A stretch of 64,000 nt of DNA from Achromobacter xylosoxidans (GTDB lineage: Bacteria; Pseudomonadota; Gammaproteobacteria; Burkholderiales; Burkholderiaceae_B), in assembly GCF_001457475.1 (NCBI RefSeq), contig NZ_LN831029.1:3658001-3722000 (forward strand). Direction: 5' to 3'. Below are positions 1 through 64,000 of this stretch, one piece after another. The notes beneath the pieces were generated by a model. That model had not been told where the DNA came from and did no database searches. It saw only the letters and a program-made list of their open reading frames with translations. The position numbers were made by a program, and so were the translations under genes. Positions within the stretch are counted from its first letter, which is position 1. Every line of letters begins with the position of its first letter.

Positions 1-360
1 AAGGAAGACAGCCACAACAGCACCATCGTGCCGCAGCTGGCCCCCGCGCCCGGCGAATACGTGGTGCGCAAGAGCACGCCGTCGGCGTTCTACGGCACCA
101 TGCTGGCGCCGTGGCTGGCGCAACGCGGCGTGCAGACGCTGGTGGTGGCCGGCTGCGTCACCAGCGGCTGCGTGCGCGCCAGCGTGGTCGACGCCATGCA
201 GGCTGGCTTGCGGCCACTGGTGGTGTCCGACTGTTGCGGCGACCGCGCGCTGGGGCCGCACGAGGCCAACCTGTTCGACATGGCGCAGAAGTACGCCGCC
301 GTCATGCCGCTGGAGCAGGCGCTGGCCGACATCGCCGCGCTGCCCGGCGCGGCGCGATAG
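1..360 (+). CDS. Isochorismatase-family amidohydrolase, 3' part (possible maleamate amidohydrolase NicF)
   Basis: This is the last 119 codons of a cysteine hydrolase whose start lies left of the window. The frame is open from base 1 and reads KEDSHNSTIVPQLAP. It carries the family's conserved C-terminal block: a cis-peptide region VAGCVTSGC, the nucleophile Cys in TSGCVRAS followed by VVDAMQAG, and the DCCGDRA turn. The wording GCVTSGCVRAS with GPHEANLFDM resembles N-carbamoylsarcosine amidase and maleamate amidohydrolase (NicF) rather than true isochorismatases. The next gene, 38 bp downstream on the same strand, is NicB-like. Together they suggest a nicotinate-degradation (maleamate pathway) cluster continuing to the left. 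The family is clear; the substrate is inferred from context. Confidence 0.8.
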   Translation, partial: KEDSHNSTIVPQLAPAPGEYVVRKSTPSAFYGTMLAPWLAQRGVQTLVVAGCVTSGCVRASVVDAMQAGLRPLVVSDCCGDRALGPHEANLFDMAQKYAAVMPLEQALADIAALPGAAR

Positions 361-398
361 CGGCATAATCAGCCAATCCGCCCGGATCGCCTTCGCCC

Positions 399-2711
399 AT
401 GAACCTGCCCCATCCCCGCGCGCAGCACGACGCGCTGCTGAGCCACCCCGGCGCGCTCCTGGTCGTGCGCGCGCCGACCGCCCCGCCGCGCCCGGCGCCC
501 GGGCAGCCGGGCGTGGTCTCGGATTACGTCCAGGACACGCCCGAGATCTTCGTGGCGGTGCTGGCAGATGATGCCGCGCCTGATGGCTGGCGCGCGCTGG
601 CCTTCAACGGCCACGTCGACCTGGGCACCGGCATCCGCACCGCGCTGGCGCAGATCGTGGCCGAGGAATTGCATGTGCCGATGGCGCGGCTCGAAATGGT
701 GCTGGGCCACACCAACGCCACCCCCAACCAGGGCCCCACCATCGCCAGCGCCAGCATCCAGATTTCGGCCGCGCCCTTGCGCCGCGCCGCGGCCCAGGCG
801 CGCGAGCAGCTGCTGGCGCGGGCCGCGCGGCAATGGGGCGTGGCGGCGGACACGCTGCGCTTGCGCGACGGCATCGTGCGCCCCGCCGATGAGCGCGACG
901 AACGCGCCCTGCGCTACGGTCAACTGGTCCAGGGCCAGCACACCCGGCTGGAACTGGCCGCCGATGATTCCCAGGTGCGGCTCAAGCCGGCGGGCGACTA
1001 CACCCTGGTCGGCAGCGCCGTCGCGCGCGTCGACATTCCCGCCAAGGCCACCGGCGAACTGAGCTTCGTGCACGACGTGCGCGTGCCCGGCATGCGCCAC
1101 GGCCGCGTGGTGCGCCCGCCGCATCCCGGCCGCGATGCCGGCGACTTCATCGGCCGCTGCCTGCTCGATGTCGACACCGGTTCGGTCGCGCACCTGCCCG
1201 GGCGCGTCCAGGTCGTGGTGCAAGGCGATTTCATCGGCGTGGTGGCGGACCGCGAGGAGCAGGCCGAAGCCGCCATGCGCGCGCTCAAGGTCCGCTGGAA
1301 GCCGGTGCCGCCGGCGCCGGCGCTCGACGACCTGGCCAGCGCCATCCGCGCCAACCCGGCGCGCCGCCGCCTGCTGCTGGAGGAAGGCGACGTCGACGCC
1401 GCCTGTGCCGGCGCAGCGGTGCACCTGCGCCGCACCTACGTCTGGCCCTACCAGATGCACGCGTCGATCGGGCCTTCGTGCGCGGTGGCGGATCATCGCG
1501 ATGGCCGCCTCACGGTCTGGGCCGGCACCCAGAATCCGCACATGCTGCGCGCAGACCTGGACCGCCTGCTCAAGCTGGGCGAGGACCGCATCGACATCAT
1601 CCGCATGGAAGCCGCCGGCTGTTATGGCCGCAACTGCGCCGACGACGTCTGCGCCGACGCCGCGCTGCTGTCGGCCGCCGTCGGCGCGCCGGTGCGGGTG
1701 CAACTGATGCGCGACCAGGAACACCAGTGGGAGCCCAAGGGCACGGGCCAGCTGATGGACGTGGGCGCGGCGCTGGACACCGAGGGCAGGCTGCTGGCCT
1801 ACGACTTCCAGGTGCGCTATCCGTCCAACGACGCGCCGCTGCTGGCGCTGCTGCTGACCGGCGGCGTGTCCGGCGAGCCGCGCGTGCTGGAAATGGGCGA
1901 CCGCACCTCGGTGCCGCCGTATCGCTATCCCAGCCGCCGCATCGTCTGCCACGACACCGCGCCGCTGGTGCGCGCCTCGTGGCTGCGCGGGGTCTCGGCC
2001 CTGCCCACCTCGTTCGCGCACGACTGCATGGTCGATGAACTGGCCGAGGCGGCCGGCGCCGACCCGGTTGCGTTCCGGCTCGCGCACCTGGACGATGCGC
2101 GCGCCACCGCGCTGCTGGAGGCGACCGCGGCGCGCGCTGGCTGGCACGAGCGGCCGCCCGGCAGCCGCGGCACGCCGGGCGCCGACGGTATCCTGCGCGG
2201 ACGCGGCGTGGCCTACGCGCGCTATGTGCACAGCAAGTTCCCGGGCTTTGGCGCCGCCTGGGCGGCGTGGGTCATCGACCTGGGCGTGGACCCGGCCAGC
2301 GGGCGCATCGCCATCACGCGGGTGGTGGTCGGCCAGGACACCGGCATGGTCGTCAACCCCGACGGCGTGCGCCACCAGATCCACGGCAACGTCAACCAGA
2401 CCCTCAGCCGCTGCCTGCTGGAACGCGTGCGGTTCGATGCGGCCGGCGTGGCCAGCCGCGAATGGGGCGGCTATCCCATCATCGGTTTCAAGGACCTGCC
2501 GCCCATCGACGTGCTGCTGATGCCGCGCCAGGACGAAGCGCCCATGGGCGCCGGCGAGTCCGCGTCGATTCCCGGGCCGGCGGCCATCGCCAATGCGCTG
2601 TTCGACGCCACCGGACGCCGCTTCCACCAGGCGCCCTTCACGCCGGAAGCGGTGCGCGCCGCCCTCGCGGACCGCGCTGCCGCGGCCTGCGCAACACCGT
2701 CCGCGGCGTAG
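399..2711 (+). CDS. nicB: Molybdopterin-binding xanthine-oxidase-family large subunit, nicotinate dehydrogenase NicB-like
   Basis: 770-residue large subunit of an aldehyde-oxidase/xanthine-dehydrogenase-type molybdenum hydroxylase. The N-terminal part has the NicB/isoquinoline-oxidoreductase-like stretch FNGHVDLGTGIRTALAQIVAEE. The middle carries an AAGCYGRNCADD molybdopterin loop. The C-terminus has MGAGES, whose Glu (about residue 720) matches the catalytic glutamate of this superfamily. Such proteins hydroxylate N-heteroaromatics such as nicotinate, working with a small 2Fe-2S subunit. Pseudomonas NicB is much longer because of a C-terminal multi-haem cytochrome tail. This protein ends after the Mo domain and has no CXXCH, so electrons must leave through separate proteins. 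No small subunit lies in the window, and the right-hand neighbour is an unrelated PLP enzyme on the other strand. The symbol is tentative. Confidence 0.7.
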   Translation: MNLPHPRAQHDALLSHPGALLVVRAPTAPPRPAPGQPGVVSDYVQDTPEIFVAVLADDAAPDGWRALAFNGHVDLGTGIRTALAQIVAEELHVPMARLEMVLGHTNATPNQGPTIASASIQISAAPLRRAAAQAREQLLARAARQWGVAADTLRLRDGIVRPADERDERALRYGQLVQGQHTRLELAADDSQVRLKPAGDYTLVGSAVARVDIPAKATGELSFVHDVRVPGMRHGRVVRPPHPGRDAGDFIGRCLLDVDTGSVAHLPGRVQVVVQGDFIGVVADREEQAEAAMRALKVRWKPVPPAPALDDLASAIRANPARRRLLLEEGDVDAACAGAAVHLRRTYVWPYQMHASIGPSCAVADHRDGRLTVWAGTQNPHMLRADLDRLLKLGEDRIDIIRMEAAGCYGRNCADDVCADAALLSAAVGAPVRVQLMRDQEHQWEPKGTGQLMDVGAALDTEGRLLAYDFQVRYPSNDAPLLALLLTGGVSGEPRVLEMGDRTSVPPYRYPSRRIVCHDTAPLVRASWLRGVSALPTSFAHDCMVDELAEAAGADPVAFRLAHLDDARATALLEATAARAGWHERPPGSRGTPGADGILRGRGVAYARYVHSKFPGFGAAWAAWVIDLGVDPASGRIAITRVVVGQDTGMVVNPDGVRHQIHGNVNQTLSRCLLERVRFDAAGVASREWGGYPIIGFKDLPPIDVLLMPRQDEAPMGAGESASIPGPAAIANALFDATGRRFHQAPFTPEAVRAALADRAAAACATPSAA

Positions 2712-2744
2712 CGCAGGCCGCCAAACCGGCATTGCGCCCGTCGC

Positions 2745-4031
2745 TCAGAGCACGCTGCGCATGGCCTGGTCCATGTCGGCGATCAGGTCTTCCTCGTGCT
2801 CCAGGCCGATGGAAATGCGGATCAGGCCTTCGGACACGCCGGCCGCGTCGCGTTCGGCCGCCGGCACGCCGGAATGCGTGGTCGAGGCCGGGTGGCAGAC
2901 CAGCGATTCGGTGCCACCCAGGCTCACCGCCGACTTGAACAGGCGCAGCGCGTTGATGAAGCGGAACGCCTTGGCGCGGCCGCCGTCCAGCACGAATGCG
3001 AAGGTCGAGCCCGGCCCCGTGCACTGGCGCTTGTAGACCGCCTGGTAGGCCTCGTCGGCAATGGTCTCGGGATGGTAGATGCGCACTTTCTCGTGCGGAT
3101 TGCCCGCCAGCCATTGCGCCACGCGGGTGGCGCTGCGGGCGGCCTGCTTCATGCGCAGCACCACGGTCTCCATCGAGCGCGTGATCATCCAGCACGAGTG
3201 CGGATCGAGCTGCGAGCCGAAGGCGCTGCGGATGGCGCGCACCTTCTTGATCAGGTCTTTCGAGCCGGTGACCGCGCCGGCCACCAGGTCGCTGTGGCCG
3301 CCCACGTATTTGGTCAGCGAATACACGCACAGGTCCACGCCATGCTCGGCCGGCTTCTGGAAGATCGGGCCCAGCAGCGTGTTGTCGCACACCGAGATCG
3401 GGCGGTAGCCGTGGCGCGCGGCAAACGCGTCCAGCTCGGCCTTCATGGCCTGGAAGTCGATCAGCGCATTGGTGGGATTGGCCGGCGTTTCCACGTAGAA
3501 CAGCTTCACCGGCCCCTTGGCGGCGGCCGCTTCCAGCGCATCGCGCATGCTCTGCGCCGACAGGCCGTCGTGGATCGGGTGCGAGCCGATGCCCCATTCC
3601 GGGAAGATCTTGGCGATCAGGGTCTCGGTGCCGCCGTACAGCGGCACCGACTGCACCAGCTGGTCGCCCGGGCGCAGGAACGCCAGGAACACCGCGCTGA
3701 TGGCCGACATGCCGCTGGAGGTCACCGCCGCGTCCTCCGAGCCATCCAGCAGCGACAGGCGATCCTCGACGATCTCCAGGTTGGGATGGTTGAAGCGGCT
3801 GTACACCAGCCCGGCCGACTCGCCCTGCGGCAGCGGCTTGCGGCCCGACACCAGGTCGAAGAACTCGGCGCCGTCCTCGGCCGAGCGGAAGGCGAAGGTG
3901 GACGTGAGGAATACCGGCGGCTTGACCGCGCCTTCGGACAGGAAGGGATCGAAGCCGTACGACATCATCTGCGTCTCGGCGTGCAGCGGACGGCCGGAAA
4001 TGTCTTTCTTGTGATAGCTGGAGTAACTCAT
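2745..4031 (-). CDS. Cys/Met-metabolism PLP enzyme (methionine gamma-lyase / cystathionine gamma-synthase family)
   Basis: 428-residue fold-type I PLP enzyme. The Schiff-base lysine is K241 in YSLTKYVGGHSD, preceded by the cofactor-contacting VCDNT motif at about 214-218. An N-terminal YSRFNHPN segment and SSGMSA, which positions PLP phosphate, are also present. Members either eliminate methanethiol from methionine or condense homoserine esters with cysteine or sulfide. Proteins with this long N-terminus are usually annotated only as cystathionine gamma-synthase family or methionine gamma-lyase, and the reaction cannot be fixed from sequence. It is transcribed away from an Lrp/AsnC regulator. 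That arrangement is common for amino-acid catabolic genes controlled by the adjacent Lrp protein, so a catabolic lyase is the more likely role. Confidence 0.85.
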   Translation of the reverse strand: MSYSSYHKKDISGRPLHAETQMMSYGFDPFLSEGAVKPPVFLTSTFAFRSAEDGAEFFDLVSGRKPLPQGESAGLVYSRFNHPNLEIVEDRLSLLDGSEDAAVTSSGMSAISAVFLAFLRPGDQLVQSVPLYGGTETLIAKIFPEWGIGSHPIHDGLSAQSMRDALEAAAAKGPVKLFYVETPANPTNALIDFQAMKAELDAFAARHGYRPISVCDNTLLGPIFQKPAEHGVDLCVYSLTKYVGGHSDLVAGAVTGSKDLIKKVRAIRSAFGSQLDPHSCWMITRSMETVVLRMKQAARSATRVAQWLAGNPHEKVRIYHPETIADEAYQAVYKRQCTGPGSTFAFVLDGGRAKAFRFINALRLFKSAVSLGGTESLVCHPASTTHSGVPAAERDAAGVSEGLIRISIGLEHEEDLIADMDQAMRSVL

Positions 4032-4177
4032 GGCGTGCCTCTCAATGGGGGAAGTGCGGCCTACCTGACGGCGATATCACGGATTCGGACACGATAGCGC
4101 CGCCGGCCGGGGGATGCAGCGAGTATGGGCGCGTCCGGCCACAATATTCTTTCCATTTCTACTCTTTGGATCGGATA

Positions 4178-4198
4178 ATGGGAAATATCGTTTCCCAT
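4178..4198. promoter_or_regulatory. Perfect inverted repeat before the Lrp gene (probable operator)
   Basis: ATGGGAAA-N5-TTTCCCAT has 8-bp perfect arms. It lies between the Lrp gene and the divergent PLP enzyme, with a GATAAT -10-like hexamer at 4174-4179 overlapping its left arm. Lrp/AsnC proteins commonly autoregulate through AT-rich palindromes of this size. The ATG at 4178 is part of the palindrome, which argues for the later start at 4211. Confidence 0.5.
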
Positions 4199-4210
4199 AC
4201 CTTCGAAACC

Positions 4211-4690
4211 ATGAAAGAGACTGCCTTGTTACATCAACTTGACGCGATCGATTGGAAAATCATGAAAATCCTTCAAGAAGATGGCCGGCTCTCCAACGCC
4301 GAACTGGCCGAGCGCGTGTCGCTGTCGGCCTCGCCCTGCTGGAAGCGCCTCAAGCGCCTGGAGACCTCGGGCGTCATCCGCGGCTACCAGGCCATCCTGG
4401 ACCGCCGCGCGCTCGGCATGGGGGTGGTGGCGTTCGTCAGCATCTCGCTGGAAAACCACACCGAAAAAACCTGCCGCGCGTTCGAGGCGGCGGTGGCCGC
4501 CATGCCCGAAGTGCTGGCCTGCCACAACACCACGGGCCAGCACGACTACCTGCTGCACATCGTGGCGCGCGACTTCGACGCCTATTCCGAATTCGTGCGC
4601 AACCGGCTGCGCACCCTGCCCGGCGTCAAGGAACTGCTCAGCACGCTGTCGATGCACGAAGTGAAGTCGTCGACCAAGCTGCACCTGTGA
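4211..4690 (+). CDS. Lrp/AsnC family transcriptional regulator
   Basis: 159-residue Lrp-type regulator. The N-terminal winged helix-turn-helix begins at LDAIDWKIMKILQEDGRLSN, with SASPCWKRLKRLE as recognition helix. The C-terminal RAM/AsnC ligand domain (GMGVVAFVSI ... TGQHDYLLHIVA) forms the effector-binding octamer in this family. The frame is open further upstream to a TTG at 4166 and an ATG at 4178, but those codons fall in or next to a perfect palindrome that looks like the operator. The ATG at 4211 also gives the usual family length, so it is preferred. It is divergent from the PLP Cys/Met enzyme, which it probably controls in response to an amino acid. Confidence 0.9.
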   Translation: MKETALLHQLDAIDWKIMKILQEDGRLSNAELAERVSLSASPCWKRLKRLETSGVIRGYQAILDRRALGMGVVAFVSISLENHTEKTCRAFEAAVAAMPEVLACHNTTGQHDYLLHIVARDFDAYSEFVRNRLRTLPGVKELLSTLSMHEVKSSTKLHL

Positions 4691-4703
4691 TCCCGCAATG
4701 ACC

Positions 4704-4735
4704 GGCGCCGGGCCGTTCCAGCGCGGCCCGGCGCC
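4704..4735. terminator. 12-bp GC hairpin after the Lrp gene
   Basis: GGCGCCGGGCCG and CGGCCCGGCGCC form a perfect 12-bp stem with an 8-base loop, starting 14 bases after the Lrp stop codon. There is no T-run after it, so it could be a weak or Rho-assisted terminator rather than a strong intrinsic one. Confidence 0.4.
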
Positions 4736-4826
4736 TGCCCGCCAAATGCCAGGGAGTGTCACGAAGCTGTAGCGACCCGTGCCTAGAGTGTCGATTCCGA
4801 TTGAATCCCAAAGAGGACTTCCTGTC

Positions 4827-5945
4827 ATGAAATCGACTCTCCGCATCGCGGCGGCTGGCGCCTGCCTGTCCGTCTTCAGCTTCTCCCCCGCCCTCGCGGC
4901 GACGGCCACTTCCAGCTCGGTCCAGCTCTACGGCCTGGTCGACACCGGCCTGCAATACCTCAGCAACGGACCCAGCGGCAACAGCAAGACGGGCATGAGC
5001 ACGGGCAACCTGAGCGGCTCGCGCTGGGGCCTGCGCGGCACCGAAGACCTGGGCGACGGCCTGTCGACCGTGTTCGTGCTGGAAAACGGCTTCGACTCCG
5101 GCAACGGCACCACCATGCAGGGCGGCCGCCTGTTCGGCCGCCAGGCCTATGTCGGCCTGTCGAGCAAGAGCTTGGGCCGCCTGACGCTGGGCCGCCACAA
5201 CACGCTCATGATCGACTGGATGAGCAAGTACAACCCGTTCGACAACGCCAACTTCTCGATCAAGCGCCCCGACGCGGCCTTCTCGGACCGCACCGACAAC
5301 GCGGTGATGTACGTCGGCAAGTTCGGTCCCGTGTCCGTCGGCGGCTACTACAGCTTCGGCTGGAACAACGAGCAGTCGTTCGACGACAAGACGCTGGGCC
5401 GCATGCTCGGCGGCGGCGTGCGCTATCAGTCGGGCGGCCTGGACGCCGGCCTGCTGTACCACTCCAAGCATGCCGACAAGCCGGCCAAGGGCGCCAACAG
5501 CGACAACCGCGAAGACCGCATCGTCGCCGGGCTGTCGTATGACTTCGAGGGCGTGAAGGTCTACGCCGGCTACCGCTGGCTGGAACAGAAGCTGACGCAG
5601 CGCACCTACAAGAACAACCTGACCTGGCTGGGCGTGACCTACCTGCCGGTGCAGAACAACCGCCTGTCGTTGGCCGTGTACCACCTGAACGACTCGGTCT
5701 GCGACGACATGAACAATGCCGTCTGCCCGGCCGCGCAGGCCGCCGGCACCGGCCAGAAGTCCACCATGTTCGTCCTGGGCAACGAATACGACCTGTCCAA
5801 GCGCACCACCGTCTACGCCGTCGCGGCCTACGCGGTCAACGACGACAAGTCGGCGCAAAGCGTGGTCGGCGGCAAGTACGGCGCCAACGTCGAGCCGGGC
5901 AAGAACCAGCTCGGCCTGAACCTCGGCCTGCGGCACCGGTTTTGA
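4827..5945 (+). CDS. Outer-membrane porin (Gram-negative trimeric, OmpC/BP0840-like)
   Basis: 372-residue general porin of the Burkholderiales type. A Sec signal peptide, [24 protein letters not shown], precedes mature [18 protein letters not shown]. Alternating beta-strands follow, including [17 protein letters not shown] and VFVLENGF. It ends [10 protein letters not shown] with the C-terminal Phe recognised by the BAM complex. The ATG at 4827 is chosen because AGAGG lies just upstream and the signal peptide begins there. Its TGA overlaps the TTG start of an ABC ATPase, so this porin probably heads the transport operon and may supply the outer-membrane route for the same solute. It could also simply be a general porin. 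Confidence 0.9.
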
Positions 5946-6655
5946 ACGCGCTCGAATCCTCCGCGGGCGGCACGGCGATCGCCGTGCGCGGCCTGCGCCA
6001 CGCCTTCAACGGCCACACCGTGCTGGACGGCGTCGACCTGAACGTGCCCGCGGGCACCGTCCTGGCGCTGCTGGGCCCGTCTGGCTGCGGCAAGAGCACC
6101 CTGCTCAAGTCGCTGGCCGGACTGCTGCGGCCGCAGGCCGGCAGCATCGCCTTCGGCGATGCCGTCGTCTGCGACGCGCAGCGCCATGAACCGCCCGAAC
6201 GCCGCGACCTCGGCATGGTGTTCCAGGACTACGCGCTGTGGCCGCACATGAGCGTGGCCGGCAACGTCGCCTTTCCGCTGGAAATGCGCGGCGTCGCCCG
6301 GCGCGAGCGGCCGGCCCGCGTACAACAAGCCCTGGCCCTGGTGGGCCTGGACGAGCACGCCGCGCGCCGCCCGTCGGAACTATCGGGCGGCCAGCAGCAG
6401 CGCGTCGCGCTGGCCCGCGCCATCGTGGCGCGGCCGCGTGTGCTGCTGTTCGACGAACCGCTGTCCAACCTGGACCGGGCCCTGCGCGAATCGCTCTGCG
6501 TCGAGATCGGCGCCCTGCTGCGCCGGCTCGGCACCACCGCCGTCTACGTCACCCACGACCACGAGGAAGCCCATGCCCTGGCGCACACCATCGCCCGCAT
6601 GGAACACGGCCGCATCGCCGACCTCGCCGTGTCCAAACCCCAGGACTCTGCCTAA
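5942..6655 (+). CDS. ABC transporter ATPase (Fe3+/2-aminoethylphosphonate/sulfate-type importer)
   Basis: 237-residue nucleotide-binding subunit. It has Walker [11 protein letters not shown]-loop [12 protein letters not shown], signature LSGGQQQR, Walker B VLLFDEP and switch His in VTHDHEEA. The start is a TTG whose last two bases fall within the porin stop codon (TTGA), implying translational coupling to the porin. At 237 residues it is short for the FbpC/PotA class, which carries a C-terminal TOBE regulatory domain of about 100 residues. Here the protein ends soon after the switch region, so that domain is missing. The binding protein follows immediately. It energises the fused permease encoded downstream. 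The substrate is probably ferric iron or a small anion or phosphonate, inferred only from family. Confidence 0.9.
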
Positions 6656-6656
6656 A

Positions 6657-7628
6657 ATGCCCCACGCACCCGTTTCCAAACTACTTGCCACGTTCTTTAT
6701 GACGCTTTCGTTCGGATTGGCCGCCGGCCAGGCCAAGGCGCTGACCGTTTACACCGCGGGCCCAGGCGGCCTCATCAAGCAACTGGCCGCCGGCTTCCAG
6801 GAGAAGACCGGCATCAAGGTCGACGTGTTCCAGGCCACCACCGGCAAGGTCATGGCCCGGCTCGAGGCCGAGTCCGCCAACCCGCGCGCCGACGTGCTGA
6901 TCTCGGCCTCCTGGGACACCGCGCAGGACCTGGACCAGCGCGGCTGGCTGCTGGCCTATGACAGCCCCAACGCGGCCCAGGTGCCGGCGCGCTTCAAGGC
7001 CCCGACCTACGTGGCGCAGGGCATCTCGGCGCTGGGCATCGTCTGGAATTCGCGCAGCGGCACGCCCGAACCGCGCGACTGGTCCGACCTGACCGGCCCG
7101 CAGTTCAAGCAGAAGGTCACCACCCCCGACCCGGCCCTGTCGGGCGCCTCGCTCGACCTGCTGCTGGGCCTGCAAAGCGCCCAGGGCGAATCGGCCTGGA
7201 AGCTGTTCGAGACGCTGCGCGACAACGGCATGACCATCTCCGGCCCCAACGCCCAGGCGCTGACGCCGGTGCTGCAGGGCGCCAAGGCGGCGGTGTTCGG
7301 CGCCGTCGACTACGTGTCGTACGCCAGCGTCGAGAAAGGCGAATCGATCAAGGTGATCTTTCCGTCCAGCGGCACCGCCATCGCGCCGCGCCCGATGATG
7401 ATCCTGAAGACCACCAAGGCGCCCGACCAGGCGCGCCAGTTCATCGACTATGTGCTGTCCGAGGACGGCCAGCGCGCCGTCGCCGACGCCTGGCTGATGC
7501 CGGCGCGCCAGGACGTGGCCGGCAAGCGGCCGCTGTTCAAGGACCTGGCGCTGCTGCCCGAGACCGCGCCCGGCGCCTCGCGCGCCGAGGTGCTGGCGCG
7601 TTTCGCGCGCCTGTTCGGCCAACACTGA
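6657..7628 (+). CDS. ABC transporter periplasmic substrate-binding protein (FbpA/PhnS-like)
   Basis: 323-residue extracellular solute-binding protein. The signal peptide MPHAPVSKLLATFFMTLSFG...AKA is followed by mature LTVYTAGPGGLIKQL. This start is typical of the ferric-iron/2-aminoethylphosphonate binding class (TVYT, then FQEKTGIKVDVFQATTGKVMARLEAE). ADVLISASWDTA and VDYVSYASVEKGESIKVIFPSSGT match the second lobe and hinge. The ATG at 6657 overlaps nothing and lies one base after the ATPase stop at 6655. A 10-bp hairpin follows the gene before the permease, a usual way to keep binding protein in excess. Which ligand it binds cannot be decided: the tyrosine pair that marks iron binders was not confirmed. 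Confidence 0.88.
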   Translation: MPHAPVSKLLATFFMTLSFGLAAGQAKALTVYTAGPGGLIKQLAAGFQEKTGIKVDVFQATTGKVMARLEAESANPRADVLISASWDTAQDLDQRGWLLAYDSPNAAQVPARFKAPTYVAQGISALGIVWNSRSGTPEPRDWSDLTGPQFKQKVTTPDPALSGASLDLLLGLQSAQGESAWKLFETLRDNGMTISGPNAQALTPVLQGAKAAVFGAVDYVSYASVEKGESIKVIFPSSGTAIAPRPMMILKTTKAPDQARQFIDYVLSEDGQRAVADAWLMPARQDVAGKRPLFKDLALLPETAPGASRAEVLARFARLFGQH

Positions 7629-7634
7629 CAGGCC

Positions 7635-7659
7635 GGGATGCCGGCGCGTCCGGCATCCC
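7635..7659 (+). other. Intercistronic hairpin between binding protein and permease
   Basis: GGGATGCCGG-CGCGT-CCGGCATCCC gives a perfect 10-bp stem six bases after the binding-protein stop and ten before the permease ATG. It lacks a T-run, so it is more likely an RNA-stabilising or partial-termination element that raises binding-protein output relative to permease than a full terminator. Confidence 0.6.
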
Positions 7660-7669
7660 CACTCCGACC

Positions 7670-9325
7670 ATGAAAAGTGCTTTCATCCTGGCGGCCATCA
7701 CCGTGGCCGCCCTGGGCGTGCTCGTCGCCCTGCCGATGGCCTTCGTCGCGTTGCAGGCCGTCTTCCCGCATCTGGCCGAAGGTTCGCTGCGCGATCCCTT
7801 CGGCGCCTGGGCCGCCACGCTGGCCACGCCGGCCGCGCTGACACTGCTGGGCGGCACGCTCAAGCTGGGGCTGGGCGTGGCCGCCGTCAGCGCGCTCATC
7901 GGCATTCCGCTGGGCGCCCTGCGCGGCCTGTTCCAGGTGCCGCTGGCGCGGCTGTGGGACCTGTTGTTCCTGGTGCCGTTCCTGCTGCCGCCCTACATCG
8001 CGGCGCTGTCGTGGACCATGGCGCTGCAGCCGCGCGGCTACCTGGAACAACTGGCCGGCTTCAACCTTGGGCCGCTGCTGTTCTCGTCCGCTGGCGTGAC
8101 GCTGGCAATGGGCCTGGCGATCTTCCCGGTGGTGTACTTCGCCGTCTCGCGCAGCATGGCGGCCAGCGGCGCGCGGCTGGCCGAGGTGGCGCGAGTGTTC
8201 GGCGCCGGCCCCTGGCGCGCCTTCTTGCGCGTGACCCTGCCGCTGGCCCTGCCGGCCATCGGCGCCAGCCTGCTGCTGGCCTTCACGCTGGCGATCGAGG
8301 AATACGGCGTGCCCGCCGCGCTGGGCGCGCAGGCCGGCGTGGCCGTCATGACCACCGCCATCGAGCGGCGCCTGGCGGACTGGCCCATCGACCTGCCGGG
8401 CGCCGCGCTGCTGTCGCTGGTGCTGGTGGCGCTGGCGCTGACGGCCTACGCGGTGCAGCGCGCGCTGGTCGCCGGACGCGGCTTCGAGACCACCACCGGC
8501 AAGCCCGCGCCGCTGGCGCGCGGCCGGCTCGGCGCCTGGCGCTGGCCGGTGCTGGGCCTGTTCGCGGCGGTGGCGCTGATTGCGGTGGCGGCGCCGCTGG
8601 CATCGATGCTGGCCGCGGCCCTGACGCGCCACGTCTCGGCCGGCCTGGCGCCGGACAACCTGACACTGGCCAATTTCACCGCGCTGTTCCGGGCCCGCGG
8701 CGAGGCCTGGCAGGCGCTGTCGACCAGCCTGCTGCTGGCCACCGGCACCGCGCTGGCGGCGGGCGCGGTGGGCCTGCTGGCGGCCTGGTGCGTGGCCGGC
8801 CGCCACGTGCCGGGCGCGGCCGTCATCGACGCGCTGGCGCTGCTGCCCGCGGCGCTACCCGGCGTGGTGGTGGGGGTGGGCCTGATCCTGGCCTGGAACC
8901 AGCCGTTCTGGCCGGCTTCGCCGTACGGCGGCTGGGGCATCCTGCTGCTGTCCTACACCTGCTTGCTGCTGCCGTATCCGGTGCGCTACGTCAGCGCCGC
9001 GCTGGCGCAGCTGGGCGCGAACCTGGAAGCCGCGGCGCGGGTGCATGGCGCCCGTGCGGCAACGGCGCTGCGCCGCATCGTGCTGCCGCTGGTGCTGCCG
9101 GGCCTGGCGGCAGCCATGCTGATGGTGTTCGCCGTGGCCTCGCGCGAACTGGTCACGTCGTTGCTGCTGGCGCCCGCCGGCGTGCAGACGGTGTCGGTGT
9201 TCGTGTGGCGCCAGTTCGAGCAGGGCTCGGTGGGCGAAGGCATGGCGATGGCCGCGGTGGCGGTCGGCGTCAGCCTGGCGCTGATGCTGGCGGCGACGTC
9301 GCTGCGGCGCGGCGCGCGCGCCTGA
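7670..9325 (+). CDS. ABC transporter fused permease (two FbpB-type membrane domains)
   Basis: 551-residue integral membrane protein with two tandem binding-protein-dependent permease domains. It runs from an N-terminal helix FILAAITVAALGVLVALPMAF through about 12 hydrophobic segments. Two EAA-type loops contact the ATPase: EVARVFGAGPWRAFLRVTLP in the first half and EAARVHGARAATALRRIVLP in the second. The fusion of two permeases in one chain is the normal form for iron (SfuB/FbpB) and 2-aminoethylphosphonate importers. It completes the importer encoded with the ATPase and binding protein upstream. The gene ends 42 bp before the convergent wspR. Confidence 0.92.
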   Translation: MKSAFILAAITVAALGVLVALPMAFVALQAVFPHLAEGSLRDPFGAWAATLATPAALTLLGGTLKLGLGVAAVSALIGIPLGALRGLFQVPLARLWDLLFLVPFLLPPYIAALSWTMALQPRGYLEQLAGFNLGPLLFSSAGVTLAMGLAIFPVVYFAVSRSMAASGARLAEVARVFGAGPWRAFLRVTLPLALPAIGASLLLAFTLAIEEYGVPAALGAQAGVAVMTTAIERRLADWPIDLPGAALLSLVLVALALTAYAVQRALVAGRGFETTTGKPAPLARGRLGAWRWPVLGLFAAVALIAVAAPLASMLAAALTRHVSAGLAPDNLTLANFTALFRARGEAWQALSTSLLLATGTALAAGAVGLLAAWCVAGRHVPGAAVIDALALLPAALPGVVVGVGLILAWNQPFWPASPYGGWGILLLSYTCLLLPYPVRYVSAALAQLGANLEAAARVHGARAATALRRIVLPLVLPGLAAAMLMVFAVASRELVTSLLLAPAGVQTVSVFVWRQFEQGSVGEGMAMAAVAVGVSLALMLAATSLRRGARA

Positions 9326-9367
9326 GCGATCGCGCGGGTCCGGCGGCCGGCGCCCGCCGGCATCGCA

Positions 9368-10411
9368 TCAGACCGGATCCGGCGTGTCCCCGGCCGACGG
9401 CAGCGGCCCCTGCACCACGCGGTTGCGGCCCTGGCGCTTAGCCTGGTAAAGACCGCGATCGGCGATCTGGATCAGATCCGTGCAGGGCTGGTCGACCACG
9501 GGCACGGCGGTGGCGGTGCCGATACTGACCGTCAGCCAGGGGCCGCCGCCGTTGTCCTTCTGCGGAATCTGCATGGCCTCGACCGCGCGCCGCAGTTTCT
9601 CGGCGGCCAGGCGCGCGCTGCCCGCCGGCGTGCCCGGCAGCACCAGCGCGAATTCCTCGCCGCCAAAGCGCGCGGCCAGGTCGGTGGAACGGTCGCAGCT
9701 GGCGAAGATGGTGTTGGCCACGCGCTTGAGCGCCTCGTCGCCGGCGATATGGCCGTAGGTATCGTTGTAGGACTTGAAATGGTCCACGTCGATCATCAGC
9801 ATGCTGATTTCGCGGCCGTCGCGGCGCGCGCGCAGCCATTCGGCGTTGAGGTATTCGTCGAAATAGCGGCGATTGCCCAGCCCGGTCAGGCCATCGGAAT
9901 TGGTCAGGCGGCGCAGTTCCATATTGCTTTCCAGCAATTGCTGCTGGCTCTGGCGCAGCGCCTGGTAGGCCTCGTCGCGCTGCACCAGCGCCAGGTACGA
10001 GCGCGAATGGTAGCGGATGCGCGCCACCAGCTCGATCGAATCGGGCAGCTTCACCAGGTAGTCGTTGGCGCCGGCCGCGAAGGCGGCGCTCTTGATGGCG
10101 GGGTCTTCCTTGGTCGACAGGACGATGATGGGAATATCGCGCGTGACCGGATGGCTGCGGTATTCCTGCACCAGGCTCAGGCCGTCCACCCCGGGCAGCA
10201 CCAGGTCCTGCAGGATCACGGTGGGCCGGGTCTGCACCGCCACCGTCAGCGCCTTGTACGGATCGGAGCAGTAATGGAAGTCGATATTGCCCTCCGTGGC
10301 CAGGGCCCTGCGGATCGCCTCGCCGACCATGACCTGATCATCGACCAGCAGCACCATGGCCGCGTGCGAGTTCAGGTCGGCCGAAGCCGGGCTGTCAATG
10401 GGAGGGTGCAT
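9368..10411 (-). CDS. wspR: WspR: response regulator diguanylate cyclase
   Basis: 347-residue output protein of the Wsp pathway. The N-terminal receiver domain ([13 protein letters not shown], phosphoacceptor Asp in [12 protein letters not shown], Lys in VKLPDS) is joined by a coiled helix to a GGDEF domain. The cyclase signature reads GGEEF, an active form. RSTD sits five residues upstream and matches the RxxD inhibitory site, so product inhibition by c-di-GMP should be intact. Phosphorylation by WspE in related bacteria makes WspR cluster and synthesise c-di-GMP, favouring biofilm. It is the last gene of the operon, 36 bp after wspF, with AAGGAAAG as ribosome site. Confidence 0.95.
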
Positions 10412-10447
10412 AGTGTCTTTCCTTGATTGCTAGCAATGTCCGCCGCC

Positions 10448-11464
10448 TCAGGCAAAAGCCTGGATCAAGCGGGGTGCGATCCTGTCCAACGGCCGGATTT
10501 CGACCGCGGCCTGTATCGCGGCGGCCGCCTTGGGCATGCCATAGACCGCGCTGGTGGCCTGGTCCTGGGCGATGGTCAGGCAGCCGCGGTCGCGCAGCGC
10601 CTTCAGGCCACGGGCGCCGTCCTGTCCCATGCCGGTCAGCAGCACGCCGACGGCCAGCCCGCGCCAGTGCTGCGCGACGCTATGGAAAAATACATCGATG
10701 GAGGGACGGTACAGGCTTTCCTTCGGATTCTCGGTGTAACGCAGCGTACCATCGGCCACCAGGTGCAGATGGTCGTCGGTGCCGGCCAGCAGCACCTGCC
10801 CTGGCGTCGGCCGCTCGCCTTCGCGCACCAGCCGCACGGGCAATTCGACCTGATCGTTGAGCCAGTCGGCCATGCCGGCGGCGAACGAGGCGTCCACATG
10901 CTGCACCAGCACGATGCCGGCCGGGAACGTGACCGGAATATCGCGTAACAACTGTGCCAGGGTCGCCGGACCGCCGGCGGAGGCGCCAATCACCAGCAGG
11001 CCCTGCGACGGCCCCGCTTGCGCCGCGTCGCGGACCACCGGCGTGAGCGCGGTGCGGTTATTGCCATAGCGTCCGATCAGCCAGCCGATATTGCGGATCT
11101 TGCGCAGCAGCGGCGCGGCCGCGCTGCGCAGGTCGGCGCCGCCCACCACCGGCGTGTCGGCGGCGTCCAGCGCGCCGTAGCCCATGGCGTCGAACACGCG
11201 CGCGGTATGGCGTGCCACGTCCACCGTGACCACCACGATGGCGCAAGGCGTTTCGGCCATGATGCGGCGGGTGGCCTCGACGCCGTCCATGACGGGCATG
11301 ACGAGGTCCATCAGCACCACGTCGGGCCGGTCCTGCGCGCATTGCTGCACCGCCTCCAGGCCGTTGGACGCGACCCAGGCGACCTCCAGCCCTGGTTCCA
11401 GCGCGATCACGCGCCTGAGGGTTTCCACCGCCATCTGCATATCGTTGACGATTCCGACTCTCAC
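10448..11464 (-). CDS. wspF: WspF: CheB-like protein-glutamate methylesterase
   Basis: 338-residue negative regulator that demethylates the WspA receptor. The receiver domain (GIVNDMQMAVETL, Asp in VLMDLVMPVMDG) is followed by a CheB catalytic domain. That domain has Ser in VIGASAGGP, His in VLVQHVDASF and Asp in LTGMGQDGA, the complete triad. The start is a GTG overlapping the wspE TGA (GTGA), indicating coupled translation. Loss of WspF is the classic cause of constitutively high c-di-GMP in Pseudomonas. Here the frame and catalytic residues are intact, so this adaptation brake should work. Confidence 0.94.
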   Translation of the reverse strand: MRVGIVNDMQMAVETLRRVIALEPGLEVAWVASNGLEAVQQCAQDRPDVVLMDLVMPVMDGVEATRRIMAETPCAIVVVTVDVARHTARVFDAMGYGALDAADTPVVGGADLRSAAAPLLRKIRNIGWLIGRYGNNRTALTPVVRDAAQAGPSQGLLVIGASAGGPATLAQLLRDIPVTFPAGIVLVQHVDASFAAGMADWLNDQVELPVRLVREGERPTPGQVLLAGTDDHLHLVADGTLRYTENPKESLYRPSIDVFFHSVAQHWRGLAVGVLLTGMGQDGARGLKALRDRGCLTIAQDQATSAVYGMPKAAAAIQAAVEIRPLDRIAPRLIQAFA

Positions 11465-13722
11465 GTCCGCGCCTTTCCGATCAGGTCTTCCACGGCGTCC
11501 AGCAAGGCGTCGTCGTGGAAACTGCCCTTGGCCAGGTAATAGTCGGCGCCCGCGTCCAGCCCGCGCCGCCGATCCTCTTCTCGATCCTTGTAGGACACTA
11601 CCATTACCGGCAGGCTTTGCAACTTGGGATCGGCCTTGATGCGCGACACCAGTTCGATGCCGTCCATGCGCGGCATGTCCACGTCGGTCACCACCAGGTC
11701 GAAGGCCTCGTTGCGCAGCATGTTCCAGCCGTCCATGCCGTCCACCGCCACCGCCACATCGAAACCGCGGTTCAGCAGCAACTTGCGTTCCAGCTCGCGC
11801 ACCGTCAGGGAATCGTCCACCACCAGCACGCGCTTGCGCCGGCGCGCCTGCGCCACCGGACCGCCGCCATCCACCCGCGCCAGGCGGCCGCCCTCGACCA
11901 GCTTCTGCACCGACAGCAGCATATCCTCGACATCCAGGATCAGCAGCGGCGTGCCATCGTCCATCAGCGAGCCGGCCATCACGTCCTGCACCTTGCCCAG
12001 GCGTGGATCCAGCGGCTGCACCACCAGGGTGCGCTCGCCGACGTAGCGGTCGACGGCGATGCCGTAGAGCCTGTCGTGGTCGCCGACGACTACCACCGGC
12101 AATGTCTCGGCGGCCGGCGCCGGCGCGCCGGAGCGCAGGATCTGGCGCGCCGACACCAGGCCAATCTGGCGGTCCATGAAGCGGAAATGCTGGTGCCCTT
12201 CGAGCTGCTCGATGTCCTGCGCCCGCACCTGCAGCGCGTGGCTGACGTAGGCCAGCGGAAACGCGTAGATCTCGCCCTGCACTTCGACCAGCAGGCTGCG
12301 CACCACCGACAGCGACAGCGGCATCTCCAGCACGAAGCGCGTGCCCTGCCCGGTCTGCTGGTGGATGCGCACGGCGCCGCGCAGTTGCCGCACCATGGTC
12401 TGCACCACGTCCAGCCCGACGCCGCGGCCCGAGATCTCGGTGACCTCGCCGCGCGTGCTGAAGCCGGACAGGAACAGGAATTCCAGCAGCTCGGCCTCGC
12501 TCAGGCGGGCCGCGGTCTCGGCATTGGTCAGCTTGCGCTGCACCACTTCGACCCGCAGGCGATCGAGCGAAATGCCGGCGCCGTCATCGCTCAGTTCAAT
12601 CAGCAGCATGCCGGCCGCGTGACGCGCCGACAGCCGTATCAGCCCTTCGGCCGGCTTGCCGGCCTCCAGGCGATCCATCGGCATCTCGATACCGTGGTCG
12701 ACCGCGTTGCGCAGCAGGTGCATCAACGGGGCGTCGAGTTTGTCCAGGATGTCGCGGTCGACCTGGGTCGAATCGCCCTCGACCTCCAGCCGCACCTGCT
12801 TGCCCAGCGAGCGTCCCAGGTCGCGCACCATGCGCGCCATGCCGCCCAGGCCGTCGCCGAACGGCCGCATGCGGCAGGCCAGCGCGGTGTCGTACAGGCG
12901 CTGCGCCAGGTGGCCCATGCGCCAGCCGAACTCATCGACCTCGCTGGCGCGCTGCGCCAGTTCCCGCTGGCAGGCCTCGACGATGCGCTGGGCGTCATCC
13001 AGCGCCGCCTGGCTGCGGGCGTCGATGTGCACGCCGGCCAGCGAGGCGCGCAGGCTGTCCAGCGCCTGGCCGGCGCCGGACTGCAGCCGCCGCAGCCGCA
13101 GCATGGAGGCGCTGAACGGCGCGATCCAATGCGATTCGACCAGGGTTTCGCTGGACAGGCCGAGCAGTTTGTTGAGCGTATCGGCGGTGACCCGCAGCAC
13201 CCGCTCACCCTCGCCCAGCGTCTGGTCCGAACTGCGGCGCGCCGGCGGCGGCGCGGGCGGCGGATCATCGGGCTGGTGGATGGGCGGCAGGAAATCCGAA
13301 GGCTTGGGCGGCCGCTCGACCACCGGCGCGGCCGGCGGCGCATTGGGCGCATTCGACAGGCGCGTCACCAGCGTGTCGATCTCTTCGCCCAGTTCGACGC
13401 CCGGGGTGGCAACCCGCTGCAGCAGGTCCGCGCCCAGCAGCAGCGCATCGATGTCGGCGGCCTGCAGGCGCAGCCGGCCTTCCTGCGCGGCCACCAGGCA
13501 GTCCTCCATGGCGTGCGCGATGCGCACCGCCGGGTACAGGTCGACGATACGCGCCGCGCCCTTGAGCGAATGCGCCGCGCGCATGCAGGCTTCCAGCTGC
13601 GGCGCCGAGGTCGGGTCGTGCTCGAGCGCCAGCAGGCCGTTGTTCAGCACCTGCACCTGATTGCGGGTTTCCAGCTGGAACAGCTCCAGCAGCGAGGCAT
13701 CGCGCATCTGGTCCGGGTTCAC
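11461..13722 (-). CDS. wspE: WspE: hybrid CheA-type histidine kinase with receiver
   Basis: 753-residue kinase of the surface-sensing complex. The N-terminal Hpt domain has phospho-His in AHSLKGAARIV. Dimerisation and ATPase regions follow (LLRNAVDHGIEMP N-box; DDGAGI and GRGVGLDVV G-boxes). Next come a CheW-like domain and a C-terminal receiver (RVLVVDDSLTVRELE, Asp in VVTDVDMPRMDG). It phosphorylates WspR and WspF. The frame is open much further upstream, through wspD, but the GTG at 13722 overlaps the wspD TGA and starts VNPDQMRDASLLELF, which matches the expected WspE N-terminus. GTG starts with 4-base overlaps recur in this operon, showing tight coupling. Confidence 0.95.
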   Translation of the reverse strand: MNPDQMRDASLLELFQLETRNQVQVLNNGLLALEHDPTSAPQLEACMRAAHSLKGAARIVDLYPAVRIAHAMEDCLVAAQEGRLRLQAADIDALLLGADLLQRVATPGVELGEEIDTLVTRLSNAPNAPPAAPVVERPPKPSDFLPPIHQPDDPPPAPPPARRSSDQTLGEGERVLRVTADTLNKLLGLSSETLVESHWIAPFSASMLRLRRLQSGAGQALDSLRASLAGVHIDARSQAALDDAQRIVEACQRELAQRASEVDEFGWRMGHLAQRLYDTALACRMRPFGDGLGGMARMVRDLGRSLGKQVRLEVEGDSTQVDRDILDKLDAPLMHLLRNAVDHGIEMPMDRLEAGKPAEGLIRLSARHAAGMLLIELSDDGAGISLDRLRVEVVQRKLTNAETAARLSEAELLEFLFLSGFSTRGEVTEISGRGVGLDVVQTMVRQLRGAVRIHQQTGQGTRFVLEMPLSLSVVRSLLVEVQGEIYAFPLAYVSHALQVRAQDIEQLEGHQHFRFMDRQIGLVSARQILRSGAPAPAAETLPVVVVGDHDRLYGIAVDRYVGERTLVVQPLDPRLGKVQDVMAGSLMDDGTPLLILDVEDMLLSVQKLVEGGRLARVDGGGPVAQARRRKRVLVVDDSLTVRELERKLLLNRGFDVAVAVDGMDGWNMLRNEAFDLVVTDVDMPRMDGIELVSRIKADPKLQSLPVMVVSYKDREEDRRRGLDAGADYYLAKGSFHDDALLDAVEDLIGKART

Positions 13723-14408
13723 GCCAGGCTCCGTTCCAAGGCTTGCATCAACAGGGTCTCGTCCAGCACGCCGACGCTGCGGGCGCCACAGCGAACCACG
13801 CCGCGCGAGTACTTCAGGCTGGCGCCTTCGATGGTCGCCGGCAAGGCTTCGAGCGCCTCCAGGTCCACGCCATGAATACCCTCCACCTCGTCGACCGGCA
13901 ACACCACGGCGCGGCCCGCGCCGCCGAAAATCAGCATGCGCGCCGCGGCCGGCCGCTCGCGGCCGCTGTCGACCGCCGCCCCCTCCAGGCCCAGCAGGCG
14001 GCCGAGCGAGACACAGACCGTCAGCGTGCCGCGCATGTTGGTAACCCCCAGCACCGCGGGGTCGCGCCGGTGCGGCAGGGTCAGGATCGGGCGTGTGCCC
14101 GCCACTTCGTCCAGCGCCTTGGTCGGCAGGCCCAGCCATTCCCCCTGCAGGCGGAACACCAGCAGCGATGACAGCCGCCCCCGGTCGGCCTGGGCCGCGC
14201 CGGCGCCGTCGTCCACGCCTTCGGCCTGCGGCGGCAGGCGGTCGAGGATGCGCTTGGCGGCGTCGGCGTACACCGGGCAGTTGCGGCAATGCACGTAGCC
14301 GGCCAGGCGCTCGCAGCGCTTGTCGCCGCGGATGCCGATGCGGTTCCAGCAGTCGTCCACCTCCGCCAGTCTGGCCAGCGAATCCAGCGAATCCGGAAAA
14401 TCACTCAC
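13719..14408 (-). CDS. wspD: WspD: CheW-like adaptor, also translatable alone from internal GTG
   Basis: The same frame as the fusion C-terminus, started at the GTG at 14408, gives a 229-residue WspD, the normal length for this adaptor. A strong AGGAGG (14420-14415) stands six bases before the GTG, so free WspD is probably still made alongside the fusion. It links WspA to WspE. A cysteine-rich stretch CERLAGYVHCRNCPVY precedes the CheW domain, as in other WspD proteins. Its TGA overlaps the wspE GTG. Confidence 0.65.
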   Translation of the reverse strand: MSDFPDSLDSLARLAEVDDCWNRIGIRGDKRCERLAGYVHCRNCPVYADAAKRILDRLPPQAEGVDDGAGAAQADRGRLSSLLVFRLQGEWLGLPTKALDEVAGTRPILTLPHRRDPAVLGVTNMRGTLTVCVSLGRLLGLEGAAVDSGRERPAAARMLIFGGAGRAVVLPVDEVEGIHGVDLEALEALPATIEGASLKYSRGVVRCGARSVGVLDETLLMQALERSLA

Positions 14409-15728
14409 GGCGGGCCTCCTGGCGCGCGGCGCGCGCCTGCAAGCGGCGCGCGCCTGCAAGCGGCGGGCGCCTTCGTGGTCGCCTTCGGCCGCGATCAGCG
14501 CCGCCAGGTGCAGCAACGCCTCCCGGTGCGCGGGGTCCAGGTACAGCGCCTTGCGGTAGGCAGCCTGGGCCGCGCGCGTGTCGCCGTCGGCGTCCTGCAG
14601 CAGGCCCAGCAGGTACAAAGCCTCGGCGCTGGCGCCATGCCGTTCGAGATGGGCGCGGCATTGCGCCAGGGCGTCCCGCACCCGCCCCTGGTCGGCCAGC
14701 GCCGCGATCTCGCGCAGGGCTGCCGCGGTGTCCTGGCCCGCTTGCGCGGGCGTTCCGTGCGGCGCCGGGGATGCCGCATGCGGCCGCGCCGGGGCGGCCG
14801 GCGCGTAGGGCTGTGGACGCGCGGCCGGCATCCAGGGCCGGGCCGCGCGCGGCGCCACGACGGGCGGCGGCGTGGCACGGCCGCTCGCCGCGCCCGCCGT
14901 CCGGGCCGGCGCGGCCTCGGTCGGCGGCGCGGGCTCGGCGCGAAAGGCGAACGCCCGCGCCAGCGGCACGGCCGGCAGGCGCCGGCCGGTCATCAGGCTG
15001 GTCTCGGCCGGCCCCACGAACAGGATGCCGTCGTGGCGGGCAAAACGCCTGAGCACCGTCACCGCGCGCTCCTGCGTGGGCGCGTCGAAATAGATCAACA
15101 GATTGCGGCAGAACACGAAATCGTACGGCGCCGCGTTCGGCAGCAGGGCCGGGTCGAACAGGTTGCCGGCCAGCAAGCGCACGCGCGCCGTGACATGCTC
15201 CGTCAGTTGATGGCCATCGGCGGTTTCGGTGAAATAGCGGTCACGGTACGACAGCGATTCGCCGCGGAATGAATTGCGGCCGTAGCAGGCGCGTCGGGCA
15301 AACGCCACCATGCGTTCGCTGATGTCCACGGCGTCCACCTGGAAGCGCTCCGCCGGCACGCCCGCGTCCAGCAACGCCATGGCGATGGAGTACGGTTCTT
15401 CGCCACTGGAACAGGGAACGCTCAGCACGCGCAACTGGCGCGCCTCGGCGCCCGGCGCGAAGAGGCGCTCGCGCGCCAGCGCCGCCATCGCCGCCTGGGA
15501 TTCCGGATACCGGAAGAACCACGTCTCCGGCACGATCACCGCTTCGATCAGCTGCTGCATTTCGGCCGGCGAAGTCTGCAGGCGCATCAGGTAGTCGTGC
15601 TCGTCGTCGCTGCCCACCGACTGCATCCGATGACGCACCGCGCGCTCGACCGCGGCCGCGCCGATGGAACCGCTGTCCAGCCCCATCTTGCGCTTGAGCA
15701 CCGCGCTGAAGTCGTCCACCAGCATCAT
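13719..15728 (-). CDS. wspCD: WspC-WspD fusion: CheR-type methyltransferase plus TPR joined to CheW-like adaptor
   Basis: One 669-codon frame encodes what are normally two proteins. Residues 1 to about 270 form a CheR methyltransferase (VPETWFFR, SVPCSSGEEPYSIAM, FCRNLLIYF). An Ala/Pro-rich linker follows, then TPR helices to about 425. From Val441, VSDFPDSLDSLARL begins a complete WspD CheW domain (LVFRLQGEWLGLP, GVTNMRGTL). The join lies at residues 422-435, where a 17-bp tandem duplication shifts the frame. Deleting one copy restores a WspC ending RAARQEARRE and a stop that overlaps the wspD start. The ATG overlaps the wspB TGA. The fused protein would tether the methyltransferase to the receptor array. 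Confidence 0.85.
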   Translation of the reverse strand: MMLVDDFSAVLKRKMGLDSGSIGAAAVERAVRHRMQSVGSDDEHDYLMRLQTSPAEMQQLIEAVIVPETWFFRYPESQAAMAALARERLFAPGAEARQLRVLSVPCSSGEEPYSIAMALLDAGVPAERFQVDAVDISERMVAFARRACYGRNSFRGESLSYRDRYFTETADGHQLTEHVTARVRLLAGNLFDPALLPNAAPYDFVFCRNLLIYFDAPTQERAVTVLRRFARHDGILFVGPAETSLMTGRRLPAVPLARAFAFRAEPAPPTEAAPARTAGAASGRATPPPVVAPRAARPWMPAARPQPYAPAAPARPHAASPAPHGTPAQAGQDTAAALREIAALADQGRVRDALAQCRAHLERHGASAEALYLLGLLQDADGDTRAAQAAYRKALYLDPAHREALLHLAALIAAEGDHEGARRLQARAACRRAPRARRPAVSDFPDSLDSLARLAEVDDCWNRIGIRGDKRCERLAGYVHCRNCPVYADAAKRILDRLPPQAEGVDDGAGAAQADRGRLSSLLVFRLQGEWLGLPTKALDEVAGTRPILTLPHRRDPAVLGVTNMRGTLTVCVSLGRLLGLEGAAVDSGRERPAAARMLIFGGAGRAVVLPVDEVEGIHGVDLEALEALPATIEGASLKYSRGVVRCGARSVGVLDETLLMQALERSLA
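14415..14420 (-). promoter_or_regulatory. Ribosome binding site inside wspCD for free WspD
   Basis: AGGAGG on the minus strand, six bases ahead of the GTG at 14408. It is a near-perfect Shine-Dalgarno inside the fused frame and supports independent translation of wspD. Confidence 0.65.
14426..14465. repeat. 17-bp tandem duplication joining wspC and wspD frames
   Basis: Bases 14426-14448 are repeated exactly at 14443-14465, a period of 17 with about 2.4 copies of GCGCGCGCCTGCAAGCG. Because 17 is not a multiple of three, the second copy shifts the end of wspC into the wspD frame. Removing one unit restores the expected wspC stop at 14401-14403. Confidence 0.97.
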
Positions 15729-16240
15729 GGCTGCGCTCCCCCGGCCGGGAACAGCATCGCCCGCACCGGCTCCGGCAACAGGTCGACGACCCGCAGCGCC
15801 TGCACCATGCCATGGCCGTCGCTCAGCACCGGGCCCAGGTAACGGGCCTGCGGCATATCCAGGCCCACCGGCTGAAAGGCGGCGGGGTCATAGTGGACCG
15901 TTTCCGTGGCGCGCTCCAGGATCAGCCCCAGCAGGCGCGCGTCGCGCTCGCCGGCGGGCCGATAGCGCACCAGCGCCAGCCGCGTGCTGGTCACCTTGGC
16001 CGCCGCGCCCGCTCCGGCCAGCGCGCTCAGATCGATGGCCGGCACCGCCGCGCCGTGGCAATCGAACATGCCCGCCACCCAGGCCGGCGTGCCCGGCACC
16101 TGCTTGAACGGGCGCATGCCCAGCACCTCGACCACGTCGGCCGCGTCCAGCGCATAGCGGTCGGCGCCGATGCGGAACAGCAGGTACAGCCGGCGGCCGG
16201 CGCCGGCCCCCGCGGACGGGATCGGGGCGAGGTCGGGCAT
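15725..16240 (-). CDS. wspB: WspB: CheW-like adaptor
   Basis: 171-residue single CheW domain: RLYLLFRIGADRYALDAADVVEVL, then GMFDCHGAAVPAIDLSAL, the typical ligand-loop region contacting receptor and kinase. In Wsp systems WspB and WspD couple the WspA receptor to WspE. The TGA overlaps the ATG of the next gene (ATGA), and the gene begins four bases before the wspA stop, consistent with one polycistronic message. Confidence 0.93.
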   Translation of the reverse strand: MPDLAPIPSAGAGAGRRLYLLFRIGADRYALDAADVVEVLGMRPFKQVPGTPAWVAGMFDCHGAAVPAIDLSALAGAGAAAKVTSTRLALVRYRPAGERDARLLGLILERATETVHYDPAAFQPVGLDMPQARYLGPVLSDGHGMVQALRVVDLLPEPVRAMLFPAGGAQP

Positions 16241-16244
16241 GGAA

Positions 16245-17864
16245 TCACACCTTGAAGCGCGACACGCCGCTGCGCAGGTCGTTGGCCACCAGCGTCAGTT
16301 CCTCGATCGCCAGGCTCGACTGGCGCAGCGATTCCACCGTCTGCTGGGCCGCATCGCTCAGTTGCTGCAATGCCTGGTTGATCTGCTCGGCGCCGGTGGC
16401 CTGCGCCTGCATGCCTTCGTTGACCATCTGCACGCGCGGCGCCAGCGTCTGCACCTGCTGGATGATCTGCGACAACTGGTCGCCGACCTGCTGCATGTCG
16501 GCCATGCCGCGGCGCACCTCTTCCGAGAACTTGTCCATGCCCATGACGCCGGCCGACACCGACGACTGGATCTCGCGCACCATTTGCTCGATGTCGTAGG
16601 TGGCCACGGCGGTCTGGTCCGCCAGCCGGCGGATCTCGGTGGCCACCACGACAAAGCCGCGGCCGTATTCGCCGGCCTTCTCGGCCTCGATGGCCGCGTT
16701 CAGCGACAGCAGGTTGGTCTGGTCGGCCACCTTGGTGATGGTGGTGACCACTTGCGTGATATTGCCCGCTTTCTCGTTCAGGATGGCCAGCTTGGCGTTG
16801 ACCGAGCCCGCCGCCCCGACCACGTTGCGCATGGTGTCTTCCATGCGCGCCAGGCCCACCTGGCCGCTGCCGGCCAGCGATGCCGTCTGCTCCGCCGCGC
16901 TGGAGACCTCAGTCATGGTGCGGACCAGTTCGCGCGAGGTCGCGGAAATCTCGCGCGAGGTCGCGCCGATCTCGGTGGTGGTGGCCGCCACTTCCGATGC
17001 GGTGGCCTGCTGCTGCTTGGACGTGGCCGCGATTTCGGTCACCGACGTGGCCACCTGCACCGCCGAGCGCTGGGTCTTGCCGACCAGGCCGGTCAGCTCG
17101 TCCACCATGCCATTGAAGCCGCTCTCGATGGCATTGAACTCGTCCTTGCGGGCCAGCGTCAGGCGGCGTGTCAGGTCGCCGCCGCCGGTCGCCTCGAGCG
17201 TCTTGACGATGGCGCTCATGGGGTTGACGATGGCGCGCAGCAGCAACACGCCGCAGATGATGGCGGCCACGATGGCCAGCCCCAACGACACCAGCATGCC
17301 GACTTCGGCCTTTTCGACCGCCTTCTGGATGCCGATCGCCGACTCGTCGGCCTGCTCCTTGTTGGCCGCCACCATCGTGGCCAGCACATCGCGGCCGGCG
17401 TAGAACGCGGGGCGCAGGTCGCTCTTGATCTTGGCCTGGGCCCGCGCCGGATCGGCCAGCATGGCCGGCTCCAGGATTTCGGCGCGGATGCGCATGTACG
17501 TCTGCAGCGCCTTCTCGAAATCGGCGAACATGCGCTGGTCCTCGCCGCGAACCACGGTGCGGCGGTATTGCTCGATGTCGTCCTTCAGGTGCTGGTCGTT
17601 CTTGGGCAGCGCCGCCAGGCCGGCCTGGCGCTCCTGTTCGGTATCACTGTTGAAGGCGTCCTGCACCGCCACGAAGCCGGCAAACCACGACGCCCGTATC
17701 GAGGTGCTGTAGTAGATGCCGGGCACCGCGTCGGTATTGATCGACTTGGCCTCGGCCTCGACCTGCAACAGCCGCTGGTAATCGACCACGACCATCAGCG
17801 CCATGATGGCCAGGATCACCAGGAAACTGGCGATGATGCGCTCGCGGAGTGTCAGATTCTTCAT
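16245..17864 (-). CDS. wspA: WspA: methyl-accepting chemotaxis-type surface-sensing receptor
   Basis: 539-residue transmembrane receptor. TM1 is about residues 10-27, followed by a periplasmic helical domain of about 160 residues. TM2 is at 188-209, then a HAMP segment ([13 protein letters not shown]). A long coiled coil has the conserved signalling tip [26 protein letters not shown]. The frame is open 40 codons further up, but [11 protein letters not shown] at 17864 is the membrane-anchoring start expected for a receptor. It heads the minus-strand wsp operon and in Pseudomonas clusters laterally on surface contact. Methylation by WspC and demethylation by WspF set its sensitivity. Confidence 0.95.
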
Positions 17865-18110
17865 ACCGGGGACCCTTGTGCAATGTCGGCGCCAGCATCC
17901 GCGCCAGCGCCGTCGACGTTTTTCCGGCGGCCGTTTCGGCCCGCCTTCCACCCGTTTCTGACGGAGTGTGGGAATAGTCAGCAATTATTGCAAAGGCGCG
18001 GCCTCTCAGCTACGGAAAAACAGGGGAAACCCCGTATTCCCGCCGCGCTCCGTCGGGAAAAAGCAAAGCCTGCTTACACGGGACTTGTCTTTTGGTGTGA
18101 CAGGGCGTAC

Positions 18111-18133
18111 GAAATGGCCGCAAGCCTGCGGCC
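18111..18133 (-). terminator. Weak intrinsic terminator after the amidase gene
   Basis: On the minus strand GGCCGCA-GGCT-TGCGGCC (18133-18116) forms a 7-bp stem followed by ATTTC, seven bases past the amidase stop codon. The T-run is short, so termination may be partial. The stretch between here and wspA (17865-18110) shows no gene and presumably holds the wsp promoter, for which no convincing -35/-10 pair was found. Confidence 0.4.
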
Positions 18134-18139
18134 TTTCTC

Positions 18140-19612
18140 CTACCCCCACAGGCCTTGCGGCGGACGGGACCCGACCCAGTCGCGCAGTTGATCGTGGGCG
18201 TGGGCCAGTTGCAGCACCGCCAGGTCGCCGCGCGGCGGCCCGATCAACTGCATGCCCATCGGCAGGCCGGCCGCGCCGAATCCCACCGGCACGCTGATCA
18301 CCGGGCAGCCGGCCAGCGTCCAGGGCGTGACGGTTTCCATCCAGCGGTGGTAGGTGTCCATCGGCCGCCCCGCGATCTGCCTGGGCCAGTCGAGCTTGGC
18401 GTCGAACGGGAACACCTGCGCCGATGGCACCGCCAGGTAATCGACGTCCTCGAACATCCGCAGCACGGCCTGGTACCAGGCGCTGCGCTCCTCGGTGGCC
18501 TGGTAGACCTGCCGCGCCGTCATGCCGTCCAGCCCCTCGACTTCCCAGATCAGCGCCGGCTTGACCAGCTTGCGGGTTTCGGGGTTGCGCACCAGGTCGT
18601 GGTACTGGCCGCCCACCATCAAGTGCCGGTGCGCCAGCCAGATGCGCCACAGCCGCTCGCCGGCGAACGGCACGCGGTAGTCGTCGACCCGGCAGCCGGC
18701 CGCCTGCAGGTCGGCCAGCGCCTGCGCGCACAGGTCCAGGATGCCCGGCTCCATCGGCAGATAGCCGTCCCAGTCGCCCAGCCAGCCGATGCGCTTGCCG
18801 CGCAGGTCGGCGTCCAGCGGCTGCGCGAAAACGGCGGGATCGTCGCCCAGCGACAGCGGCGCGCGGGCGTCGTGGCCGGCGATCACCGACAGCATGCGGG
18901 CCACGTCGCGCGGCGTGCGGCCCATCGGGCCCTCGTACGACAGTTGCTTGAGGAACACTTCAGTGGACGGCCCGTTGGGCACGCGGCCCGCCGACGGCCG
19001 CATGCCGTAGACGTTGCAGAATGCCGCCGGATTGCGCAGCGAGCCGCCGAAGTCGCTGCCGTCGGCCACCGGCAGCATGCGCGCCGCCAGGGCCGCCGCC
19101 GCGCCGCCGCTGCTGCCGCCGGCGCTCTTGGTGGCATCGTAGGGATTGACGGTGGTGCCGTAGACGGGGTTGTAGGTGTGCGAACCCAGGCCGAACTCGG
19201 GCACGTTGCTGCGGCCGATGAAAATCGCGCCGGCCGCCCGCATCCGTTCGGCCAGGATGGAATCCTGCTGGCTCACCTGGTCCTTGTAGACCAGCGACCC
19301 CATCGACGTGACCATGCCGCGCACGGCGGTCAGGTCCTTGGGCGCCTGCGGCATGCCGTGCAGCCAGCCCAGCCACTGCCCGGCGGCCAGTTGCGCGTCG
19401 CGCTCGTCGGCTTCGCGCAGCAGTTCAGCGCGCTCGCGCCGCGCCACCAGCGCATTGAGCGCGGGGTTGACCGCATCGATATGGTCCAGGTAGGCCGCCA
19501 TGACCTCGCGGCAGGATACCCGGCGCTGCCGGATCGCGTCCGACAGCGCATGCGCGGGCATGGCGACGATATCGTTCAGGCGGCCGGCGGCCGCAGGCGT
19601 GGCTGCATTCAT
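18140..19612 (-). CDS. Amidase-signature family amidase
   Basis: 490-residue amidase. The Ser-cisSer-Lys triad is visible: Lys92 in QAPKDLTAVRG, the cis-Ser in AGGSSGGAAAALA (167-168), and nucleophile Ser191 in DGSDFGGSLRNPAAFC. Family members hydrolyse amide or nitrile-derived amide bonds and include AtzF- and GatA-like enzymes. There are no GatB or GatC partners here, so tRNA amidation is unlikely and a catabolic role is inferred. It is cytoplasmic, with no signal peptide. It stands alone on the minus strand between wspA and a thioesterase. The C-terminal VISVPVGFGAAGLPMGMQLIG block is the usual family ending. Confidence 0.9.
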   Translation of the reverse strand: MNAATPAAAGRLNDIVAMPAHALSDAIRQRRVSCREVMAAYLDHIDAVNPALNALVARRERAELLREADERDAQLAAGQWLGWLHGMPQAPKDLTAVRGMVTSMGSLVYKDQVSQQDSILAERMRAAGAIFIGRSNVPEFGLGSHTYNPVYGTTVNPYDATKSAGGSSGGAAAALAARMLPVADGSDFGGSLRNPAAFCNVYGMRPSAGRVPNGPSTEVFLKQLSYEGPMGRTPRDVARMLSVIAGHDARAPLSLGDDPAVFAQPLDADLRGKRIGWLGDWDGYLPMEPGILDLCAQALADLQAAGCRVDDYRVPFAGERLWRIWLAHRHLMVGGQYHDLVRNPETRKLVKPALIWEVEGLDGMTARQVYQATEERSAWYQAVLRMFEDVDYLAVPSAQVFPFDAKLDWPRQIAGRPMDTYHRWMETVTPWTLAGCPVISVPVGFGAAGLPMGMQLIGPPRGDLAVLQLAHAHDQLRDWVGSRPPQGLWG

Positions 19613-19745
19613 GGTGTTGTCTCCGCTTTTTTTCTTGGCAGGCCGACGATACTACGCCAATGCCGTGGCGGCCGCGCGCGGGGGCGGCCGACGCCCGCCG
19701 GGCCCGGCCCCTGTCCTGGCCGCGTGCCCGGCGCGTCCGCGGCTG

Positions 19746-20297
19746 TCAGGCCGGCGGGCGGGCGAACACCAGCAGCGTCGACGTGGCCGACGCCAGCAGG
19801 CGGCCATCGGCGTCGGTCAGCTTGGCTTCGGCGTAGGCCACGCGCTGGCCGAACGACAGCACCCGGCCCTCGGCCCGCAGCCGGCCGCTGTGGCGCGTGA
19901 TGGCCTTGTGATAGGCCACCTTCAGTTCCAGGGTGGTGTAGGCCTGCTCGGCCGACAGGCGCGAATGCACCGCGCAGCCGCAGGCCGAATCCAGCAAGGT
20001 CGCGGCATAGCCGCCGTGCACCGTGCCGATGGGGTTGTAGGCATGCGGGCCGGGCGTGCCGGCGAACACCGCCAGCCCTTCCTCGGCTTCGACGAAATCG
20101 AAATCCAGCGACACCAGGATGCCCGGCTTGCGCCCCGATGCCAGCAGCGCGCGCAATTGCGCCAGGCCGTCCAGGCCGGCGCCGGTCTGGTCGACCAGGC
20201 TGGGTTCGCGCCGCGCGGCGCGGTTGGCATCGGTGGACGGGGAAAAGGCGGTCGCGTCGCGGGCGGCGGCGTCCGCGCGGGTCGAATCGGAGGTCAT
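19746..20297 (-). CDS. PaaI-type hotdog-fold acyl-CoA thioesterase
   Basis: 183-residue hotdog thioesterase. It has the PaaI signature YNPIGTVHGGYAATLLDSACGCAV, whose HGG/Asp region binds the thioester, and KVAYHKAITRHSGRLRAEG in the central helix and strand. It would release free acid from aryl- or acyl-CoA. The frame is open 25 codons upstream of 20297, but the M at 20297 (MTSDSTRADAA) has GGAG eight bases upstream, and the longer version would be unusually long. An AT-rich inverted repeat at 20363-20382 lies just upstream in otherwise very GC-rich DNA and may be its operator. The substrate is unknown. Confidence 0.85.
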   Translation of the reverse strand: MTSDSTRADAAARDATAFSPSTDANRAARREPSLVDQTGAGLDGLAQLRALLASGRKPGILVSLDFDFVEAEEGLAVFAGTPGPHAYNPIGTVHGGYAATLLDSACGCAVHSRLSAEQAYTTLELKVAYHKAITRHSGRLRAEGRVLSFGQRVAYAEAKLTDADGRLLASATSTLLVFARPPA

Positions 20298-20362
20298 GCG
20301 CAATGCTCCGGCAAAGGGAATGGGAAAGCCCGGGAATGGGGAAGCCCGCGGGCGGGGGTATT

Positions 20363-20382
20363 TATATGACAATCATCATATA
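20363..20382. promoter_or_regulatory. AT-rich inverted repeat upstream of the thioesterase (candidate operator, weakly Fur-box-like)
   Basis: TATATGA-N6-TCATATA has perfect 7-bp arms within a short AT-rich island, 66 bases above the thioesterase start. One 19-base alignment over it agrees with the GATAATGATAATCATTATC Fur consensus at about 12 positions by hand count. A regulator of another family is equally possible. Confidence 0.45.
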
Positions 20383-20404
20383 GCATCCTTCCCCGCCCGC
20401 CGCT

Positions 20405-21982
20405 TCACCGCGCCTGCGCGTCCTTGCCGATCAGGTCGATCAGGCCGTCCGACAGCGTGCCACGCCAGCTCAGGTAGTCATGGCCGCCGGCCACCTCCTG
20501 GTGCGTGACGACATAGCCCTTGGCCCGCAGCACATCGCGCAGGTGGCGGTTGGTCTCGAAGATGCCCGGCTGGCCGGCGCGGCCCGTCTCGAACCGGCCC
20601 GCCACCAGGTAGAAGCGGATCGGCAGCTTGCGCACCGCCGCGTATTGGCGCGTCAGCCACTGGTCTTCGCCGCCAGGCTGGCCCCACCAGTAAGAGCCCG
20701 ACTGGCTCAGCACGTTGCCGAACACTTCCGGGTGGCGCAGCGCGGCGTACGAGGACGCCAGGCCGCCATAGCTGGAGCCGCCGATCACCGTGCGCGCGGC
20801 CGGCGCGGCGATGCCCTGGCGCGCCGCCCAGGGCATCAATTCGCGCGCCAGGAACTCGGCGAAGTCCGGATTCGGCGGCAGTTCGACGCCACGGGATTCG
20901 GCGGTGGGGTTGGAGATCAGCAGCGCCGCCGTCGGCGGGATCACGCCGGCCGCGATCATGTTGTCGAGGATGGTCGGCGTGGGCACGCGGTTCAGGTACG
21001 GACCGGCGTCGAACAGCACCAGCACGTGATTGTCGGCCGCGCCGGGACGCCAGCCGGCCGGGCGATACAGCTGGATATCGCGGGTATTGCCGAGGATGGC
21101 GCTGGTGATCGACCGCGTCTGCACCTCGCCCGGCGTCACGCCGGCGCGCGGCGCCACCCAGGGTTCGGGCGCGGCGTCGGCCAGCTCCAGCACCGAGGCG
21201 TACTGGAAGGCGTCGATGCCGCGCGCCGGATAGGCCTTGGGGTTGAGCGGGTCGGCCTGCGCCGTCGCCAGGATGGCGCGCCGCCGCGCCGTGTCCGATG
21301 CGGGCAGTTCCGGCACGTCGGGCGCCAGCTTGTACGAAAGCCGCGTCGAGCGCGGCAGCACGAAGCTTGCGTACCAGACATCGGACGCACCCAGGCGGGC
21401 CAGCATGGTGTGGTCCTGCCCGGGACCGCCGAACAGCCGCACGTTGCGCTCGGCGCCGCGCCACATGAAAGTCACCCGGTCGCGCCCGGCGTCGACCGGC
21501 TCCACCAGCGGCGTGCCCTGCTCCGCGATCTCGCGCCAGAACGCGTCGGTATTGCCGCCTCGCGCCAGTTCGCGCGCCAGCGCCGCCAGGCGCGGGCTGT
21601 CGATGGCGGGCGCCGGCGCGCGCTGCGCCGCCAGCGGCACGCGTTCGTTCAACGTCCAGCGATAAGCGCCCTGCCCGCTGGCCCGCACGGTATAGCGGCC
21701 GTCGGCCGGCGCCACCAGCATCAGGCCGCCGGCCGGCCGCTCGGCATCGCTCAGGCGCCGCAGGTGGCGACCGTCGGCGTCCAGCAGGTCCAGCGTCACG
21801 CCAGGCGCGGCCTCCCACTGGCCGGCCACGAATTCGCCCTTGGCCAGGGCCAGCGGCGTATCCGCCGGCGTGCCGGAAGCCACCACGCCTTGCGCGCTTT
21901 GGGCCGACGCGGCGCCCGGCCCCGCCGCCAGCGCCAGGGCGAGCCAGCCGGCGCGCCACAGATTGTTTTTTCTGGAATGCAT
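20405..21982 (-). CDS. Secreted enterochelin-esterase-like alpha/beta hydrolase
   Basis: 525-residue exported protein. The signal peptide MHSRKNNLWRAGWLALALAAG...ASA is followed by QSAQGV. An N-terminal beta-rich region (about 30-330) ends in the Fes N-terminal-like block VTFMWRGAERNVRLFGGP. A C-terminal esterase domain carries the nucleophile elbow VIGGSSYGGLASSYAALRHPEVF and a terminal His in GGHDYLSWR. This arrangement matches IroE/Fes-type hydrolases that cleave tri-catecholate siderophores, although many such proteins are uncharacterised esterases. The M at 21982 is chosen because it opens the signal peptide and follows GGGGAACAA. A Fur-box-like sequence lies 80-100 bases upstream, supporting an iron-related role without proving it. 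Confidence 0.82.
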   Translation of the reverse strand: MHSRKNNLWRAGWLALALAAGPGAASAQSAQGVVASGTPADTPLALAKGEFVAGQWEAAPGVTLDLLDADGRHLRRLSDAERPAGGLMLVAPADGRYTVRASGQGAYRWTLNERVPLAAQRAPAPAIDSPRLAALARELARGGNTDAFWREIAEQGTPLVEPVDAGRDRVTFMWRGAERNVRLFGGPGQDHTMLARLGASDVWYASFVLPRSTRLSYKLAPDVPELPASDTARRRAILATAQADPLNPKAYPARGIDAFQYASVLELADAAPEPWVAPRAGVTPGEVQTRSITSAILGNTRDIQLYRPAGWRPGAADNHVLVLFDAGPYLNRVPTPTILDNMIAAGVIPPTAALLISNPTAESRGVELPPNPDFAEFLARELMPWAARQGIAAPAARTVIGGSSYGGLASSYAALRHPEVFGNVLSQSGSYWWGQPGGEDQWLTRQYAAVRKLPIRFYLVAGRFETGRAGQPGIFETNRHLRDVLRAKGYVVTHQEVAGGHDYLSWRGTLSDGLIDLIGKDAQAR

Positions 21983-22063
21983 CTTGTTGTTCCCCGGGCG
22001 CATGCCGCCCGCGGCGCGCTGGCGCCGCTGCGCGGCCTGCGCGCGGTTTGAGGTTGTCGAAAA

Positions 22064-22082
22064 CGAAATACGTATCATTATT
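22064..22082 (-). promoter_or_regulatory. Candidate Fur box upstream of the siderophore-esterase-like gene
   Basis: On the minus strand AATAATGATACGTATTTCG matches the 19-bp Fur consensus at 12 positions by hand count, with the AATGATA core intact. It sits in an AT-rich patch 82 bases before the start of the esterase gene. Confidence 0.4.
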
Positions 22083-22150
22083 GCTCGAAAGCGGCCCGCG
22101 CCATTGAACGGCCCCGCGCCGGGCGCGGGAATTGCCGCGCCGCCGGGGTC

Positions 22151-23035
22151 TCAATCGAACAGATGCCGCGCCAGATGGTCGACGAACACGCGCAGCTTGG
22201 GCGAGGGATGGCGGCTGGCCGGCCACAGCGCCCACATGGTGGCGTTGCCGCGCGTGCGTTCATCCATCACGGTCACCAGCCGGCCCGAAGCCAGCTCTTG
22301 CCTGATGGTGAAATCCGGCAGGCAGACGATGCCCAGGTCGCCCAGCGCCAGGAAGATGCGGGTCTCCACGCTGTTGCAGACCAGCGTCAGCGGCAGTTCG
22401 GGCGCAGGCGCGCCAGCCGCCGTCTTCAAGGGCCATTGCTCCAGCTTGCCCGTGCTGGGATAGCGGTAATGCAGGCAGCAATGGCGCTGCAGGTCGCTGG
22501 CGCGCCGCGGGGTTCCGTGGCGCGCCAGGTAATCGGGCGAGGCCGCCAGGATGCGGCGGAACTGCCCCAGGCGCCGGCGCTTCAGGCCCGAGTCCTGCAT
22601 CTCGCCGGAACGCACCACGGCGTCGTAGCCCTCGCCGATCACGTCGACCATCCGGTCGGTGAAATCCAGGTCCAGCCGCACCTGCGGATACTGCTTCATG
22701 AACGTGGCGATGGCCGGCTCGAACAGGCGGCTGTAGCGCGGCAGGCTGACGCGCAGGCGGCCGCTGGGCGTGCCGGCGGCCTCGGACAGCTCCAGTTCGG
22801 CGGCCTCCACTTCGCACAGGATGCGGCGGCACCGCTCCAGGAACTTCTCGCCTTCGGGCGTCAGGGTGATGTGGCGCGTGCTGCGGTGGAACAGGCGCAC
22901 TTTCAGGTGCGCCTCCATCCGCGCCACGCTCTTGCCCACCGCCGACGGCGACACGCCCAGGGTGCGCCCCGCCTCCGCGAAGCTGCGGGTGTCCGCCACC
23001 AGCACGAAAACACCGATACCGCTCAGGCTGTCCAT
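22151..23035 (-). CDS. LysR-family transcriptional regulator
   Basis: 294-residue LysR regulator. The N-terminal winged HTH (FVLVADTRSFAEAGRTLGVSPSAVGKSVARME, then LFHRSTRHITLTPEG) precedes a linker helix and a substrate-binding-like effector domain (GRLRVSLPRYSRLF ... NSVETRIFLALGDLGIVCLPDF). It belongs to the group that usually controls a divergent or nearby efflux or oxidoreductase gene. Here it faces an MFS exporter across a 185-bp gap containing repeated TCCGGAAT elements. The secreted esterase lies 168 bp downstream on the same strand but has its own AT-rich promoter region, so it is probably separate. Confidence 0.92.
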   Translation of the reverse strand: MDSLSGIGVFVLVADTRSFAEAGRTLGVSPSAVGKSVARMEAHLKVRLFHRSTRHITLTPEGEKFLERCRRILCEVEAAELELSEAAGTPSGRLRVSLPRYSRLFEPAIATFMKQYPQVRLDLDFTDRMVDVIGEGYDAVVRSGEMQDSGLKRRRLGQFRRILAASPDYLARHGTPRRASDLQRHCCLHYRYPSTGKLEQWPLKTAAGAPAPELPLTLVCNSVETRIFLALGDLGIVCLPDFTIRQELASGRLVTVMDERTRGNATMWALWPASRHPSPKLRVFVDHLARHLFD

Positions 23036-23065
23036 GGCCGGATTCCTTCAGTACGGACTTCAATG

Positions 23066-23082
23066 TCCGGAATATCCGGAAT
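23066..23082. promoter_or_regulatory. Repeated TCCGGAAT elements between LysR gene and MFS gene
   Basis: TCCGGAAT occurs twice with 9-bp spacing (23066-23073 and 23075-23082), about 31 bases above the LysR start. Close repeats of a palindromic half-site in a LysR divergent region are typical of the autoregulatory binding site, but no footprint-type evidence is available. Confidence 0.35.
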
Positions 23083-23220
23083 CCTAGCCTATTTTTCTTT
23101 TATCCATGGCTGCCTATCCTGCCGGCATCGTGTTCCCCGGCGCCATGCCCGTCGGGAGCCGACGCCGTTTCCCCCCGTTGCCGGCCGACCCGGCCGCCCT
23201 CCTCGTTTGACGTGATCGAC

Positions 23221-24750
23221 ATGACTCGCCTGCCTCCTTCCCGCATGACCAACCGCTGGCTGCAATTGCTGGCCGCCTGCCTCACCGCGGTGCTCATTCC
23301 CCTGTGCTTCACCGGCCCCGCCGTGGTGCTGCCCGCCATCAGCCATGCGCTCGGCGGCACGCCGGTGCAATTGAACTGGATCCTCAACGGCTACATCCTG
23401 GCCTATGGCAGCGTCATCATGGTGTCCGGCAGCCTGACCGACCTGTACGGGCCGCGCCGCGTCTGGCTGGGCGGATTGGCGTGGTTCTGCGCCTTCACCT
23501 TTCCGATCGCCTGGGCGCCTTCGGCCGCCTGGATCGATTTCCTGCGGCTGATGCAGGGCGTGGGCGGCGCGGCGGCCTTCGCCGCCGCCATGTCGTCGCT
23601 GGCGCCGCTGTTCCACGGCGCGGCCCGGGCCCGCGCCTTCAGCCTGCTGGGCACCACCTTCGGCATCGGCCTGTCGTTCGGGCCCCTGGTGTCGGGCTGG
23701 CTGGTGCAGACGGCCGGCTGGCGCTGGGTCTTCCACGGCACCGGCCTGGTCGGCCTGCTCGGGCTGGCGCTGGTGGCCGCCAGCGTGCGCGCCACGGCCG
23801 GCGCGGCCAGCGGACGTTTCGACTGGCGCGGCGCGCTCAGCTTCACCGGCGCGCTGGGGTTGTTCACCTACGGCATGCTGCTGGCGCCCGAGAACGGCTG
23901 GCGCGACGCCGCCGTGGCCGGCTCGCTGCTGGCCAGCGCGCTGCTGGCCATCGCTTTCATCGCCACCGAGATGCGCGCATCGCATCCGATGCTGGACCTG
24001 TCGCTGTTTCGCAGCGCGCGCTTTGTCGGCGTGCAGGCCCTGGCCGCCTCGCCGGCGTTTCTGTTCATCGCCCTGATCGCCATCCTGCCCGGCCGCTTCA
24101 TCGGCATCGACGGCCACAGCGCGTTGCGCGCCGGCCAGCTGATGATGGGCCTGGCCACGCCGCTGCTGGTGGTGCCGTTCCTGGCCGCGCTGCTGACGCG
24201 CCGCTTCAGCCCCGCCATCTTGTCCAGCATCGGCCTGGCGCTGGCCGCCGCCGGCCTGGCCTGGCTGGCCCGCGACCTGGGCGGCGACGCCGGCCGGCTA
24301 TGGCTGCCGATGAGCCTGATCGGCATCGGCATCGGCCTGCCCTGGGGGTTGATGGACGCGATGGCGGTCAGCGTGGCGCCGCCCGAGCGCGTCGGCATGG
24401 CGACCGGCATCTTCAACACCGTGCGGGTATCGGCGGACGGCGTGGCCATCGCGGTCATCAGCGCCTTGCTGGCCACGCTGATCCATGCCCGCGTCGCCAT
24501 CGACCAGCCGGACGCGGGCGCCCAGCTGCTGTTGCAGGCCGCCAACCGCGCGGCGCTGGGCCAGCTGGACGTCGCCGGCGCGTTGCTGCCCGGCGCGGGC
24601 GGACTGCTGCACCAGGCCTACGACGTGGCTTTCGGGCAGGTGCTGTACGCCCTGTCCGGATTCGCGCTGTTGCTGGCCGTGCTGGTCTACGCCTTGCTTG
24701 CCCGGCCCGAGGCGGCGCCCATGGCGCCGGCGCGGCCCCAGCCGCATTGA
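23221..24750 (+). CDS. MFS drug/solute exporter, DHA2 (14-TMS) family
   Basis: About 509-residue major facilitator with hydrophobic helices from WLQLLAACLTAVLIPLCF to GFALLLAVLVYALLA. It carries motif A-like GSLTDLYGPRRVWLGG in loop 2-3 and the motif C-like region around GTTFGIGLSFGPLVSGWLV. Length and helix count fit the 14-helix EmrB/QacA group of proton-driven exporters. Starts at GTG 23212, ATG 23221 or ATG 23245 are all possible. None has a convincing ribosome site, and 23221 is a compromise. It is divergent from a LysR regulator, probably its controller. Antimicrobial or metabolite efflux is the family role; no substrate can be named. Confidence 0.88.
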   Translation: MTRLPPSRMTNRWLQLLAACLTAVLIPLCFTGPAVVLPAISHALGGTPVQLNWILNGYILAYGSVIMVSGSLTDLYGPRRVWLGGLAWFCAFTFPIAWAPSAAWIDFLRLMQGVGGAAAFAAAMSSLAPLFHGAARARAFSLLGTTFGIGLSFGPLVSGWLVQTAGWRWVFHGTGLVGLLGLALVAASVRATAGAASGRFDWRGALSFTGALGLFTYGMLLAPENGWRDAAVAGSLLASALLAIAFIATEMRASHPMLDLSLFRSARFVGVQALAASPAFLFIALIAILPGRFIGIDGHSALRAGQLMMGLATPLLVVPFLAALLTRRFSPAILSSIGLALAAAGLAWLARDLGGDAGRLWLPMSLIGIGIGLPWGLMDAMAVSVAPPERVGMATGIFNTVRVSADGVAIAVISALLATLIHARVAIDQPDAGAQLLLQAANRAALGQLDVAGALLPGAGGLLHQAYDVAFGQVLYALSGFALLLAVLVYALLARPEAAPMAPARPQPH

Positions 24751-24875
24751 ACGCCGATCGCGTGATCCGGACGCCGGCGCGCGCGGACCGGCAGCGGTTT
24801 GCGCCAGATCAATCCGCCCCTGCGCCGCCGCGCCCTACTATTCGCGCTGCCGATTCACGCCGCCAGGAGACCCAT

Positions 24876-25280
24876 TTGTCCGAACCCGACATCTGCACCG
24901 AAGCCGAGATCCGCGATCTGGTGCATACGTTCTACGCCAAGGCGCGCGCCGACGCCGCGCTCGGGCCGGTGTTCGAATCCCAGGTGCACGATTGGGACGA
25001 GCACCTGGCGACGCTGTCGGACTTCTGGTCCGCGGTGCTGCTGGGCACGCGCCGCTTCACCGGCATGCCCATGCCCAAGCACGTGGCAATGCCGCACCTG
25101 AGCGCCGAACTGTTCGAGCGCTGGCTGGCGCTGTGGGGTGAAACCCTGGCGGCGCTGCCCAACCGCGCGCTGGCCGACGCCGCCGGTGAAATGGCCAAGC
25201 GCATGGCGCGCAGCCTGTGGTACGGCTACCAGCTCAGCCGCGATCCGAACCAGCCGCTGACGGAATTGCGTTCGGCCTGA
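24876..25280 (+). CDS. Group III truncated haemoglobin
   Basis: 134-residue 2-over-2 globin. The group III signature GTRRFTGMPMPKHVAMPHLSAELFERWLALW includes proximal His74 (PHL), and SLWYGYQLSR follows near the end. The start is TTG at 24876, chosen because AGGAGA lies five bases upstream and no ATG gives a full globin. The frame itself is open far upstream across the MFS gene, which is not coding in this frame. Group III trHbs such as Campylobacter Ctb bind oxygen with high affinity and are linked to NO or low-oxygen metabolism. It lies 125 bp after the MFS gene and converges with the helicase gene. Confidence 0.9.
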   Translation: MSEPDICTEAEIRDLVHTFYAKARADAALGPVFESQVHDWDEHLATLSDFWSAVLLGTRRFTGMPMPKHVAMPHLSAELFERWLALWGETLAALPNRALADAAGEMAKRMARSLWYGYQLSRDPNQPLTELRSA

Positions 25281-25349
25281 AGCCACGGCCCCACGGCGCC
25301 GCCAGCGGGGCGTCTCCCGCGCCGCGTCCGGGTGGAAATCGGCGCGCGC

Positions 25350-27620
25350 TCAGTCCACCCGCCACCAGCTGGGCAGCAGGTTGCGCACCTTGGCGCGGCG
25401 ATAGCGGTCGTCGATCAGGTGCACCGTGCCCACGTCGTGCTCGGTGCGGATCACGCGCCCGGCCGCCTGCACCACCTTCTGCATGCCCGGATAGAGATAG
25501 GTGTAGTCGTAGCCCTGCGCCTCGCCGTAGCGGCGCTCCATGGCGCGCTTGATGTTCTCGTTGATGGCATTCACCTGGGGCAGCCCGAGGGTGGCGATGA
25601 AAGCGCCGATCAGGCGCTTGCCCGGCAGGTCCACGCCCTCGGAGAAGGCGCCGCCCAGCACCGCGAACCCCACGCCCTGCCCGCTTTCGGTGAATCGCGC
25701 CAGGAAGGCGGCGCGGCCGCTTTCGTCCATGCCCGGCGTCTGCAGCCAGATCGGCACTTGCGGATGGCGTACCCGCATCAGCTCGGCCACCTGCCGCAGG
25801 TAGTCGAAGCTGCTCAGGAACCCCAGGTAGTTGCCGGGCCGACGCGCATACTGGTCCGCGATCAGGTCCGCGATCGGCGCCAGCGAACGCTCGCGGTCGC
25901 GATATCGGGTGGATACGTTGCCCACCACCTTCACCGCCAGCTGCTCGGCCTGGAACGGCGCGGCCACGTCGATCCAGGCCGCCTCGGGCGGCAGGCCCAG
26001 CGTGTCGCGGTAGAACTGCTGTGGGCTCAGGGTGCCCGAAAACAGCACCGTGGCATGCGCCGCCGCATGCCGCGCGGCCAGGTACGGCGCGGGCACCACG
26101 TTGCGCACGCACAGCGTCGACGGCGGCGTCCTGGCGCTCCATGCGCCGCCTTCGGCCCGCGTCACGTCGAACAACGCGTGCGGCCCGAACTGCTCGGCCA
26201 GGCGCATGAAATGCAAGGCCTCGAAGTAAAAGGCCAGCACCGGGTCGTCCTGGGCCAGCGGCGCCTCGCCGAGGTAGTCGGTGATGGCCGCCACCGCCTT
26301 CTGCACCGCCGCCAGCACGCCGGCCGGCGCCTCGTCGTAGGCCTGGTAGGCCTCGGCCTGCTTCTTGTTGAACGCCGTCCAGGAGCGCTGCAGCCCGTCC
26401 AGCGGCTTTTTCAGCGCCTTGGGCGCGGCCTGCCGCGCCGCCGCCAGTCCCAACTGGTTCAATTCCCCGGTGTACATGCGGCGCGCGCGATCGACCAGGT
26501 TGTGGGCCTCGTCCACCAGCACCGCCACCTTCCATTGGTGGGCCTGCGTCAAGGCGTACAGCATGGCGGTGGCGTCGTAGTAGTAGTTGTAGTCGCCCAC
26601 CACCACGTCGCTCCAGCGGATCAGTTCCTGCGACAGGTAGTACGGGCATACCTGATGGGCGCGGGCGGCGGTGCGCACCGCCGGCGCGTCCAGCCGCCCC
26701 TGCGCCAGCGCCGCCTCGCGCGCCGCCGGCAGGCGATCGTAGAAGCCCTGCGCCAGCGGGCAGGATTCGCCATGGCAGGCCTTGTCCGGATGCTCGCAGG
26801 TCTTGTCGCGCGCCTGCAGGTCCAGCACCCGCAGCGCCGGTTGCGCGGGCTGGGCGTTCAGGGTGTCCAGCGCCGCCAGCGCCAGCCCGCGCCCCGAGCC
26901 CTTGGCCGCCAGGAAGAAGACCTTGTCCAGCCCGCTGCCCGGCGCGGCCTTGAGCAACGGAAACAGCGTGCCCAGCGTCTTGCCGATACCGGTGGGCGCC
27001 TGCGCCATCAGGCAGCGGCCGTCGCGCGCGCTGCGGTACACCGACACCGCCAGCTCGCGCTGGCCACTGCGGAAATCGCCATGGGGAAACGCCAGCCGTT
27101 CCAGCGCCGCGTCGCGCGCCTGGCGATGGGCCAGTTCGGTACGCGACCAGGCCAGGAAGCGATCGCATTGCTCATGGAAAAACGCCGCCAGCCACGCCGC
27201 GTCGCGGCTCTCGGACAGCACCGTCTCTTCTTCGGTCGCCACGTTGAAATACACCAGCGCCACGCGGACCTGCGCCAGGCCGCGCGCCGCGCACAACAGG
27301 TGGGCGTAGACCCGGGCCTGGGCCCAATGCGCGGCGCGATGGTTGTCGCGCACGCTGTCGAGCCGCCCCCGGTAGGTCTTGATCTCTTCGACCTGGTTGG
27401 CCACCGGGTCATAGCCGTCGGCGCGTCCGCGCACCAGCAGGTTCTCGTATTGGCCGGCCAGCGCCACTTCGGTCTCGTAGCCGGGGCCGCGCCGGCTCGT
27501 CACCGCCGTGTGGCCCGCCATGCCTTCCAGGCCGCTGGGCGCCGGCGTGAAACGCAGGTCCAGGTCGCCCGCGCGAGCCGTGAATTCGCACAACGCGCGC
27601 ACCGCCACGGCGTAGGTCAT
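25350..27620 (-). CDS. XPD/DinG-like Fe-S DNA helicase with N-terminal PD-(D/E)XK nuclease-like domain
   Basis: 756-residue superfamily 2 helicase. Residues 1-130 resemble a Cas4/RecB nuclease fold with Asp68 and ExK at 79-81 (VEEIK). The helicase part has Walker A QAPTGIGKT (208-215) and a four-cysteine iron-sulfur domain (C275, C282, C287, C325). It also has DEAH at 370-373 (VLVDEAHNLVD), FSGTLSP, and motif VI-like VVQAAGRVIRTE near the end. This is the XPD/FancJ/DinG architecture. The ATG overlaps the TGA of the upstream FAN1-like nuclease (ATGA), so the two are co-translated. Bacterial FAN1 genes are known to travel with such helicases, suggesting joint repair of crosslinked or branched DNA. 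The frame runs on to 28784, but that extension overlaps the FAN1 gene. Confidence 0.9.
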   Translation of the reverse strand: MTYAVAVRALCEFTARAGDLDLRFTPAPSGLEGMAGHTAVTSRRGPGYETEVALAGQYENLLVRGRADGYDPVANQVEEIKTYRGRLDSVRDNHRAAHWAQARVYAHLLCAARGLAQVRVALVYFNVATEEETVLSESRDAAWLAAFFHEQCDRFLAWSRTELAHRQARDAALERLAFPHGDFRSGQRELAVSVYRSARDGRCLMAQAPTGIGKTLGTLFPLLKAAPGSGLDKVFFLAAKGSGRGLALAALDTLNAQPAQPALRVLDLQARDKTCEHPDKACHGESCPLAQGFYDRLPAAREAALAQGRLDAPAVRTAARAHQVCPYYLSQELIRWSDVVVGDYNYYYDATAMLYALTQAHQWKVAVLVDEAHNLVDRARRMYTGELNQLGLAAARQAAPKALKKPLDGLQRSWTAFNKKQAEAYQAYDEAPAGVLAAVQKAVAAITDYLGEAPLAQDDPVLAFYFEALHFMRLAEQFGPHALFDVTRAEGGAWSARTPPSTLCVRNVVPAPYLAARHAAAHATVLFSGTLSPQQFYRDTLGLPPEAAWIDVAAPFQAEQLAVKVVGNVSTRYRDRERSLAPIADLIADQYARRPGNYLGFLSSFDYLRQVAELMRVRHPQVPIWLQTPGMDESGRAAFLARFTESGQGVGFAVLGGAFSEGVDLPGKRLIGAFIATLGLPQVNAINENIKRAMERRYGEAQGYDYTYLYPGMQKVVQAAGRVIRTEHDVGTVHLIDDRYRRAKVRNLLPSWWRVD

Positions 27621-29281
27621 GGCCGCGGCTCCCGCCAGCTGACGTGGCAGACCCGCACCGGCATGCCGTGCTCGGCGCAATACGCCAGCCAGCGGATCTG
27701 GTTGTCCTGCAGCTTGTCGCCTGGCCCCTTGATCTCGATGAGTTCGTAGCCCGGCGCCTGGGCCTGGAAGCGGATCAGGTCCGGCAGGCCCGAGCGGTTG
27801 GCCTTGACGTCGCGCAGCAGCCGCGTGAAGAACAGCTTCAGGTGGGCCGGCGGAAAGTGATCCAGCGCCCGCTGCAACAGCGATTCGTCGAGCGCGCCCC
27901 AGAACACGAAGGGGGACTGCACGCCCCGTTTGTCGGCATAGCGCAGGCGGATCGTGTCGCGATATTCGCCCGTATCCAATTGCGCCAGGCAGGCGGCGAA
28001 CAGGGCCTGCCGCCGCGCATGGAAATCCGGCGCGTCGAGGTCGGCGGGCCCGCGCTGGAAGGGATGGAAAAAAGCCCCCGGCAAGGGCGCGAACACCGCC
28101 GGCCAGCACAACAGGCCGAACAGGGAATTGATCAACGTGTTTTCCACGTAGTGCACCGGCGCGTCGTCCCGGTGCAGGTGGTCGCGCGCGGCGAACTCCA
28201 CCGGCATCGGCGCCGCGGGCCGGTCCAGTTCGAGGTCCAGCCGCGCCACCGGCGCCGCCGCGCGCCGCGCCGCGTGCTGTCCCAGCTTGCGGCGCAGCCG
28301 CGGCAGCATGCGCGCCAGCCGTTGGGACTCTTCTTCGCTTTCCGGCGCGGCCTCGGCGCGCAGGGCCAGCGCCAGGGCATCCTGGAAGCGCGCCATGCGC
28401 TCGTACACGCGGATACGGCGATGACGCGCGCCGGGATAGGCGCACAAGGCATACACCCGCTCGGCCGCCGCCCAGTCCTGCGCGCGTTCGCACGCTTGTC
28501 CCAATCGCAGCAATACCTTGGCGCGGCGCTTTTCCAGCCAGGGGTTGTCGCTGGCGCAGCCGGCCACCGCGCGCAACTGCGCGTCCACGTCCAGGCCTTC
28601 GTCCAAGGCCTGTCGGCACGCCTGCAAGGCCAGGTAGCGGTCGATGTCCTGGCGCGTCTGGAACGCGCGCGATGATGGTTCGAACGGCACCACCTCGTAC
28701 TGGAACACGCCCAGGTCGGCCAGCACGAACTCCGACCAGTCCTGGTGCAGGTTGCCGAAGAACATCAGCCGGAACCGTTCGCACAGATCGGCGATGGCGA
28801 CCCGCCAGGCCGCATCGGCGCCCACCGGGTCGGGCTGCGCGCGCGTCCCGGCGCGCCAGCGGGCATAGGGCTGGGCGTCGGGCTGGCAGGCGCGCAGCGC
28901 TTGCAGCAGGTCCACCTTGCGCGCCGCTCCCCGGCCCACGACACCCGCAAAGAGACGATCCAGTTCGGGCCGCGTATGCAGGCCGAACAGCTCATCGAGC
29001 GTCATCGGCGCGTCCGCGTCCAGCCAGCCCAGCGCCAGCAACGGCGCGGCGGCGTCCAGGGTGTTCGGGATTTCCTCGTACACCAGGCGGCTGGCGCGGA
29101 ACCAGGGCCCGCGCCGCATCAGCATGCGCGTCAGCAAGGCCTGCGACGCCCGTGGCAAGGCCGCGAAATCGGCCATGAAAAGGCGTTCGCGTTCGTCCAG
29201 CAGATCCGCATAGCGCTCGCCGACCCACGCGAGCGCGCGCTGGAAATTGTGCAGGTAGTAGTAGCGGTGCGGGGGCAGCAT
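27617..29281 (-). CDS. FAN1-like VRR-NUC structure-specific nuclease
   Basis: 554-residue homologue of bacterial FAN1. It starts LPPHRYYYLHNFQRALAWVGERYADLL, the usual N-terminal DNA-binding region, followed by helical TPR-like segments. The C-terminal VRR-NUC domain has GLPDLIRF, then the metal-binding core LIEIKGPGDKLQDNQIRWL (Asp, ExK and Gln residues). FAN1 incises 5' flaps and unhooks interstrand crosslinks. The ATG at 29281 is preferred. A TTG at 29296 would sit against the candidate LexA box that covers the promoter. It is translationally coupled to the XPD-like helicase downstream, forming a two-gene repair operon. Confidence 0.88.
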   Translation of the reverse strand: MLPPHRYYYLHNFQRALAWVGERYADLLDERERLFMADFAALPRASQALLTRMLMRRGPWFRASRLVYEEIPNTLDAAAPLLALGWLDADAPMTLDELFGLHTRPELDRLFAGVVGRGAARKVDLLQALRACQPDAQPYARWRAGTRAQPDPVGADAAWRVAIADLCERFRLMFFGNLHQDWSEFVLADLGVFQYEVVPFEPSSRAFQTRQDIDRYLALQACRQALDEGLDVDAQLRAVAGCASDNPWLEKRRAKVLLRLGQACERAQDWAAAERVYALCAYPGARHRRIRVYERMARFQDALALALRAEAAPESEEESQRLARMLPRLRRKLGQHAARRAAAPVARLDLELDRPAAPMPVEFAARDHLHRDDAPVHYVENTLINSLFGLLCWPAVFAPLPGAFFHPFQRGPADLDAPDFHARRQALFAACLAQLDTGEYRDTIRLRYADKRGVQSPFVFWGALDESLLQRALDHFPPAHLKLFFTRLLRDVKANRSGLPDLIRFQAQAPGYELIEIKGPGDKLQDNQIRWLAYCAEHGMPVRVCHVSWREPRP

Positions 29282-29296
29282 CGGCCGGAGAGACAA

Positions 29297-29320
29297 CTGG
29301 CTATTTATCCAGTAATCATA
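29297..29320 (-). promoter_or_regulatory. Promoter with candidate LexA (SOS) box for the FAN1-helicase operon
   Basis: On the minus strand a -10 hexamer TATGAT (29320-29315) is followed at once by CTGGATAAATAGCCAG (29312-29297). This fits the CTG-N10-CAG LexA pattern, with ACTGG/CCAGT arms and an AT-rich centre, and matches the classical 16-mer at 12 positions by hand count. The predicted transcription start lies inside the box. No good -35 was found. Confidence 0.55.
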
Positions 29321-29347
29321 GCAGGCCGCCCGCCCCGCCGCCCGGCC

Positions 29348-29866
29348 TTATTCCTGTCCGTGGCGCACGATATGGAAGCCCTCGTCGTCCTGCGGCGCCA
29401 CGAAATACGCGGTGATGGCGTCGTACTGGGCTTCGCTGGTGGAGAACGGATGCGTGCCCGACGCGTTGCGCGCGCGCAGCCGTGCCTTGCAGACCTCATC
29501 GGGCAGGTCGAGAAAATGCAGTTGATGGCGACAGCCCGCGGCCTGCGCGACCTGCCGCAGCCATGCGCGGCTTGCGCGCGTATTGGCCGGGAAATCCAGC
29601 ACCACCGACAGCCCCGCCGCGACCACGGCGGCGATATGCCCGCCCATCGCGTCGCGCAGGCGGCCAGCGCAGCGGCCATAGTCGGCCACGCTGAGGATTT
29701 CGCCCGGATACAGGGCCGCCAACCACGCGTCCTCGCTGATCAGCAGGGTGTCCGGCCGCGACGCCAGGCGGGCCGCCAGGGTGGATTTGCCGGCGCCGAT
29801 CTTGCCGCACAGAAAATGCAGCATCGGCGTGGAGGAAGGGGACAGGGAAGACGGGTTCGATTGCAT
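29348..29866 (-). CDS. Small P-loop ATP-binding protein, zeta-toxin/kinase-like
   Basis: 172-residue P-loop NTPase. Walker A GKIGAGKST lies near the N-terminus after FLC, with SEDAWLAALYPG in the nucleotide-binding lid area and VVLDFPANTRASRAWL as Walker B-like strand. The LRARN region probably contacts phosphate. Such proteins are annotated only as AAA/ATP-binding or compared with zeta toxins and chloramphenicol phosphotransferase; the substrate is unknown. Starts at 29866 and 29824 are possible; 29866 has AGGCAAG at good distance. It lies directly behind the attenuator at 29901-30010, so its transcription appears conditional on leader-peptide translation. The FAN1 gene downstream has its own promoter. 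Confidence 0.75.
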   Translation of the reverse strand: MQSNPSSLSPSSTPMLHFLCGKIGAGKSTLAARLASRPDTLLISEDAWLAALYPGEILSVADYGRCAGRLRDAMGGHIAAVVAAGLSVVLDFPANTRASRAWLRQVAQAAGCRHQLHFLDLPDEVCKARLRARNASGTHPFSTSEAQYDAITAYFVAPQDDEGFHIVRHGQE

Positions 29867-29900
29867 GGCTTGCCTATGAGAAAACCAGCGGCGGGCCAAC

Positions 29901-29923
29901 AAAAAACCCGCCTTTGGCGGGTT
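29901..29923 (-). terminator. Intrinsic terminator of the leader transcript
   Basis: Reading the minus strand, AACCCGCC-AAA-GGCGGGTT forms a perfect 8-bp stem followed directly by a T-run (29906-29901). It stands 35 bases ahead of the kinase start, not behind any gene, which is what an attenuator needs. Confidence 0.85.
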
Positions 29924-29947
29924 GATGCAGCGATGATCCGACGCGCG

Positions 29948-30010
29948 CTAACCCACCATGTTCCGAATGGTGGTAATAATCAGGGCGAACGAAAGCGACG
30001 GGCGGTTCAT
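29948..30010 (-). CDS. Leader peptide (20 residues, Ile/Thr/Leu-rich)
   Basis: The 20-codon frame reads MNRPSLSFALIITTIRNMVG and ends in TAG. It contains the run Leu-Ile-Ile-Thr-Thr-Ile (CTG ATT ATT ACC ACC ATT) just where control codons are expected relative to the hairpins. No ribosome site precedes the ATG. The predicted transcription start from the TTGACA promoter falls on the A of this ATG, so the message is probably leaderless, as known for some trpL leaders. The composition would suit control by charged tRNA-Ile or tRNA-Thr, normally seen before ilv or thr genes. Here the next gene is a P-loop kinase. Confidence 0.6.
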   Translation of the reverse strand: MNRPSLSFALIITTIRNMVG

Positions 30011-30016
30011 GCGTCG

Positions 30017-30045
30017 ATCATGCGCGAGCCCGCCCGACCTGTCAA
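30017..30045 (-). promoter_or_regulatory. Promoter of the leader/attenuator transcript
   Basis: A perfect -35 TTGACA (30045-30040), 17-base spacer and -10 CATGAT (30022-30017, 4 of 6) on the minus strand. The start predicted seven bases on is 30010, the first base of the leader-peptide ATG. Confidence 0.6.
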
Positions 30046-30109
30046 ACCGATCGCGCCCCGACCGCTGCCGCGCCAGCGCCGTCGCGGCCGGGCGCGCCAA
30101 GGAATCCCG

Positions 30110-30625
30110 ATGTCCGACCACCCCGTCACCCTGCGCCAGGCAACCGCCCGGGACGCCGACGCCATCGCCGCCATGCATGCGGCCAGTTGGGCCGCCACCT
30201 ACCGCGGCCTGCTGCCCGACGGATTCCTGGACGCCGGACTGGCCGACGACCGCATGGTGCACTGGCAGGACAGGATGCGGGAATCCAACCTCGACGCCCG
30301 GGCCGTATTCATCGCCGAACAGGACGGGGAGCCGATCGGCTTCGTCTGCGTGCAGCAGGAACACGACCATCCCGGCGAAGTCCTGCTCGACAATCTGCAC
30401 GTCCTGCCGCCCTACCAGGGCACCGGCGCCGGCAAGCTGATGGTGGCGCGCGCCGAGGCCTGGGCCCGCGCCCGTGGCGCCGCGCGCCTGTACCTTTACG
30501 CGCTGGAAGGCAATACCCGCGCCATCGCCTTCTATGAACGCCAGGGCTGGCAATACACCGGCAGCGAGATCGACCGCATCGGCGGCATCGAGGCGCGGGC
30601 GCGGCGCTATGTCCGGCCGCTCTAG
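30110..30625 (+). CDS. GNAT family N-acetyltransferase
   Basis: 171-residue GCN5-type acetyltransferase. N-terminal VTLRQATARDADAIAAMHAASW is followed by strand 4-5 with LDNLHVLPPYQGTGAGKLMVARAEAWA. QGTGAG is the acetyl-CoA pyrophosphate loop (Q/RxxGxG/A). The ending LYLYALEGNTRAIAFYERQGWQYTG is the usual family C-terminal motif. The start at 30110 has AAGGAA seven bases upstream. It may acetylate a small amine or a protein N-terminus; the substrate is unknown. It is transcribed away from the attenuator/kinase unit, with which it shares an upstream region of about 100 bp. The upstream part of this same frame is not coding. Confidence 0.9.
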   Translation: MSDHPVTLRQATARDADAIAAMHAASWAATYRGLLPDGFLDAGLADDRMVHWQDRMRESNLDARAVFIAEQDGEPIGFVCVQQEHDHPGEVLLDNLHVLPPYQGTGAGKLMVARAEAWARARGAARLYLYALEGNTRAIAFYERQGWQYTGSEIDRIGGIEARARRYVRPL

Positions 30626-30718
30626 CGCGGAAAGCCCGCGATCGGGAGTAAGGTTCAGGGTAGAAATCCCGATTGCCCCGGCATGCCACCGTGTGCCGCC
30701 AGCAGGAATCCGAACACC

Positions 30719-30964
30719 ATGAAGACTTCTCGATCAGTGCTGCGCCCTCTCCTGGCCATGCTCGCTTGCGCGTCGATCACCGCCTGCGCCGACAACCCGC
30801 CGCGCCAGGCCACCGATCTCGACTACCGCAGCCGCCCCTCCCCCTCCATGCGGGGCGCGACCAGCTCGCCGGACCAGCGCTTGAGCATCCAGTCCGGCGA
30901 GGGGGAAAAGTTGAATCTGCCCTGGTTCATCCAGGATACGCAGGACTGGATCAACCGCAACTGA
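30719..30964 (+). CDS. Small predicted lipoprotein, unknown function
   Basis: 81-residue protein with a lipoprotein signal peptide, MKTSRSVLRPLLAMLACASITAC. The lipobox Ile-Thr-Ala-Cys puts the lipidated Cys at about 23. The short mature part (ADNPPRQATDL ... LPWFIQDTQDWINRN) is polar, with a C-terminal Trp-rich segment, and matches no family I recognise. The M at 30719 is chosen because AGGAA precedes it and the signal peptide starts there. It is a single gene between the GNAT and a convergent SnoaL-like gene. Confidence 0.75.
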   Translation: MKTSRSVLRPLLAMLACASITACADNPPRQATDLDYRSRPSPSMRGATSSPDQRLSIQSGEGEKLNLPWFIQDTQDWINRN

Positions 30965-31011
30965 GCAGCCGCTGCGCGGCAACCGGCCACTCGCCCTCGC
31001 CCGCCGCCGGA

Positions 31012-31446
31012 TCAAGCCGGCGGGCTGTCCCTCAACACGGCTTCGCCCGTGCGTGGATTCGTCAGGGTGACGTTTTCCAGCGCCTTGATCCGCCACCCGT
31101 CGCCCTGTCGCGTCAGCACGGCCAGAATCAGCGTGTCGACGACGTGGCGGCCCGCGGGATGCGCGGCACCGGCCGACAGGCGGCTCCAGAAATGGATGAT
31201 CGCCGCCTCGCCGCCGATTGCGGTCACGTCGATCAACTCGTTGCGCAGCGTGGAATCGCGATAGATGGTCTGGTGGATCGGCGCGTGCAGCTTGACGATC
31301 TCATTGACGCCGCGCACGTAATGGCCAAAGCGATTCACGAACGTCGCATCCGCATGGAACAGCGTTCCAAGCGCTTGCATGTCGTGGTTGTTCCAGGCGG
31401 CTTCAAACGCGATGGGCGCGTCTTCGGGGCGTTCCAGTCCGGGCAT
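31012..31446 (-). CDS. SnoaL-like/SgcJ-EcaC family protein
   Basis: 144-residue NTF2-fold protein. EDAPIAFEAAWNNHDMQALGTLFHADATFVNRFGHYVRGVNEI is the SgcJ/EcaC (DUF4440-like) start, and DGWRIKALENVTL is the closing strand. Members are small cone-shaped barrels that bind or isomerise hydrophobic ligands, or act as stress proteins; the role here is unknown. The ATG at 31446 has AAGGAT seven bases upstream. The frame is open 38 codons further up, into the divergent SDR promoter. It is transcribed away from the SDR-SugE-TetR unit. Confidence 0.82.
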   Translation of the reverse strand: MPGLERPEDAPIAFEAAWNNHDMQALGTLFHADATFVNRFGHYVRGVNEIVKLHAPIHQTIYRDSTLRNELIDVTAIGGEAAIIHFWSRLSAGAAHPAGRHVVDTLILAVLTRQGDGWRIKALENVTLTNPRTGEAVLRDSPPA

Positions 31447-31536
31447 AGGAATCCTTGATGGGGTTGGGGTCAGTGCTTGCCGATGCGGGGGCGTCATCCC
31501 ACACCATAGTCGCTTTGACACCATTGTCCGCGCTTC

Positions 31537-31565
31537 TTGACGCGCAATTCCCGTTCGCATAGCAT
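31537..31565 (+). promoter_or_regulatory. Promoter of the SDR-SugE-TetR operon
   Basis: -35 TTGACG (31537-31542), 17-base spacer, -10 TAGCAT (31560-31565). The expected start falls at about 31572, inside the ACCGATCGGT palindrome. Confidence 0.4.
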
Positions 31566-31569
31566 TTTA

Positions 31570-31579
31570 ACCGATCGGT
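31570..31579. promoter_or_regulatory. TetR-type operator ACCGATCGGT
   Basis: A perfect 10-bp palindrome, ACCGATCGGT, 18 bases before the SDR start and just behind the predicted -10. Operators of this sequence class are typical for TetR repressors next to SDR genes. The TetR encoded at the end of this operon is the obvious candidate, giving negative autoregulation. Confidence 0.55.
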
Positions 31580-31597
31580 ACAAAATAAACTATCGAC

Positions 31598-32335
31598 ATG
31601 GAATTCAACGGCAAGGCCGCCCTCGTCACCGGCGGCACGCGCGGCATCGGCGCGGCCATCGTCCGCGGCCTGGCGCAACGGGGCGCCGCGGTGGCCTTCA
31701 CCTACGCCAGCTCGGACAGCGCCGCCAACGAACTGGCGCGTGAACTTGGCGCGAGCGGCGCGCGGGTCCTGGGCATCAAGGCGGACAGCCGCGATCCGGC
31801 CGCGGTCCGGGCGGCGGTGGACCATACCGCCCGGGAACTGGGCCGGCTGGACATTCTCGTCAACAGCGCCGGCGTGTTCCCTTCAGGCCCGATCGAGGAC
31901 GCCACGCTGCAAGAGATCGACGACACCTTGGCGATCCACGCGCGCGCGGTCTTCGTGGCTTCGCAGGCGGCGCTGGCGCATATGGGTTCCGGCGGACGCA
32001 TCATCTCCATCGGCTCGTGCTTCGCGCAGCGCGTGCCCTACGGCGGCGTGACGCTGTACGCGATGAGCAAATCCGCGCTGATCGGCTTCACCAAGGGACT
32101 CGCGCGCGAGGTGGGCGAGCGCGGCATCACGGTGAACATCGTCGATCCGGGCTCGACCGATACCGATATGAACCCGGCCGACGGGCCGGCGGCGTCCGCC
32201 GAACTGGCGCTCATGGCGGTCAAGCGCTATGCCCGGCCGGCGGAGATCGCGGCCGCGGTCGCCTATCTTGCGTCGGCCGAGAGCCAGTTCATCACCGGAT
32301 CATCGCTCGCCATCGACGGCGGCTTCACGGCATAG
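31598..32335 (+). CDS. Short-chain dehydrogenase/reductase (3-oxoacyl-reductase-like)
   Basis: 245-residue classical SDR. The Rossmann cofactor loop TGGTRGIGAA, ADSRD, and NSAG at about residue 90 are present. The catalytic set is Ser in ISIGSC with YAMSK (Tyr-x3-Lys), and PGSTDTDM follows. The final ITGSSLAIDGGFTA is the usual FabG-type ending. The cofactor is probably NADP(H), given Ser in the position after beta-2, but this is uncertain. It is first gene of a unit with a small exporter and TetR, behind an ACCGATCGGT operator. This is a common stress- or aldehyde-response arrangement in which the substrate is often the inducer. Confidence 0.92.
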   Translation: MEFNGKAALVTGGTRGIGAAIVRGLAQRGAAVAFTYASSDSAANELARELGASGARVLGIKADSRDPAAVRAAVDHTARELGRLDILVNSAGVFPSGPIEDATLQEIDDTLAIHARAVFVASQAALAHMGSGGRIISIGSCFAQRVPYGGVTLYAMSKSALIGFTKGLAREVGERGITVNIVDPGSTDTDMNPADGPAASAELALMAVKRYARPAEIAAAVAYLASAESQFITGSSLAIDGGFTA

Positions 32336-32400
32336 GCCGGGCGCCGCACGCGGCTGGCCGCCACGGATACACTGACAATCAGAAAGAAGCGAGGCTTTCG

Positions 32401-32718
32401 ATGGCTTGGGCACTCCTGGTTCTGGCAGGCCTGCTCGAAATCGTGTGGGCGCTGGCGCTCAAGCGGGCCGATGGGCTGACCCGGTTCTGGCCGAGCCTGA
32501 TCGGTGTCAGTGTTGCCATGCTGAGCCTTGTGCTGCTTGGCCTGGCGCTCAGGCATCTGCCGGTCGGTACGGCGTATGCGGTCTGGGTGGGCATCGGCGC
32601 CTTCGGCGTGGCAGCCTTTGGAACATGGGTGCTCGGCGAAGCCATGTCACCGGCCAAGCTGCTTTGCCTGGCCTTGATCGGAATGGGTGTGGCGGGTCTG
32701 CGGATGGTTGAATCATGA
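32401..32718 (+). CDS. sugE: SMR-family transporter, SugE/Gdx type (guanidinium exporter)
   Basis: 105-residue four-helix small multidrug-resistance protein. The start MAWALLVLAGLLEIVWALALKRADGLTRFWPS holds the essential Glu13 and the SugE/Gdx pattern (LEIVWA-x3-K), distinguishing it from EmrE. GTAYAVWVGIGAFGVAAFG follows in helix 3. Gdx proteins export guanidinium in exchange for protons. No guanidine riboswitch was recognised upstream; instead the gene follows an SDR by 65 bp and overlaps the TetR start (ATGA). Control by TetR is therefore more likely than control by guanidine RNA. The GAGG before 32401 sets the start. Confidence 0.9.
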   Translation: MAWALLVLAGLLEIVWALALKRADGLTRFWPSLIGVSVAMLSLVLLGLALRHLPVGTAYAVWVGIGAFGVAAFGTWVLGEAMSPAKLLCLALIGMGVAGLRMVES

Positions 32719-33353
32719 ATGCTGGCGACAGGAAAAAATCGGCGAAATCGGCTCCCGCGCCAAGGATCGGGCGCCCCCGGGCCTTCGACAGGGACAACGC
32801 CCTGCTCGCGGCCATGCGGACCTTCTGGACGCAAGGCTATGAAGGCACCTCGATCCAGGACCTGGTCGCCGCCATGGGGGTCAACAAACCCAGTCTCTAT
32901 GCAACCTTCGGCTGCAAGGAAGAGATTTTCCGGGAAGCGGTCGAACTCTACGACCGCCTCGAGGGCCGCGCCACCTCGCACAGCCTGGCCAACGCCCCTA
33001 CCGCGCGCGAGGCGGTCGAAACCATGCTGCGGGCGAACGCCCGGGCCTACGTCGTCCAGGACGGTCCGCGCGGTTGCATGATCGTGCTGTCATCGCTGCT
33101 GGGCGCTCCCGAGAACGAAAGCGTGCGCGCGTTTCTGGCAAGCAACCGATTGCATGGCGAAACGCTGCTGCGCGAGCGCCTTGCCCAAGGCATCGCGCAG
33201 GGCGACCTGACCGCCACGGCGGACATCGCGCAGCTTGCCGCCTTCTACACCACCGTTCTCGAAGGGCTGTCGATCCAGGCGCGCGACGGCGCCGGCGTGG
33301 ACAAGCTCAACCAGATCATCGATGCCGCGATGCTCGCCTGGCCTGCCGGCTAG
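32715..33353 (+). CDS. TetR/AcrR-family transcriptional repressor
   Basis: 212-residue TetR regulator. After a basic N-terminal arm (RKKSAKSAPAPRIGRPRAFD), the HTH runs through AMRTFWTQGYEGTSIQDLVAAMGVNKPSLYATFGCKEEIF (about 33-72), the hallmark of the family. The C-terminal helical ligand domain (GPRGCMIVLSSLLGAPENESVRAFL) resembles the YcdC/AcrR C group. The ATG overlaps the SugE TGA, so it belongs to the SDR-SugE operon. It probably represses that operon through the palindrome before the SDR gene. The inducer is unknown, perhaps an aldehyde or quinone handled by the SDR. Confidence 0.92.
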   Translation: MNAGDRKKSAKSAPAPRIGRPRAFDRDNALLAAMRTFWTQGYEGTSIQDLVAAMGVNKPSLYATFGCKEEIFREAVELYDRLEGRATSHSLANAPTAREAVETMLRANARAYVVQDGPRGCMIVLSSLLGAPENESVRAFLASNRLHGETLLRERLAQGIAQGDLTATADIAQLAAFYTTVLEGLSIQARDGAGVDKLNQIIDAAMLAWPAG

Positions 33354-33475
33354 CGGCGGCAGGCCATCGCGGGCGCCGCGCAGACGACGGCTGCACGGCC
33401 ATCCACGCCACAATCCGGCGCCCCCTGCCCGGCCTTGGGGCCGATAGGAGTCGAACACTTTCGACAGCCCCCCAA

Positions 33476-33504
33476 GAAAAATCCGCCCGGCAAAGCGGGC
33501 GGAT
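33476..33504 (-). terminator. Intrinsic terminator of the FAD dehydrogenase operon
   Basis: On the minus strand ATCCGCCC (33504-33497) pairs with GGGCGGAT (33488-33481) around an 8-base loop, followed by TTTT. It lies 38 bases after the cytochrome gene stop and closes that operon. Confidence 0.85.
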
Positions 33505-33541
33505 CCGGGACCGCGCAGGCATGCGCCCGCTGGCAAAGCGC

Positions 33542-34858
33542 CTACCTCACCGGCGCCTTCGCCGCCCCCACGTCCTTGCGCACCTTTGCCACGTCGGACG
33601 CGCTGACTGCCGCGCCCTGGTTGCCCCAGCTGGCACGCACGAAGGTCACCACGTCGGCGACTTCCTTGTCCGTCAGGCGCCAGTCGAAGCCCGGCATCGC
33701 GTACGCGGTCGGCGCCGCCGTCGTGCCCGGCATCTGCGCGCCCTTGAGCACGATGTGGATCAGCGAGGCGGGATCGGCCGAATTCACGGTCGAACTCAGG
33801 GCCAGCTGCGGGAAGGTCTCCGCGTAGCCCTTGCCTGTGCTGCGGTGGCAGGCCGCGCAGTTGTTCAGGAACGTCATGGCGCCATCGCTGGTGTCCTTGC
33901 CGGTGCGCAGGGCCTGCGCCACGGTGTCGTTGTACGCGAGCGGCCTGGTGGCGTCCTTGTTCACCGGCGGCAGGCTCTTGAGATACACCGCGATGGCGTT
34001 GACGTCGGCGTCGCTCAGGTGCTGGGTGCTGTCCTGCACCACCTGCGCCATGCCGCCGAACGCGGCCGAATGGCCGTTGCGGCCGGATTTCAGGAAGGCG
34101 GCGATGTCTTCCTTGCTCCAGCTGCCCAGCCCGTCGGCCATGTCGCCGCGCAGGTTCTTGGCGAGCCAGCCCTCGACCACGCCGCCGGAAAGGAAGGCCG
34201 AGCCGTCGGCGTCGGTCAAGGCCTTTTCCTGCAGGGCGAAGCCGCGCGGCGTGTGGCAGGTGCTGCAATGGCCCAGGCCTTCGACCAGGTACTGGCCGCG
34301 CAGCAGCGCCTGCTTATCGGCGTCGTTGGCGGGCGTGGCGCTGACCGGGGCCGTGGCGACGTCCGGCGCGAACATCCAGCGCCACACGCCCAGCGGCCAG
34401 CGCATCGACAGCGGCCAGGTGATGTCGGTGTCCTTGTTGGCCTGCTTGACCGGCTCGACGCCGTGCATGAAGTAGGCGTACAGGGCCTTGACGTCATCCG
34501 GCGTGACCTTGGCGTAGGCGGTGTACGGCATCGCTGGATACAGCGAGTGGCCGTCCTTGGCCACGCCATGGCGCACGGCGCGGTCGAAGTCCTCCAGCGT
34601 GTAGTTGCCGATGCCCGTGTCCTTGTCGGGCGTGATGTTGGTGGAATAGATCGTGCCCAGCGGCGACTCGATGCCCAGGCCGCCGGCGAAGGGCTTGCCG
34701 TCCTTGGCGGTATGGCAGGCGATGCAGTCGCCGGCGCGCGACAGGTACTCGCCCTGCTTGATCAACTGGGCATCGGCCGCGGCCGGGGTGCCGTCGGCGG
34801 CCCAGGCGCTGCCCGCGGCCAGGACGGAGAGCGCGGCAACAATGGCTTTCTTCATCAT
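33542..34858 (-). CDS. Tri-haem cytochrome c subunit of FAD-dependent dehydrogenase
   Basis: 438-residue periplasmic cytochrome. The signal peptide MMKKAIVAALSVLAAGSAWA is followed by ADG. Three CXXCH haem sites are at C45-H49, C198-H202 and C334-H338. This matches the membrane-associated cytochrome subunit of gluconate-2-dehydrogenase and FAD-glucose/sorbitol dehydrogenases, which passes electrons from the flavoprotein to ubiquinone. AAGGAG precedes the ATG pair at 34858/34855. It is third gene of the operon (small Tat subunit, flavoprotein, cytochrome), 10 bp after the flavoprotein, with a terminator behind it. Confidence 0.93.
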   Translation of the reverse strand: MMKKAIVAALSVLAAGSAWAADGTPAAADAQLIKQGEYLSRAGDCIACHTAKDGKPFAGGLGIESPLGTIYSTNITPDKDTGIGNYTLEDFDRAVRHGVAKDGHSLYPAMPYTAYAKVTPDDVKALYAYFMHGVEPVKQANKDTDITWPLSMRWPLGVWRWMFAPDVATAPVSATPANDADKQALLRGQYLVEGLGHCSTCHTPRGFALQEKALTDADGSAFLSGGVVEGWLAKNLRGDMADGLGSWSKEDIAAFLKSGRNGHSAAFGGMAQVVQDSTQHLSDADVNAIAVYLKSLPPVNKDATRPLAYNDTVAQALRTGKDTSDGAMTFLNNCAACHRSTGKGYAETFPQLALSSTVNSADPASLIHIVLKGAQMPGTTAAPTAYAMPGFDWRLTDKEVADVVTFVRASWGNQGAAVSASDVAKVRKDVGAAKAPVR

Positions 34859-34868
34859 TGTCGACTCC

Positions 34869-36644
34869 TTACGCCTGGACCAGCGGACCGGGATTCTTCA
34901 GGTACTGGTCGCGGATCGCTTGCGCGGACCAGAACGCCAGGGCGCCCACCAGGCCGGTCGGGTTGTAGCCCATGTTCTGCGGAAAGGCGCAGGCCCCCAT
35001 CACGAACACGTTGGGCACGTCCCAGCTTTGCAGGTACTTGTTGACCACGCTTTCCCTGGGGTTGGAGCCCATGATGGCGCCGCCCGTGTTGTGCGTGCTC
35101 TGGTAGACGCGGGTGTCGTAGCGCGCGCCCTTCTTGCGCACGGCGACGAAGTGCTTCTCGGGTTTCATGGCCTTGGCCACTTCCTCCATCTTGTTGCCCA
35201 TGTGGCCGAGCATGTCGAATTCGTTGTCGTGCCAGTCGAACGTCATGCGCAGCAGCGGCTGGCCGAAGCTGTCCTTGTAGGTCGGGTCCAGCGACAGGTA
35301 GGCGTCGCGGTACGACATCACCGAGCCGGAAATGCCGATGGTCATGAAGCGCTGGTAGGCGTCCTGCACGCCGGCCTTCCAGGCCGTGCCCCAGGTGGGC
35401 GTGCCCGGCGTGGTGGGCGTCATCTTGATGGGACGGCCACCGTAGCGCACGTGGCGGATGCTGGCCCCGCCAAGAAAGCCGAGCGGGCCGTGGTCGAACT
35501 GGTCGCCGTTCAGATCGTCCATGCCGACGCCGCCGGCGCCGGTGCCCACGAACGGGTTGAGCTGGGTGCCCTTGGGCAGCAGCACGTTGACCGCGCCGTT
35601 CATCTGGTAGGCGTAGTTCTTGCCGACCACGCCTTCGTTGGTCTTGGGATCGTAGGGCTTGCCGATGCCGGACAGCAGCAGCAGGCGCACGTTGTGCATC
35701 TGGTAGGCCGACAGGATCACCAGGTCGGCGGGCTGTTCGACCTCGCGGCCCTGGGCGTCGATGTAGGTCACGCCGACCGCCTTCTTGCCGGTCGAATCGA
35801 GGTTGACCTTGATGACGTGCGAATGGGTGCGCAGTTCGAAATTGGGCTTTTTCAGCAGCACCGGCAGGATGGTCGTCTGCGGCGAGGCCTTCGAATACAT
35901 GTAGCAGCCGTAGTTCTCGCAGAACCCGCAGAAATTACAGGGGCCCAGGCGCACGCCGTACGGGTTGGTGTAGGGCCCCGACGCGTTGGCCGCGGGCGCC
36001 GGATACGGATGGAAGCCCACTTCGCGCGCGGCCTTGTCGAACAGCTGGGCGCCGTAGGTGGTGGCCAAGGGCGGCAGCGGGAATTCCTTGCTGCGCTTGC
36101 CTTCCAGCGGGTTGCCGCCCTCGACGATCTGGCCGTTGAGGTTGCCGGCCTTGCCCGAGGTGCCGCAGACGTATTCGAACTTGGTGAAGTACGGTTCCAG
36201 CTCGTCGTAGGTAACGCCGAAGTCCTGGATGGTCATGCCCTCGGGGATGAAACTCTTGCCGTAGCGCGTTTCGTAGCGGGTGCGCAGTTCCAGTTCCTCG
36301 GGCAGCACGCGGTAGTGCATGCCGTTCCAGTGAAAGCCCGCGCCGCCCACGCCGGTGCCCAGGAGGAACGAGCCATTCTGGCGGTACGGCACGGCCACGT
36401 CGTCGACGCCATGCCGTATCGTCACGGTCTCCTTGGACAGGTCCTGGAACAGCTTGCCGCGCACGGAGTACGCCAGCTCGTCGAGCACCTTGGGATATTC
36501 CGCCTCCTTGGGCGTGTCCTGCATGGCGCCGCGTTCCAGCGCCAGCACGTGCAGGCCGGCCTCGGTCAGTTCCTGGCCCATGATGGCGCCGGTCCAGCCA
36601 AAGCCCACCAGCACCGCATCCACTTTGTCTTTCTTGATCGCCAT
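34869..36644 (-). CDS. GMC-family FAD flavoprotein subunit (gluconate/glucose dehydrogenase type)
   Basis: 591-residue catalytic subunit. The FAD-binding loop VGFGWTGAIMGQEL (13-26) is followed by GTGVGGAGFHWNGMH contacting the flavin. A Cys cluster CNFCGFCENYGC (C236, C239, C242, C247) matches the iron-sulfur site known in the Burkholderia FAD-glucose dehydrogenase. Near the C-terminus, THNTGGAIMG holds the catalytic His and QNMGYNPTGLVGALA the second active-site residue. The enzyme oxidises a sugar, sugar acid or polyol in the periplasm. It has no signal peptide and should be co-exported with the Tat-signal subunit encoded just upstream (3-bp gap). Gluconate, 2-ketogluconate, glucose and sorbitol are all possible substrates. 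Confidence 0.93.
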   Translation of the reverse strand: MAIKKDKVDAVLVGFGWTGAIMGQELTEAGLHVLALERGAMQDTPKEAEYPKVLDELAYSVRGKLFQDLSKETVTIRHGVDDVAVPYRQNGSFLLGTGVGGAGFHWNGMHYRVLPEELELRTRYETRYGKSFIPEGMTIQDFGVTYDELEPYFTKFEYVCGTSGKAGNLNGQIVEGGNPLEGKRSKEFPLPPLATTYGAQLFDKAAREVGFHPYPAPAANASGPYTNPYGVRLGPCNFCGFCENYGCYMYSKASPQTTILPVLLKKPNFELRTHSHVIKVNLDSTGKKAVGVTYIDAQGREVEQPADLVILSAYQMHNVRLLLLSGIGKPYDPKTNEGVVGKNYAYQMNGAVNVLLPKGTQLNPFVGTGAGGVGMDDLNGDQFDHGPLGFLGGASIRHVRYGGRPIKMTPTTPGTPTWGTAWKAGVQDAYQRFMTIGISGSVMSYRDAYLSLDPTYKDSFGQPLLRMTFDWHDNEFDMLGHMGNKMEEVAKAMKPEKHFVAVRKKGARYDTRVYQSTHNTGGAIMGSNPRESVVNKYLQSWDVPNVFVMGACAFPQNMGYNPTGLVGALAFWSAQAIRDQYLKNPGPLVQA

Positions 36645-36647
36645 CGC

Positions 36648-37361
36648 TTACCCCTTTTCCCCGGAGATCGACACGGGCCCGTAGGGATACTTGACGTTGG
36701 GCTGGTCGGCCCAGTCCATGTAGTCGCCGCGCGCGCCCGGGAAACCCACCATCTTCCAGCCCACCATGTTCTTGTTGCCGCCGTACATCGGGTCGGCGAA
36801 GAAGCCTTCCTTGGTGTTGGCCAGCAGGAAGCTGAAGAAGGTCCTGGCGGGAACGGTATCGAACTCGATCTTGCCGGCCTGCAGGTCCTTCAGGATCTGT
36901 TCCTGCATCGGCTTGTCCAGTTCGGCGTAGCGCTTGCCGTGGGTCTTCGTGCACCAGGCGTCACAGGCCTCGATGCCGTGGCGGTAGACCTCGCGCGGGT
37001 TCTGGTTCAGCTGGTAGCCCAGTTCCGGCGCCACGTCGGGATGGAACGGCCCCTGCATGTACCAGAGCTTGCCGTGGCCGTAAGGCGTCTCCATCTGGCG
37101 GTCGATGAACTCGGGCACGCCGGCCTCGATCGCGCCGGGGCCGTACTGGTCCGCGGGGATCAGGTGATCGACCGCGGCCACGATGAAGTCCCATTCGGGC
37201 TTGGTGAAGTAGGTGGGCTCGTAGGCCTTGGCCGCGCGCGCCGCGCCGCCGTCGGCGGCGTTGGTACAGCCCGTGGCGGCCACGCCCACCGCCAGTGTCG
37301 AGGCCGGCACGATGGCCAACGCCTGCAGAAACCGCCTGCGCGGCTTTGCGTCTTGTGTCAT
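36648..37361 (-). CDS. Tat-exported small (gamma) subunit of FAD-dependent dehydrogenase
   Basis: 237-residue gluconate-2-dehydrogenase subunit 3 family protein. It begins MTQDAKPRRRFLQALAIVPAS, a twin-arginine signal (RRRFLQ), and carries YEPTYFTKPEWDFIVAAVDHLIPADQYGPGA, the family core. It acts as hitch-hiker chaperone for export of the flavoprotein. An ATG at 37367 is also in frame, but GGAG is six bases before 37361 and touches 37367, so 37361 is preferred. The frame runs further upstream without coding likelihood. It is first gene of the three-subunit operon; an inverted repeat at 37526-37555 may be its operator. Confidence 0.92.
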   Translation of the reverse strand: MTQDAKPRRRFLQALAIVPASTLAVGVAATGCTNAADGGAARAAKAYEPTYFTKPEWDFIVAAVDHLIPADQYGPGAIEAGVPEFIDRQMETPYGHGKLWYMQGPFHPDVAPELGYQLNQNPREVYRHGIEACDAWCTKTHGKRYAELDKPMQEQILKDLQAGKIEFDTVPARTFFSFLLANTKEGFFADPMYGGNKNMVGWKMVGFPGARGDYMDWADQPNVKYPYGPVSISGEKG

Positions 37362-37705
37362 AGACATCTCCGTGAGAATTCCAAGTTGTCCTGGCACAGC
37401 CGAACATGAACCCCTGGAAACACGAACTGCCGGGCCGCGCCCTGGTGACAACGCGCTCTTCTTGGTGACAGAAAAGCAGACCCGTCCTACAAAGGGACGG
37501 GCCCTCATTATGCGCTTTTCAGCCCATCTGATCTGCTCCAAAGACCATATCAGATCGATTTTCTTGACTTGGGATTTACTTTTGCATTAAGGACACTGTC
37601 AGACGAATTCAGGACTGCCCTGCATCTGTATAGTGCGCAGTCAACCTGCGGCCACGGGGGGCCCCGCCCGGTCCAATAACAAACGTTACTCATGGAAACG
37701 ATTCG
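37362..37705. other. Intergenic region, dehydrogenase operon / small membrane protein
   Basis: 344 bases with no gene seen, and notably AT-rich around 37540-37610. It must hold the divergent promoters of the minus-strand dehydrogenase operon and the plus-strand small gene. A TTGACT at 37564-37569 has no good -10 at normal spacing. The only clear structure is the ATCTGAT/ATCAGAT inverted repeat listed separately. Confidence 0.5.
37526..37555. promoter_or_regulatory. Inverted repeat ATCTGAT-N16-ATCAGAT
   Basis: Perfect 7-bp arms (37526-37532 and 37549-37555) sit between the divergent dehydrogenase operon and the small membrane-protein gene. It could be an operator for either; no regulator gene is adjacent. 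Confidence 0.35.
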
Positions 37706-38281
37706 ATGACGGAAAAGAGCAAAACCTGGCGCAGCTCGACCACCACCCACAGCTGGTCGATGTCGGGCGGCACGTCGGCCGACGCGGGCGACGCCATGGA
37801 CGCATTGCGCCACGCTGGCAACGGCGCCCGGACGCGAGTCAGCGAGCAATGGAGTTACGTCGGCGATGATGCCGACGGCCCCTACCGGGTCGAAATCAAG
37901 GACGGCGTGGTCACGCTGAACGGCCGTCGCTACGACAGTCTGGACGCGGTGCCACAGGCCGACCGGGAACGCATCGAAGCCCTGCGCACCGGGCTGAACG
38001 ACAGCGGCCTGTGGGACGCGCTACGGGATGCCGGCGTGGACATCGGCGGCTTGGCGGGAACGGGGGCGCCAAGACCGGCCGACAAGCCGGCATTCATCAT
38101 GGAAACGGATATTCCGGATGTGCGCAGCGCGGCGCCCGCCAACGGGCCCGCCCCGCACGCCTTGGATGCGCCCGCTCCCGGCGCGGTGCCGCGCGGCGCT
38201 GGCGGGCTGCGCCGCATCGTGTTGGTCGCCGTGGCGGTGGGACTGGCGTGGTGGATACTGCGCGTGACGGGCGCGGCCTAG
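37706..38281 (+). CDS. Hypothetical protein with C-terminal membrane anchor
   Basis: 191-residue protein I do not recognise. The N-terminal region is Ser/Thr-rich and polar (MTEKSKTWRSSTTTHSWSMSG). A short folded-looking block (YRVEIKDGVVTLNGRRYDSLDAVPQADRERIEALR) follows, with a strand-turn-strand appearance. An Ala/Pro-rich linker leads to one C-terminal transmembrane helix (IVLVAVAVGLAWWIL) and a few exposed residues. This tail-anchor layout suggests a cytoplasmic domain held at the inner membrane. The start at 37706 has GGAAACG upstream. It stands alone; the next gene converges. Confidence 0.7.
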   Translation: MTEKSKTWRSSTTTHSWSMSGGTSADAGDAMDALRHAGNGARTRVSEQWSYVGDDADGPYRVEIKDGVVTLNGRRYDSLDAVPQADRERIEALRTGLNDSGLWDALRDAGVDIGGLAGTGAPRPADKPAFIMETDIPDVRSAAPANGPAPHALDAPAPGAVPRGAGGLRRIVLVAVAVGLAWWILRVTGAA

Positions 38282-38395
38282 CGCGGCGCTTGCCAGAGGC
38301 ACTGATGGCCACGTCCACGACCGCGTCGACGCCACGCGCGCCCGCGATATCTGCCAGGCCGGAACGCGCCGACAGCCCCTGACGCCGCCCGCGCT

Positions 38396-39805
38396 TCAGT
38401 GGGCGCGGTGGCGTTGGGCGATCAGCCACGCGCCTGCCCCCAACAGCGCCGCCACGCCGAACGCCACCGCCATTCCCCGTGCGACTGCGGCCGGCGCGGC
38501 GGTCGACAGGTCCGGCGCGCCCGTGCCCAGGGCAAACACCGCTCCCATGAGCGAGGCCCCCGTGACCAGCCCCAGGTTGCGCGACAGGTTCAGCATGCCC
38601 GCCACCAACCCGCGTTGGCCGGCGTCGATGGCGCCCATGATGGCGGTATTGTTGGCCGCCTGGAACAGCGCATAGCCCGCGGTCAGCAGGACGATGGGCG
38701 CGATATACCCCGCCAGTCCCAACGAGGTGGGCGCCGCCGCCAGCAGCGCCGCGCCCAACGCAAGCGCCGCCAGGCCCGCGCGCGCCACGCGTCCCGCGCC
38801 ACGACGGTCGACCAGGCGTCCCGCCGGCACGCCGCTCAGTGCGCTCACCAGCGGTCCGGCCGACATCGCCAGCCCGGTTGCGGCCGCATCCAGTCCCAGC
38901 GCTCGCGCCAGGTAGAACGGCCCCACCACCAGGGTGGCCATCATCACCGTGGAGACCAGCGCGTTCGTCGCCAATCCCGCCGCCAGGCCCGGCTGGCGCA
39001 ACAACGCCGGACGCAGCAGCGGCGCCGCCGCGCGCGCCTCGACCCGCAGGAACAGCCATGCGCCCAGCGCGGCGGCCAGCAGCAGGCCGGCATTGAACGC
39101 GCCGAAGTGACCCCGCCCCGGCGTCATGGCCAACGCATAGGCCGCCAGCGCCATCGCCAGCACTACCGTGCCGGTGAGGTCGAAGCGCGCGGCGCGGCCC
39201 CCGCGTGGCGGATCGGCCGGCAGGCAGCGATAGGCCAGCGCCAGCGCCGCCAGACCGAGCGGCGCGTTCACCAGGAAAATCGCGCGCCAGCCAGGCCCGG
39301 CGATCAAGGCGCCGCCCAACGTCGGCCCCAGCGCCGTGCCCACCGCCGACATCGTGCCCAGCAGTCCCATGGCGCTGCCTGTTCGATTCCTGGGCGCCAG
39401 ATCGCTCACGAACGCCATGGTCAACGCCATCATGAGCGCCGCGCCCACGCCCTGCGCTGCGCGCGCCGCCACCAGTTGACCGAGCGTGGCGGCCAGGCCA
39501 CAGCCGGCCGATGCCAGCACGAACACCACGATCCCGCCCAGCAGCAGCCGTCGCCGGCCCGCAATGTCGCCCAGGCGGCCCGCGCCCACCACGCAGGAAG
39601 TGATCGCCAGGAGATAGGCCAGCACAATCCATTGCACCTGCGCGAACGGAGCGTCCCACGCGCGGGCCAGCGTCGGCAGGGCGACATTGGCACTGCTGGT
39701 ACCCAGCGAGGACAGCAGCATCGACAGCGCCAGGCCGGCCAGGCCCCAGGCGGCGCGCTGGCCGGCGGCCGCGGCCGGCGCCGAATTCGAAAGAACTTGA
39801 GACAT
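38396..39805 (-). CDS. MFS transporter, EmrB/QacA (DHA2) type
   Basis: 469-residue major facilitator of 14 predicted helices. It carries motif A-like GAGRLGDIAGRRRLLLGG in loop 2-3 and the DHA2 motif C region MSAVGTALGPTLGGALIAGPGWRAIFLVN, typical of proton-driven multidrug exporters. MSQVLSN at 39805 is taken as start, since the open frame further up runs through the divergent LysR gene. The helix content is normal and no truncation is seen. It pairs divergently with the LysR gene (39995), its likely regulator. The substrate is unknown. Confidence 0.9.
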   Translation of the reverse strand: MSQVLSNSAPAAAAGQRAAWGLAGLALSMLLSSLGTSSANVALPTLARAWDAPFAQVQWIVLAYLLAITSCVVGAGRLGDIAGRRRLLLGGIVVFVLASAGCGLAATLGQLVAARAAQGVGAALMMALTMAFVSDLAPRNRTGSAMGLLGTMSAVGTALGPTLGGALIAGPGWRAIFLVNAPLGLAALALAYRCLPADPPRGGRAARFDLTGTVVLAMALAAYALAMTPGRGHFGAFNAGLLLAAALGAWLFLRVEARAAAPLLRPALLRQPGLAAGLATNALVSTVMMATLVVGPFYLARALGLDAAATGLAMSAGPLVSALSGVPAGRLVDRRGAGRVARAGLAALALGAALLAAAPTSLGLAGYIAPIVLLTAGYALFQAANNTAIMGAIDAGQRGLVAGMLNLSRNLGLVTGASLMGAVFALGTGAPDLSTAAPAAVARGMAVAFGVAALLGAGAWLIAQRHRAH

Positions 39806-39994
39806 GGAGATCCGTGAAAGAAAAACGCGGGGCGACGCGGTCGGCGCCCTGCGCCCCAAGGCGCAGCGGCGGCCCGATCCTGCCCCGATTGCCGCCAGCG
39901 TATGCCGGCATCGACCATGGCGGAAGGCGCAGCATTTGCACTTTATCCATGCACCAGACGCCATCTCACGGCAACGCCGTGCTATGTTCGCGCC

Positions 39995-40885
<891 letters not shown>

Positions 40886-41021
40886 CGCCGCGCCGCGGCT
40901 AGGCGCTCGCGCATCGCCGCCCTCAATCTACCCACCCTTGCCACGCGGCCGCTTTGCACTTGAAGGCAAACCGCTGAAAAGTGATCCGTTCAAAACAATG
41001 GCGTTTCAGCCGGAGCCCGCA

Positions 41022-41984
41022 TCACCTCGCGCTCTGACCGAACTTTGCCCGGTAGGCGGTAGGACTCGTCAGCGCGATACGCCGGAAGTGCCTGCGCAGC
41101 GACTCTTCCGAGCCGAAACCTGCCAATTCGGCAATGCGGCCGATTGGCAAGGGAGTCTGCGCTTCCAGCATTTCACGGGCTGCTGCCACGCGCTCCCGCA
41201 CGAGCCATTCGTAGGGTGCCATGCCGGTAGCGTCATGGAATTGCCGTTGCAGTGTGCGCGGACTCATCGCCGCGCGTTCCGCGAGCGAGCGCAACGTGTG
41301 CGGCAAGGCGGAATGCTGACGCATCCAGTCCATCAACTTTGTCAGGCGCCCGCTCTCGTCGTGCGGCACGGGGCGAGGCACGAACTGCGCCTGTCCGCCC
41401 TCCCGATGCGGCGCTACCACAAGTCGCTGCGCGACCCGATTAGCCACGGCCGCGCCATAATCCCTGCGCACCAGATAAAGCAACATATCCAGCCCGGCCG
41501 CGGAACCAGCCGAGGTAATGACCTGGCCTTCGTCGACATATAGCGCATCTGGCTCGACGCGCACTTGCGGGTAACGCTGCCGCAGCATATCGGCATATCG
41601 CCAGTGGGTAGTCACCGTCTTCCCGTCCAGCACACCCGCGGCAGCCAGCACGAACACGCCGGAACAGATCGAACAAAGCCGCGCCCCGCTCCGATGAGCC
41701 TTTCGAAGCCGTTTCAGCAGCGGCTCGGGCGGCAATTCGTCAGCATCGCGCCACCCGGGCACCACGATCGTGTCCGCAATGTCGAGCATTTTGAGCGAAT
41801 AGGGTGCGGCGACCATGATTCCACCCGCGGCCCGCAGCGGGCCGGGCTCGATCGCGCAAACGGCGAAACGGTACCAATCCACACCGAGCTCAGGGCGTTC
41901 TAGCGCGAACAGCTCAGTCACGCACCCGAACTCGAAAGTGCACAGCCGATCGTAAGCGAGGGCAACGACGAGATGATTTTTCAT
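41022..41984 (-). CDS. ftrA: FtrA/GlxA-like regulator: DJ-1/PfpI domain fused to AraC HTH
   Basis: 320-residue regulator. The N-terminal DJ-1/PfpI-like domain (VVALAYDRLCTFEFGCVTELFAL ... CSICSGVFVLAAAGVLDGKTVTTHW) holds Cys at the nucleophile-elbow position. The C-terminal AraC domain has two HTHs (LPHTLRSLAERAAMSPRTLQRQFHDATG and PIGRIAELAGFGSEESLRRHFRR). FtrA-type proteins are frequently encoded beside a rhodanese, as here: the rhodanese is divergent, 128 bp away. The ligand is unknown; reactive sulfur or thiosulfate is plausible from context. Base composition is less GC-rich than flanking genes, consistent with being part of the repeat-bounded insertion. Confidence 0.88.
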   Translation of the reverse strand: MKNHLVVALAYDRLCTFEFGCVTELFALERPELGVDWYRFAVCAIEPGPLRAAGGIMVAAPYSLKMLDIADTIVVPGWRDADELPPEPLLKRLRKAHRSGARLCSICSGVFVLAAAGVLDGKTVTTHWRYADMLRQRYPQVRVEPDALYVDEGQVITSAGSAAGLDMLLYLVRRDYGAAVANRVAQRLVVAPHREGGQAQFVPRPVPHDESGRLTKLMDWMRQHSALPHTLRSLAERAAMSPRTLQRQFHDATGMAPYEWLVRERVAAAREMLEAQTPLPIGRIAELAGFGSEESLRRHFRRIALTSPTAYRAKFGQSAR

Positions 41985-42111
41985 GGCGCAATATTACCGA
42001 ACCTTGTCTATTGCGCCACTTATCGGGACGGTCCGTGGACGCCAGAATGCATTTCCTGGATTCCTTTTCCCAGGCGATTTTCATCCGACGATCCACTCAG
42101 GCTTAATCAAA

Positions 42112-42519
42112 ATGTCGACTACCAACGCTGTCACCGCCATCCCCGCCGCCGCCCCCGCCGCCGCACTCTCCCACTTCCGCGCTGCGCTTCAGTTCGAAAC
42201 TGATTGCTCCGACGTCGCCAGCGCGCTCGCAAGTGGCACGCCCGGCTTTATCCTGCTCGACGTGCGGGGTCCAGCCCTGTTCTCGCAGGGCCATGTGCCG
42301 GGCGCGATCAATCTGCCTCACGGCAAGATTGTCGAATCGAAGCTGGTGGACTATCCGGCCGACGCCCTCTTCGTCACGTATTGCGCCGGCCCGCACTGTA
42401 ACGGCGCGACACGTGGGGCCTTGCGCCTCGCTCAACTGGGGCGACCGGTGAAGATCATGATCGGAGGGATTACAGGATGGCTGGACGAAGGCTTCAACTT
42501 GTCCGCGAATGAGGATTGA
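42112..42519 (+). CDS. Rhodanese-domain sulfurtransferase
   Basis: 135-residue single-domain rhodanese. ILLDVRGPALFSQGHVPGAINLPHG is the CDC25/rhodanese entry motif. The active-site loop YCAGPHCNGATRGA has catalytic Cys followed by AGPHCN, and GGITGWLDEGF closes the fold. It transfers sulfane sulfur from donors such as thiosulfate or persulfides to acceptors. The start at 42112 begins MSTTNAVTAIP; upstream codons overlap the FtrA promoter and are not needed. It is divergent from the FtrA-like regulator, which very likely controls it. It lies in the insertion between the 63-bp repeats. Confidence 0.9.
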   Translation: MSTTNAVTAIPAAAPAAALSHFRAALQFETDCSDVASALASGTPGFILLDVRGPALFSQGHVPGAINLPHGKIVESKLVDYPADALFVTYCAGPHCNGATRGALRLAQLGRPVKIMIGGITGWLDEGFNLSANED

Positions 42520-42583
42520 GATCGCACCGAGGGCACGCAACCAGGTGTTCGTCAGCATGACACGCTCAGGAACCCCAAAAAAA

Positions 42584-42646
42584 CGCTGGCTGCGCGAATG
42601 CGTGCGGCAGGTGTGCGCGGCCTGACGCCGCGCCGCGGCTAGGCGC
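42584..42646 (+). repeat. 63-bp direct repeat, right copy
   Basis: Exact second copy of 40844-40906. Here the LysR-end sequence lies in no LysR frame. Its last eight bases overlap the stop end of the next AraC gene (42639-43673), showing that the AraC gene was originally the lysR neighbour. Confidence 0.98.
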
Positions 42647-43673
42647 GCGGGACGGCCCGCCCGGGCCAGCGCCATGACTGTTCGCGGAATTCCTGCGGCG
42701 GCATGTCGTAGGCGCGGCGGAACGCGCGGGCAAAGTCCGATGCGCTGCCGAACCCCAGCCCATAGGCGATTTCCATCACCGTCAGGTGCGGGTAGCGCGC
42801 CAGTTCCTCGGCGGCCAGGCGCAGGCGCAGCTGGCGGATGTAAGCCCCCAGCCCGCCTTCGTGCTGGAACAGGCGGTACACCGTGGGACGCGGCAGGCGC
42901 AGCGCCTGGATCACCGATTCCGGCGTCAGCCCGGCCTGGTGCAGATTGGCCTGCACGTAGCGCCGGACCTCCGCGACCATGGCCGCCCGCCCCGCCGCGC
43001 GCGCATTGCCAGCCAGGCGCGCGTCCTTGCCGAAGGCGGCCAACAGCAGCCGCACGCAGGTGATGATGTCGGCCTGCGCTTGCCGCGCGTCCAGGCCGCG
43101 CATCGTTTGGCCCAGCGCCGCCACCTGGCCGATCGCCAGCGGCAGCAGCGGCATGCCATCGTGCAGCGTGCGGCCGTGGATCGCCTGCGGATCGGGAAAC
43201 ACCTCCTGCACCAATTCCGCCGGCACGAAAAAGGTCAGCATGCGACAGGCGTGGCGCCACAGCCGCACCGGCTGGCCCAGGTCCACCGCCAGCACCCGCG
43301 CCGCGCCGCGCGCATCCGGCGGGCGCGGCGCGTTGCGCAGCGTCACGTCGTCCACCCCGCCTTCCAGGAACACATGGAAGGCGAAGTCGCGGATGTTGTC
43401 GCGTGAAATGCGCACCAGCGAACGTTCCAGCCGCAGGGCGTCGGAACGGCAATCGGTGAACATCAGCCGGCCGATGCGATAGCGATCGATGGACGCGTTG
43501 AAAGGCTGGCGCAGCGCGTCGCGGTCGGGCAGCACGTCGACCACGTGCCCGACCTGGTCGCGCCATGCCAGCAGGCGGCGTTCGGGGGCCTGCGCCGCCA
43601 CATCGAAATGATGGTGGGCGATGGCGGGAGGCATGCGCGGCGGTTGGCCGGCCGGATAAGCACTTGGGTTCAT
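42639..43673 (-). CDS. AraC-family transcriptional regulator
   Basis: 344-residue AraC regulator with an AraC-binding-like-2 N-terminal half (FDVAAQAPERRLLAWRDQVGHVVDVLP, RISRDNIRDFAFHVFLEGG). The C-terminal double HTH has ESVIQALRLPRPTVYRLFQHEGGLGAYIRQLRLRLA, then TVMEIAYGLGFGSASDFARAFRRAYDMPPQEFR. This subgroup (OruR/NphR-like) often activates a nearby oxidative catabolic gene, but no such target is adjacent. It begins at 43673 (MNPSAY). The gene's last bases fall inside the right copy of the 63-bp repeat. Its upstream side is a 381-bp gap with an orphan terminator. Confidence 0.88.
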   Translation of the reverse strand: MNPSAYPAGQPPRMPPAIAHHHFDVAAQAPERRLLAWRDQVGHVVDVLPDRDALRQPFNASIDRYRIGRLMFTDCRSDALRLERSLVRISRDNIRDFAFHVFLEGGVDDVTLRNAPRPPDARGAARVLAVDLGQPVRLWRHACRMLTFFVPAELVQEVFPDPQAIHGRTLHDGMPLLPLAIGQVAALGQTMRGLDARQAQADIITCVRLLLAAFGKDARLAGNARAAGRAAMVAEVRRYVQANLHQAGLTPESVIQALRLPRPTVYRLFQHEGGLGAYIRQLRLRLAAEELARYPHLTVMEIAYGLGFGSASDFARAFRRAYDMPPQEFREQSWRWPGRAVPRA

Positions 43674-43740
43674 GCTTGCAGGTTGCCGCGCGAGTGGCCC
43701 GGACGAGGACGCGTCAAGTATGACAAAAAGTAAATAACCG

Positions 43741-43936
43741 GCAGACTCCGGCAAAACTGAGACGCGCGGTATAGCCACGAGACTAACAGTATCTAAGCTT
43801 GCCAGGAGATTCCGCAAGACGTACGCGGACTCGGGCCGAAGTACCGCAAGCAAGCGGGGCGCCGCGCCGGCCCGGCCGGCACGGCGCCGCACAGCGACTT
43901 GGCGCATTCCCCTTCGCGGGGAATGCGCATTTTTTT
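43741..43936 (+). ncRNA. Candidate small RNA ending at an orphan terminator
   Basis: About 200 bases of non-coding plus-strand sequence lead into a near-perfect intrinsic terminator. There is internal pairing potential, e.g. CCGGCAGACTCCGG near its start, but no known RNA family was recognised and no convincing promoter found. The 5' end is arbitrary. Confidence 0.25.
43902..43936 (+). terminator. Strong intrinsic terminator, plus strand
   Basis: GCGCATTCCCC-TTCGC-GGGGAATGCGC has an 11-bp perfect stem, a one-base A, then seven Ts (43930-43936). It precedes the GNAT gene by 118 bases and follows no plus-strand gene. Confidence 0.9.
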
Positions 43937-44054
43937 CACGCCGGGGTTCCCGGGATGCCCGGCCGGTCCGGCGCGGTCCCCGGGAATACCCGTGTGGCGC
44001 GCGCGGAACAGCTACCATACCGGCTTCGCTGTCATCCCCCGCTGTCGTTCCGCC

Positions 44055-44546
44055 ATGCCTTCCCTGACTTTCCGTTCCCCCACCCTGGCCGACACCGATC
44101 GCTGCTTCGCGATCGAAAGCACCGCCTACGAAGGCGACGAGGCCGCCACCCACGCCAAGATCGCCACCCGCATCGCCGAGTATCCGCAGGGCTTCCTGCT
44201 GCTGGAGGAGGATGGCGCCATCGTCGGCTTCATCAACAGCGGCTGCGCCCACGACGTGGTCATGTCGGACGAGGCCTTCAAGGAATTGGTCGGCCATGAC
44301 CCGGCCGCGCCCAACGTGGTGATCATGTCGGTGGTGGTCGATCCGGTGCACCAGGGCAAGGGCCATGCCGCGCGCTTGATGCACCGCTTCATCGACGACT
44401 GCCGCCGCCAGGGCAAGCAGACCATCCACCTGATGTGCAAGGAACGCCACGTCGAGCTGTACCGCAAGCTCGGCTACCGCTACGTGCGGCCGTCGCCGTC
44501 CGACCATGGCGGCATGGCCTGGCACGAAATGGTGATGGCGCTGTAG
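44055..44546 (+). CDS. GNAT family N-acetyltransferase (arylalkylamine-type)
   Basis: 163-residue GNAT. The start FRSPTLADTDRCFAIESTAYEGDEAATHAKIATRI resembles the AANAT-like group, with VIMSVVVDPVHQGKGHAARLMHRFI as acetyl-CoA loop (QGKGHA) and VELYRKLGYRYVRPS as the final motif. Upstream codons in frame (from 43899) span the terminator and are not coding; 44055 is the first sensible ATG. It probably acetylates a small amine; the substrate is unknown. It stands alone on the plus strand and converges with the Bug gene. Confidence 0.88.
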   Translation: MPSLTFRSPTLADTDRCFAIESTAYEGDEAATHAKIATRIAEYPQGFLLLEEDGAIVGFINSGCAHDVVMSDEAFKELVGHDPAAPNVVIMSVVVDPVHQGKGHAARLMHRFIDDCRRQGKQTIHLMCKERHVELYRKLGYRYVRPSPSDHGGMAWHEMVMAL

Positions 44547-44585
44547 CGGCCGGGGCGGCGCCCGCCCCCCTTGGCCGCCCAAGCC

Positions 44586-45563
44586 TCAATCCAGCTGGAT
44601 CCTGGCGCTGTCGATGATCTGCTTCCAGCGCCGGGTTTCCTCGGCCGACAACCTGGCCAGGTCCTCGCTCGTGCCCGGATACGGCACCGCGCCCTGCTCG
44701 GCCAGCTGCCCCACCAGCGTTTTGTCGTTGGCGATGGCCAGTATCGTGTCCTGCAACTTGCGCAGCACCTGCGGATCGGTCCCTGCCGGCGCCATCACCC
44801 CGTACCAGGACTCCACCACCGCGTCCTTGACCCCGGCCTCGGCCAGGGTCGGGATATCGGCGATGGCATCGCTGCGCTTGTCGCTGGCCACCGCCAGCAC
44901 CCGCACCTGCCCCGACTTCACGTACGGCAGCACATTGGGCAGGTTGGCGAACAGCACCTGCACCTGTCCCGACAGCAGGTCCGACGTGGCCGGTCCGGCG
45001 CCGCGATACGGCACGTGCTCGAAGCGCGCGCCCGAGCGGAACATGAACAGCTCGCCGGTCAGGTGGTTGACCGAACCGATGCCGGCGGACGCCATGTTCA
45101 GCTTGCCGGGATTGGCCTTGCCATAGGCCACCAGCTCGGCCACGGTCCTGGCCGGCGCGTCCCTGGACACCGCCAGCACATTGGGCACCGTCGAGAACAG
45201 CGCCACCGGCGCGAAGTCCTTGTCGGCGTTGTACGGCAGGTTCTTCGATATCAGCGGCAGGATCGACTGCTGCCCCATCGTCGCCAGCAGCAGCGTGTAG
45301 CCGTCCGGCGCCGCCTTGGCCACGAAGTTGGCGCCGATACTGCCACCGCCTCCGGGCTTGTTCTCGACGATCACCGTCTGCCCCAGCGCCTCGGACATGC
45401 GGTTGGCCAGCAGGCGCCCCATCAGGTTGACGGTGCCGCCCGGCGCGAACGGCACCACCATCGTGATCGGCTTGCCTGGATAGTCCTGCGCGGCCTGCGC
45501 GCCTGGGCTGGCAAAGAGGGCCGCGGCCAGCGCCACGGCGAATTTCGGCATTGCCTTGAACAT
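44586..45563 (-). CDS. Bug-family (TctC) periplasmic solute-binding protein
   Basis: 325-residue tripartite-tricarboxylate-type binding protein. The signal peptide MFKAMPKFAVALAAALFASPGAQA is followed by AQDYPGKPITMVVPFAPGG. VENKPGGGGSIGANFVAKAAPDGYTLL is the Bug signature, and PYRGAGPATSDLLSGQVQVLFANL forms the second-lobe loop. Such proteins are hugely expanded in Bordetella and relatives and bind carboxylates or amino acids, often without dedicated TctAB partners; none are seen here. It lies 49 bp after the argininosuccinate-lyase-like gene on the same strand, so the two are probably co-transcribed. The ligand may be the lyase substrate or product. Confidence 0.93.
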   Translation of the reverse strand: MFKAMPKFAVALAAALFASPGAQAAQDYPGKPITMVVPFAPGGTVNLMGRLLANRMSEALGQTVIVENKPGGGGSIGANFVAKAAPDGYTLLLATMGQQSILPLISKNLPYNADKDFAPVALFSTVPNVLAVSRDAPARTVAELVAYGKANPGKLNMASAGIGSVNHLTGELFMFRSGARFEHVPYRGAGPATSDLLSGQVQVLFANLPNVLPYVKSGQVRVLAVASDKRSDAIADIPTLAEAGVKDAVVESWYGVMAPAGTDPQVLRKLQDTILAIANDKTLVGQLAEQGAVPYPGTSEDLARLSAEETRRWKQIIDSARIQLD

Positions 45564-45612
45564 ATCGGTATTCCCCTTGGTTTGATTTATACGGCGTGAT
45601 GGGCGCGGCGTC

Positions 45613-47133
45613 TCAGGCTGCCGCGCCGGTTTCGGTATCGACCAGGGCCGCCACGCGGCGCTGCAGCGCGGCGTGCGCCGCGGCGCTACGCTGGCGCGCG
45701 GCGTCGATGGCGGCCTGGCGCAGGTCCAGCAGGGTCTGCTGCTCCCGCAGATGCGTGCGCACCGATTGTGGCGCCGGCCCGCCGAGCGACAGGCGCGCGG
45801 CCACGTTGCGCACCGGATCGAGGCAGGCGGCGACGTCGTCGGCCGCCAGCGCCACCGGTCGGCCCAGTTGTTCCCGCGCCGCGGCCGAGATCATCGGCGG
45901 CGTGATGGCGCGCGCCGGCAGCCCCTGCTCCAGGGCCTGCCGCACCACCGCGCCGATGACGTGGTGCGCGTCGCGGAACGACATGCCGGCCTTGCGCACC
46001 AGCAGGTCCGCCAGATCGGTCACGGTCGAGAAATCGTCCGCCGCGCGCGCCGCCATGCGCGCGCGGTCCGGCTCGACCTGCTCCACCAGCAGCTGCATCA
46101 GTTCCAGCGCCTTGAGCGCCTCCTCGCACGCTTCCCAGCAGGTACGGGTGCTTTCGCGGCTGCTGTCGCCGGAGTGGGTGAAATGCGTGGACTTGACCGT
46201 GGACAGCGCCGCGCCGGTCAGGCCGATCAGGTGCCCGGTCTTGCCGCGCAGGTATTCCAGCACCGCCGGGTTCTTCTTCTGCGGCATGATGCTGGAGGTG
46301 CTGGCGATGCTGTCCGGAAACGACAGGTAGCCGAACTCGGGCGTGGACCAGATATAGAAATCCTGCACCATGCGGCTGCAGGTGACCATCATGATCGACA
46401 GCGTCGCGCTCAGCTCCAGCGCGAAGTCGCGCGACGCCACCCCGTCCAGCGCATTGGCCAGCGGCGCGCTGAAACCGAGCATGGCGCTGGTGGCGGCGCG
46501 GTCGATCGGAAACGACGTGCCCGCCAGCGCGCAGGCCCCCAGCGGCGAGGCGTCCGCCGTTTCCAGCGCATGCGCCAGCCGGCCGATATCGCGCGACCAG
46601 GCATCGACCAGCGCCGACAGGTAATAGCCGTAGGTGATGGGCTGCGCCGCCTGCATGTGGGTGTAGCCCGGCATGACCCAGTCGGCATAGCGTTCGGCCC
46701 GGGCCAGCGCGGCGCGCGCCACGCCGATCAGCGCCGCGCCGATGCGGGCGGCGAAATCGCGCGCCCGCATGCGGTCGATGGTGGCGCCGATGTCATTGCG
46801 GCTGCGCGCGGTGTGCAGGCGGCCGCCCAGTTCCTGGCCAACGGCCTTGATCAGGTGCGCCTCGTAGTTGAAATACGCTTCCTCGCGCGCCGGGTCCAGT
46901 TCCACCGCGTGCGGACCGTCGGCCTGCATCTTGAGCAGCGCCCGCGCCAGGCGCTGCGCGGCGTCGTGATCGAGGATGCCCTGCTCGCGCAGCATCAACA
47001 GGTGCGCCAGGTTGACCTGGGTGAGCATCTCGAAGTTGGCGAAGAACTCGCGGTTCAATCGCGGCAGGAAAATATGCTGGAGCACCTCTTTGGCCAGGGG
47101 TTGCTTGAGGCGGGCGCTGACTTTGGATTCCAT
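45613..47133 (-). CDS. Argininosuccinate-lyase-like fumarase-superfamily enzyme
   Basis: 506-residue member of the aspartase/fumarase superfamily, closest to ArgH. It has LHTARSRNDI (107-115), GYTHMQAAQP with catalytic-region His159, and the mobile signature loop TSSIMPQKKNPA at 279-290. It is longer than housekeeping ArgH (about 460), mostly at the C-terminus. It is linked to a Bug uptake protein and a divergent LysR regulator rather than arg genes. That context argues for a catabolic lyase acting on an amino-dicarboxylate conjugate, as for other ArgH-like paralogues, not arginine biosynthesis. The start at 47133 (MESKVSAR) is chosen because the frame upstream overlaps the regulatory region. 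Confidence 0.85.
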   Translation of the reverse strand: MESKVSARLKQPLAKEVLQHIFLPRLNREFFANFEMLTQVNLAHLLMLREQGILDHDAAQRLARALLKMQADGPHAVELDPAREEAYFNYEAHLIKAVGQELGGRLHTARSRNDIGATIDRMRARDFAARIGAALIGVARAALARAERYADWVMPGYTHMQAAQPITYGYYLSALVDAWSRDIGRLAHALETADASPLGACALAGTSFPIDRAATSAMLGFSAPLANALDGVASRDFALELSATLSIMMVTCSRMVQDFYIWSTPEFGYLSFPDSIASTSSIMPQKKNPAVLEYLRGKTGHLIGLTGAALSTVKSTHFTHSGDSSRESTRTCWEACEEALKALELMQLLVEQVEPDRARMAARAADDFSTVTDLADLLVRKAGMSFRDAHHVIGAVVRQALEQGLPARAITPPMISAAAREQLGRPVALAADDVAACLDPVRNVAARLSLGGPAPQSVRTHLREQQTLLDLRQAAIDAARQRSAAAHAALQRRVAALVDTETGAAA

Positions 47134-47214
47134 ATCGGTCCGGGGGATGCAAGGGCTGAAAACCGTAGTCTCCCGCCGGGCCAATTCATACGTCAAATCA
47201 GATATTTACGACTT

Positions 47215-47235
47215 ATCATACAAAACTGATATGAT
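47215..47235. promoter_or_regulatory. LysR-type operator between ASL-like gene and LysR
   Basis: ATCATA-N9-TATGAT is a perfect inverted repeat in an AT-rich patch, eight bases before the LysR start and 82 from the divergent lyase start. The layout fits LysR autoregulation plus activation of the lyase-Bug operon. Confidence 0.45.
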
Positions 47236-47242
47236 TTGAATC

Positions 47243-48142
47243 ATGAATTTCAAGCAAGTCGAAGCCTTCCGCGCGGTCATGATGACGCGCTCCATGACCA
47301 CCGCGGCCGGACTGCTGCACACCTCGCAGCCGAACGTCAGCCGCTGGATCGCGCTACTGGAAAAAGCGCTGGGCTTCGTGTTGTTCCAACGGGTCGGCAC
47401 CCGCATCATTCCCACGCCCGAGGCCGAGGCTTTCTACGCCGACGTCGAACGCGCCTTCATCGGCCTGGAATCGCTCAACGACAGCGCCAGCTCCATCCGC
47501 CGCCGCGGCACCGGCCTGTTGCGGGTTGGCGCGGTGGGCTCCATCACGCAGTGCGTGCTGCCGGACGCCATCGTGCTGTTCCGCCAGAAGTTCTCGGACA
47601 TCCCCGTGGTGGTCAACACCGGGGGCTCCGACGTGGTCGCCAAATGGCTGGCCACCGGCGTCTGCGACATCGGCTTCTGCTCGCTGCATACCGACCTGCC
47701 CGGCCTGCGCTACGAGCGCATCAACACCGCCCATGGCGTGGGTATCGTGCCGCGCGGCCACAGGCTGGCAGGCAAGAGGCGATTGGCGCCCGCGGACTTT
47801 CGCGACGAGAACTTCATCTCGCTGCCCGCCGGCAGCTTCAACCGCGCCGCCATCGACCGCCACTTTCCCGACGACACCCGCGTGCTGTCTATCGAAACGC
47901 CCTACGCCACGACCATCTGCGGCATGGTCGCCAAGGGCCTGGGCGTTTCCATCGTCAACCCGGTGGTGCCGCGCGCGCTGGGCATCGCCAACCTGCGCGA
48001 AATCCGCTTTTCGGAAAAGGTCGAATTCCACAGCTACGCCGTCACCTCCGACCATTTCCCCGTCAACACGCTGGCGCGGCGCATGGCCGACTGCGTGCGC
48101 GACACCTTCGCCGCGCTGGGTCGGCCGGCCACGGCGGCCTGA
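47243..48142 (+). CDS. LysR-family regulator of the lyase-Bug operon
   Basis: 299-residue LysR protein. FKQVEAFRAVMMTRSMTTAAGLLHTSQPNVSRWIALLEKALGFVLFQR is the HTH and wing. The effector domain (RVGAVGSITQCVLPDAIVLFRQ, VCDIGFCSLHTDLPGL, GMVAKGLGVSIVNP) resembles the NocR/OccR opine-amino-acid regulators. Those sense arginine-derived opines such as nopaline and octopine, and the divergent gene is argininosuccinate-lyase-like. An inducer that is an amino-acid conjugate is therefore plausible but unproven. It ends 14 bp before a convergent MFS gene. Confidence 0.92.
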   Translation: MNFKQVEAFRAVMMTRSMTTAAGLLHTSQPNVSRWIALLEKALGFVLFQRVGTRIIPTPEAEAFYADVERAFIGLESLNDSASSIRRRGTGLLRVGAVGSITQCVLPDAIVLFRQKFSDIPVVVNTGGSDVVAKWLATGVCDIGFCSLHTDLPGLRYERINTAHGVGIVPRGHRLAGKRRLAPADFRDENFISLPAGSFNRAAIDRHFPDDTRVLSIETPYATTICGMVAKGLGVSIVNPVVPRALGIANLREIRFSEKVEFHSYAVTSDHFPVNTLARRMADCVRDTFAALGRPATAA

Positions 48143-48156
48143 CACGGCCGGCGGCG

Positions 48157-49392
48157 TCAGGCCGCGCGCCGCCGGCCCGCCACGAATCCATGGTGGCGCG
48201 CTCGCCAGGCCACGGCCAGCGCGACCACCAGCAACACCACGATGGTGCGCGGCAAGGCTGGCGCCCCGGCCGTCTCCAGCACCACGCCGCCGATCGCGCC
48301 GCCGGCGGCGAACGCCAGGTTGAACACCGTCACCAACATCGATTGCGCCACGTCGGCCCCGTCGCCCGCGGCGTCCGCCAGGGCAGTCTGCAGCAGCGTC
48401 GGCGCGCCGCCGAAGCTCAGCCCCCACAATGCAATGGCGGCAAACACCGCGCCCGTCGACGTTGCGCCGTGCCCCAGGGCCAGCGCCACCAGCGCAAACA
48501 GCGCCAGGCTGGCCAGCACCAGCGGACGCAGTCCGCGATCGACCAGCATGCCGGTCATCCAGATGCCGCCCAATGACGCCACCCCGAACACCAGCAAGAC
48601 CGCATCGACCCGCGCCGCCAGTCCGAACGCGGCCATCAGCGGCGCGATATAGGTGTACAGCGTGTAGTGCGCCAGGATCCACGCCAGGATCACGGCCAGC
48701 ACCGGCCGCACGCCCGGCGTGCGCCATACCTGGCGCATCGGCGTCCGCCGCGCCGCCGCCTGGCCGGGATAGTCGGGCACGCGCCGCGCCACCCACAACA
48801 TCAGCGCCAGGCTCATCCCCGACAACACGCCAAAGACCGCGCGCCATCCCGCCAGGGCGCCGAGCCAGGCGCTCAATGGCACGCCCAGCGCCAGCGCCAG
48901 GGGAATCCCCACCATCGCCACCGCCATCGCGCGCCCCTGCAAGGCCGGCGCCACCATGCGCCGCGCATAGCCCGCCAGCAGGCTCCACGCCAGCCCCGTC
49001 GCAATGCCCGCCATGAAGCGCGCGCCCAGTGTCAGCGCGTAGTACGGCGACCACGCGGTAATGGCGTTGCACAGCAGGAACCCGCCCACCGCCAGCAGCA
49101 AGGCGGCGCGCCGCCGCCAGCCGCGCATGGCGATGGTCAGCGGAATCGCCGCCAGGCCCGAACCCAGCGCGCACAGGGTCGCCAACTGCCCCGCCCAGCC
49201 CTGCGACACGCCGAAGTCGCGCGCCATCTGCGGCAACAGGCCGGCGGGCACGCTTTCGTTGGCGGTCGCGATGAAGCTGCACATCGTCAGGGCCAACAGG
49301 CCCGCCAGCGGCAGCCGCGCGGTAGTGGGGGTGGCTGTGGCAGGGTTGGCGGTGCTGCCCTCCAACGCCGCCGATCCGGACATCTCACTCAT
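48157..49392 (-). CDS. MFS transporter, AraJ/NepI-like (12 TMS)
   Basis: 411-residue major facilitator of the DHA1 type. TM1 SLIATANESVPAGLLP-like (CSFIATANESVPAGLLPQMARDFGVSQG), loop 2-3 MRGWRRRAALL, and motif C region in helix 5 (MVGIPLALALGVPLSAWLGALAGWRAVFG) resemble sugar-efflux/purine-exporter proteins AraJ and NepI. The ATG at 49392 is preceded by AAGGAG at good spacing; an upstream M at 49410 lacks this. It is divergent from a LysR gene and shares with it a region holding two palindromes. The substrate is unknown, perhaps a small metabolite or drug. Confidence 0.9.
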   Translation of the reverse strand: MSEMSGSAALEGSTANPATATPTTARLPLAGLLALTMCSFIATANESVPAGLLPQMARDFGVSQGWAGQLATLCALGSGLAAIPLTIAMRGWRRRAALLLAVGGFLLCNAITAWSPYYALTLGARFMAGIATGLAWSLLAGYARRMVAPALQGRAMAVAMVGIPLALALGVPLSAWLGALAGWRAVFGVLSGMSLALMLWVARRVPDYPGQAAARRTPMRQVWRTPGVRPVLAVILAWILAHYTLYTYIAPLMAAFGLAARVDAVLLVFGVASLGGIWMTGMLVDRGLRPLVLASLALFALVALALGHGATSTGAVFAAIALWGLSFGGAPTLLQTALADAAGDGADVAQSMLVTVFNLAFAAGGAIGGVVLETAGAPALPRTIVVLLVVALAVAWRARHHGFVAGRRRAA

Positions 49393-49439
49393 GAGTCGCG
49401 CTCCTTGCATATGAAAGACGCGACAGTCTGGAGCTAACC

Positions 49440-49451
49440 ATCAAATTTGAT
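49440..49451. promoter_or_regulatory. Palindrome ATCAAATTTGAT in MFS/LysR divergent promoter
   Basis: A perfect 12-bp palindrome between the divergent genes, about 48 bases above the MFS start. It is probably one half of a bipartite LysR site with the ATTTGAA repeat to its right. Confidence 0.45.
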
Positions 49452-49463
49452 AATTAGCCTAGA

Positions 49464-49482
49464 ATTTGAATGATCTTCAAAT
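49464..49482. promoter_or_regulatory. Inverted repeat ATTTGAA-N5-TTCAAAT before LysR
   Basis: Perfect 7-bp arms, sharing the TCAAAT/ATTTGA half-site with the neighbouring palindrome, as expected for LysR recognition and activation sites. The ATG at 49470 is inside this repeat, so it is unlikely to be the LysR start. Confidence 0.5.
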
Positions 49483-49493
49483 CTGGATTTCAA

Positions 49494-50474
49494 ATGGCGA
49501 CCGACAGGTTGGGCGACATGCGACTTTTCGTGGAAACGGCGGCGGCAGGCAGCCTGTCGGCGGCCGGCCGCAAGCTGGGGCTGTCGGCCGCGGCGGCCAG
49601 CGCGCGGCTGATCAAGCTGGAATCCGCGCTGCGCGCCAGGCTGTTTCACCGCAGCACCCGGCAGTTGCGCCTGACCGAGGAAGGCCGTGTCTACCTGGCG
49701 CATTGCGAGATCGCGCTACGCGCCATCGACGATGCCGAGGCCGCGCTGCAGGCGGGCCAGCAGGCCGTGCGCGGCAAGCTGCGGATCTCGGCATCGGCCG
49801 ACTTCGGCCGCAACCTGCTGAAAGACTGGCTGGAAGAATTCAGCGCGGCGCACCCTGACCTGAAGATCGCGCTGACGCTGTCGGACTCGCTGTCGAACCT
49901 GCTGCACGACGACATCGACCTGGCGATCCGCTTCGGACGGCCGCAGGATGGCGCCCTGGTCGCGCGCCATCTCGCCCCCAACTGGCGAGTGCTGTGCGCC
50001 TCGCCCGACTACATCGCCCGGCGTGGCGCGCCGCGCACGCCCGAAGACCTGGCGCGGCACGATTTCATCGTGCTGGTCACCGCCGCCGGTCCGCTCAACC
50101 AGTTCCATTTCATCAAGAACGAAACCGCGGCCAGCTTCACAGTGCCGCTGGAGCGCGCGTGGGAAACCAACGACGGCGCGCTGGCGCGCCAATGGGCCAT
50201 CGCCGGCCATGGCATTGCGCGCAAGACCATCTGGGATGCAGCCGACGACCTGCGCGCCGGGCGCCTGAAGGTGCTGCTGCCCGACTATCGGGTAAGCGAG
50301 GATGGCGTGCATGCCGTATTCCACGGCACCCGCTACATGGCGCCGCGGGTGCGGCGGTTGCTGGACTTCCTGGTGGCGCGCTTCGCCGATGCCGGCGCGG
50401 CGTTGACGCGCGATTTCGATATCGAGGCGGGCCGGCCGCGCCAACCACCGGACGTCGCCGGTCCCGTGGCCTAG
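49494..50474 (+). CDS. LysR-family transcriptional regulator
   Basis: 326-residue LysR of the CrgA/DsdC-like group. DRLGDMRLFVETAAAGSLSAAGRKLGLSAAAASARLIKLE is the HTH and LFHRSTRQLRLTEEG the wing. GKLRISASADFGRNLLKDWLEEF opens the effector domain, and FGRPQDGALVARHLAPNWRVLCASPDYIARRGAPRTPEDLARHDFI is its typical mid part. The start at 49494 (MATDRLGD) is preferred over 49470, which lies in a probable operator. GGAT precedes 49494. It is divergent from the AraJ/NepI-like MFS gene, its likely target, and converges with the MerR gene. Confidence 0.92.
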   Translation: MATDRLGDMRLFVETAAAGSLSAAGRKLGLSAAAASARLIKLESALRARLFHRSTRQLRLTEEGRVYLAHCEIALRAIDDAEAALQAGQQAVRGKLRISASADFGRNLLKDWLEEFSAAHPDLKIALTLSDSLSNLLHDDIDLAIRFGRPQDGALVARHLAPNWRVLCASPDYIARRGAPRTPEDLARHDFIVLVTAAGPLNQFHFIKNETAASFTVPLERAWETNDGALARQWAIAGHGIARKTIWDAADDLRAGRLKVLLPDYRVSEDGVHAVFHGTRYMAPRVRRLLDFLVARFADAGAALTRDFDIEAGRPRQPPDVAGPVA

Positions 50475-50509
50475 CGCCTGGGCGCGCTGAAAGCGCCTCG
50501 CACAGCGCA

Positions 50510-50920
50510 CTAGTCCAGCTTGCTCAGCACGCGCGACAGCACGCGCCGGGCGTCGGACATGTTATCGGCATCCTCGGGCCGGGATTCGACATCCCGCATC
50601 AGGCCCATCAGTTGGGCCTTGCTACGGGCCAGCCGCGCCTCCAGCGATTCGATCTCGCCCACCTTGCGCCGCAGGGCGGCCAGCAGCGCGTCATGATTCC
50701 AGTCGTCGCCCGAGGCCGGCAGCAGCACGCGGATCTCGTCCAGGCTGAAACCGACCTGCTGCGCGGTGGTGATCAGTTCCAGCGCCAGCATCGCCTCGGG
50801 AGAAAACGTGCGGTAGCCGTTGGGCCGGCGGGCCACCGTCTGCAGCAGCCCCGCGCTTTCATAGAAGCGGATACGCGACGGGGTCAGTCCGGTGCGCTTG
50901 GCCAGTTCCCCGATATTCAT
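50510..50920 (-). CDS. MerR-family transcriptional regulator
   Basis: 136-residue MerR protein. MNIGELAKRTGLTPSRIRFYESAGLLQTVARRPNGYRTF is the winged HTH, followed by LELITTAQQVGFSLDEIRVLLP, then a C-terminal dimerisation coiled coil. No metal-binding cysteines are present in the coil or tail, so it is not a CueR/MerR metal sensor. It resembles the group that senses organic or redox signals. AAGGAC lies upstream of the start at 50920. A periplasmic DUF4198-type protein gene is 98 bp upstream on the same strand, so a functional link is possible. Confidence 0.9.
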   Translation of the reverse strand: MNIGELAKRTGLTPSRIRFYESAGLLQTVARRPNGYRTFSPEAMLALELITTAQQVGFSLDEIRVLLPASGDDWNHDALLAALRRKVGEIESLEARLARSKAQLMGLMRDVESRPEDADNMSDARRVLSRVLSKLD

Positions 50921-51018
50921 GTCCTTGTCCTTCTCGGTAACGATCAATGGGATCGCGGCGGGCGACCGCCGCGATACGGTCCGGGCCGCGCCTGGCGGCG
51001 CCGGACCGACGGCCAGCC

Positions 51019-51786
51019 CTACTTGGCGGGCGCGGACGCCGGCGCTGCCGCGGGCAGCTTGTTGGGCGGCACCACCGGGCCGGCGGGCAGCGGCATGACG
51101 CCATCAGGCTTGACGAAGGTCAGGGTTGCCACGTAGCCGACGGCATCGTAAGGCTCGGCCCCCTTGGCGCCCTGCCGCTCGCCCGGCGTCTTGTCGATAT
51201 GCATGGTGCGCAGGACGTATTGCGCCTTCCACGGCAGGTCGAAGCGCGCCTTGCCTTGCGCGTCAGTGTAGGCCGTTTTTTCCCAACCGGAATCCACCAT
51301 CGCGACCAGCTTGGCCTTGGGCAAGGGCTGGCCTTTCAGCACCACCTGGAATTCACCTGCCTGGCCGGTTGGCACGATATCCAGCGTCAGCTTGGGCGCC
51401 ACCGCGGCGGACGGGTTGGCGACATAGCGCGCGCTCATGTGGAACCAGGCATTGATCGATTCACCGCCATGCTTGAACTTGCGCAACGTGTCCATGGGGC
51501 TATCCAGCACCAGGCTCTCGTTGCCGCTGGCCTTGCCCGACAGCGTGAAGCCATCGGCGGTCTTGGTGACCGTCAACGGCGATTCGCCCTTGGCCGAGAC
51601 CAGGCTCGCCGACATCTTGCCGAAGCCATCCAGGTAGCCAGGCGAGGCCTCGCGCAGGTTCTCGGCGAACTCGCCGAAACGCGCAATGGCGGACTTGCCG
51701 CCGGACTGCTCGATCCAGACTTGATGGGCTTGCGCGGTGGCGGTCAGGCACAGGGCCGCGATCGCCAGGGATAGGGTCTTCTTCAT
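51019..51786 (-). CDS. Periplasmic DUF4198-type protein, possible metal-uptake accessory
   Basis: 255-residue exported protein. The signal peptide MKKTLSLAIAALCLTATAQA is followed by mature HQVWIEQSGGKSAIARFGEF. HQVWIE and the FGEFAENLRE block are typical of DUF4198/nickel-uptake-family periplasmic proteins, beta-rich, with a second domain of transthyretin-like repeats (KAKLVAMVDSGWEKTAYTDAQGKARFDLPW). The tail is Pro/Ala-rich. The His at the mature N-terminus could bind metal, as in related proteins. No transporter gene lies nearby. Upstream is a 470-bp gap with short tandem repeats. Confidence 0.85.
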   Translation of the reverse strand: MKKTLSLAIAALCLTATAQAHQVWIEQSGGKSAIARFGEFAENLREASPGYLDGFGKMSASLVSAKGESPLTVTKTADGFTLSGKASGNESLVLDSPMDTLRKFKHGGESINAWFHMSARYVANPSAAVAPKLTLDIVPTGQAGEFQVVLKGQPLPKAKLVAMVDSGWEKTAYTDAQGKARFDLPWKAQYVLRTMHIDKTPGERQGAKGAEPYDAVGYVATLTFVKPDGVMPLPAGPVVPPNKLPAAAPASAPAK

Positions 51787-52256
51787 GGAAAGCTCCGGAA
51801 AGTGAGGAACGGGGTTGAACAGCTCCCCCCTCCCGCCTGCCCGCGGCTTGCCCGCAAATCGGCCCGAGGCGTCGGGACGATCGAAGATGTAGGCACCGAA
51901 GATGTTTGCGCCGAAGATGTTTGCACCGCAGACGTCCGCGCCCGTGCGGCCATGAATTCTGGCATTCGAAGGCTATCCACAAATAACAACGAGAATCGCC
52001 CTGATTATGTGGAACGACCCGGCGATGTCAAGAACACGCAGTGGACGGGCAACGACAGCCGATCCGCTCGCGCGGGCGGCCACGACACGCGGTTTTCATT
52101 GGGACGATGGCTGCGCGCGGGGCGCGCCTGACCCGCGCGGGACGACCAGGAAGCGCGTCGCAAAATCGGACTGCGCGTCAGCGGTCCACGACCGTCATCA
52201 GGCCGCGCCAGCCCGCGCTTGAAGGCCTGGCGCCTCGTTCCCGCAGCCGGCTTCGC
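51787..52256. other. Intergenic region upstream of the DUF4198 gene
   Basis: 470 bases without a recognised gene: the 3' flank of the sensor kinase and the upstream side of the DUF4198 gene. It contains four 15-bp tandem units (51883-51942) and an AT-rich patch at 51965-52015 that may hold the promoter. No hexamer pair convinced me. Confidence 0.5.
51883..51942. repeat. Four 15-bp tandem repeats (GAAGATGTTTGCRCC)
   Basis: Units at 51883, 51898, 51913 and 51928. The middle two differ at one base, the first has AG for TT, and the last is more diverged (GCAGACGTCCGCGCC). They lie 97-156 bases before the DUF4198 start. The 15-base period is compatible with translation, but no gene model is supported. 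Confidence 0.85.
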
Positions 52257-53597
52257 TCACGCGTGGCAGGCCAGCGTCCGCACCGTGTCGCCCGCCCCCG
52301 CCGTGTCCGGCCACCTCAGGACGAAACGGGCGCCGCCCAGCGGGCTGTCGCACACACGGATGCTGCCCCCGTGGCTGGCCGCCACGCGCTGCACGATCGC
52401 CAGGCCCAGGCCGGCGCCGCCGGTGCCCCGGTCGCGGCTTTCGTCCAGCCGGATGAACGGTTCGAATACCCGCTCCCGGTCCGTGGGCGGGATGCCGGGG
52501 CCGTCGTCGTCGACGATCAACTCGAATCCGCCGTCACAGGTGGGCAACAGCGCCACCTCGACCCGCTCGCGCGCATAGCGCACGGCGTTCTGCACCAGGT
52601 TCGACAACGCCCGCGTCATGTTGCGCGGGTGCAGGCTCACATGCGGCGGATGGCCATCGCGCACGCTGCAACGCACTTGCCGCGTCTCGGCCTGGTGCGC
52701 GATCTGGGCCAGCGCTTCGCCCAGCCAGTCCCGCGCGTCCACCGTGTCCAGCTGGATGGCATCTTCATTGGGCTGCTCCAGGCGCGCATAGATCAGCAGT
52801 TCACCCACCATGCTTTCCAGCTCGGCGATGTCGGCGCGCATGTCCTGGAAAGTCTGGCGGTGGCGGGACCGCAGCTTGCCGCGGTCGACGATGTCGATCT
52901 CGAACGACAGCCGCGCCAGCGGCGTGCGCAACTCGTGCGAGACCGCGTTGGTCAGGCTGCGCTGGTTGTCGATCAGCGCCGAAATGCGCTCGGCCATGTG
53001 GTTGAAACTCTCGCCGACGTGGCGGATGCCCGAGACCCGCGACAGGCGCACCCGCCTGCCGAGATCGCCCTGGCCCATGCCGATCGCGGCATTGCGCAAG
53101 GTGTCCAGGTCGCGCCAGACCGGCAGCGCCCACAGCAACAGGAACGCGGTCGCCATGATCAGGGTCAGCATGGTCCAGGCGCCCCACGTCATCAGCTTGT
53201 CCAGCATGCCGTCGCCCGGCAGGCGCAGTTCCAGCCATTGCCGCGGCGCGCCCGGCAGCGGGATCAGGTAGGTGTTGTATTCATCGCGCATGATGAAGCC
53301 GGCCTGCTCCATCTGCTGGCGTTCGCGCTCGTCCGGGCGCACCGCCTCCCAGGGCAACAGGCGCAGGTCGGCGCCATAGTGCGGCAGCAGTTCCTCGCGC
53401 AGGAAGGCGTCGCGCGCCTGCGGCGCCACCGGGTCCAGCTCTTTGTGCAGGGCATGCACCTGGCCGCGTATCGAGCGTTCCGCCAGATCGTCCAGCCTGG
53501 GCGAAAACAGCGTGACGAGTCCCTTGTCGACGACCTGGAAAGCCGCCGTCAGGCTGATGACGGCCACGACAAAGAGACGCAGGATGAATTTGAGCAT
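52257..53597 (-). CDS. RstB-like sensor histidine kinase without adjacent response regulator
   Basis: 446-residue membrane kinase. TM1 is about 5-22, followed by a periplasmic sensor of about 110 residues, then TM2 about 137-160. The HAMP domain is followed by HisKA with His221 in AVSHELRTPLARL. HATPase boxes follow: NLVQNAVRYA (N), DDDGPGIP (G1), GGAGLGLAIVQRVAASHGG (G2). The layout and the MLKFILRLFVVAVISL start recall RstB. The neighbours are a thioesterase and a repeat-bearing intergenic gap; no receiver-HTH gene is present on either side. The partner must lie elsewhere. The signal is unknown. Confidence 0.92.
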   Translation of the reverse strand: MLKFILRLFVVAVISLTAAFQVVDKGLVTLFSPRLDDLAERSIRGQVHALHKELDPVAPQARDAFLREELLPHYGADLRLLPWEAVRPDERERQQMEQAGFIMRDEYNTYLIPLPGAPRQWLELRLPGDGMLDKLMTWGAWTMLTLIMATAFLLLWALPVWRDLDTLRNAAIGMGQGDLGRRVRLSRVSGIRHVGESFNHMAERISALIDNQRSLTNAVSHELRTPLARLSFEIDIVDRGKLRSRHRQTFQDMRADIAELESMVGELLIYARLEQPNEDAIQLDTVDARDWLGEALAQIAHQAETRQVRCSVRDGHPPHVSLHPRNMTRALSNLVQNAVRYARERVEVALLPTCDGGFELIVDDDGPGIPPTDRERVFEPFIRLDESRDRGTGGAGLGLAIVQRVAASHGGSIRVCDSPLGGARFVLRWPDTAGAGDTVRTLACHA

Positions 53598-53686
53598 GGC
53601 GTTGGACGGGGAGCGGGCACCGGCAGCTTACGCACAAAACCGGCGGCATTCCGCCGCGCTTTGTACGAGATATGTGAAAACAAGTG

Positions 53687-53710
53687 AAAAAGCGCCGGGG
53701 CCCACGGCGC
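53687..53710 (-). terminator. Intrinsic terminator after the thioesterase
   Basis: On the minus strand GCGCCG (53710-53705) pairs with CGGCGC (53697-53692) around TGGGCCC, followed by TTTTT. It lies 24 bases after the thioesterase stop and before the sensor-kinase gene, so the two are separate units. Confidence 0.72.
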
Positions 53711-53733
53711 CCCCGCCCGCCCTGCATCGCGCG

Positions 53734-54249
53734 TCAGCGGCGCGGGCGCAGTCGCTTGAAGGTCAGCGAGGCCTGGGCGCACAGGCGGGTTTCGCCGCGC
53801 TCCACCACGTATACCTGGGCGTCGAAAAACGCGATGCTCTTGCTGTGCGACACCACCTGCGCCACGCAACGGATCGTATCGCCCGCGGCGGGCAGCAGGA
53901 ACGAAGTCTTGAATTCCAGCGTCGCCATATCGTCGCCCTCCTGGCCGGCGCCGCCGTCGATCAGCGTCAGCGCCGCATAGCCCGCCGTGGCATCCGCCAC
54001 CATGGCGACGATGCCGCCCTGCACCGCGCCGCGGTGATGCAGCAGCGCGGGCACGATCCTGGCCGATGCCTGGCAGCGCCCGCGCGCCAGGTCCTCCAGG
54101 CACAGGCCGACGTGGCGATAGGCCGGCTCGTCGGCGAACTGCCGGGCAAGCAGCCGCATCCGGTCCGGATGCAAGGCCGGCTGCGCCTCGGCCGGCGCCG
54201 GGCGCCCGTGCGAAAGCGACGCCGGATGGGCGTGGATGACCTCGATCAT
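53734..54249 (-). CDS. Hotdog-fold thioesterase (PaaI-like)
   Basis: 171-residue thioesterase. ALLHHRGAVQGGIVAMVADATAGYAALTLI is the PaaI hotdog motif (GGxxAMxxD), preceded by the RHVGLCLEDLARGRC strand and followed by TLEFKTSFLLPAAGDTI. It hydrolyses acyl- or aryl-CoA; the substrate is unknown. The start at 54249 (MIEVIHAHP) has GAGG eight bases upstream; a longer form from 54294 lacks a ribosome site. It stands alone on the minus strand with its own terminator. The second, distinct PaaI-like gene of the window is at 19746-20297. Confidence 0.83.
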   Translation of the reverse strand: MIEVIHAHPASLSHGRPAPAEAQPALHPDRMRLLARQFADEPAYRHVGLCLEDLARGRCQASARIVPALLHHRGAVQGGIVAMVADATAGYAALTLIDGGAGQEGDDMATLEFKTSFLLPAAGDTIRCVAQVVSHSKSIAFFDAQVYVVERGETRLCAQASLTFKRLRPRR

Positions 54250-54413
54250 GGAAAAAGCCTCTTCGATCCTGATGGGAGATCGAGTATTGGCCATGCGTGC
54301 GCGGCCGTCTTGAACGCTAGTGACATCGACACCGTCCACGTGCCGGCCCGCGCCGGCGCCGTGTCAGCCAGCCGCCTTCCCCCGCCCGGAGCGGGCCCGG
54401 CATGCCGCGCCAG

Positions 54414-55148
54414 TCAGTCCAGGCCGCGCTTGCCGGGCGCCCAATAGGCCTTGGCCATGATGCGCGCGCCCGGCACGCCCTGCGCGGCCAAGGTCCGGCG
54501 CAGCCGCTGGATCGACGGCGCCCTGCCTGTCAGGATGTAGCCGCGGTCGGCGCCGGCAAGCACGGGCAGGCGGCGCGCGATCGCGTCCAATTGCCCGTCG
54601 TCGCCGCAACGTTCGAACAGTTCGACCGCCTCCAGCCCGAGCCGTCTCGACACCGCCCGCGCCTCGGCCAGCGCCGCCACTTCGAGCAGGCAATGCGGCG
54701 CGTCGGCGGCAAAGTGGCGGCTGATCGCGTATGCCAGGCCAAGCGAAGTCTCGTCGCCAAGCAGCACGCAACGTCCCTGCACGCGGCCCGGATCGAGCGA
54801 GGCGCGCGGACCGAAGACGTCGCATTCGTCGCCCGGCGTCACCTGCCGCGCCCATGCGCTGCCCGGTCCGCCGCCGTGGCAGCACACCAGCAGCCGCGTG
54901 CGCCCGGCCACCGCATCCCATTCGATCCGCGAATAGGTGCGGGCCACGAACGCCGAACCCATCGCGATCTGCACCTTCTGCCCCGGCCGCCACGACGCTT
55001 CACGAAACGCCGGGCTTTCCAGCGTGATCAAGCGAAAGCCCAGCGCCGGCGTCTCGGCCCGCGCCACCCGCGCGCGCGTCATGAATAGCCGGGTCAGCAG
55101 GCGGCTGACCCGGCCTGGCTCCGGCCTCGGATCGGTCATGGCGGTCAT
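54414..55148 (-). CDS. Siderophore-interacting protein (FAD-dependent ferric reductase family)
   Basis: 244-residue SIP/ViuB-family flavoprotein. FVARTYSRIEWDAVAGRTRLLVCCHGGGPGSAWARQVTPGDECDVFGPRASL is the FAD-binding RxYS plus HGGxGxxxxW-type segment, which here reads CHGGGPGSAWA. The C-terminal NAD(P)H-type domain has GDETSLGLAYAISRHF and ends YWAPGKRGLD. Family members release iron by reducing ferric siderophores in the cytoplasm. The ATG at 55148 overlaps the TGA of the upstream methyltransferase (ATGA), an unusual pairing. No siderophore gene or receptor is adjacent, so it may act on an imported chelate or a different electron acceptor. Confidence 0.9.
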   Translation of the reverse strand: MTAMTDPRPEPGRVSRLLTRLFMTRARVARAETPALGFRLITLESPAFREASWRPGQKVQIAMGSAFVARTYSRIEWDAVAGRTRLLVCCHGGGPGSAWARQVTPGDECDVFGPRASLDPGRVQGRCVLLGDETSLGLAYAISRHFAADAPHCLLEVAALAEARAVSRRLGLEAVELFERCGDDGQLDAIARRLPVLAGADRGYILTGRAPSIQRLRRTLAAQGVPGARIMAKAYWAPGKRGLD

Positions 55149-55849
55149 CCTGCATACACCGTGAATTCGTTGCCACGGCCCGGGTCGATCTCCAGCGGTT
55201 GCGACACGTATCCATTGGCCGGATCGCGCACGTAGTCGAGGTACTCGTTGTCGTGGTCCCACGCATTCTCGGCCAGGATCGGCGTGCCCGGCTTCAGGCG
55301 CGGCTCGAGCAGCCTGAGCACCGGCAGATAGAGGCTGATCGCGCCGTCCAGCAACACCAGGTCGATCGGGCCGCCGACATCGGCCAGCGTCTCGCGGGCA
55401 TCGCCGACGCGGATCTCGACCCCTTCCGCCAGCCCCGCCGCCAGCAGGTTGGCCCGCGCCCGCTCCGCCTTGGCCGGCTCCAGTTCGGTGCCGATCAATT
55501 GTCCGCCGCCCATGTCGCGCAGCGCCGCGGCCAGATGGATCGTCGACACGCCCATCGAGGTGCCGAACTCGACGATGCGCGTGGCGCGGCGACTGCGCGC
55601 GCATTGGTAGAGAAAGCGACCATAGGCCGCCGAAACGTTGAGGAAATTGCCGGCATAGCCGCGATACACGGCGCGCAGGTCGCGCCGCTCATCGGCCAGC
55701 GTACTGGCGATGGCTTGCGCGTACATCTGCCCGGCGTCCTCGTCCGGATTCGCGCCGAACTGATCCATCAGGCCCCGGTCGGCCTCGGCCGCCTCCTGGA
55801 AAAGGCGCCGCAGGGTCTGCGCGACGCGGTCGCTATCGAGTGCATTCAT
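55145..55849 (-). CDS. O-methyltransferase family (class I SAM-dependent)
   Basis: 234-residue SAM methyltransferase. Motif I IVEFGTSMGVSTIHLAAAL (E/DxGxxxGxS) is followed by the acidic GTELEPAKAERA after strand 2 and IDLVLLDGAISLYLPVLRLLEPRL, the catechol-OMT-like motif. It lacks a clear catechol-binding cation pattern, so the substrate is unknown: a phenolic or a siderophore/amino compound are options. The start at 55849 follows AGGACG; codons above it run into the AraC promoter. It is co-translated with the siderophore-interacting protein and divergent from an AraC regulator. Confidence 0.85.
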   Translation of the reverse strand: MNALDSDRVAQTLRRLFQEAAEADRGLMDQFGANPDEDAGQMYAQAIASTLADERRDLRAVYRGYAGNFLNVSAAYGRFLYQCARSRRATRIVEFGTSMGVSTIHLAAALRDMGGGQLIGTELEPAKAERARANLLAAGLAEGVEIRVGDARETLADVGGPIDLVLLDGAISLYLPVLRLLEPRLKPGTPILAENAWDHDNEYLDYVRDPANGYVSQPLEIDPGRGNEFTVYAG

Positions 55850-55993
55850 GAGTCGTCCTGTTGGGGTGCGGCGGCCCAGCGCCAGCCGTACCGTCATGGT
55901 AGGAAGCCTCATACCTGGCAGCATTGGTAAACTACGCCATCAAATTCCATAATCCTGCCAACCTGCCGGCGCCCTCGGCTCCGGCGCCCCGCC

Positions 55994-56827
55994 ATGCCCG
56001 TGCTGACCAACCTGGTCGATCCCGTCCAATGGTTCGACCCCGACCTCGTGCCGCGCCCGGTCGTGACCGTCGGCGCGGCCGGCATCGATCTGGCCGACCT
56101 CGACGAGCACGGCCTGGACCGGATCGAAAAGGACTTCCACCGCCACCGCAAGGGCCAGCTGCTGCTGTTGCTGCGCGGCGTGCTGACCTGCGAGATCGCC
56201 GGCAGCCTGTGGATCGTGCCGCCGCAGAGCGCCCTGTGGGTGCCGGGCGACCTGCTGCACAAGATCACCGCGGCCGGCACGATCGAGGTCTACGTCGCCT
56301 TCATCGAACCGGCCGCCGCCTCGGCGCTGCCCGCTGCCTGCTGCGCCGTCACCACCACGGCCCTGCTGCGCGAACTGGTGGTCCGCTCGGCCAGCCTGCC
56401 CCTGCTGTATCCGGACGACGGCCCCGCCGCGCATCTGGTGACCCTGCTGCTGGACGAACTGGCGGCCGCGCCCCTGGGCACGCTGCAACTGCCCATGCCC
56501 ACCGACCGGCGCCTGCGCAAGATCGTCGACGCCCTCATGGCCGAGCCGCGCGAACGCGGCACCATGCAGGGCTGGGCGCGGCGCGTCGGCCTGAGCGAAC
56601 GCACGCTGGCACGGCTGCTGATGCAGCAGACCGGCATGAGCTTCGGCCGCTGGCGCCAGCAGTTGCACCTGATGCTGGCCGTGAAATGGCTCAGCACCGG
56701 CATGTCGGTGCAACAGGTGGCCGACGACCTTGGCTATGAAAGCGCTGGCGGCTTCGTGACGATGTTCCGCAAGGCCCTGGGCACCTCGCCGGGCAGGTAT
56801 ATGGCGCAGCGGCGGCCGGCCGGCTGA
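55994..56827 (+). CDS. AraC-family regulator with cupin sensor domain
   Basis: 277-residue AraC protein of the NimR type. The N-terminal cupin (EKDFHRHRKGQLLLLLRGVLTCEIAGSLWIVPPQSALWVPGDLLH) has HxH positions. The C-terminal HTHs are MQGWARRVGLSERTLARLLMQQTGMSFGRWRQQLHL and MSVQQVADDLGYESAGGFVTMFRKALGTSPGRYM. This group often represses or activates an adjacent efflux or redox gene. Here it is divergent from the methyltransferase-SIP operon, across a 144-bp gap. The start at 55994 begins MPVLTNLVDP. Confidence 0.9.
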   Translation: MPVLTNLVDPVQWFDPDLVPRPVVTVGAAGIDLADLDEHGLDRIEKDFHRHRKGQLLLLLRGVLTCEIAGSLWIVPPQSALWVPGDLLHKITAAGTIEVYVAFIEPAAASALPAACCAVTTTALLRELVVRSASLPLLYPDDGPAAHLVTLLLDELAAAPLGTLQLPMPTDRRLRKIVDALMAEPRERGTMQGWARRVGLSERTLARLLMQQTGMSFGRWRQQLHLMLAVKWLSTGMSVQQVADDLGYESAGGFVTMFRKALGTSPGRYMAQRRPAG

Positions 56828-56872
56828 AGCGAAAAGCGATGCAATGCGTTCCCGCGCCCCGGGGCCGTCAGG

Positions 56873-57847
56873 TCACAATGCCCGCAGGAATGCCACCAGG
56901 GTCGCATTGACGGCGTCGGGCGCCTCCTGCTGCAGCCAGTGCCCCGCCTGCGCAATCACCTGCGAACCACGCAGGTCCGGCGCCAGCAGGGGCATGGCGT
57001 CGATGATCTGCCGCATTCCCGGAATCGCCAGACCCGTGTCGTATTCACCGACGAGATACAGCGCCGGCACCTCGATGCGCAACCCCGCGAAGGCCGCTTG
57101 CGCTTGCCAGTTGCCATCCAGGTTGCGGTAGTAATTCAGGCCGCCCCGAAACCCCGACCGCGTGTAGGCCTGGACAAATCGCTCCAGGTCCGCCGCGCCG
57201 AGCCAGGGCGGCAAGGCCGTCGGGTCTGTCAGCGAGTCCAGCAGCCCGCCTCCCCGCGGCACCATGCCGAACGGATTGGGCGTGCCACCATCGCGCGGCC
57301 CCATCGCCCCGGAGGCGCAGAAGTAGATCTTGCGCAACGTGGCCGGGATATCGCGCTCGAACTCCGCTTCGGCCACGCCCGGCGCCGAGAAATAGTGCGT
57401 GTAGAACCACGCCTGTTCGTTCTGAGGAAACAGCCGGCTGGGCGCCATGGGCGCGCGTCCCATCATCGGCACCCCCAGCGCCGCCACCGCGCGGAACCGG
57501 TCGGGCCGGACCTGCGCCGCCTGCCATGCGATCGACGCGCCCCAGTCGTTGCCGACCAGCACGGCCTGCCGCTCCCCCAGGGCGTCGAGCAACCCGACCA
57601 GATCGCCGATCACGTCCAGCGCCGTGTACTGCCCCGCGTCAGCCGGGCAGTCGCTGGCGCCATAGCCGCGCAAATCCGGCGCGACGGCGCGATAGCCCGC
57701 CTGCGCCAGCGCTTCGAGCTGGTGCCGCCACGCATGCGCGGTCTCGGGAAAACCGTGGCACAGGATCACCAAAGGGCCGGCGCCCTGCTCCACCACGTGA
57801 AGGCGGATGCCATTGGTCTCGATAAAACGTTGGCGGGGTTCAAGCAT
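56873..57847 (-). CDS. Epoxide-hydrolase-like alpha/beta hydrolase
   Basis: 324-residue alpha/beta hydrolase. The oxyanion HGFPETAHAWRHQL is followed by GNDWGAS with the nucleophile Asp (VGNDWGASIAW), RGGLNYYRNLD in the cap with the conserved Tyr, GEYDTG carrying the acid, and AGHWLQQEAPDAV with the catalytic His. This arrangement matches soluble epoxide hydrolases. It would open epoxides to diols; detoxification or catabolism is inferred. It starts at 57847 (MLEPRQR). It is divergent from an Rrf2 regulator with a short intergenic region, a likely regulator-target pair. Confidence 0.9.
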   Translation of the reverse strand: MLEPRQRFIETNGIRLHVVEQGAGPLVILCHGFPETAHAWRHQLEALAQAGYRAVAPDLRGYGASDCPADAGQYTALDVIGDLVGLLDALGERQAVLVGNDWGASIAWQAAQVRPDRFRAVAALGVPMMGRAPMAPSRLFPQNEQAWFYTHYFSAPGVAEAEFERDIPATLRKIYFCASGAMGPRDGGTPNPFGMVPRGGGLLDSLTDPTALPPWLGAADLERFVQAYTRSGFRGGLNYYRNLDGNWQAQAAFAGLRIEVPALYLVGEYDTGLAIPGMRQIIDAMPLLAPDLRGSQVIAQAGHWLQQEAPDAVNATLVAFLRAL

Positions 57848-57930
57848 GCGGGCTCTCGATGGCAAGGGATTACACAATCTCTGGCCAAAAGAGTAACATC
57901 AAAAGTTGCACATTTTCAAACTGGGGTTCC

Positions 57931-58374
57931 ATGCAACGAGACACCCGCCTGGCGCGCCTGCTGCACGTCCTGGTCCACATGCATTTGCGCGGCGGCGCCA
58001 CCACATCGCAGACCATCGGCCAGATGCTGCACACCAACCCCGTCTTCGCGCGCCGCACGATGAGTGTGTTGCGCGATGCCGGCTTCGTCACCTCCACCGG
58101 CGGTCCGGGCGGCGGCTGGACGCTGGCCTGCGAACTGGATCGTCTGACCGTCGGCGATGTATGCGACGCCATCGCGCACGCCACGCTGTTCGCCGTGGGG
58201 CCGGCGCAGGACAATGCGGCGTGCCCCGTGGAAGCGGCGGTGAACCGGCGTCTTCGCGCCGCGCTGGCGTCCGCGGAGCTGGCCTTGCTGCAGGCGTTCA
58301 GGGAAATGCCGCTGTCGGAGATTGCCGACGAAGTCCTGGCGTCGGGCGCGGGCCCCAAATCGAGCCGGCGATGA
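57931..58374 (+). CDS. Rrf2-family regulator (YwnA-like, no Fe-S cysteine motif)
   Basis: 147-residue Rrf2 protein. The HTH is TSQTIGQMLHTNPVFARRTMSVLRDAGFVTSTGGPGGGW, where GGPGGGW is the conserved wing. The IscR-type Cys triad is not present; the only Cys in the dimerisation loop is that of NAACPVEAAV, so it should not carry an IscR-type cluster. YwnA-type members sense organic reactive species. The start at 57931 follows GGGG and begins MQRDTRLARLL. It is divergent from the epoxide-hydrolase-like gene, which it probably represses. It converges with the SDR gene downstream. Confidence 0.88.
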   Translation: MQRDTRLARLLHVLVHMHLRGGATTSQTIGQMLHTNPVFARRTMSVLRDAGFVTSTGGPGGGWTLACELDRLTVGDVCDAIAHATLFAVGPAQDNAACPVEAAVNRRLRAALASAELALLQAFREMPLSEIADEVLASGAGPKSSRR

Positions 58375-58398
58375 CGCCGCCGCGCCCTTGACGCGGGG

Positions 58399-59262
58399 TC
58401 ACGCGAAGTCCGTCGCCTCGCCCGCCTCGCGCCACGCCTCGATATCCCTGCGCACCTGCGCCAGCTTCTGCTGCGCGAAATCGTGGGCGATCCTGCCCAC
58501 GAACAGATGCAACGGCGGCTCGGCCATGCCGGCCACCCGCAAGATCAGCGCGGCCAGCCGTTCCGGGTCGCCCGCCTGCTTGCCGTTCATGCCGTCGCGA
58601 TGCAGGTCCAGCGATGCCTGGGCCGCGGCGTAGTCGGCGATGCTGCGCCGGGCGATGACCAGGCTGTTGTCGTTCAGGAAGTCCGTGCGCACCGGTCCCG
58701 GGTACACCACGGTGGCCTTGATGCCCACCTCCGCGCCCTCGGCGGCCAGGGTCTCGGTCAGGCCGGCCAGCGCGAACTTGGTCGCCACGTAGCTGCCCCA
58801 GCCCGCATAGCCGCCCTGGAATCCGGCGATGGACGCGACGTTGAAGACATGCCCGCCGCGCTGTTTGCGCAGTTGCGGCAGCGCGTGGCGCAGCACGTGC
58901 AAGGGCGCGAACAGATTCACTTCGACATTGCGCCGCACCTCGTCGTCGTCCAGCGCCTCGAGCGTGCCCTGCTGGCCATAGCCGGCGTTGTTGACCACGC
59001 AGTCGATGCGGCCGAATGTGGCGATGGCGCGCTCGATCGCGGCCTGGACACTGGCCTCGGACACCAGGTCGACCTCCAGCGCCAGCAGGCGCGGATTGTC
59101 CTGGCCCAGCGCCTGGCGCAGGCTGGCCAGCGTGCGCGACGTGGCCGCCACGTTGTCGCCGCGCGCCAGCAATTGGCGCGCCAGGGAAAGCCCGATGCCG
59201 CGCGCGGCGCCGGTGATGAACCACGTTTGATTGCGCTGAGTGTTGCGTTGAGTGTCTTGCAT
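58399..59262 (-). CDS. Short-chain dehydrogenase/reductase
   Basis: 287-residue SDR. The cofactor loop TGAARGIGLSLARQLL is followed by NNAGYG at about 93. The catalytic Ser is in VASIAGFQ with YVATKFAL (Tyr-x3-Lys) and VVYPGPVRTDF. The long C-terminal part (HRDGMNGKQAGDPERLAALILRVAGMAEPPLHLFVG) fits the group with extended substrate-binding segments. A MQDTQRN start at 59262 has GGAG-type bases upstream. It is divergent from an AraC regulator with 168 bp between. The substrate is unknown; such pairs are often induced by the substrate alcohol or aldehyde. Confidence 0.9.
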   Translation of the reverse strand: MQDTQRNTQRNQTWFITGAARGIGLSLARQLLARGDNVAATSRTLASLRQALGQDNPRLLALEVDLVSEASVQAAIERAIATFGRIDCVVNNAGYGQQGTLEALDDDEVRRNVEVNLFAPLHVLRHALPQLRKQRGGHVFNVASIAGFQGGYAGWGSYVATKFALAGLTETLAAEGAEVGIKATVVYPGPVRTDFLNDNSLVIARRSIADYAAAQASLDLHRDGMNGKQAGDPERLAALILRVAGMAEPPLHLFVGRIAHDFAQQKLAQVRRDIEAWREAGEATDFA

Positions 59263-59430
59263 TCCTGTACTCCCGGTTTGGTCGGATGACAGGACAGATG
59301 CTAGGCGTGGGCGGGCGGGCCGGATAGGCACAGCGCTATTGGATCATTGCCTATTCCTACTCGAACGCCATATTCTTTGACGAATCAGGAGCAAAATGAT
59401 GCCTAAGACTCTTACCCAAGCGATAGCGCA

Positions 59431-60369
59431 ATGACGGCACCGCAAGCCCTCCATGACCAGATGACCGCCCTGCTCGACCGGCTCGCCCCGCACGAGGGCT
59501 ACACCCTGTCGCGCCTGGACGGCGTGCGCTTCATGCGCGCCAACCAGCCGCTCGGCCGCACGCCGGTGCTGTACGAACCCAGCATCGTCATCGTGTGCCA
59601 GGGCAGCAAGCGCGGCTACCTGGCCGACAAGGTCTATCGTTACGACGCGCAGCATTACCTGGTGCTGTCCGTGCCGCTGCCCTTCTCCACCGAGACCGAC
59701 GCCACGCCCGAGGAACCCCTGCTGGCGATCCAGTTGCGGCTCGATCCGACCACCCTGGCCGACCTGGTGCTGTCGCTTGACGGCCACGACGGGCCGGCCG
59801 CGCCCGCCCCCACCGGCATCACGTCCACCCCGCTCGATCCCACGCTGGCCGATGCCACCTTGCGACTGCTGCGGGCGCTGGCCTCGCCACTCGAAGCCAG
59901 GGTGCTCGGGCCGGCAATCGTGCGGGAGCTGTGCTTTCGCGTGCTGGTGGGCGAACAAGGCGGCGCAATCCGCGCCGCGCTGGCCAGCCAGGGCAACTTC
60001 GGCCGCATCTCGCGCGCGCTGCGCCGCATCCACGATGACTACAGCCAGCCCATGGAAGTGGCGACCCTGGCGCGCGAGGCCGGGCTGAGCGCGCCCGCCT
60101 TCCACGCGCACTTCAAGACCATCGCCGGCACCTCGCCCATCCAGTACATCAAGTCCATCCGGCTGCACCAGGCGCGCCTGCTGATGATCCGCGACAACCT
60201 CACCGCCGCCGCGGCCTCGACGCGCGTGGGCTACGAAAGCGCGTCGCAGTTCAACCGCGAATTCAAGCGCCTGTTCGGCCGCAGCCCGGGCGAGGAAGCG
60301 CGCCAGATGAAGGCGATGTTCGCGCTATTGCCCGCGGCGCAACTGGAAGGCGTGGCGGCGACGCACTGA
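59431..60369 (+). CDS. AraC-family regulator (AraC_N/CqhR-like)
   Basis: 312-residue AraC protein with an N-terminal AraC_N domain (GVRFMRANQPLGRTPVLYEPSIVIVCQGSKRGYLADKVYRYD). The C-terminal double HTH is PMEVATLAREAGLSAPAFHAHFKTIAGTSPIQYIKSIRLHQARLLMI and TAAAASTRVGYESASQFNREFKRLFGRSPGEEARQM. This group commonly controls aldehyde or quinone detoxification genes. It is divergent from the SDR at 58399, the probable target. It ends four bases before a convergent gene. Confidence 0.92.
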   Translation: MTAPQALHDQMTALLDRLAPHEGYTLSRLDGVRFMRANQPLGRTPVLYEPSIVIVCQGSKRGYLADKVYRYDAQHYLVLSVPLPFSTETDATPEEPLLAIQLRLDPTTLADLVLSLDGHDGPAAPAPTGITSTPLDPTLADATLRLLRALASPLEARVLGPAIVRELCFRVLVGEQGGAIRAALASQGNFGRISRALRRIHDDYSQPMEVATLAREAGLSAPAFHAHFKTIAGTSPIQYIKSIRLHQARLLMIRDNLTAAAASTRVGYESASQFNREFKRLFGRSPGEEARQMKAMFALLPAAQLEGVAATH

Positions 60370-60373
60370 GCGG

Positions 60374-61582
60374 TCAGTAATCCCGCGCCTCGTCAAACCA
60401 GCGCTGCGCCTGCGCTTCGGTCACGCCCAGCTCGACCACCCGCGCCAGCTGGCTGAACTGCCACACGGCTTCGCCGATGTCCTCGCGCTCGGCGGTCTCG
60501 ATGCCCTTCATGCCGTTGAAATGGCGCGCGAACACCTCGATGGCGGCCCGCGCCGCATCGACCGTGGCCGCCCCTTCAAGCGCCTGGCGGGCGGCGTCGT
60601 ACGCGGTATTGGCCGCTTTCGCCATGCGGCCGCTCCAGGCGGAAAAGGGTCGGCCATACTCGCTTTGCCACCAATCCGGCTTGCGCAGCTTGCTGACCGA
60701 GCTATAGCCGGCCCACGGCCGCAGCTTCTCCCGCGCCTTCATCTGCGCCTTCAGCCGCTTGCCTCCGGCGTCATCGATGTTGAAGCCGATGAACCGTTCC
60801 AGCGACGGCCAGGTGGCCAGCGCCGGCAGGCCTTCCAGGTCGGGAGCATGGCGGATCTCCAGGCTCTTCAGGCCGGGCAGCCGGGCCAGCGCGTCCCAAT
60901 CGGTGAAAGCGCCCCATAGCGAAAGATGCTCCAGCGCGGCGAAGCGCTCGATCCCCCGCAGCGAAATCGCCTGCGCCACCGGCTCGCCATACAGCGCCAG
61001 GGTCGACACGCCCTGCAGCGCGCCCAGGTCGGGCAAGGCATACGGCGCCAGGCCGGGCCGCCGCCCCAACGCGGGATGCAGCGACAGCAGGTCCGGCAGC
61101 GCGCCCGACACGGTAATCCGCGCCAGATCGCCATGCAGGCCCAGGCGCGTGTCCCTGGGCAACACGATGTCCAGGTGGCCCGATACCGCCGCCAGGCGGA
61201 TCTGGAGCATCTGGATCCTGGCCGGGCGCGCGTCGATCCGGCGCGCATCGGCAAACGCCGGCGCCCAGGAGAACTGCTCGATCGCGCGTTGCGCCGACCA
61301 GCCCACAAAGCCGCTGTCATTGCCGTGGTAATCGATATGGCGCGGCCAGGGCGAGCCGGCGGGCGTGGCGAACGGCTCGAACGCCGGCCAGAGGATCACG
61401 TCGTCGGACGCCACATGCAGATCCGCCTTCGCGCCCATGCTGGCCGGCCCGATGATCAGGTTGCCGCGCCCCGGCTCCGTGACGAGCACGTGACTGCCCG
61501 GCCCGGTCAGGCCCAGCAGGTAGCGGCCATCCCCCGTCACCGAACCCGCGGGTTGGCCGGACACATCGATCAGTTGGGACAC
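60374..61582 (-). CDS. Hypothetical protein with leucine-rich-repeat-like region
   Basis: 402-residue protein I cannot assign to a named family. The N-terminal part (about 1-120) is mixed, with SHVLVTEPGRGNLIIGPASMG. The middle (about 120-260) has short repeated Leu-rich units such as IERFAALEHLSLWGAFTDWDALARLPGLKSLEIRHAPDLEGLPAL that look like leucine-rich repeats. The C-terminal third is helical (AKAANTAYDAARQALEGAATVDAARAAIEVFARHF). The start is the GTG at 61582, with AGGAG six bases upstream. It is followed by two other unknown proteins on the same strand, so the three may form one unit. No signal peptide is seen. Confidence 0.72.
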   Translation of the reverse strand: MSQLIDVSGQPAGSVTGDGRYLLGLTGPGSHVLVTEPGRGNLIIGPASMGAKADLHVASDDVILWPAFEPFATPAGSPWPRHIDYHGNDSGFVGWSAQRAIEQFSWAPAFADARRIDARPARIQMLQIRLAAVSGHLDIVLPRDTRLGLHGDLARITVSGALPDLLSLHPALGRRPGLAPYALPDLGALQGVSTLALYGEPVAQAISLRGIERFAALEHLSLWGAFTDWDALARLPGLKSLEIRHAPDLEGLPALATWPSLERFIGFNIDDAGGKRLKAQMKAREKLRPWAGYSSVSKLRKPDWWQSEYGRPFSAWSGRMAKAANTAYDAARQALEGAATVDAARAAIEVFARHFNGMKGIETAEREDIGEAVWQFSQLARVVELGVTEAQAQRWFDEARDY

Positions 61583-61658
61583 ACAGCACTCCTCTTGGTG
61601 GTCAACGAAGGTGGGGGCTACGGACGCAGCCTCGTCGCGCGGCTCGCGCAACGCGCCG

Positions 61659-62672
61659 TCACAACGTCATCGGGGGCTGGTCTTCGATGCGGAAGGACAG
61701 CTCGCGCTGCCCCAGCAGGCCGGCGTCGACATACTCGAACTCGACCCGCTGGCCCGGCGCCGCGACCGGCCCGAGATGATAGACCCGATACATCACGCCG
61801 CCCACACGATAGTTCGGGATCAGCGACACCGTGGGCGAGTTCGGCGTGCGCTGGCGATACGTCACCGCCTCCTCGACCACGCCGCGCACGCCATGCTTGC
61901 AGTGCGCGCGCTTGAGCCGCGGGCTGCGCATGCCAAGCACCCATCCCAGCAGCACGAAAACCATCGCCAGCAGGATCAAGGGCAGGAAAAAGAAACTCGC
62001 GGCCAGCGGCGCCAGCGCTGCCACGAAAAAGAACTTGCGCACGCCCAGTTCCTCGCGGCGCGCGTTGGCGCGGTCGGCGTCGCTGATCTCCTCGACGGAC
62101 GTCCAGGCCTGGCCGCTCATGGGATAGTCCACCCGCAGCAGCAGCCCCGGCGCATCCGGCATCAGCGTCAGCACGTGCAGGCGCACCGGCAGGTCCGTCA
62201 GCGCCACCGCGGCGTGCGGCCGGGCGCCGCTGCGGGTGTCGCCGGCGCCCTCGTTCCAGAACGGCACCGCCACTTCCACGCGCTGCTCGCCAAACGCATA
62301 GCTGACGCCCGGCCGCTCGGCCGGCCCGAAGCCCGTGAGGTGACCCGACAGGATCTGCTTGGGCACGCGCCCCCGGAGCGCGCGATCGATGCTGCGCCAG
62401 GCGCGCGGCAGTCGCAACAGCCGGCGTCCGAAGAAAAAAGCCGCCGCGCCCACCCCGGCGCCGATCAGCAGCAGCATCAGGCCATCGCCAGCGCGCAGCG
62501 AGCGCCAGTCGGACAATGCCAGCCCGAAGATCGTCAGCACCGTGCAGGCCAGCAGCAGGAACACGATCAGGCCGAATACGGCGGCCAGCCCCTTGCCGCG
62601 GCTGCATCGGCGCAGCAGCGCAAGGTCATCATCGGTCAGCGGGGCTTGCTCGATCCGCAGAGTATCGCCCAT
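61659..62672 (-). CDS. Hypothetical membrane protein (DUF3592-like layout)
   Basis: 337-residue protein with two N-terminal helices (GLAAVFGLIVFLLLACTVLTIFGLAL and GDGLMLLLIGAGVGAAAFFFG) and a large middle domain. Two more helices follow (FFFVAALAPLAASFFFLPLILLAMVFVLLGWVLG), then a cytoplasmic or periplasmic tail. The pattern TM-soluble-TM-soluble recalls DUF3592-type proteins but without a recognised motif. It lies 76 bp after a LRR-like unknown and three bases before a periplasmic unknown, on the same strand, so the three probably act together at the membrane. Confidence 0.7.
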   Translation of the reverse strand: MGDTLRIEQAPLTDDDLALLRRCSRGKGLAAVFGLIVFLLLACTVLTIFGLALSDWRSLRAGDGLMLLLIGAGVGAAAFFFGRRLLRLPRAWRSIDRALRGRVPKQILSGHLTGFGPAERPGVSYAFGEQRVEVAVPFWNEGAGDTRSGARPHAAVALTDLPVRLHVLTLMPDAPGLLLRVDYPMSGQAWTSVEEISDADRANARREELGVRKFFFVAALAPLAASFFFLPLILLAMVFVLLGWVLGMRSPRLKRAHCKHGVRGVVEEAVTYRQRTPNSPTVSLIPNYRVGGVMYRVYHLGPVAAPGQRVEFEYVDAGLLGQRELSFRIEDQPPMTL

Positions 62673-62675
62673 GCG

Positions 62676-63269
62676 TCAATACGTCGCGAAAGGCACGTCT
62701 ACCGTCAACGCCTTGCCGCCCGCGGCCGGACGCAACGTGTAGGTGGCCACGCCGCCGTCATCGTCGGCCAGCGACGCATCCTTGCGCGATACGGCGTAGC
62801 GCTGGCCGCCGACCTCCAGCGCACCCCGCGCCGGCGCGCGGGCATCGGCCGGCACCAGCAAGCCTCCCAGCGCATCCACGCTGTCCGCGAATTCGTATGT
62901 GTCCAGCGCCCCCTCGGCGCGCAGCCGCTGCACGCGCGGCCGGTACGGCGCCGCGTCGAGGTTCCAGCCGTTGGTCAGATCGGTAATCCACGGGCCGGGA
63001 ATGTCGTAGGTACCCTCCAGTTCGGCTTCCGTCACGGCTTCGCCTTGCACCACCAGGCAGCACACCACCTTGCCGGCCTTGGCGTCGAAAGCCGCCCACT
63101 TGCTCGCCACCGGCGCGGCGCTGGGCAGCATGGAAAAATGGTATTGCTTGTCGAGCTGGGAATCGGAAACCTTGCGCCAGGCGCCCACTTGCGGCGACTG
63201 GGCGAGGCAGGTGGCGGTCAGCAGCAGGCCTGCTGTCAGGACAATGGCGCGGGACACGGAATGGGTCAT
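62676..63269 (-). CDS. Hypothetical exported protein
   Basis: 197-residue protein with a signal peptide, MTHSVSRAIVLTAGLLLTATCLA. The mature part (QSPQVGAWRKVSDSQLDKQYHFSML) is a small beta-rich domain with Cys pair VVCCLVV and no recognised family. It is the first gene, in transcription order, of a three-gene minus-strand unit (periplasmic, membrane, LRR-like). Envelope localisation is supported by sequence; function is unknown. Confidence 0.72.
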   Translation of the reverse strand: MTHSVSRAIVLTAGLLLTATCLAQSPQVGAWRKVSDSQLDKQYHFSMLPSAAPVASKWAAFDAKAGKVVCCLVVQGEAVTEAELEGTYDIPGPWITDLTNGWNLDAAPYRPRVQRLRAEGALDTYEFADSVDALGGLLVPADARAPARGALEVGGQRYAVSRKDASLADDDGGVATYTLRPAAGGKALTVDVPFATY

Positions 63270-63379
63270 CTTGGGTAGCTTGTTCCAGGCCAGGAAAAAT
63301 CATCGAATCGGGGTCAGCGACGTAGTCTATTCCAAGTTGCCGTGTCCTTGGCTCGCGCCGTCGACGCCCCCCGCCCCGC

Positions 63380-64000
63380 TCAATCCCGGTCCGGCGCCCC
63401 CAGCGGAAAGAAGCCGCGGTACGGACGCGCCTCGTCGACCACCCGGGCGATCGACGGCCGCGCCAGCAGCCGGGCCCGATACGCCGCCAGCGCGGGAAAC
63501 CGCCCGCCCATCGGATGCACCCAATCGCCATAGAACAGCGCCGGCGCCGCGGCGCAGTCCGCAATCGTGAAGCGGCCGCAGGCGGCCCACGGCCCGTCCT
63601 GCAATCGCGCCTCCAGCCAGGCATAACACCGCGCGATGACGCCATGCGCTTGCTCCACGCCGAACGGATCGCGGCTGTCTTCGGGGCGCAAGGCGTTACC
63701 GACGATGCGTTGCATCGGCACGTGCACGTAGTCGTCGAACACCTGCGCCATCATGCGCGCAGCCAGCGCCTCGCGCGGGTCCAGGGGCACGAGCGGCGCG
63801 CCCTTGCCGTGGTGCAGGTCGAGATACTCGATGACGGCATTGCTCTGGACCACCTCCGTGACGCCATCCACCAGGGCCGGAAACTGCCCGGTCGGCGCCA
63901 GCGTCGCGATGCGGGCCGCGTGCTCGGGATGATCCGGATCGATCATGCGGAACTCGAAGTCCACCTCGCGTTCATACGCCGCGATCAGCGCCTTCCAGGT
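63380..64000 (-). CDS. Glutathione S-transferase, 3' part (N-terminus beyond the window)
   Basis: The visible 206 codons are in frame to base 64000, and the start lies to the right. The remaining part of the thioredoxin-like N-domain reads TWKALIAAYEREVDFEFRM, then QFPALVDGVTEVVQSNAVIEYLD, where QSNAVIEYL is the conserved glutathione-contacting motif (usually QSxAIxxYL). The all-helical C-domain has CYAWLEARLQ and the N-capping GRFTIADCAAAPAL, which stabilises the fold in GSTs. The exact class cannot be judged without the missing N-terminus. It lies 110 bp upstream of the unknown three-gene unit and is probably separately transcribed. Confidence 0.88.
   Translation of the reverse strand, partial: TWKALIAAYEREVDFEFRMIDPDHPEHAARIATLAPTGQFPALVDGVTEVVQSNAVIEYLDLHHGKGAPLVPLDPREALAARMMAQVFDDYVHVPMQRIVGNALRPEDSRDPFGVEQAHGVIARCYAWLEARLQDGPWAACGRFTIADCAAAPALFYGDWVHPMGGRFPALAAYRARLLARPSIARVVDEARPYRGFFPLGAPDRD

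What the first reader, a model, noticed from the sequence alone, without database searches (positions are those of the whole stretch)
13719..15728. wspC and wspD fused into one protein by a 17-bp tandem duplication
The exact repeat at 14426-14465 has period 17. Deleting one copy restores a WspC ending in RAARQEARRE with TGA at 14401-14403, overlapping the wspD GTG at 14408. With both copies the frame runs through to give a 669-residue CheR-TPR-CheW fusion. The native wspD ribosome site AGGAGG and GTG remain, so fusion and free WspD may both be made. Slippage could revert the fusion, so this may be a reversible state altering receptor methylation and c-di-GMP output. Mutations in wsp genes are a well-known route to biofilm-type variants.
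Basis: partly seen in the sequence, partly recalled or inferred. Interest (0 to 1): 0.82.

Follow-up and report, generated by a model that had tools for sequence, protein, structure and literature searches.

The report
Repeat slip fusing two biofilm-signalling genes
A 17-base stutter in the DNA has joined two neighbouring surface-sensing genes of an Achromobacter bacterium into one, a kind of joint already seen in laboratory biofilm mutants of another bacterium, and the same stutter arose separately in a second Achromobacter species.

Summary
Window 14426-14465 is an exact period-17 repeat, and wspC and wspD form one open frame of 669 codons (13719-15728, minus strand). It is a mutation, not the genus norm: of 39 Achromobacter genomes whose wspC/wspD junction I read, 37 have one copy and no fusion. 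Two are fused, the window's genome and A. pestifer LMG 3431, each by its own 17-bp duplication. An unfused WspC 98% identical to the window's represents a 193-member protein cluster; a 5-member cluster representative carries the window's junction peptide; an A. pestifer WspC is also unfused. Many one-copy junctions already hold an imperfect 17-bp direct repeat, so the site is probably slippage-prone. WspF matches at full length and WspE is open in all 39. WspC-WspD fusions made by other lesions are published wrinkly (biofilm) mutants of P. fluorescens SBW25. Best reading: a young, recurrent slippage mutation that tethers the methyltransferase WspC to the WspA-WspE complex and pushes WspR toward making c-di-GMP. 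Lesion, recurrence and coexistence of both forms are shown; activation is inferred from SBW25; reversibility is plausible but untested. A programmed switch is not shown. No structure model ran.

The parts
13719..15728 (-). fused wspC-wspD ORF, 669 aa: CheR methyltransferase, TPR, CheW
   Evidence: open frame; Pfam CheR, TPR_8, CheW
14422..14472 (-). three 17-bp units at the end of wspC; the middle unit (14455-14439) is the hybrid, extra one
   Evidence: TRF 14426-14472; exact 23-bp run at lag 17 from 14426; absent from 37 of 39 genus genomes
14406..14420 (-). native wspD ribosome site AGGAGG (14420-14415) and GTG start (14408-14406), now inside the fused frame
   Evidence: a Shine-Dalgarno-like site before the GTG in 37 of 39 distinct junction sequences
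14401..14403 (-). TGA where relatives end wspC, bypassed here
15725..16240 (-). wspB (CheW)
16245..17864 (-). wspA chemoreceptor (4HB_MCP, HAMP, MCPsignal); ATG start inferred
11461..13707 (-). wspE hybrid kinase (Hpt, HATPase, CheW, receiver); ATG start inferred
   Evidence: open in 39 of 39 genus genomes with the operon
10448..11464 (-). wspF (CheB-type methylesterase)
   Evidence: matched 1-338 without stops in 39 of 39
9368..10411 (-). wspR (receiver and GGDEF)

Best explanation
The window carries a young activating-type mutation of the Wsp surface-sensing pathway. DNA slippage between the two halves of an imperfect 17-bp direct repeat at the end of wspC added one unit. The +17 shift puts wspC into the wspD frame just before the wspC stop, so the stop is bypassed and CheR-TPR-CheW is made as one chain. 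Tethering WspC to WspD holds the methyltransferase at the WspA-WspB-WspD-WspE array, so WspA stays methylated against WspF, WspE stays active and WspR makes more c-di-GMP, hence more biofilm. Shown here: the repeat, the fused frame, its absence from 37 of 39 genus genomes, an independent second case, unfused near-identical proteins in both species, open wspE and wspF. Inferred from published SBW25 fusion mutants: activation and biofilm. Inferred from the repeat: occasional reversion by loss of a unit.
For: Repeat and fusion. One-copy, unfused state in 37 of 39 Achromobacter genomes with the junction (43 searched; read) and in 53 of 53 kept non-Achromobacter loci (80 of 489 relatives kept). Independent A. 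pestifer LMG 3431 event. Unfused counterparts P0002 (98% identity, 193 members) and P0123 (A. pestifer, 10 members); P0001 (5 members) with the window's junction peptide. Imperfect lag-17 repeat in one-copy junctions. WspF full length and WspE open in 39 of 39. SBW25 WspC-WspD fusions are wrinkly mutants, one with fitness like wspF mutants (passages).
Against: No phenotype, c-di-GMP or methylation data for Achromobacter. The seed repeat is not unique: exact repeats of 6 bp or more occur in 24 of 37 unfused junctions at lag 7 and 24 of 37 at lag 9, against 22 of 37 at lag 17. The single-strand DNA fold is unremarkable (z -0.76). P0001 has a frame change in its CheW part. The new linker changes the last residues of WspC and its effect on the TPR part was not modelled (searches did not run). 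Only two fusions in 39 genomes.
Confidence: 0.6

Rival explanations
1. A contingency switch: the degenerate 17-bp repeat is kept by selection, and cells toggle often between separate and fused WspC/WspD.
For: Two independent +17 events at one boundary; fused and unfused forms in both species; coding tandem repeats of B. thailandensis penA revert at 9.3e-7 and 3.6e-5 (passages).
Against: No mixed culture or rate; 37 of 39 genomes in one state; the seed repeat may follow from GC-rich coding, and lags 7 and 9 are as common.
Confidence: 0.17
2. A neutral or loss-of-function change, or one fixed during storage of reference strains, without raised Wsp output.
For: Both fused genomes are one strain each, and G001 has a frameshifted wspC, so wspC damage is tolerated. 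P0001 is further broken in its CheW part.
Against: Both fusions keep CheR, TPR and CheW in frame, and wspE and wspF stay open; SBW25 fusions activate.
Confidence: 0.18
3. Assembly or sequencing artefact.
For: GC-rich repeat; P0059, P0121 and P0122 show that indel-ridden records can fake such fusions.
Against: The window lies in a single-contig genome; P0001 from a 10,204-bp contig has the same junction peptide, though it may be the same strain; a second species has its own version.
Confidence: 0.04

Closest known systems
WspC-WspD fusion wrinkly-spreader mutants of Pseudomonas fluorescens SBW25 (PMC6324874, PMC13101516; passages seen)
   Same: WspC and WspD of a Wsp system joined in one chain by a single mutation; proposed tethering of WspC to the WspA-B-D complex.
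   Different: Laboratory-evolved; one made by a 335-bp deletion, the other of unstated kind in the passages seen. Here a +17-bp duplication in deposited genomes of another genus, seen in two species.
R-type Wsp systems (PMC8552884; passages seen)
   Same: wspA-B-C-D-E-F-R gene set with a GGDEF WspR, in a genus that paper lists.
   Different: The words fused, fusion and duplication do not occur in that paper's main text.
Reversible de novo tandem repeats in a coding region, B. thailandensis penA (PMC4169377; abstract and passages seen)
   Same: Short tandem duplication between direct repeats, with measured reversion.
   Different: There the repeat alters one protein; here it joins two genes, and reversion was not measured.

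Membership tests
Wsp R-type chemosensory system | MCP, two CheW, CheR-TPR, CheA-type hybrid kinase, CheB and receiver-GGDEF genes together | tested here: met
   Pfam domains of the six ORFs
Wsp R-type chemosensory system | surface contact raises c-di-GMP through WspR | not testable with these tools
   no phenotype data
WspC-WspD fusion mutant class (SBW25) | one frame joins WspC to WspD, and unfused relatives exist | tested here: met
WspC-WspD fusion mutant class (SBW25) | wrinkly colony, raised c-di-GMP | not testable with these tools
   no isolates
Phase-variable contingency locus | repeat tract conserved beyond what coding needs | tested here: inconclusive
   exact lag-17 repeat of 6 bp or more in 22 of 37 distinct unfused junctions, but 24 of 37 at lags 7 and 9
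Phase-variable contingency locus | both states found within one species | tested here: met
   P0001 and window against P0002; L001 against P0123; representatives only, species of the first pair inferred
Phase-variable contingency locus | high-frequency, reversible switching in culture | not testable with these tools
   needs amplicon counts

The most novel reading that the evidence does not exclude
Achromobacter carries a slippage site at the wspC/wspD boundary that reversibly converts two separate signalling proteins into one tethered protein: a phase switch that changes the wiring of a chemosensory array rather than turning a gene on or off.
Probability: 0.17. Interest if true: 0.8.

Novelty: new variant of a known kind. 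Interest (0 to 1): 0.5.

Why it matters
WspC-WspD fusion was described as a rare enabling mutation in laboratory evolution of SBW25 (PMC6324874, passages). Finding it twice in deposited genomes, by the same-sized slip at the same boundary, while wspE and wspF stay open in the 39 genomes with the operon, suggests that local repeat structure can steer which mutational route is taken in this genus. It gives a simple genotype (count the 17-bp units) for testing Wsp activation and reversion in isolates, and warns that a representative genome may carry an untypical wsp allele. I found no paper on a natural Achromobacter fusion in the searches, which cover only the open-licence library and of which I opened few papers.

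Tried and rejected
Rejected: a genus-wide long wspCD gene (37 of 39 genomes unfused); a chance repeat; a strong DNA hairpin as driver (z -0.76; 47 of 200 shuffles fold at least as well); a decayed operon (WspF matched 1-338 in 39 of 39; WspE aligned from its start in 32 of 39, and in the other seven only from residues 122-149 on but with open frames of 783-928 codons). P0059, P0121 and P0122 hold both WspC and WspD pieces but show scrambled stretches like indel errors and were not counted as fusions. Cluster sizes (193, 5, 10) are of 90%-identity clusters; I saw representatives only and do not know the state of each member.

Led nowhere: structure prediction never started, so alignment A1 went unused; the solved-structure search gave separate CheR and TPR relatives; the CheW family count in six genomes added nothing. 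Papers: the A. xylosoxidans cystic-fibrosis paper PMC8269239 has no 'wsp' word in its main text; PMC8370652 has no wspC, wspD or fusion; PMC11631409 passages name one wspC mutation without detail. The other papers listed were seen as listings only.

Full report
What is there. On the minus strand the window holds a wsp operon: wspA (16245-17864), wspB (15725-16240), a fused wspC-wspD (13719-15728), wspE (11461-13707), wspF (10448-11464) and wspR (9368-10411), assigned from ORFs and Pfam domains; the wspA and wspE starts are my choice. The fused ORF has 669 codons with CheR, TPR and CheW domains. The array at 14422-14472 has three 17-bp units; the exact period-17 part is 14426-14465. Its 23-bp run at lag 17 is the only exact run of 18 bp or more at lags 4-60 in the window; ten order-2 Markov windows had longest runs of 11-17 bp. 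TRF agrees.

Ancestral state. The genus search covered 43 genomes; 39 have the junction, and the same four (G003, G037, G040, G045; two of them incomplete) lack junction, WspE and WspF matches. I read the junction of each of the 39 (loci; script). In 37 the wspC tail has one copy and is not fused to wspD. In 36 of these wspC stops at the wspD start, as usual; in G001 the junction is also one-copy but wspC is frameshifted further up. Two are fused: the window's genome, and G035, whose contig length equals that of A. pestifer LMG 3431 (L001). The 39 genomes have 38 distinct junction sequences. The genome-contig scan kept 80 loci of 489 relatives: 27 are Achromobacter, of which 22 include the junction and one (L001) is fused; the other 53 (Pseudomonas, Burkholderia, Bordetella and others) are unfused. 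The two Achromobacter sets overlap and must not be added.

Independent events. In the window the extra unit is a hybrid: it begins like the downstream unit and ends like the upstream one. In LMG 3431 the extra unit is an exact copy of the upstream unit and carries that species' own bases. Both add 17 bp, bypass the wspC stop and read through the wspD start as Val. One-copy junctions suggest how: an exact repeat of 6 bp or more at lag 17 is found in 22 of 37 distinct unfused junctions (36 Achromobacter, one Bordetella). Lags 7 and 9 are as common (24 of 37 each), so the tail is repeat-rich and lag 17 is one of several seeds; this weakens the case for a dedicated hotspot.

Both forms within species. 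The protein search (best 120 of 2781 listed) gave P0001 (598 aa, 5 members), with the window's junction peptide, and P0002 (436 aa, 98% identity, 193 members), which ends RAARQEARRE, the native tail. For A. pestifer, P0123 (named so by its source, 10 members) is unfused and ends RAAREEARRE; no fused A. pestifer protein was in the 120 listed of 188. Of 175 proteins fetched end at a native-type tail and four hold the WspD motif DDCWN: P0001 and three scrambled records set aside. Cluster members were not seen one by one. P0001 ends early through a frame change in its CheW part, an error or a second change; whether P0001 comes from another strain is unknown.

Which species. G000 is unnamed. The named relatives nearest to it are Achromobacter; its WspE is 98% identical to that of A. 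ruhlandii LMG 1866.

How it most likely works. In SBW25, WspC is the methyltransferase of WspA, WspD one of two CheW-like scaffolds and WspF the opposing methylesterase (passages of PMC6324874). That paper reports a single WspC-WspD fusion among wrinkly mutants, of fitness like wspF mutants, and proposes that tethering raises methylation or blocks WspF. PMC13101516 (passages) reports another fusion, by a 335-bp deletion, in one wrinkly clone, and a 15-bp 1->2 duplication in wspF of others. By analogy the Achromobacter fusion should raise c-di-GMP. This step is inference. WspF matched at full length and WspE is open in the 39 genomes, so the pathway is kept.

Is it a switch? Loss of a 17-bp unit is plausible: coding repeats of B. 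thailandensis penA reverted at 9.3e-7 (TR10) and 3.6e-5 (TR11, 60-bp unit) (passages of PMC4169377). But no culture mixture or rate is available, the DNA fold is unremarkable, and GC-rich coding can explain the seed repeat. I call it a recurrent, probably reversible mutation and give a programmed switch 0.17.

Is WspD still made alone? The ribosome site and GTG are unchanged, and such a site is kept in 37 of 39 distinct junction sequences (38 Achromobacter, one Bordetella). In the fused allele ribosomes no longer stop at the boundary, so coupled re-initiation should fall. This is inference.

Verdict. Observation confirmed; interpretation partly supported. New here is a natural, twice-arisen fusion at a repeat-rich boundary; the kind of fusion and the kind of mutation are each known.

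Noticed in passing
L017:1341-3114 and 3116-4889 (A. pulmonis ANB-1; also L161, G047): A perfect 1774-bp repeat at lag 1775 runs from inside wspB through wspC into the start of wspD, giving two whole wspC copies. It may be real extra dosage of WspC or an assembly artefact of a draft genome.
   Followed up: partly
L151 (G001), wspC at about residues 359-373: wspC is frameshifted in its TPR part: the protein match changes frame there.
   Followed up: partly
protein P0001, C-terminal end: The cluster representative that shares the window's fusion peptide ends early through a frame change in its CheW part; error or second-site change.
   Followed up: no
window 14365-14408, minus strand: Just after the wspD start the window has two tandem GATTCGCTG units (9 bp, in frame), and L002 and L047 have a 9-bp insertion nearby: the start of wspD also changes by short repeats.
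   Followed up: no
window 11461-13713 against 13719-14408 and 15725-16240: WspE is 98% identical to A. ruhlandii LMG 1866 while WspD is 85% and WspB 79%: uneven constraint or recombination inside the operon.
   Followed up: no
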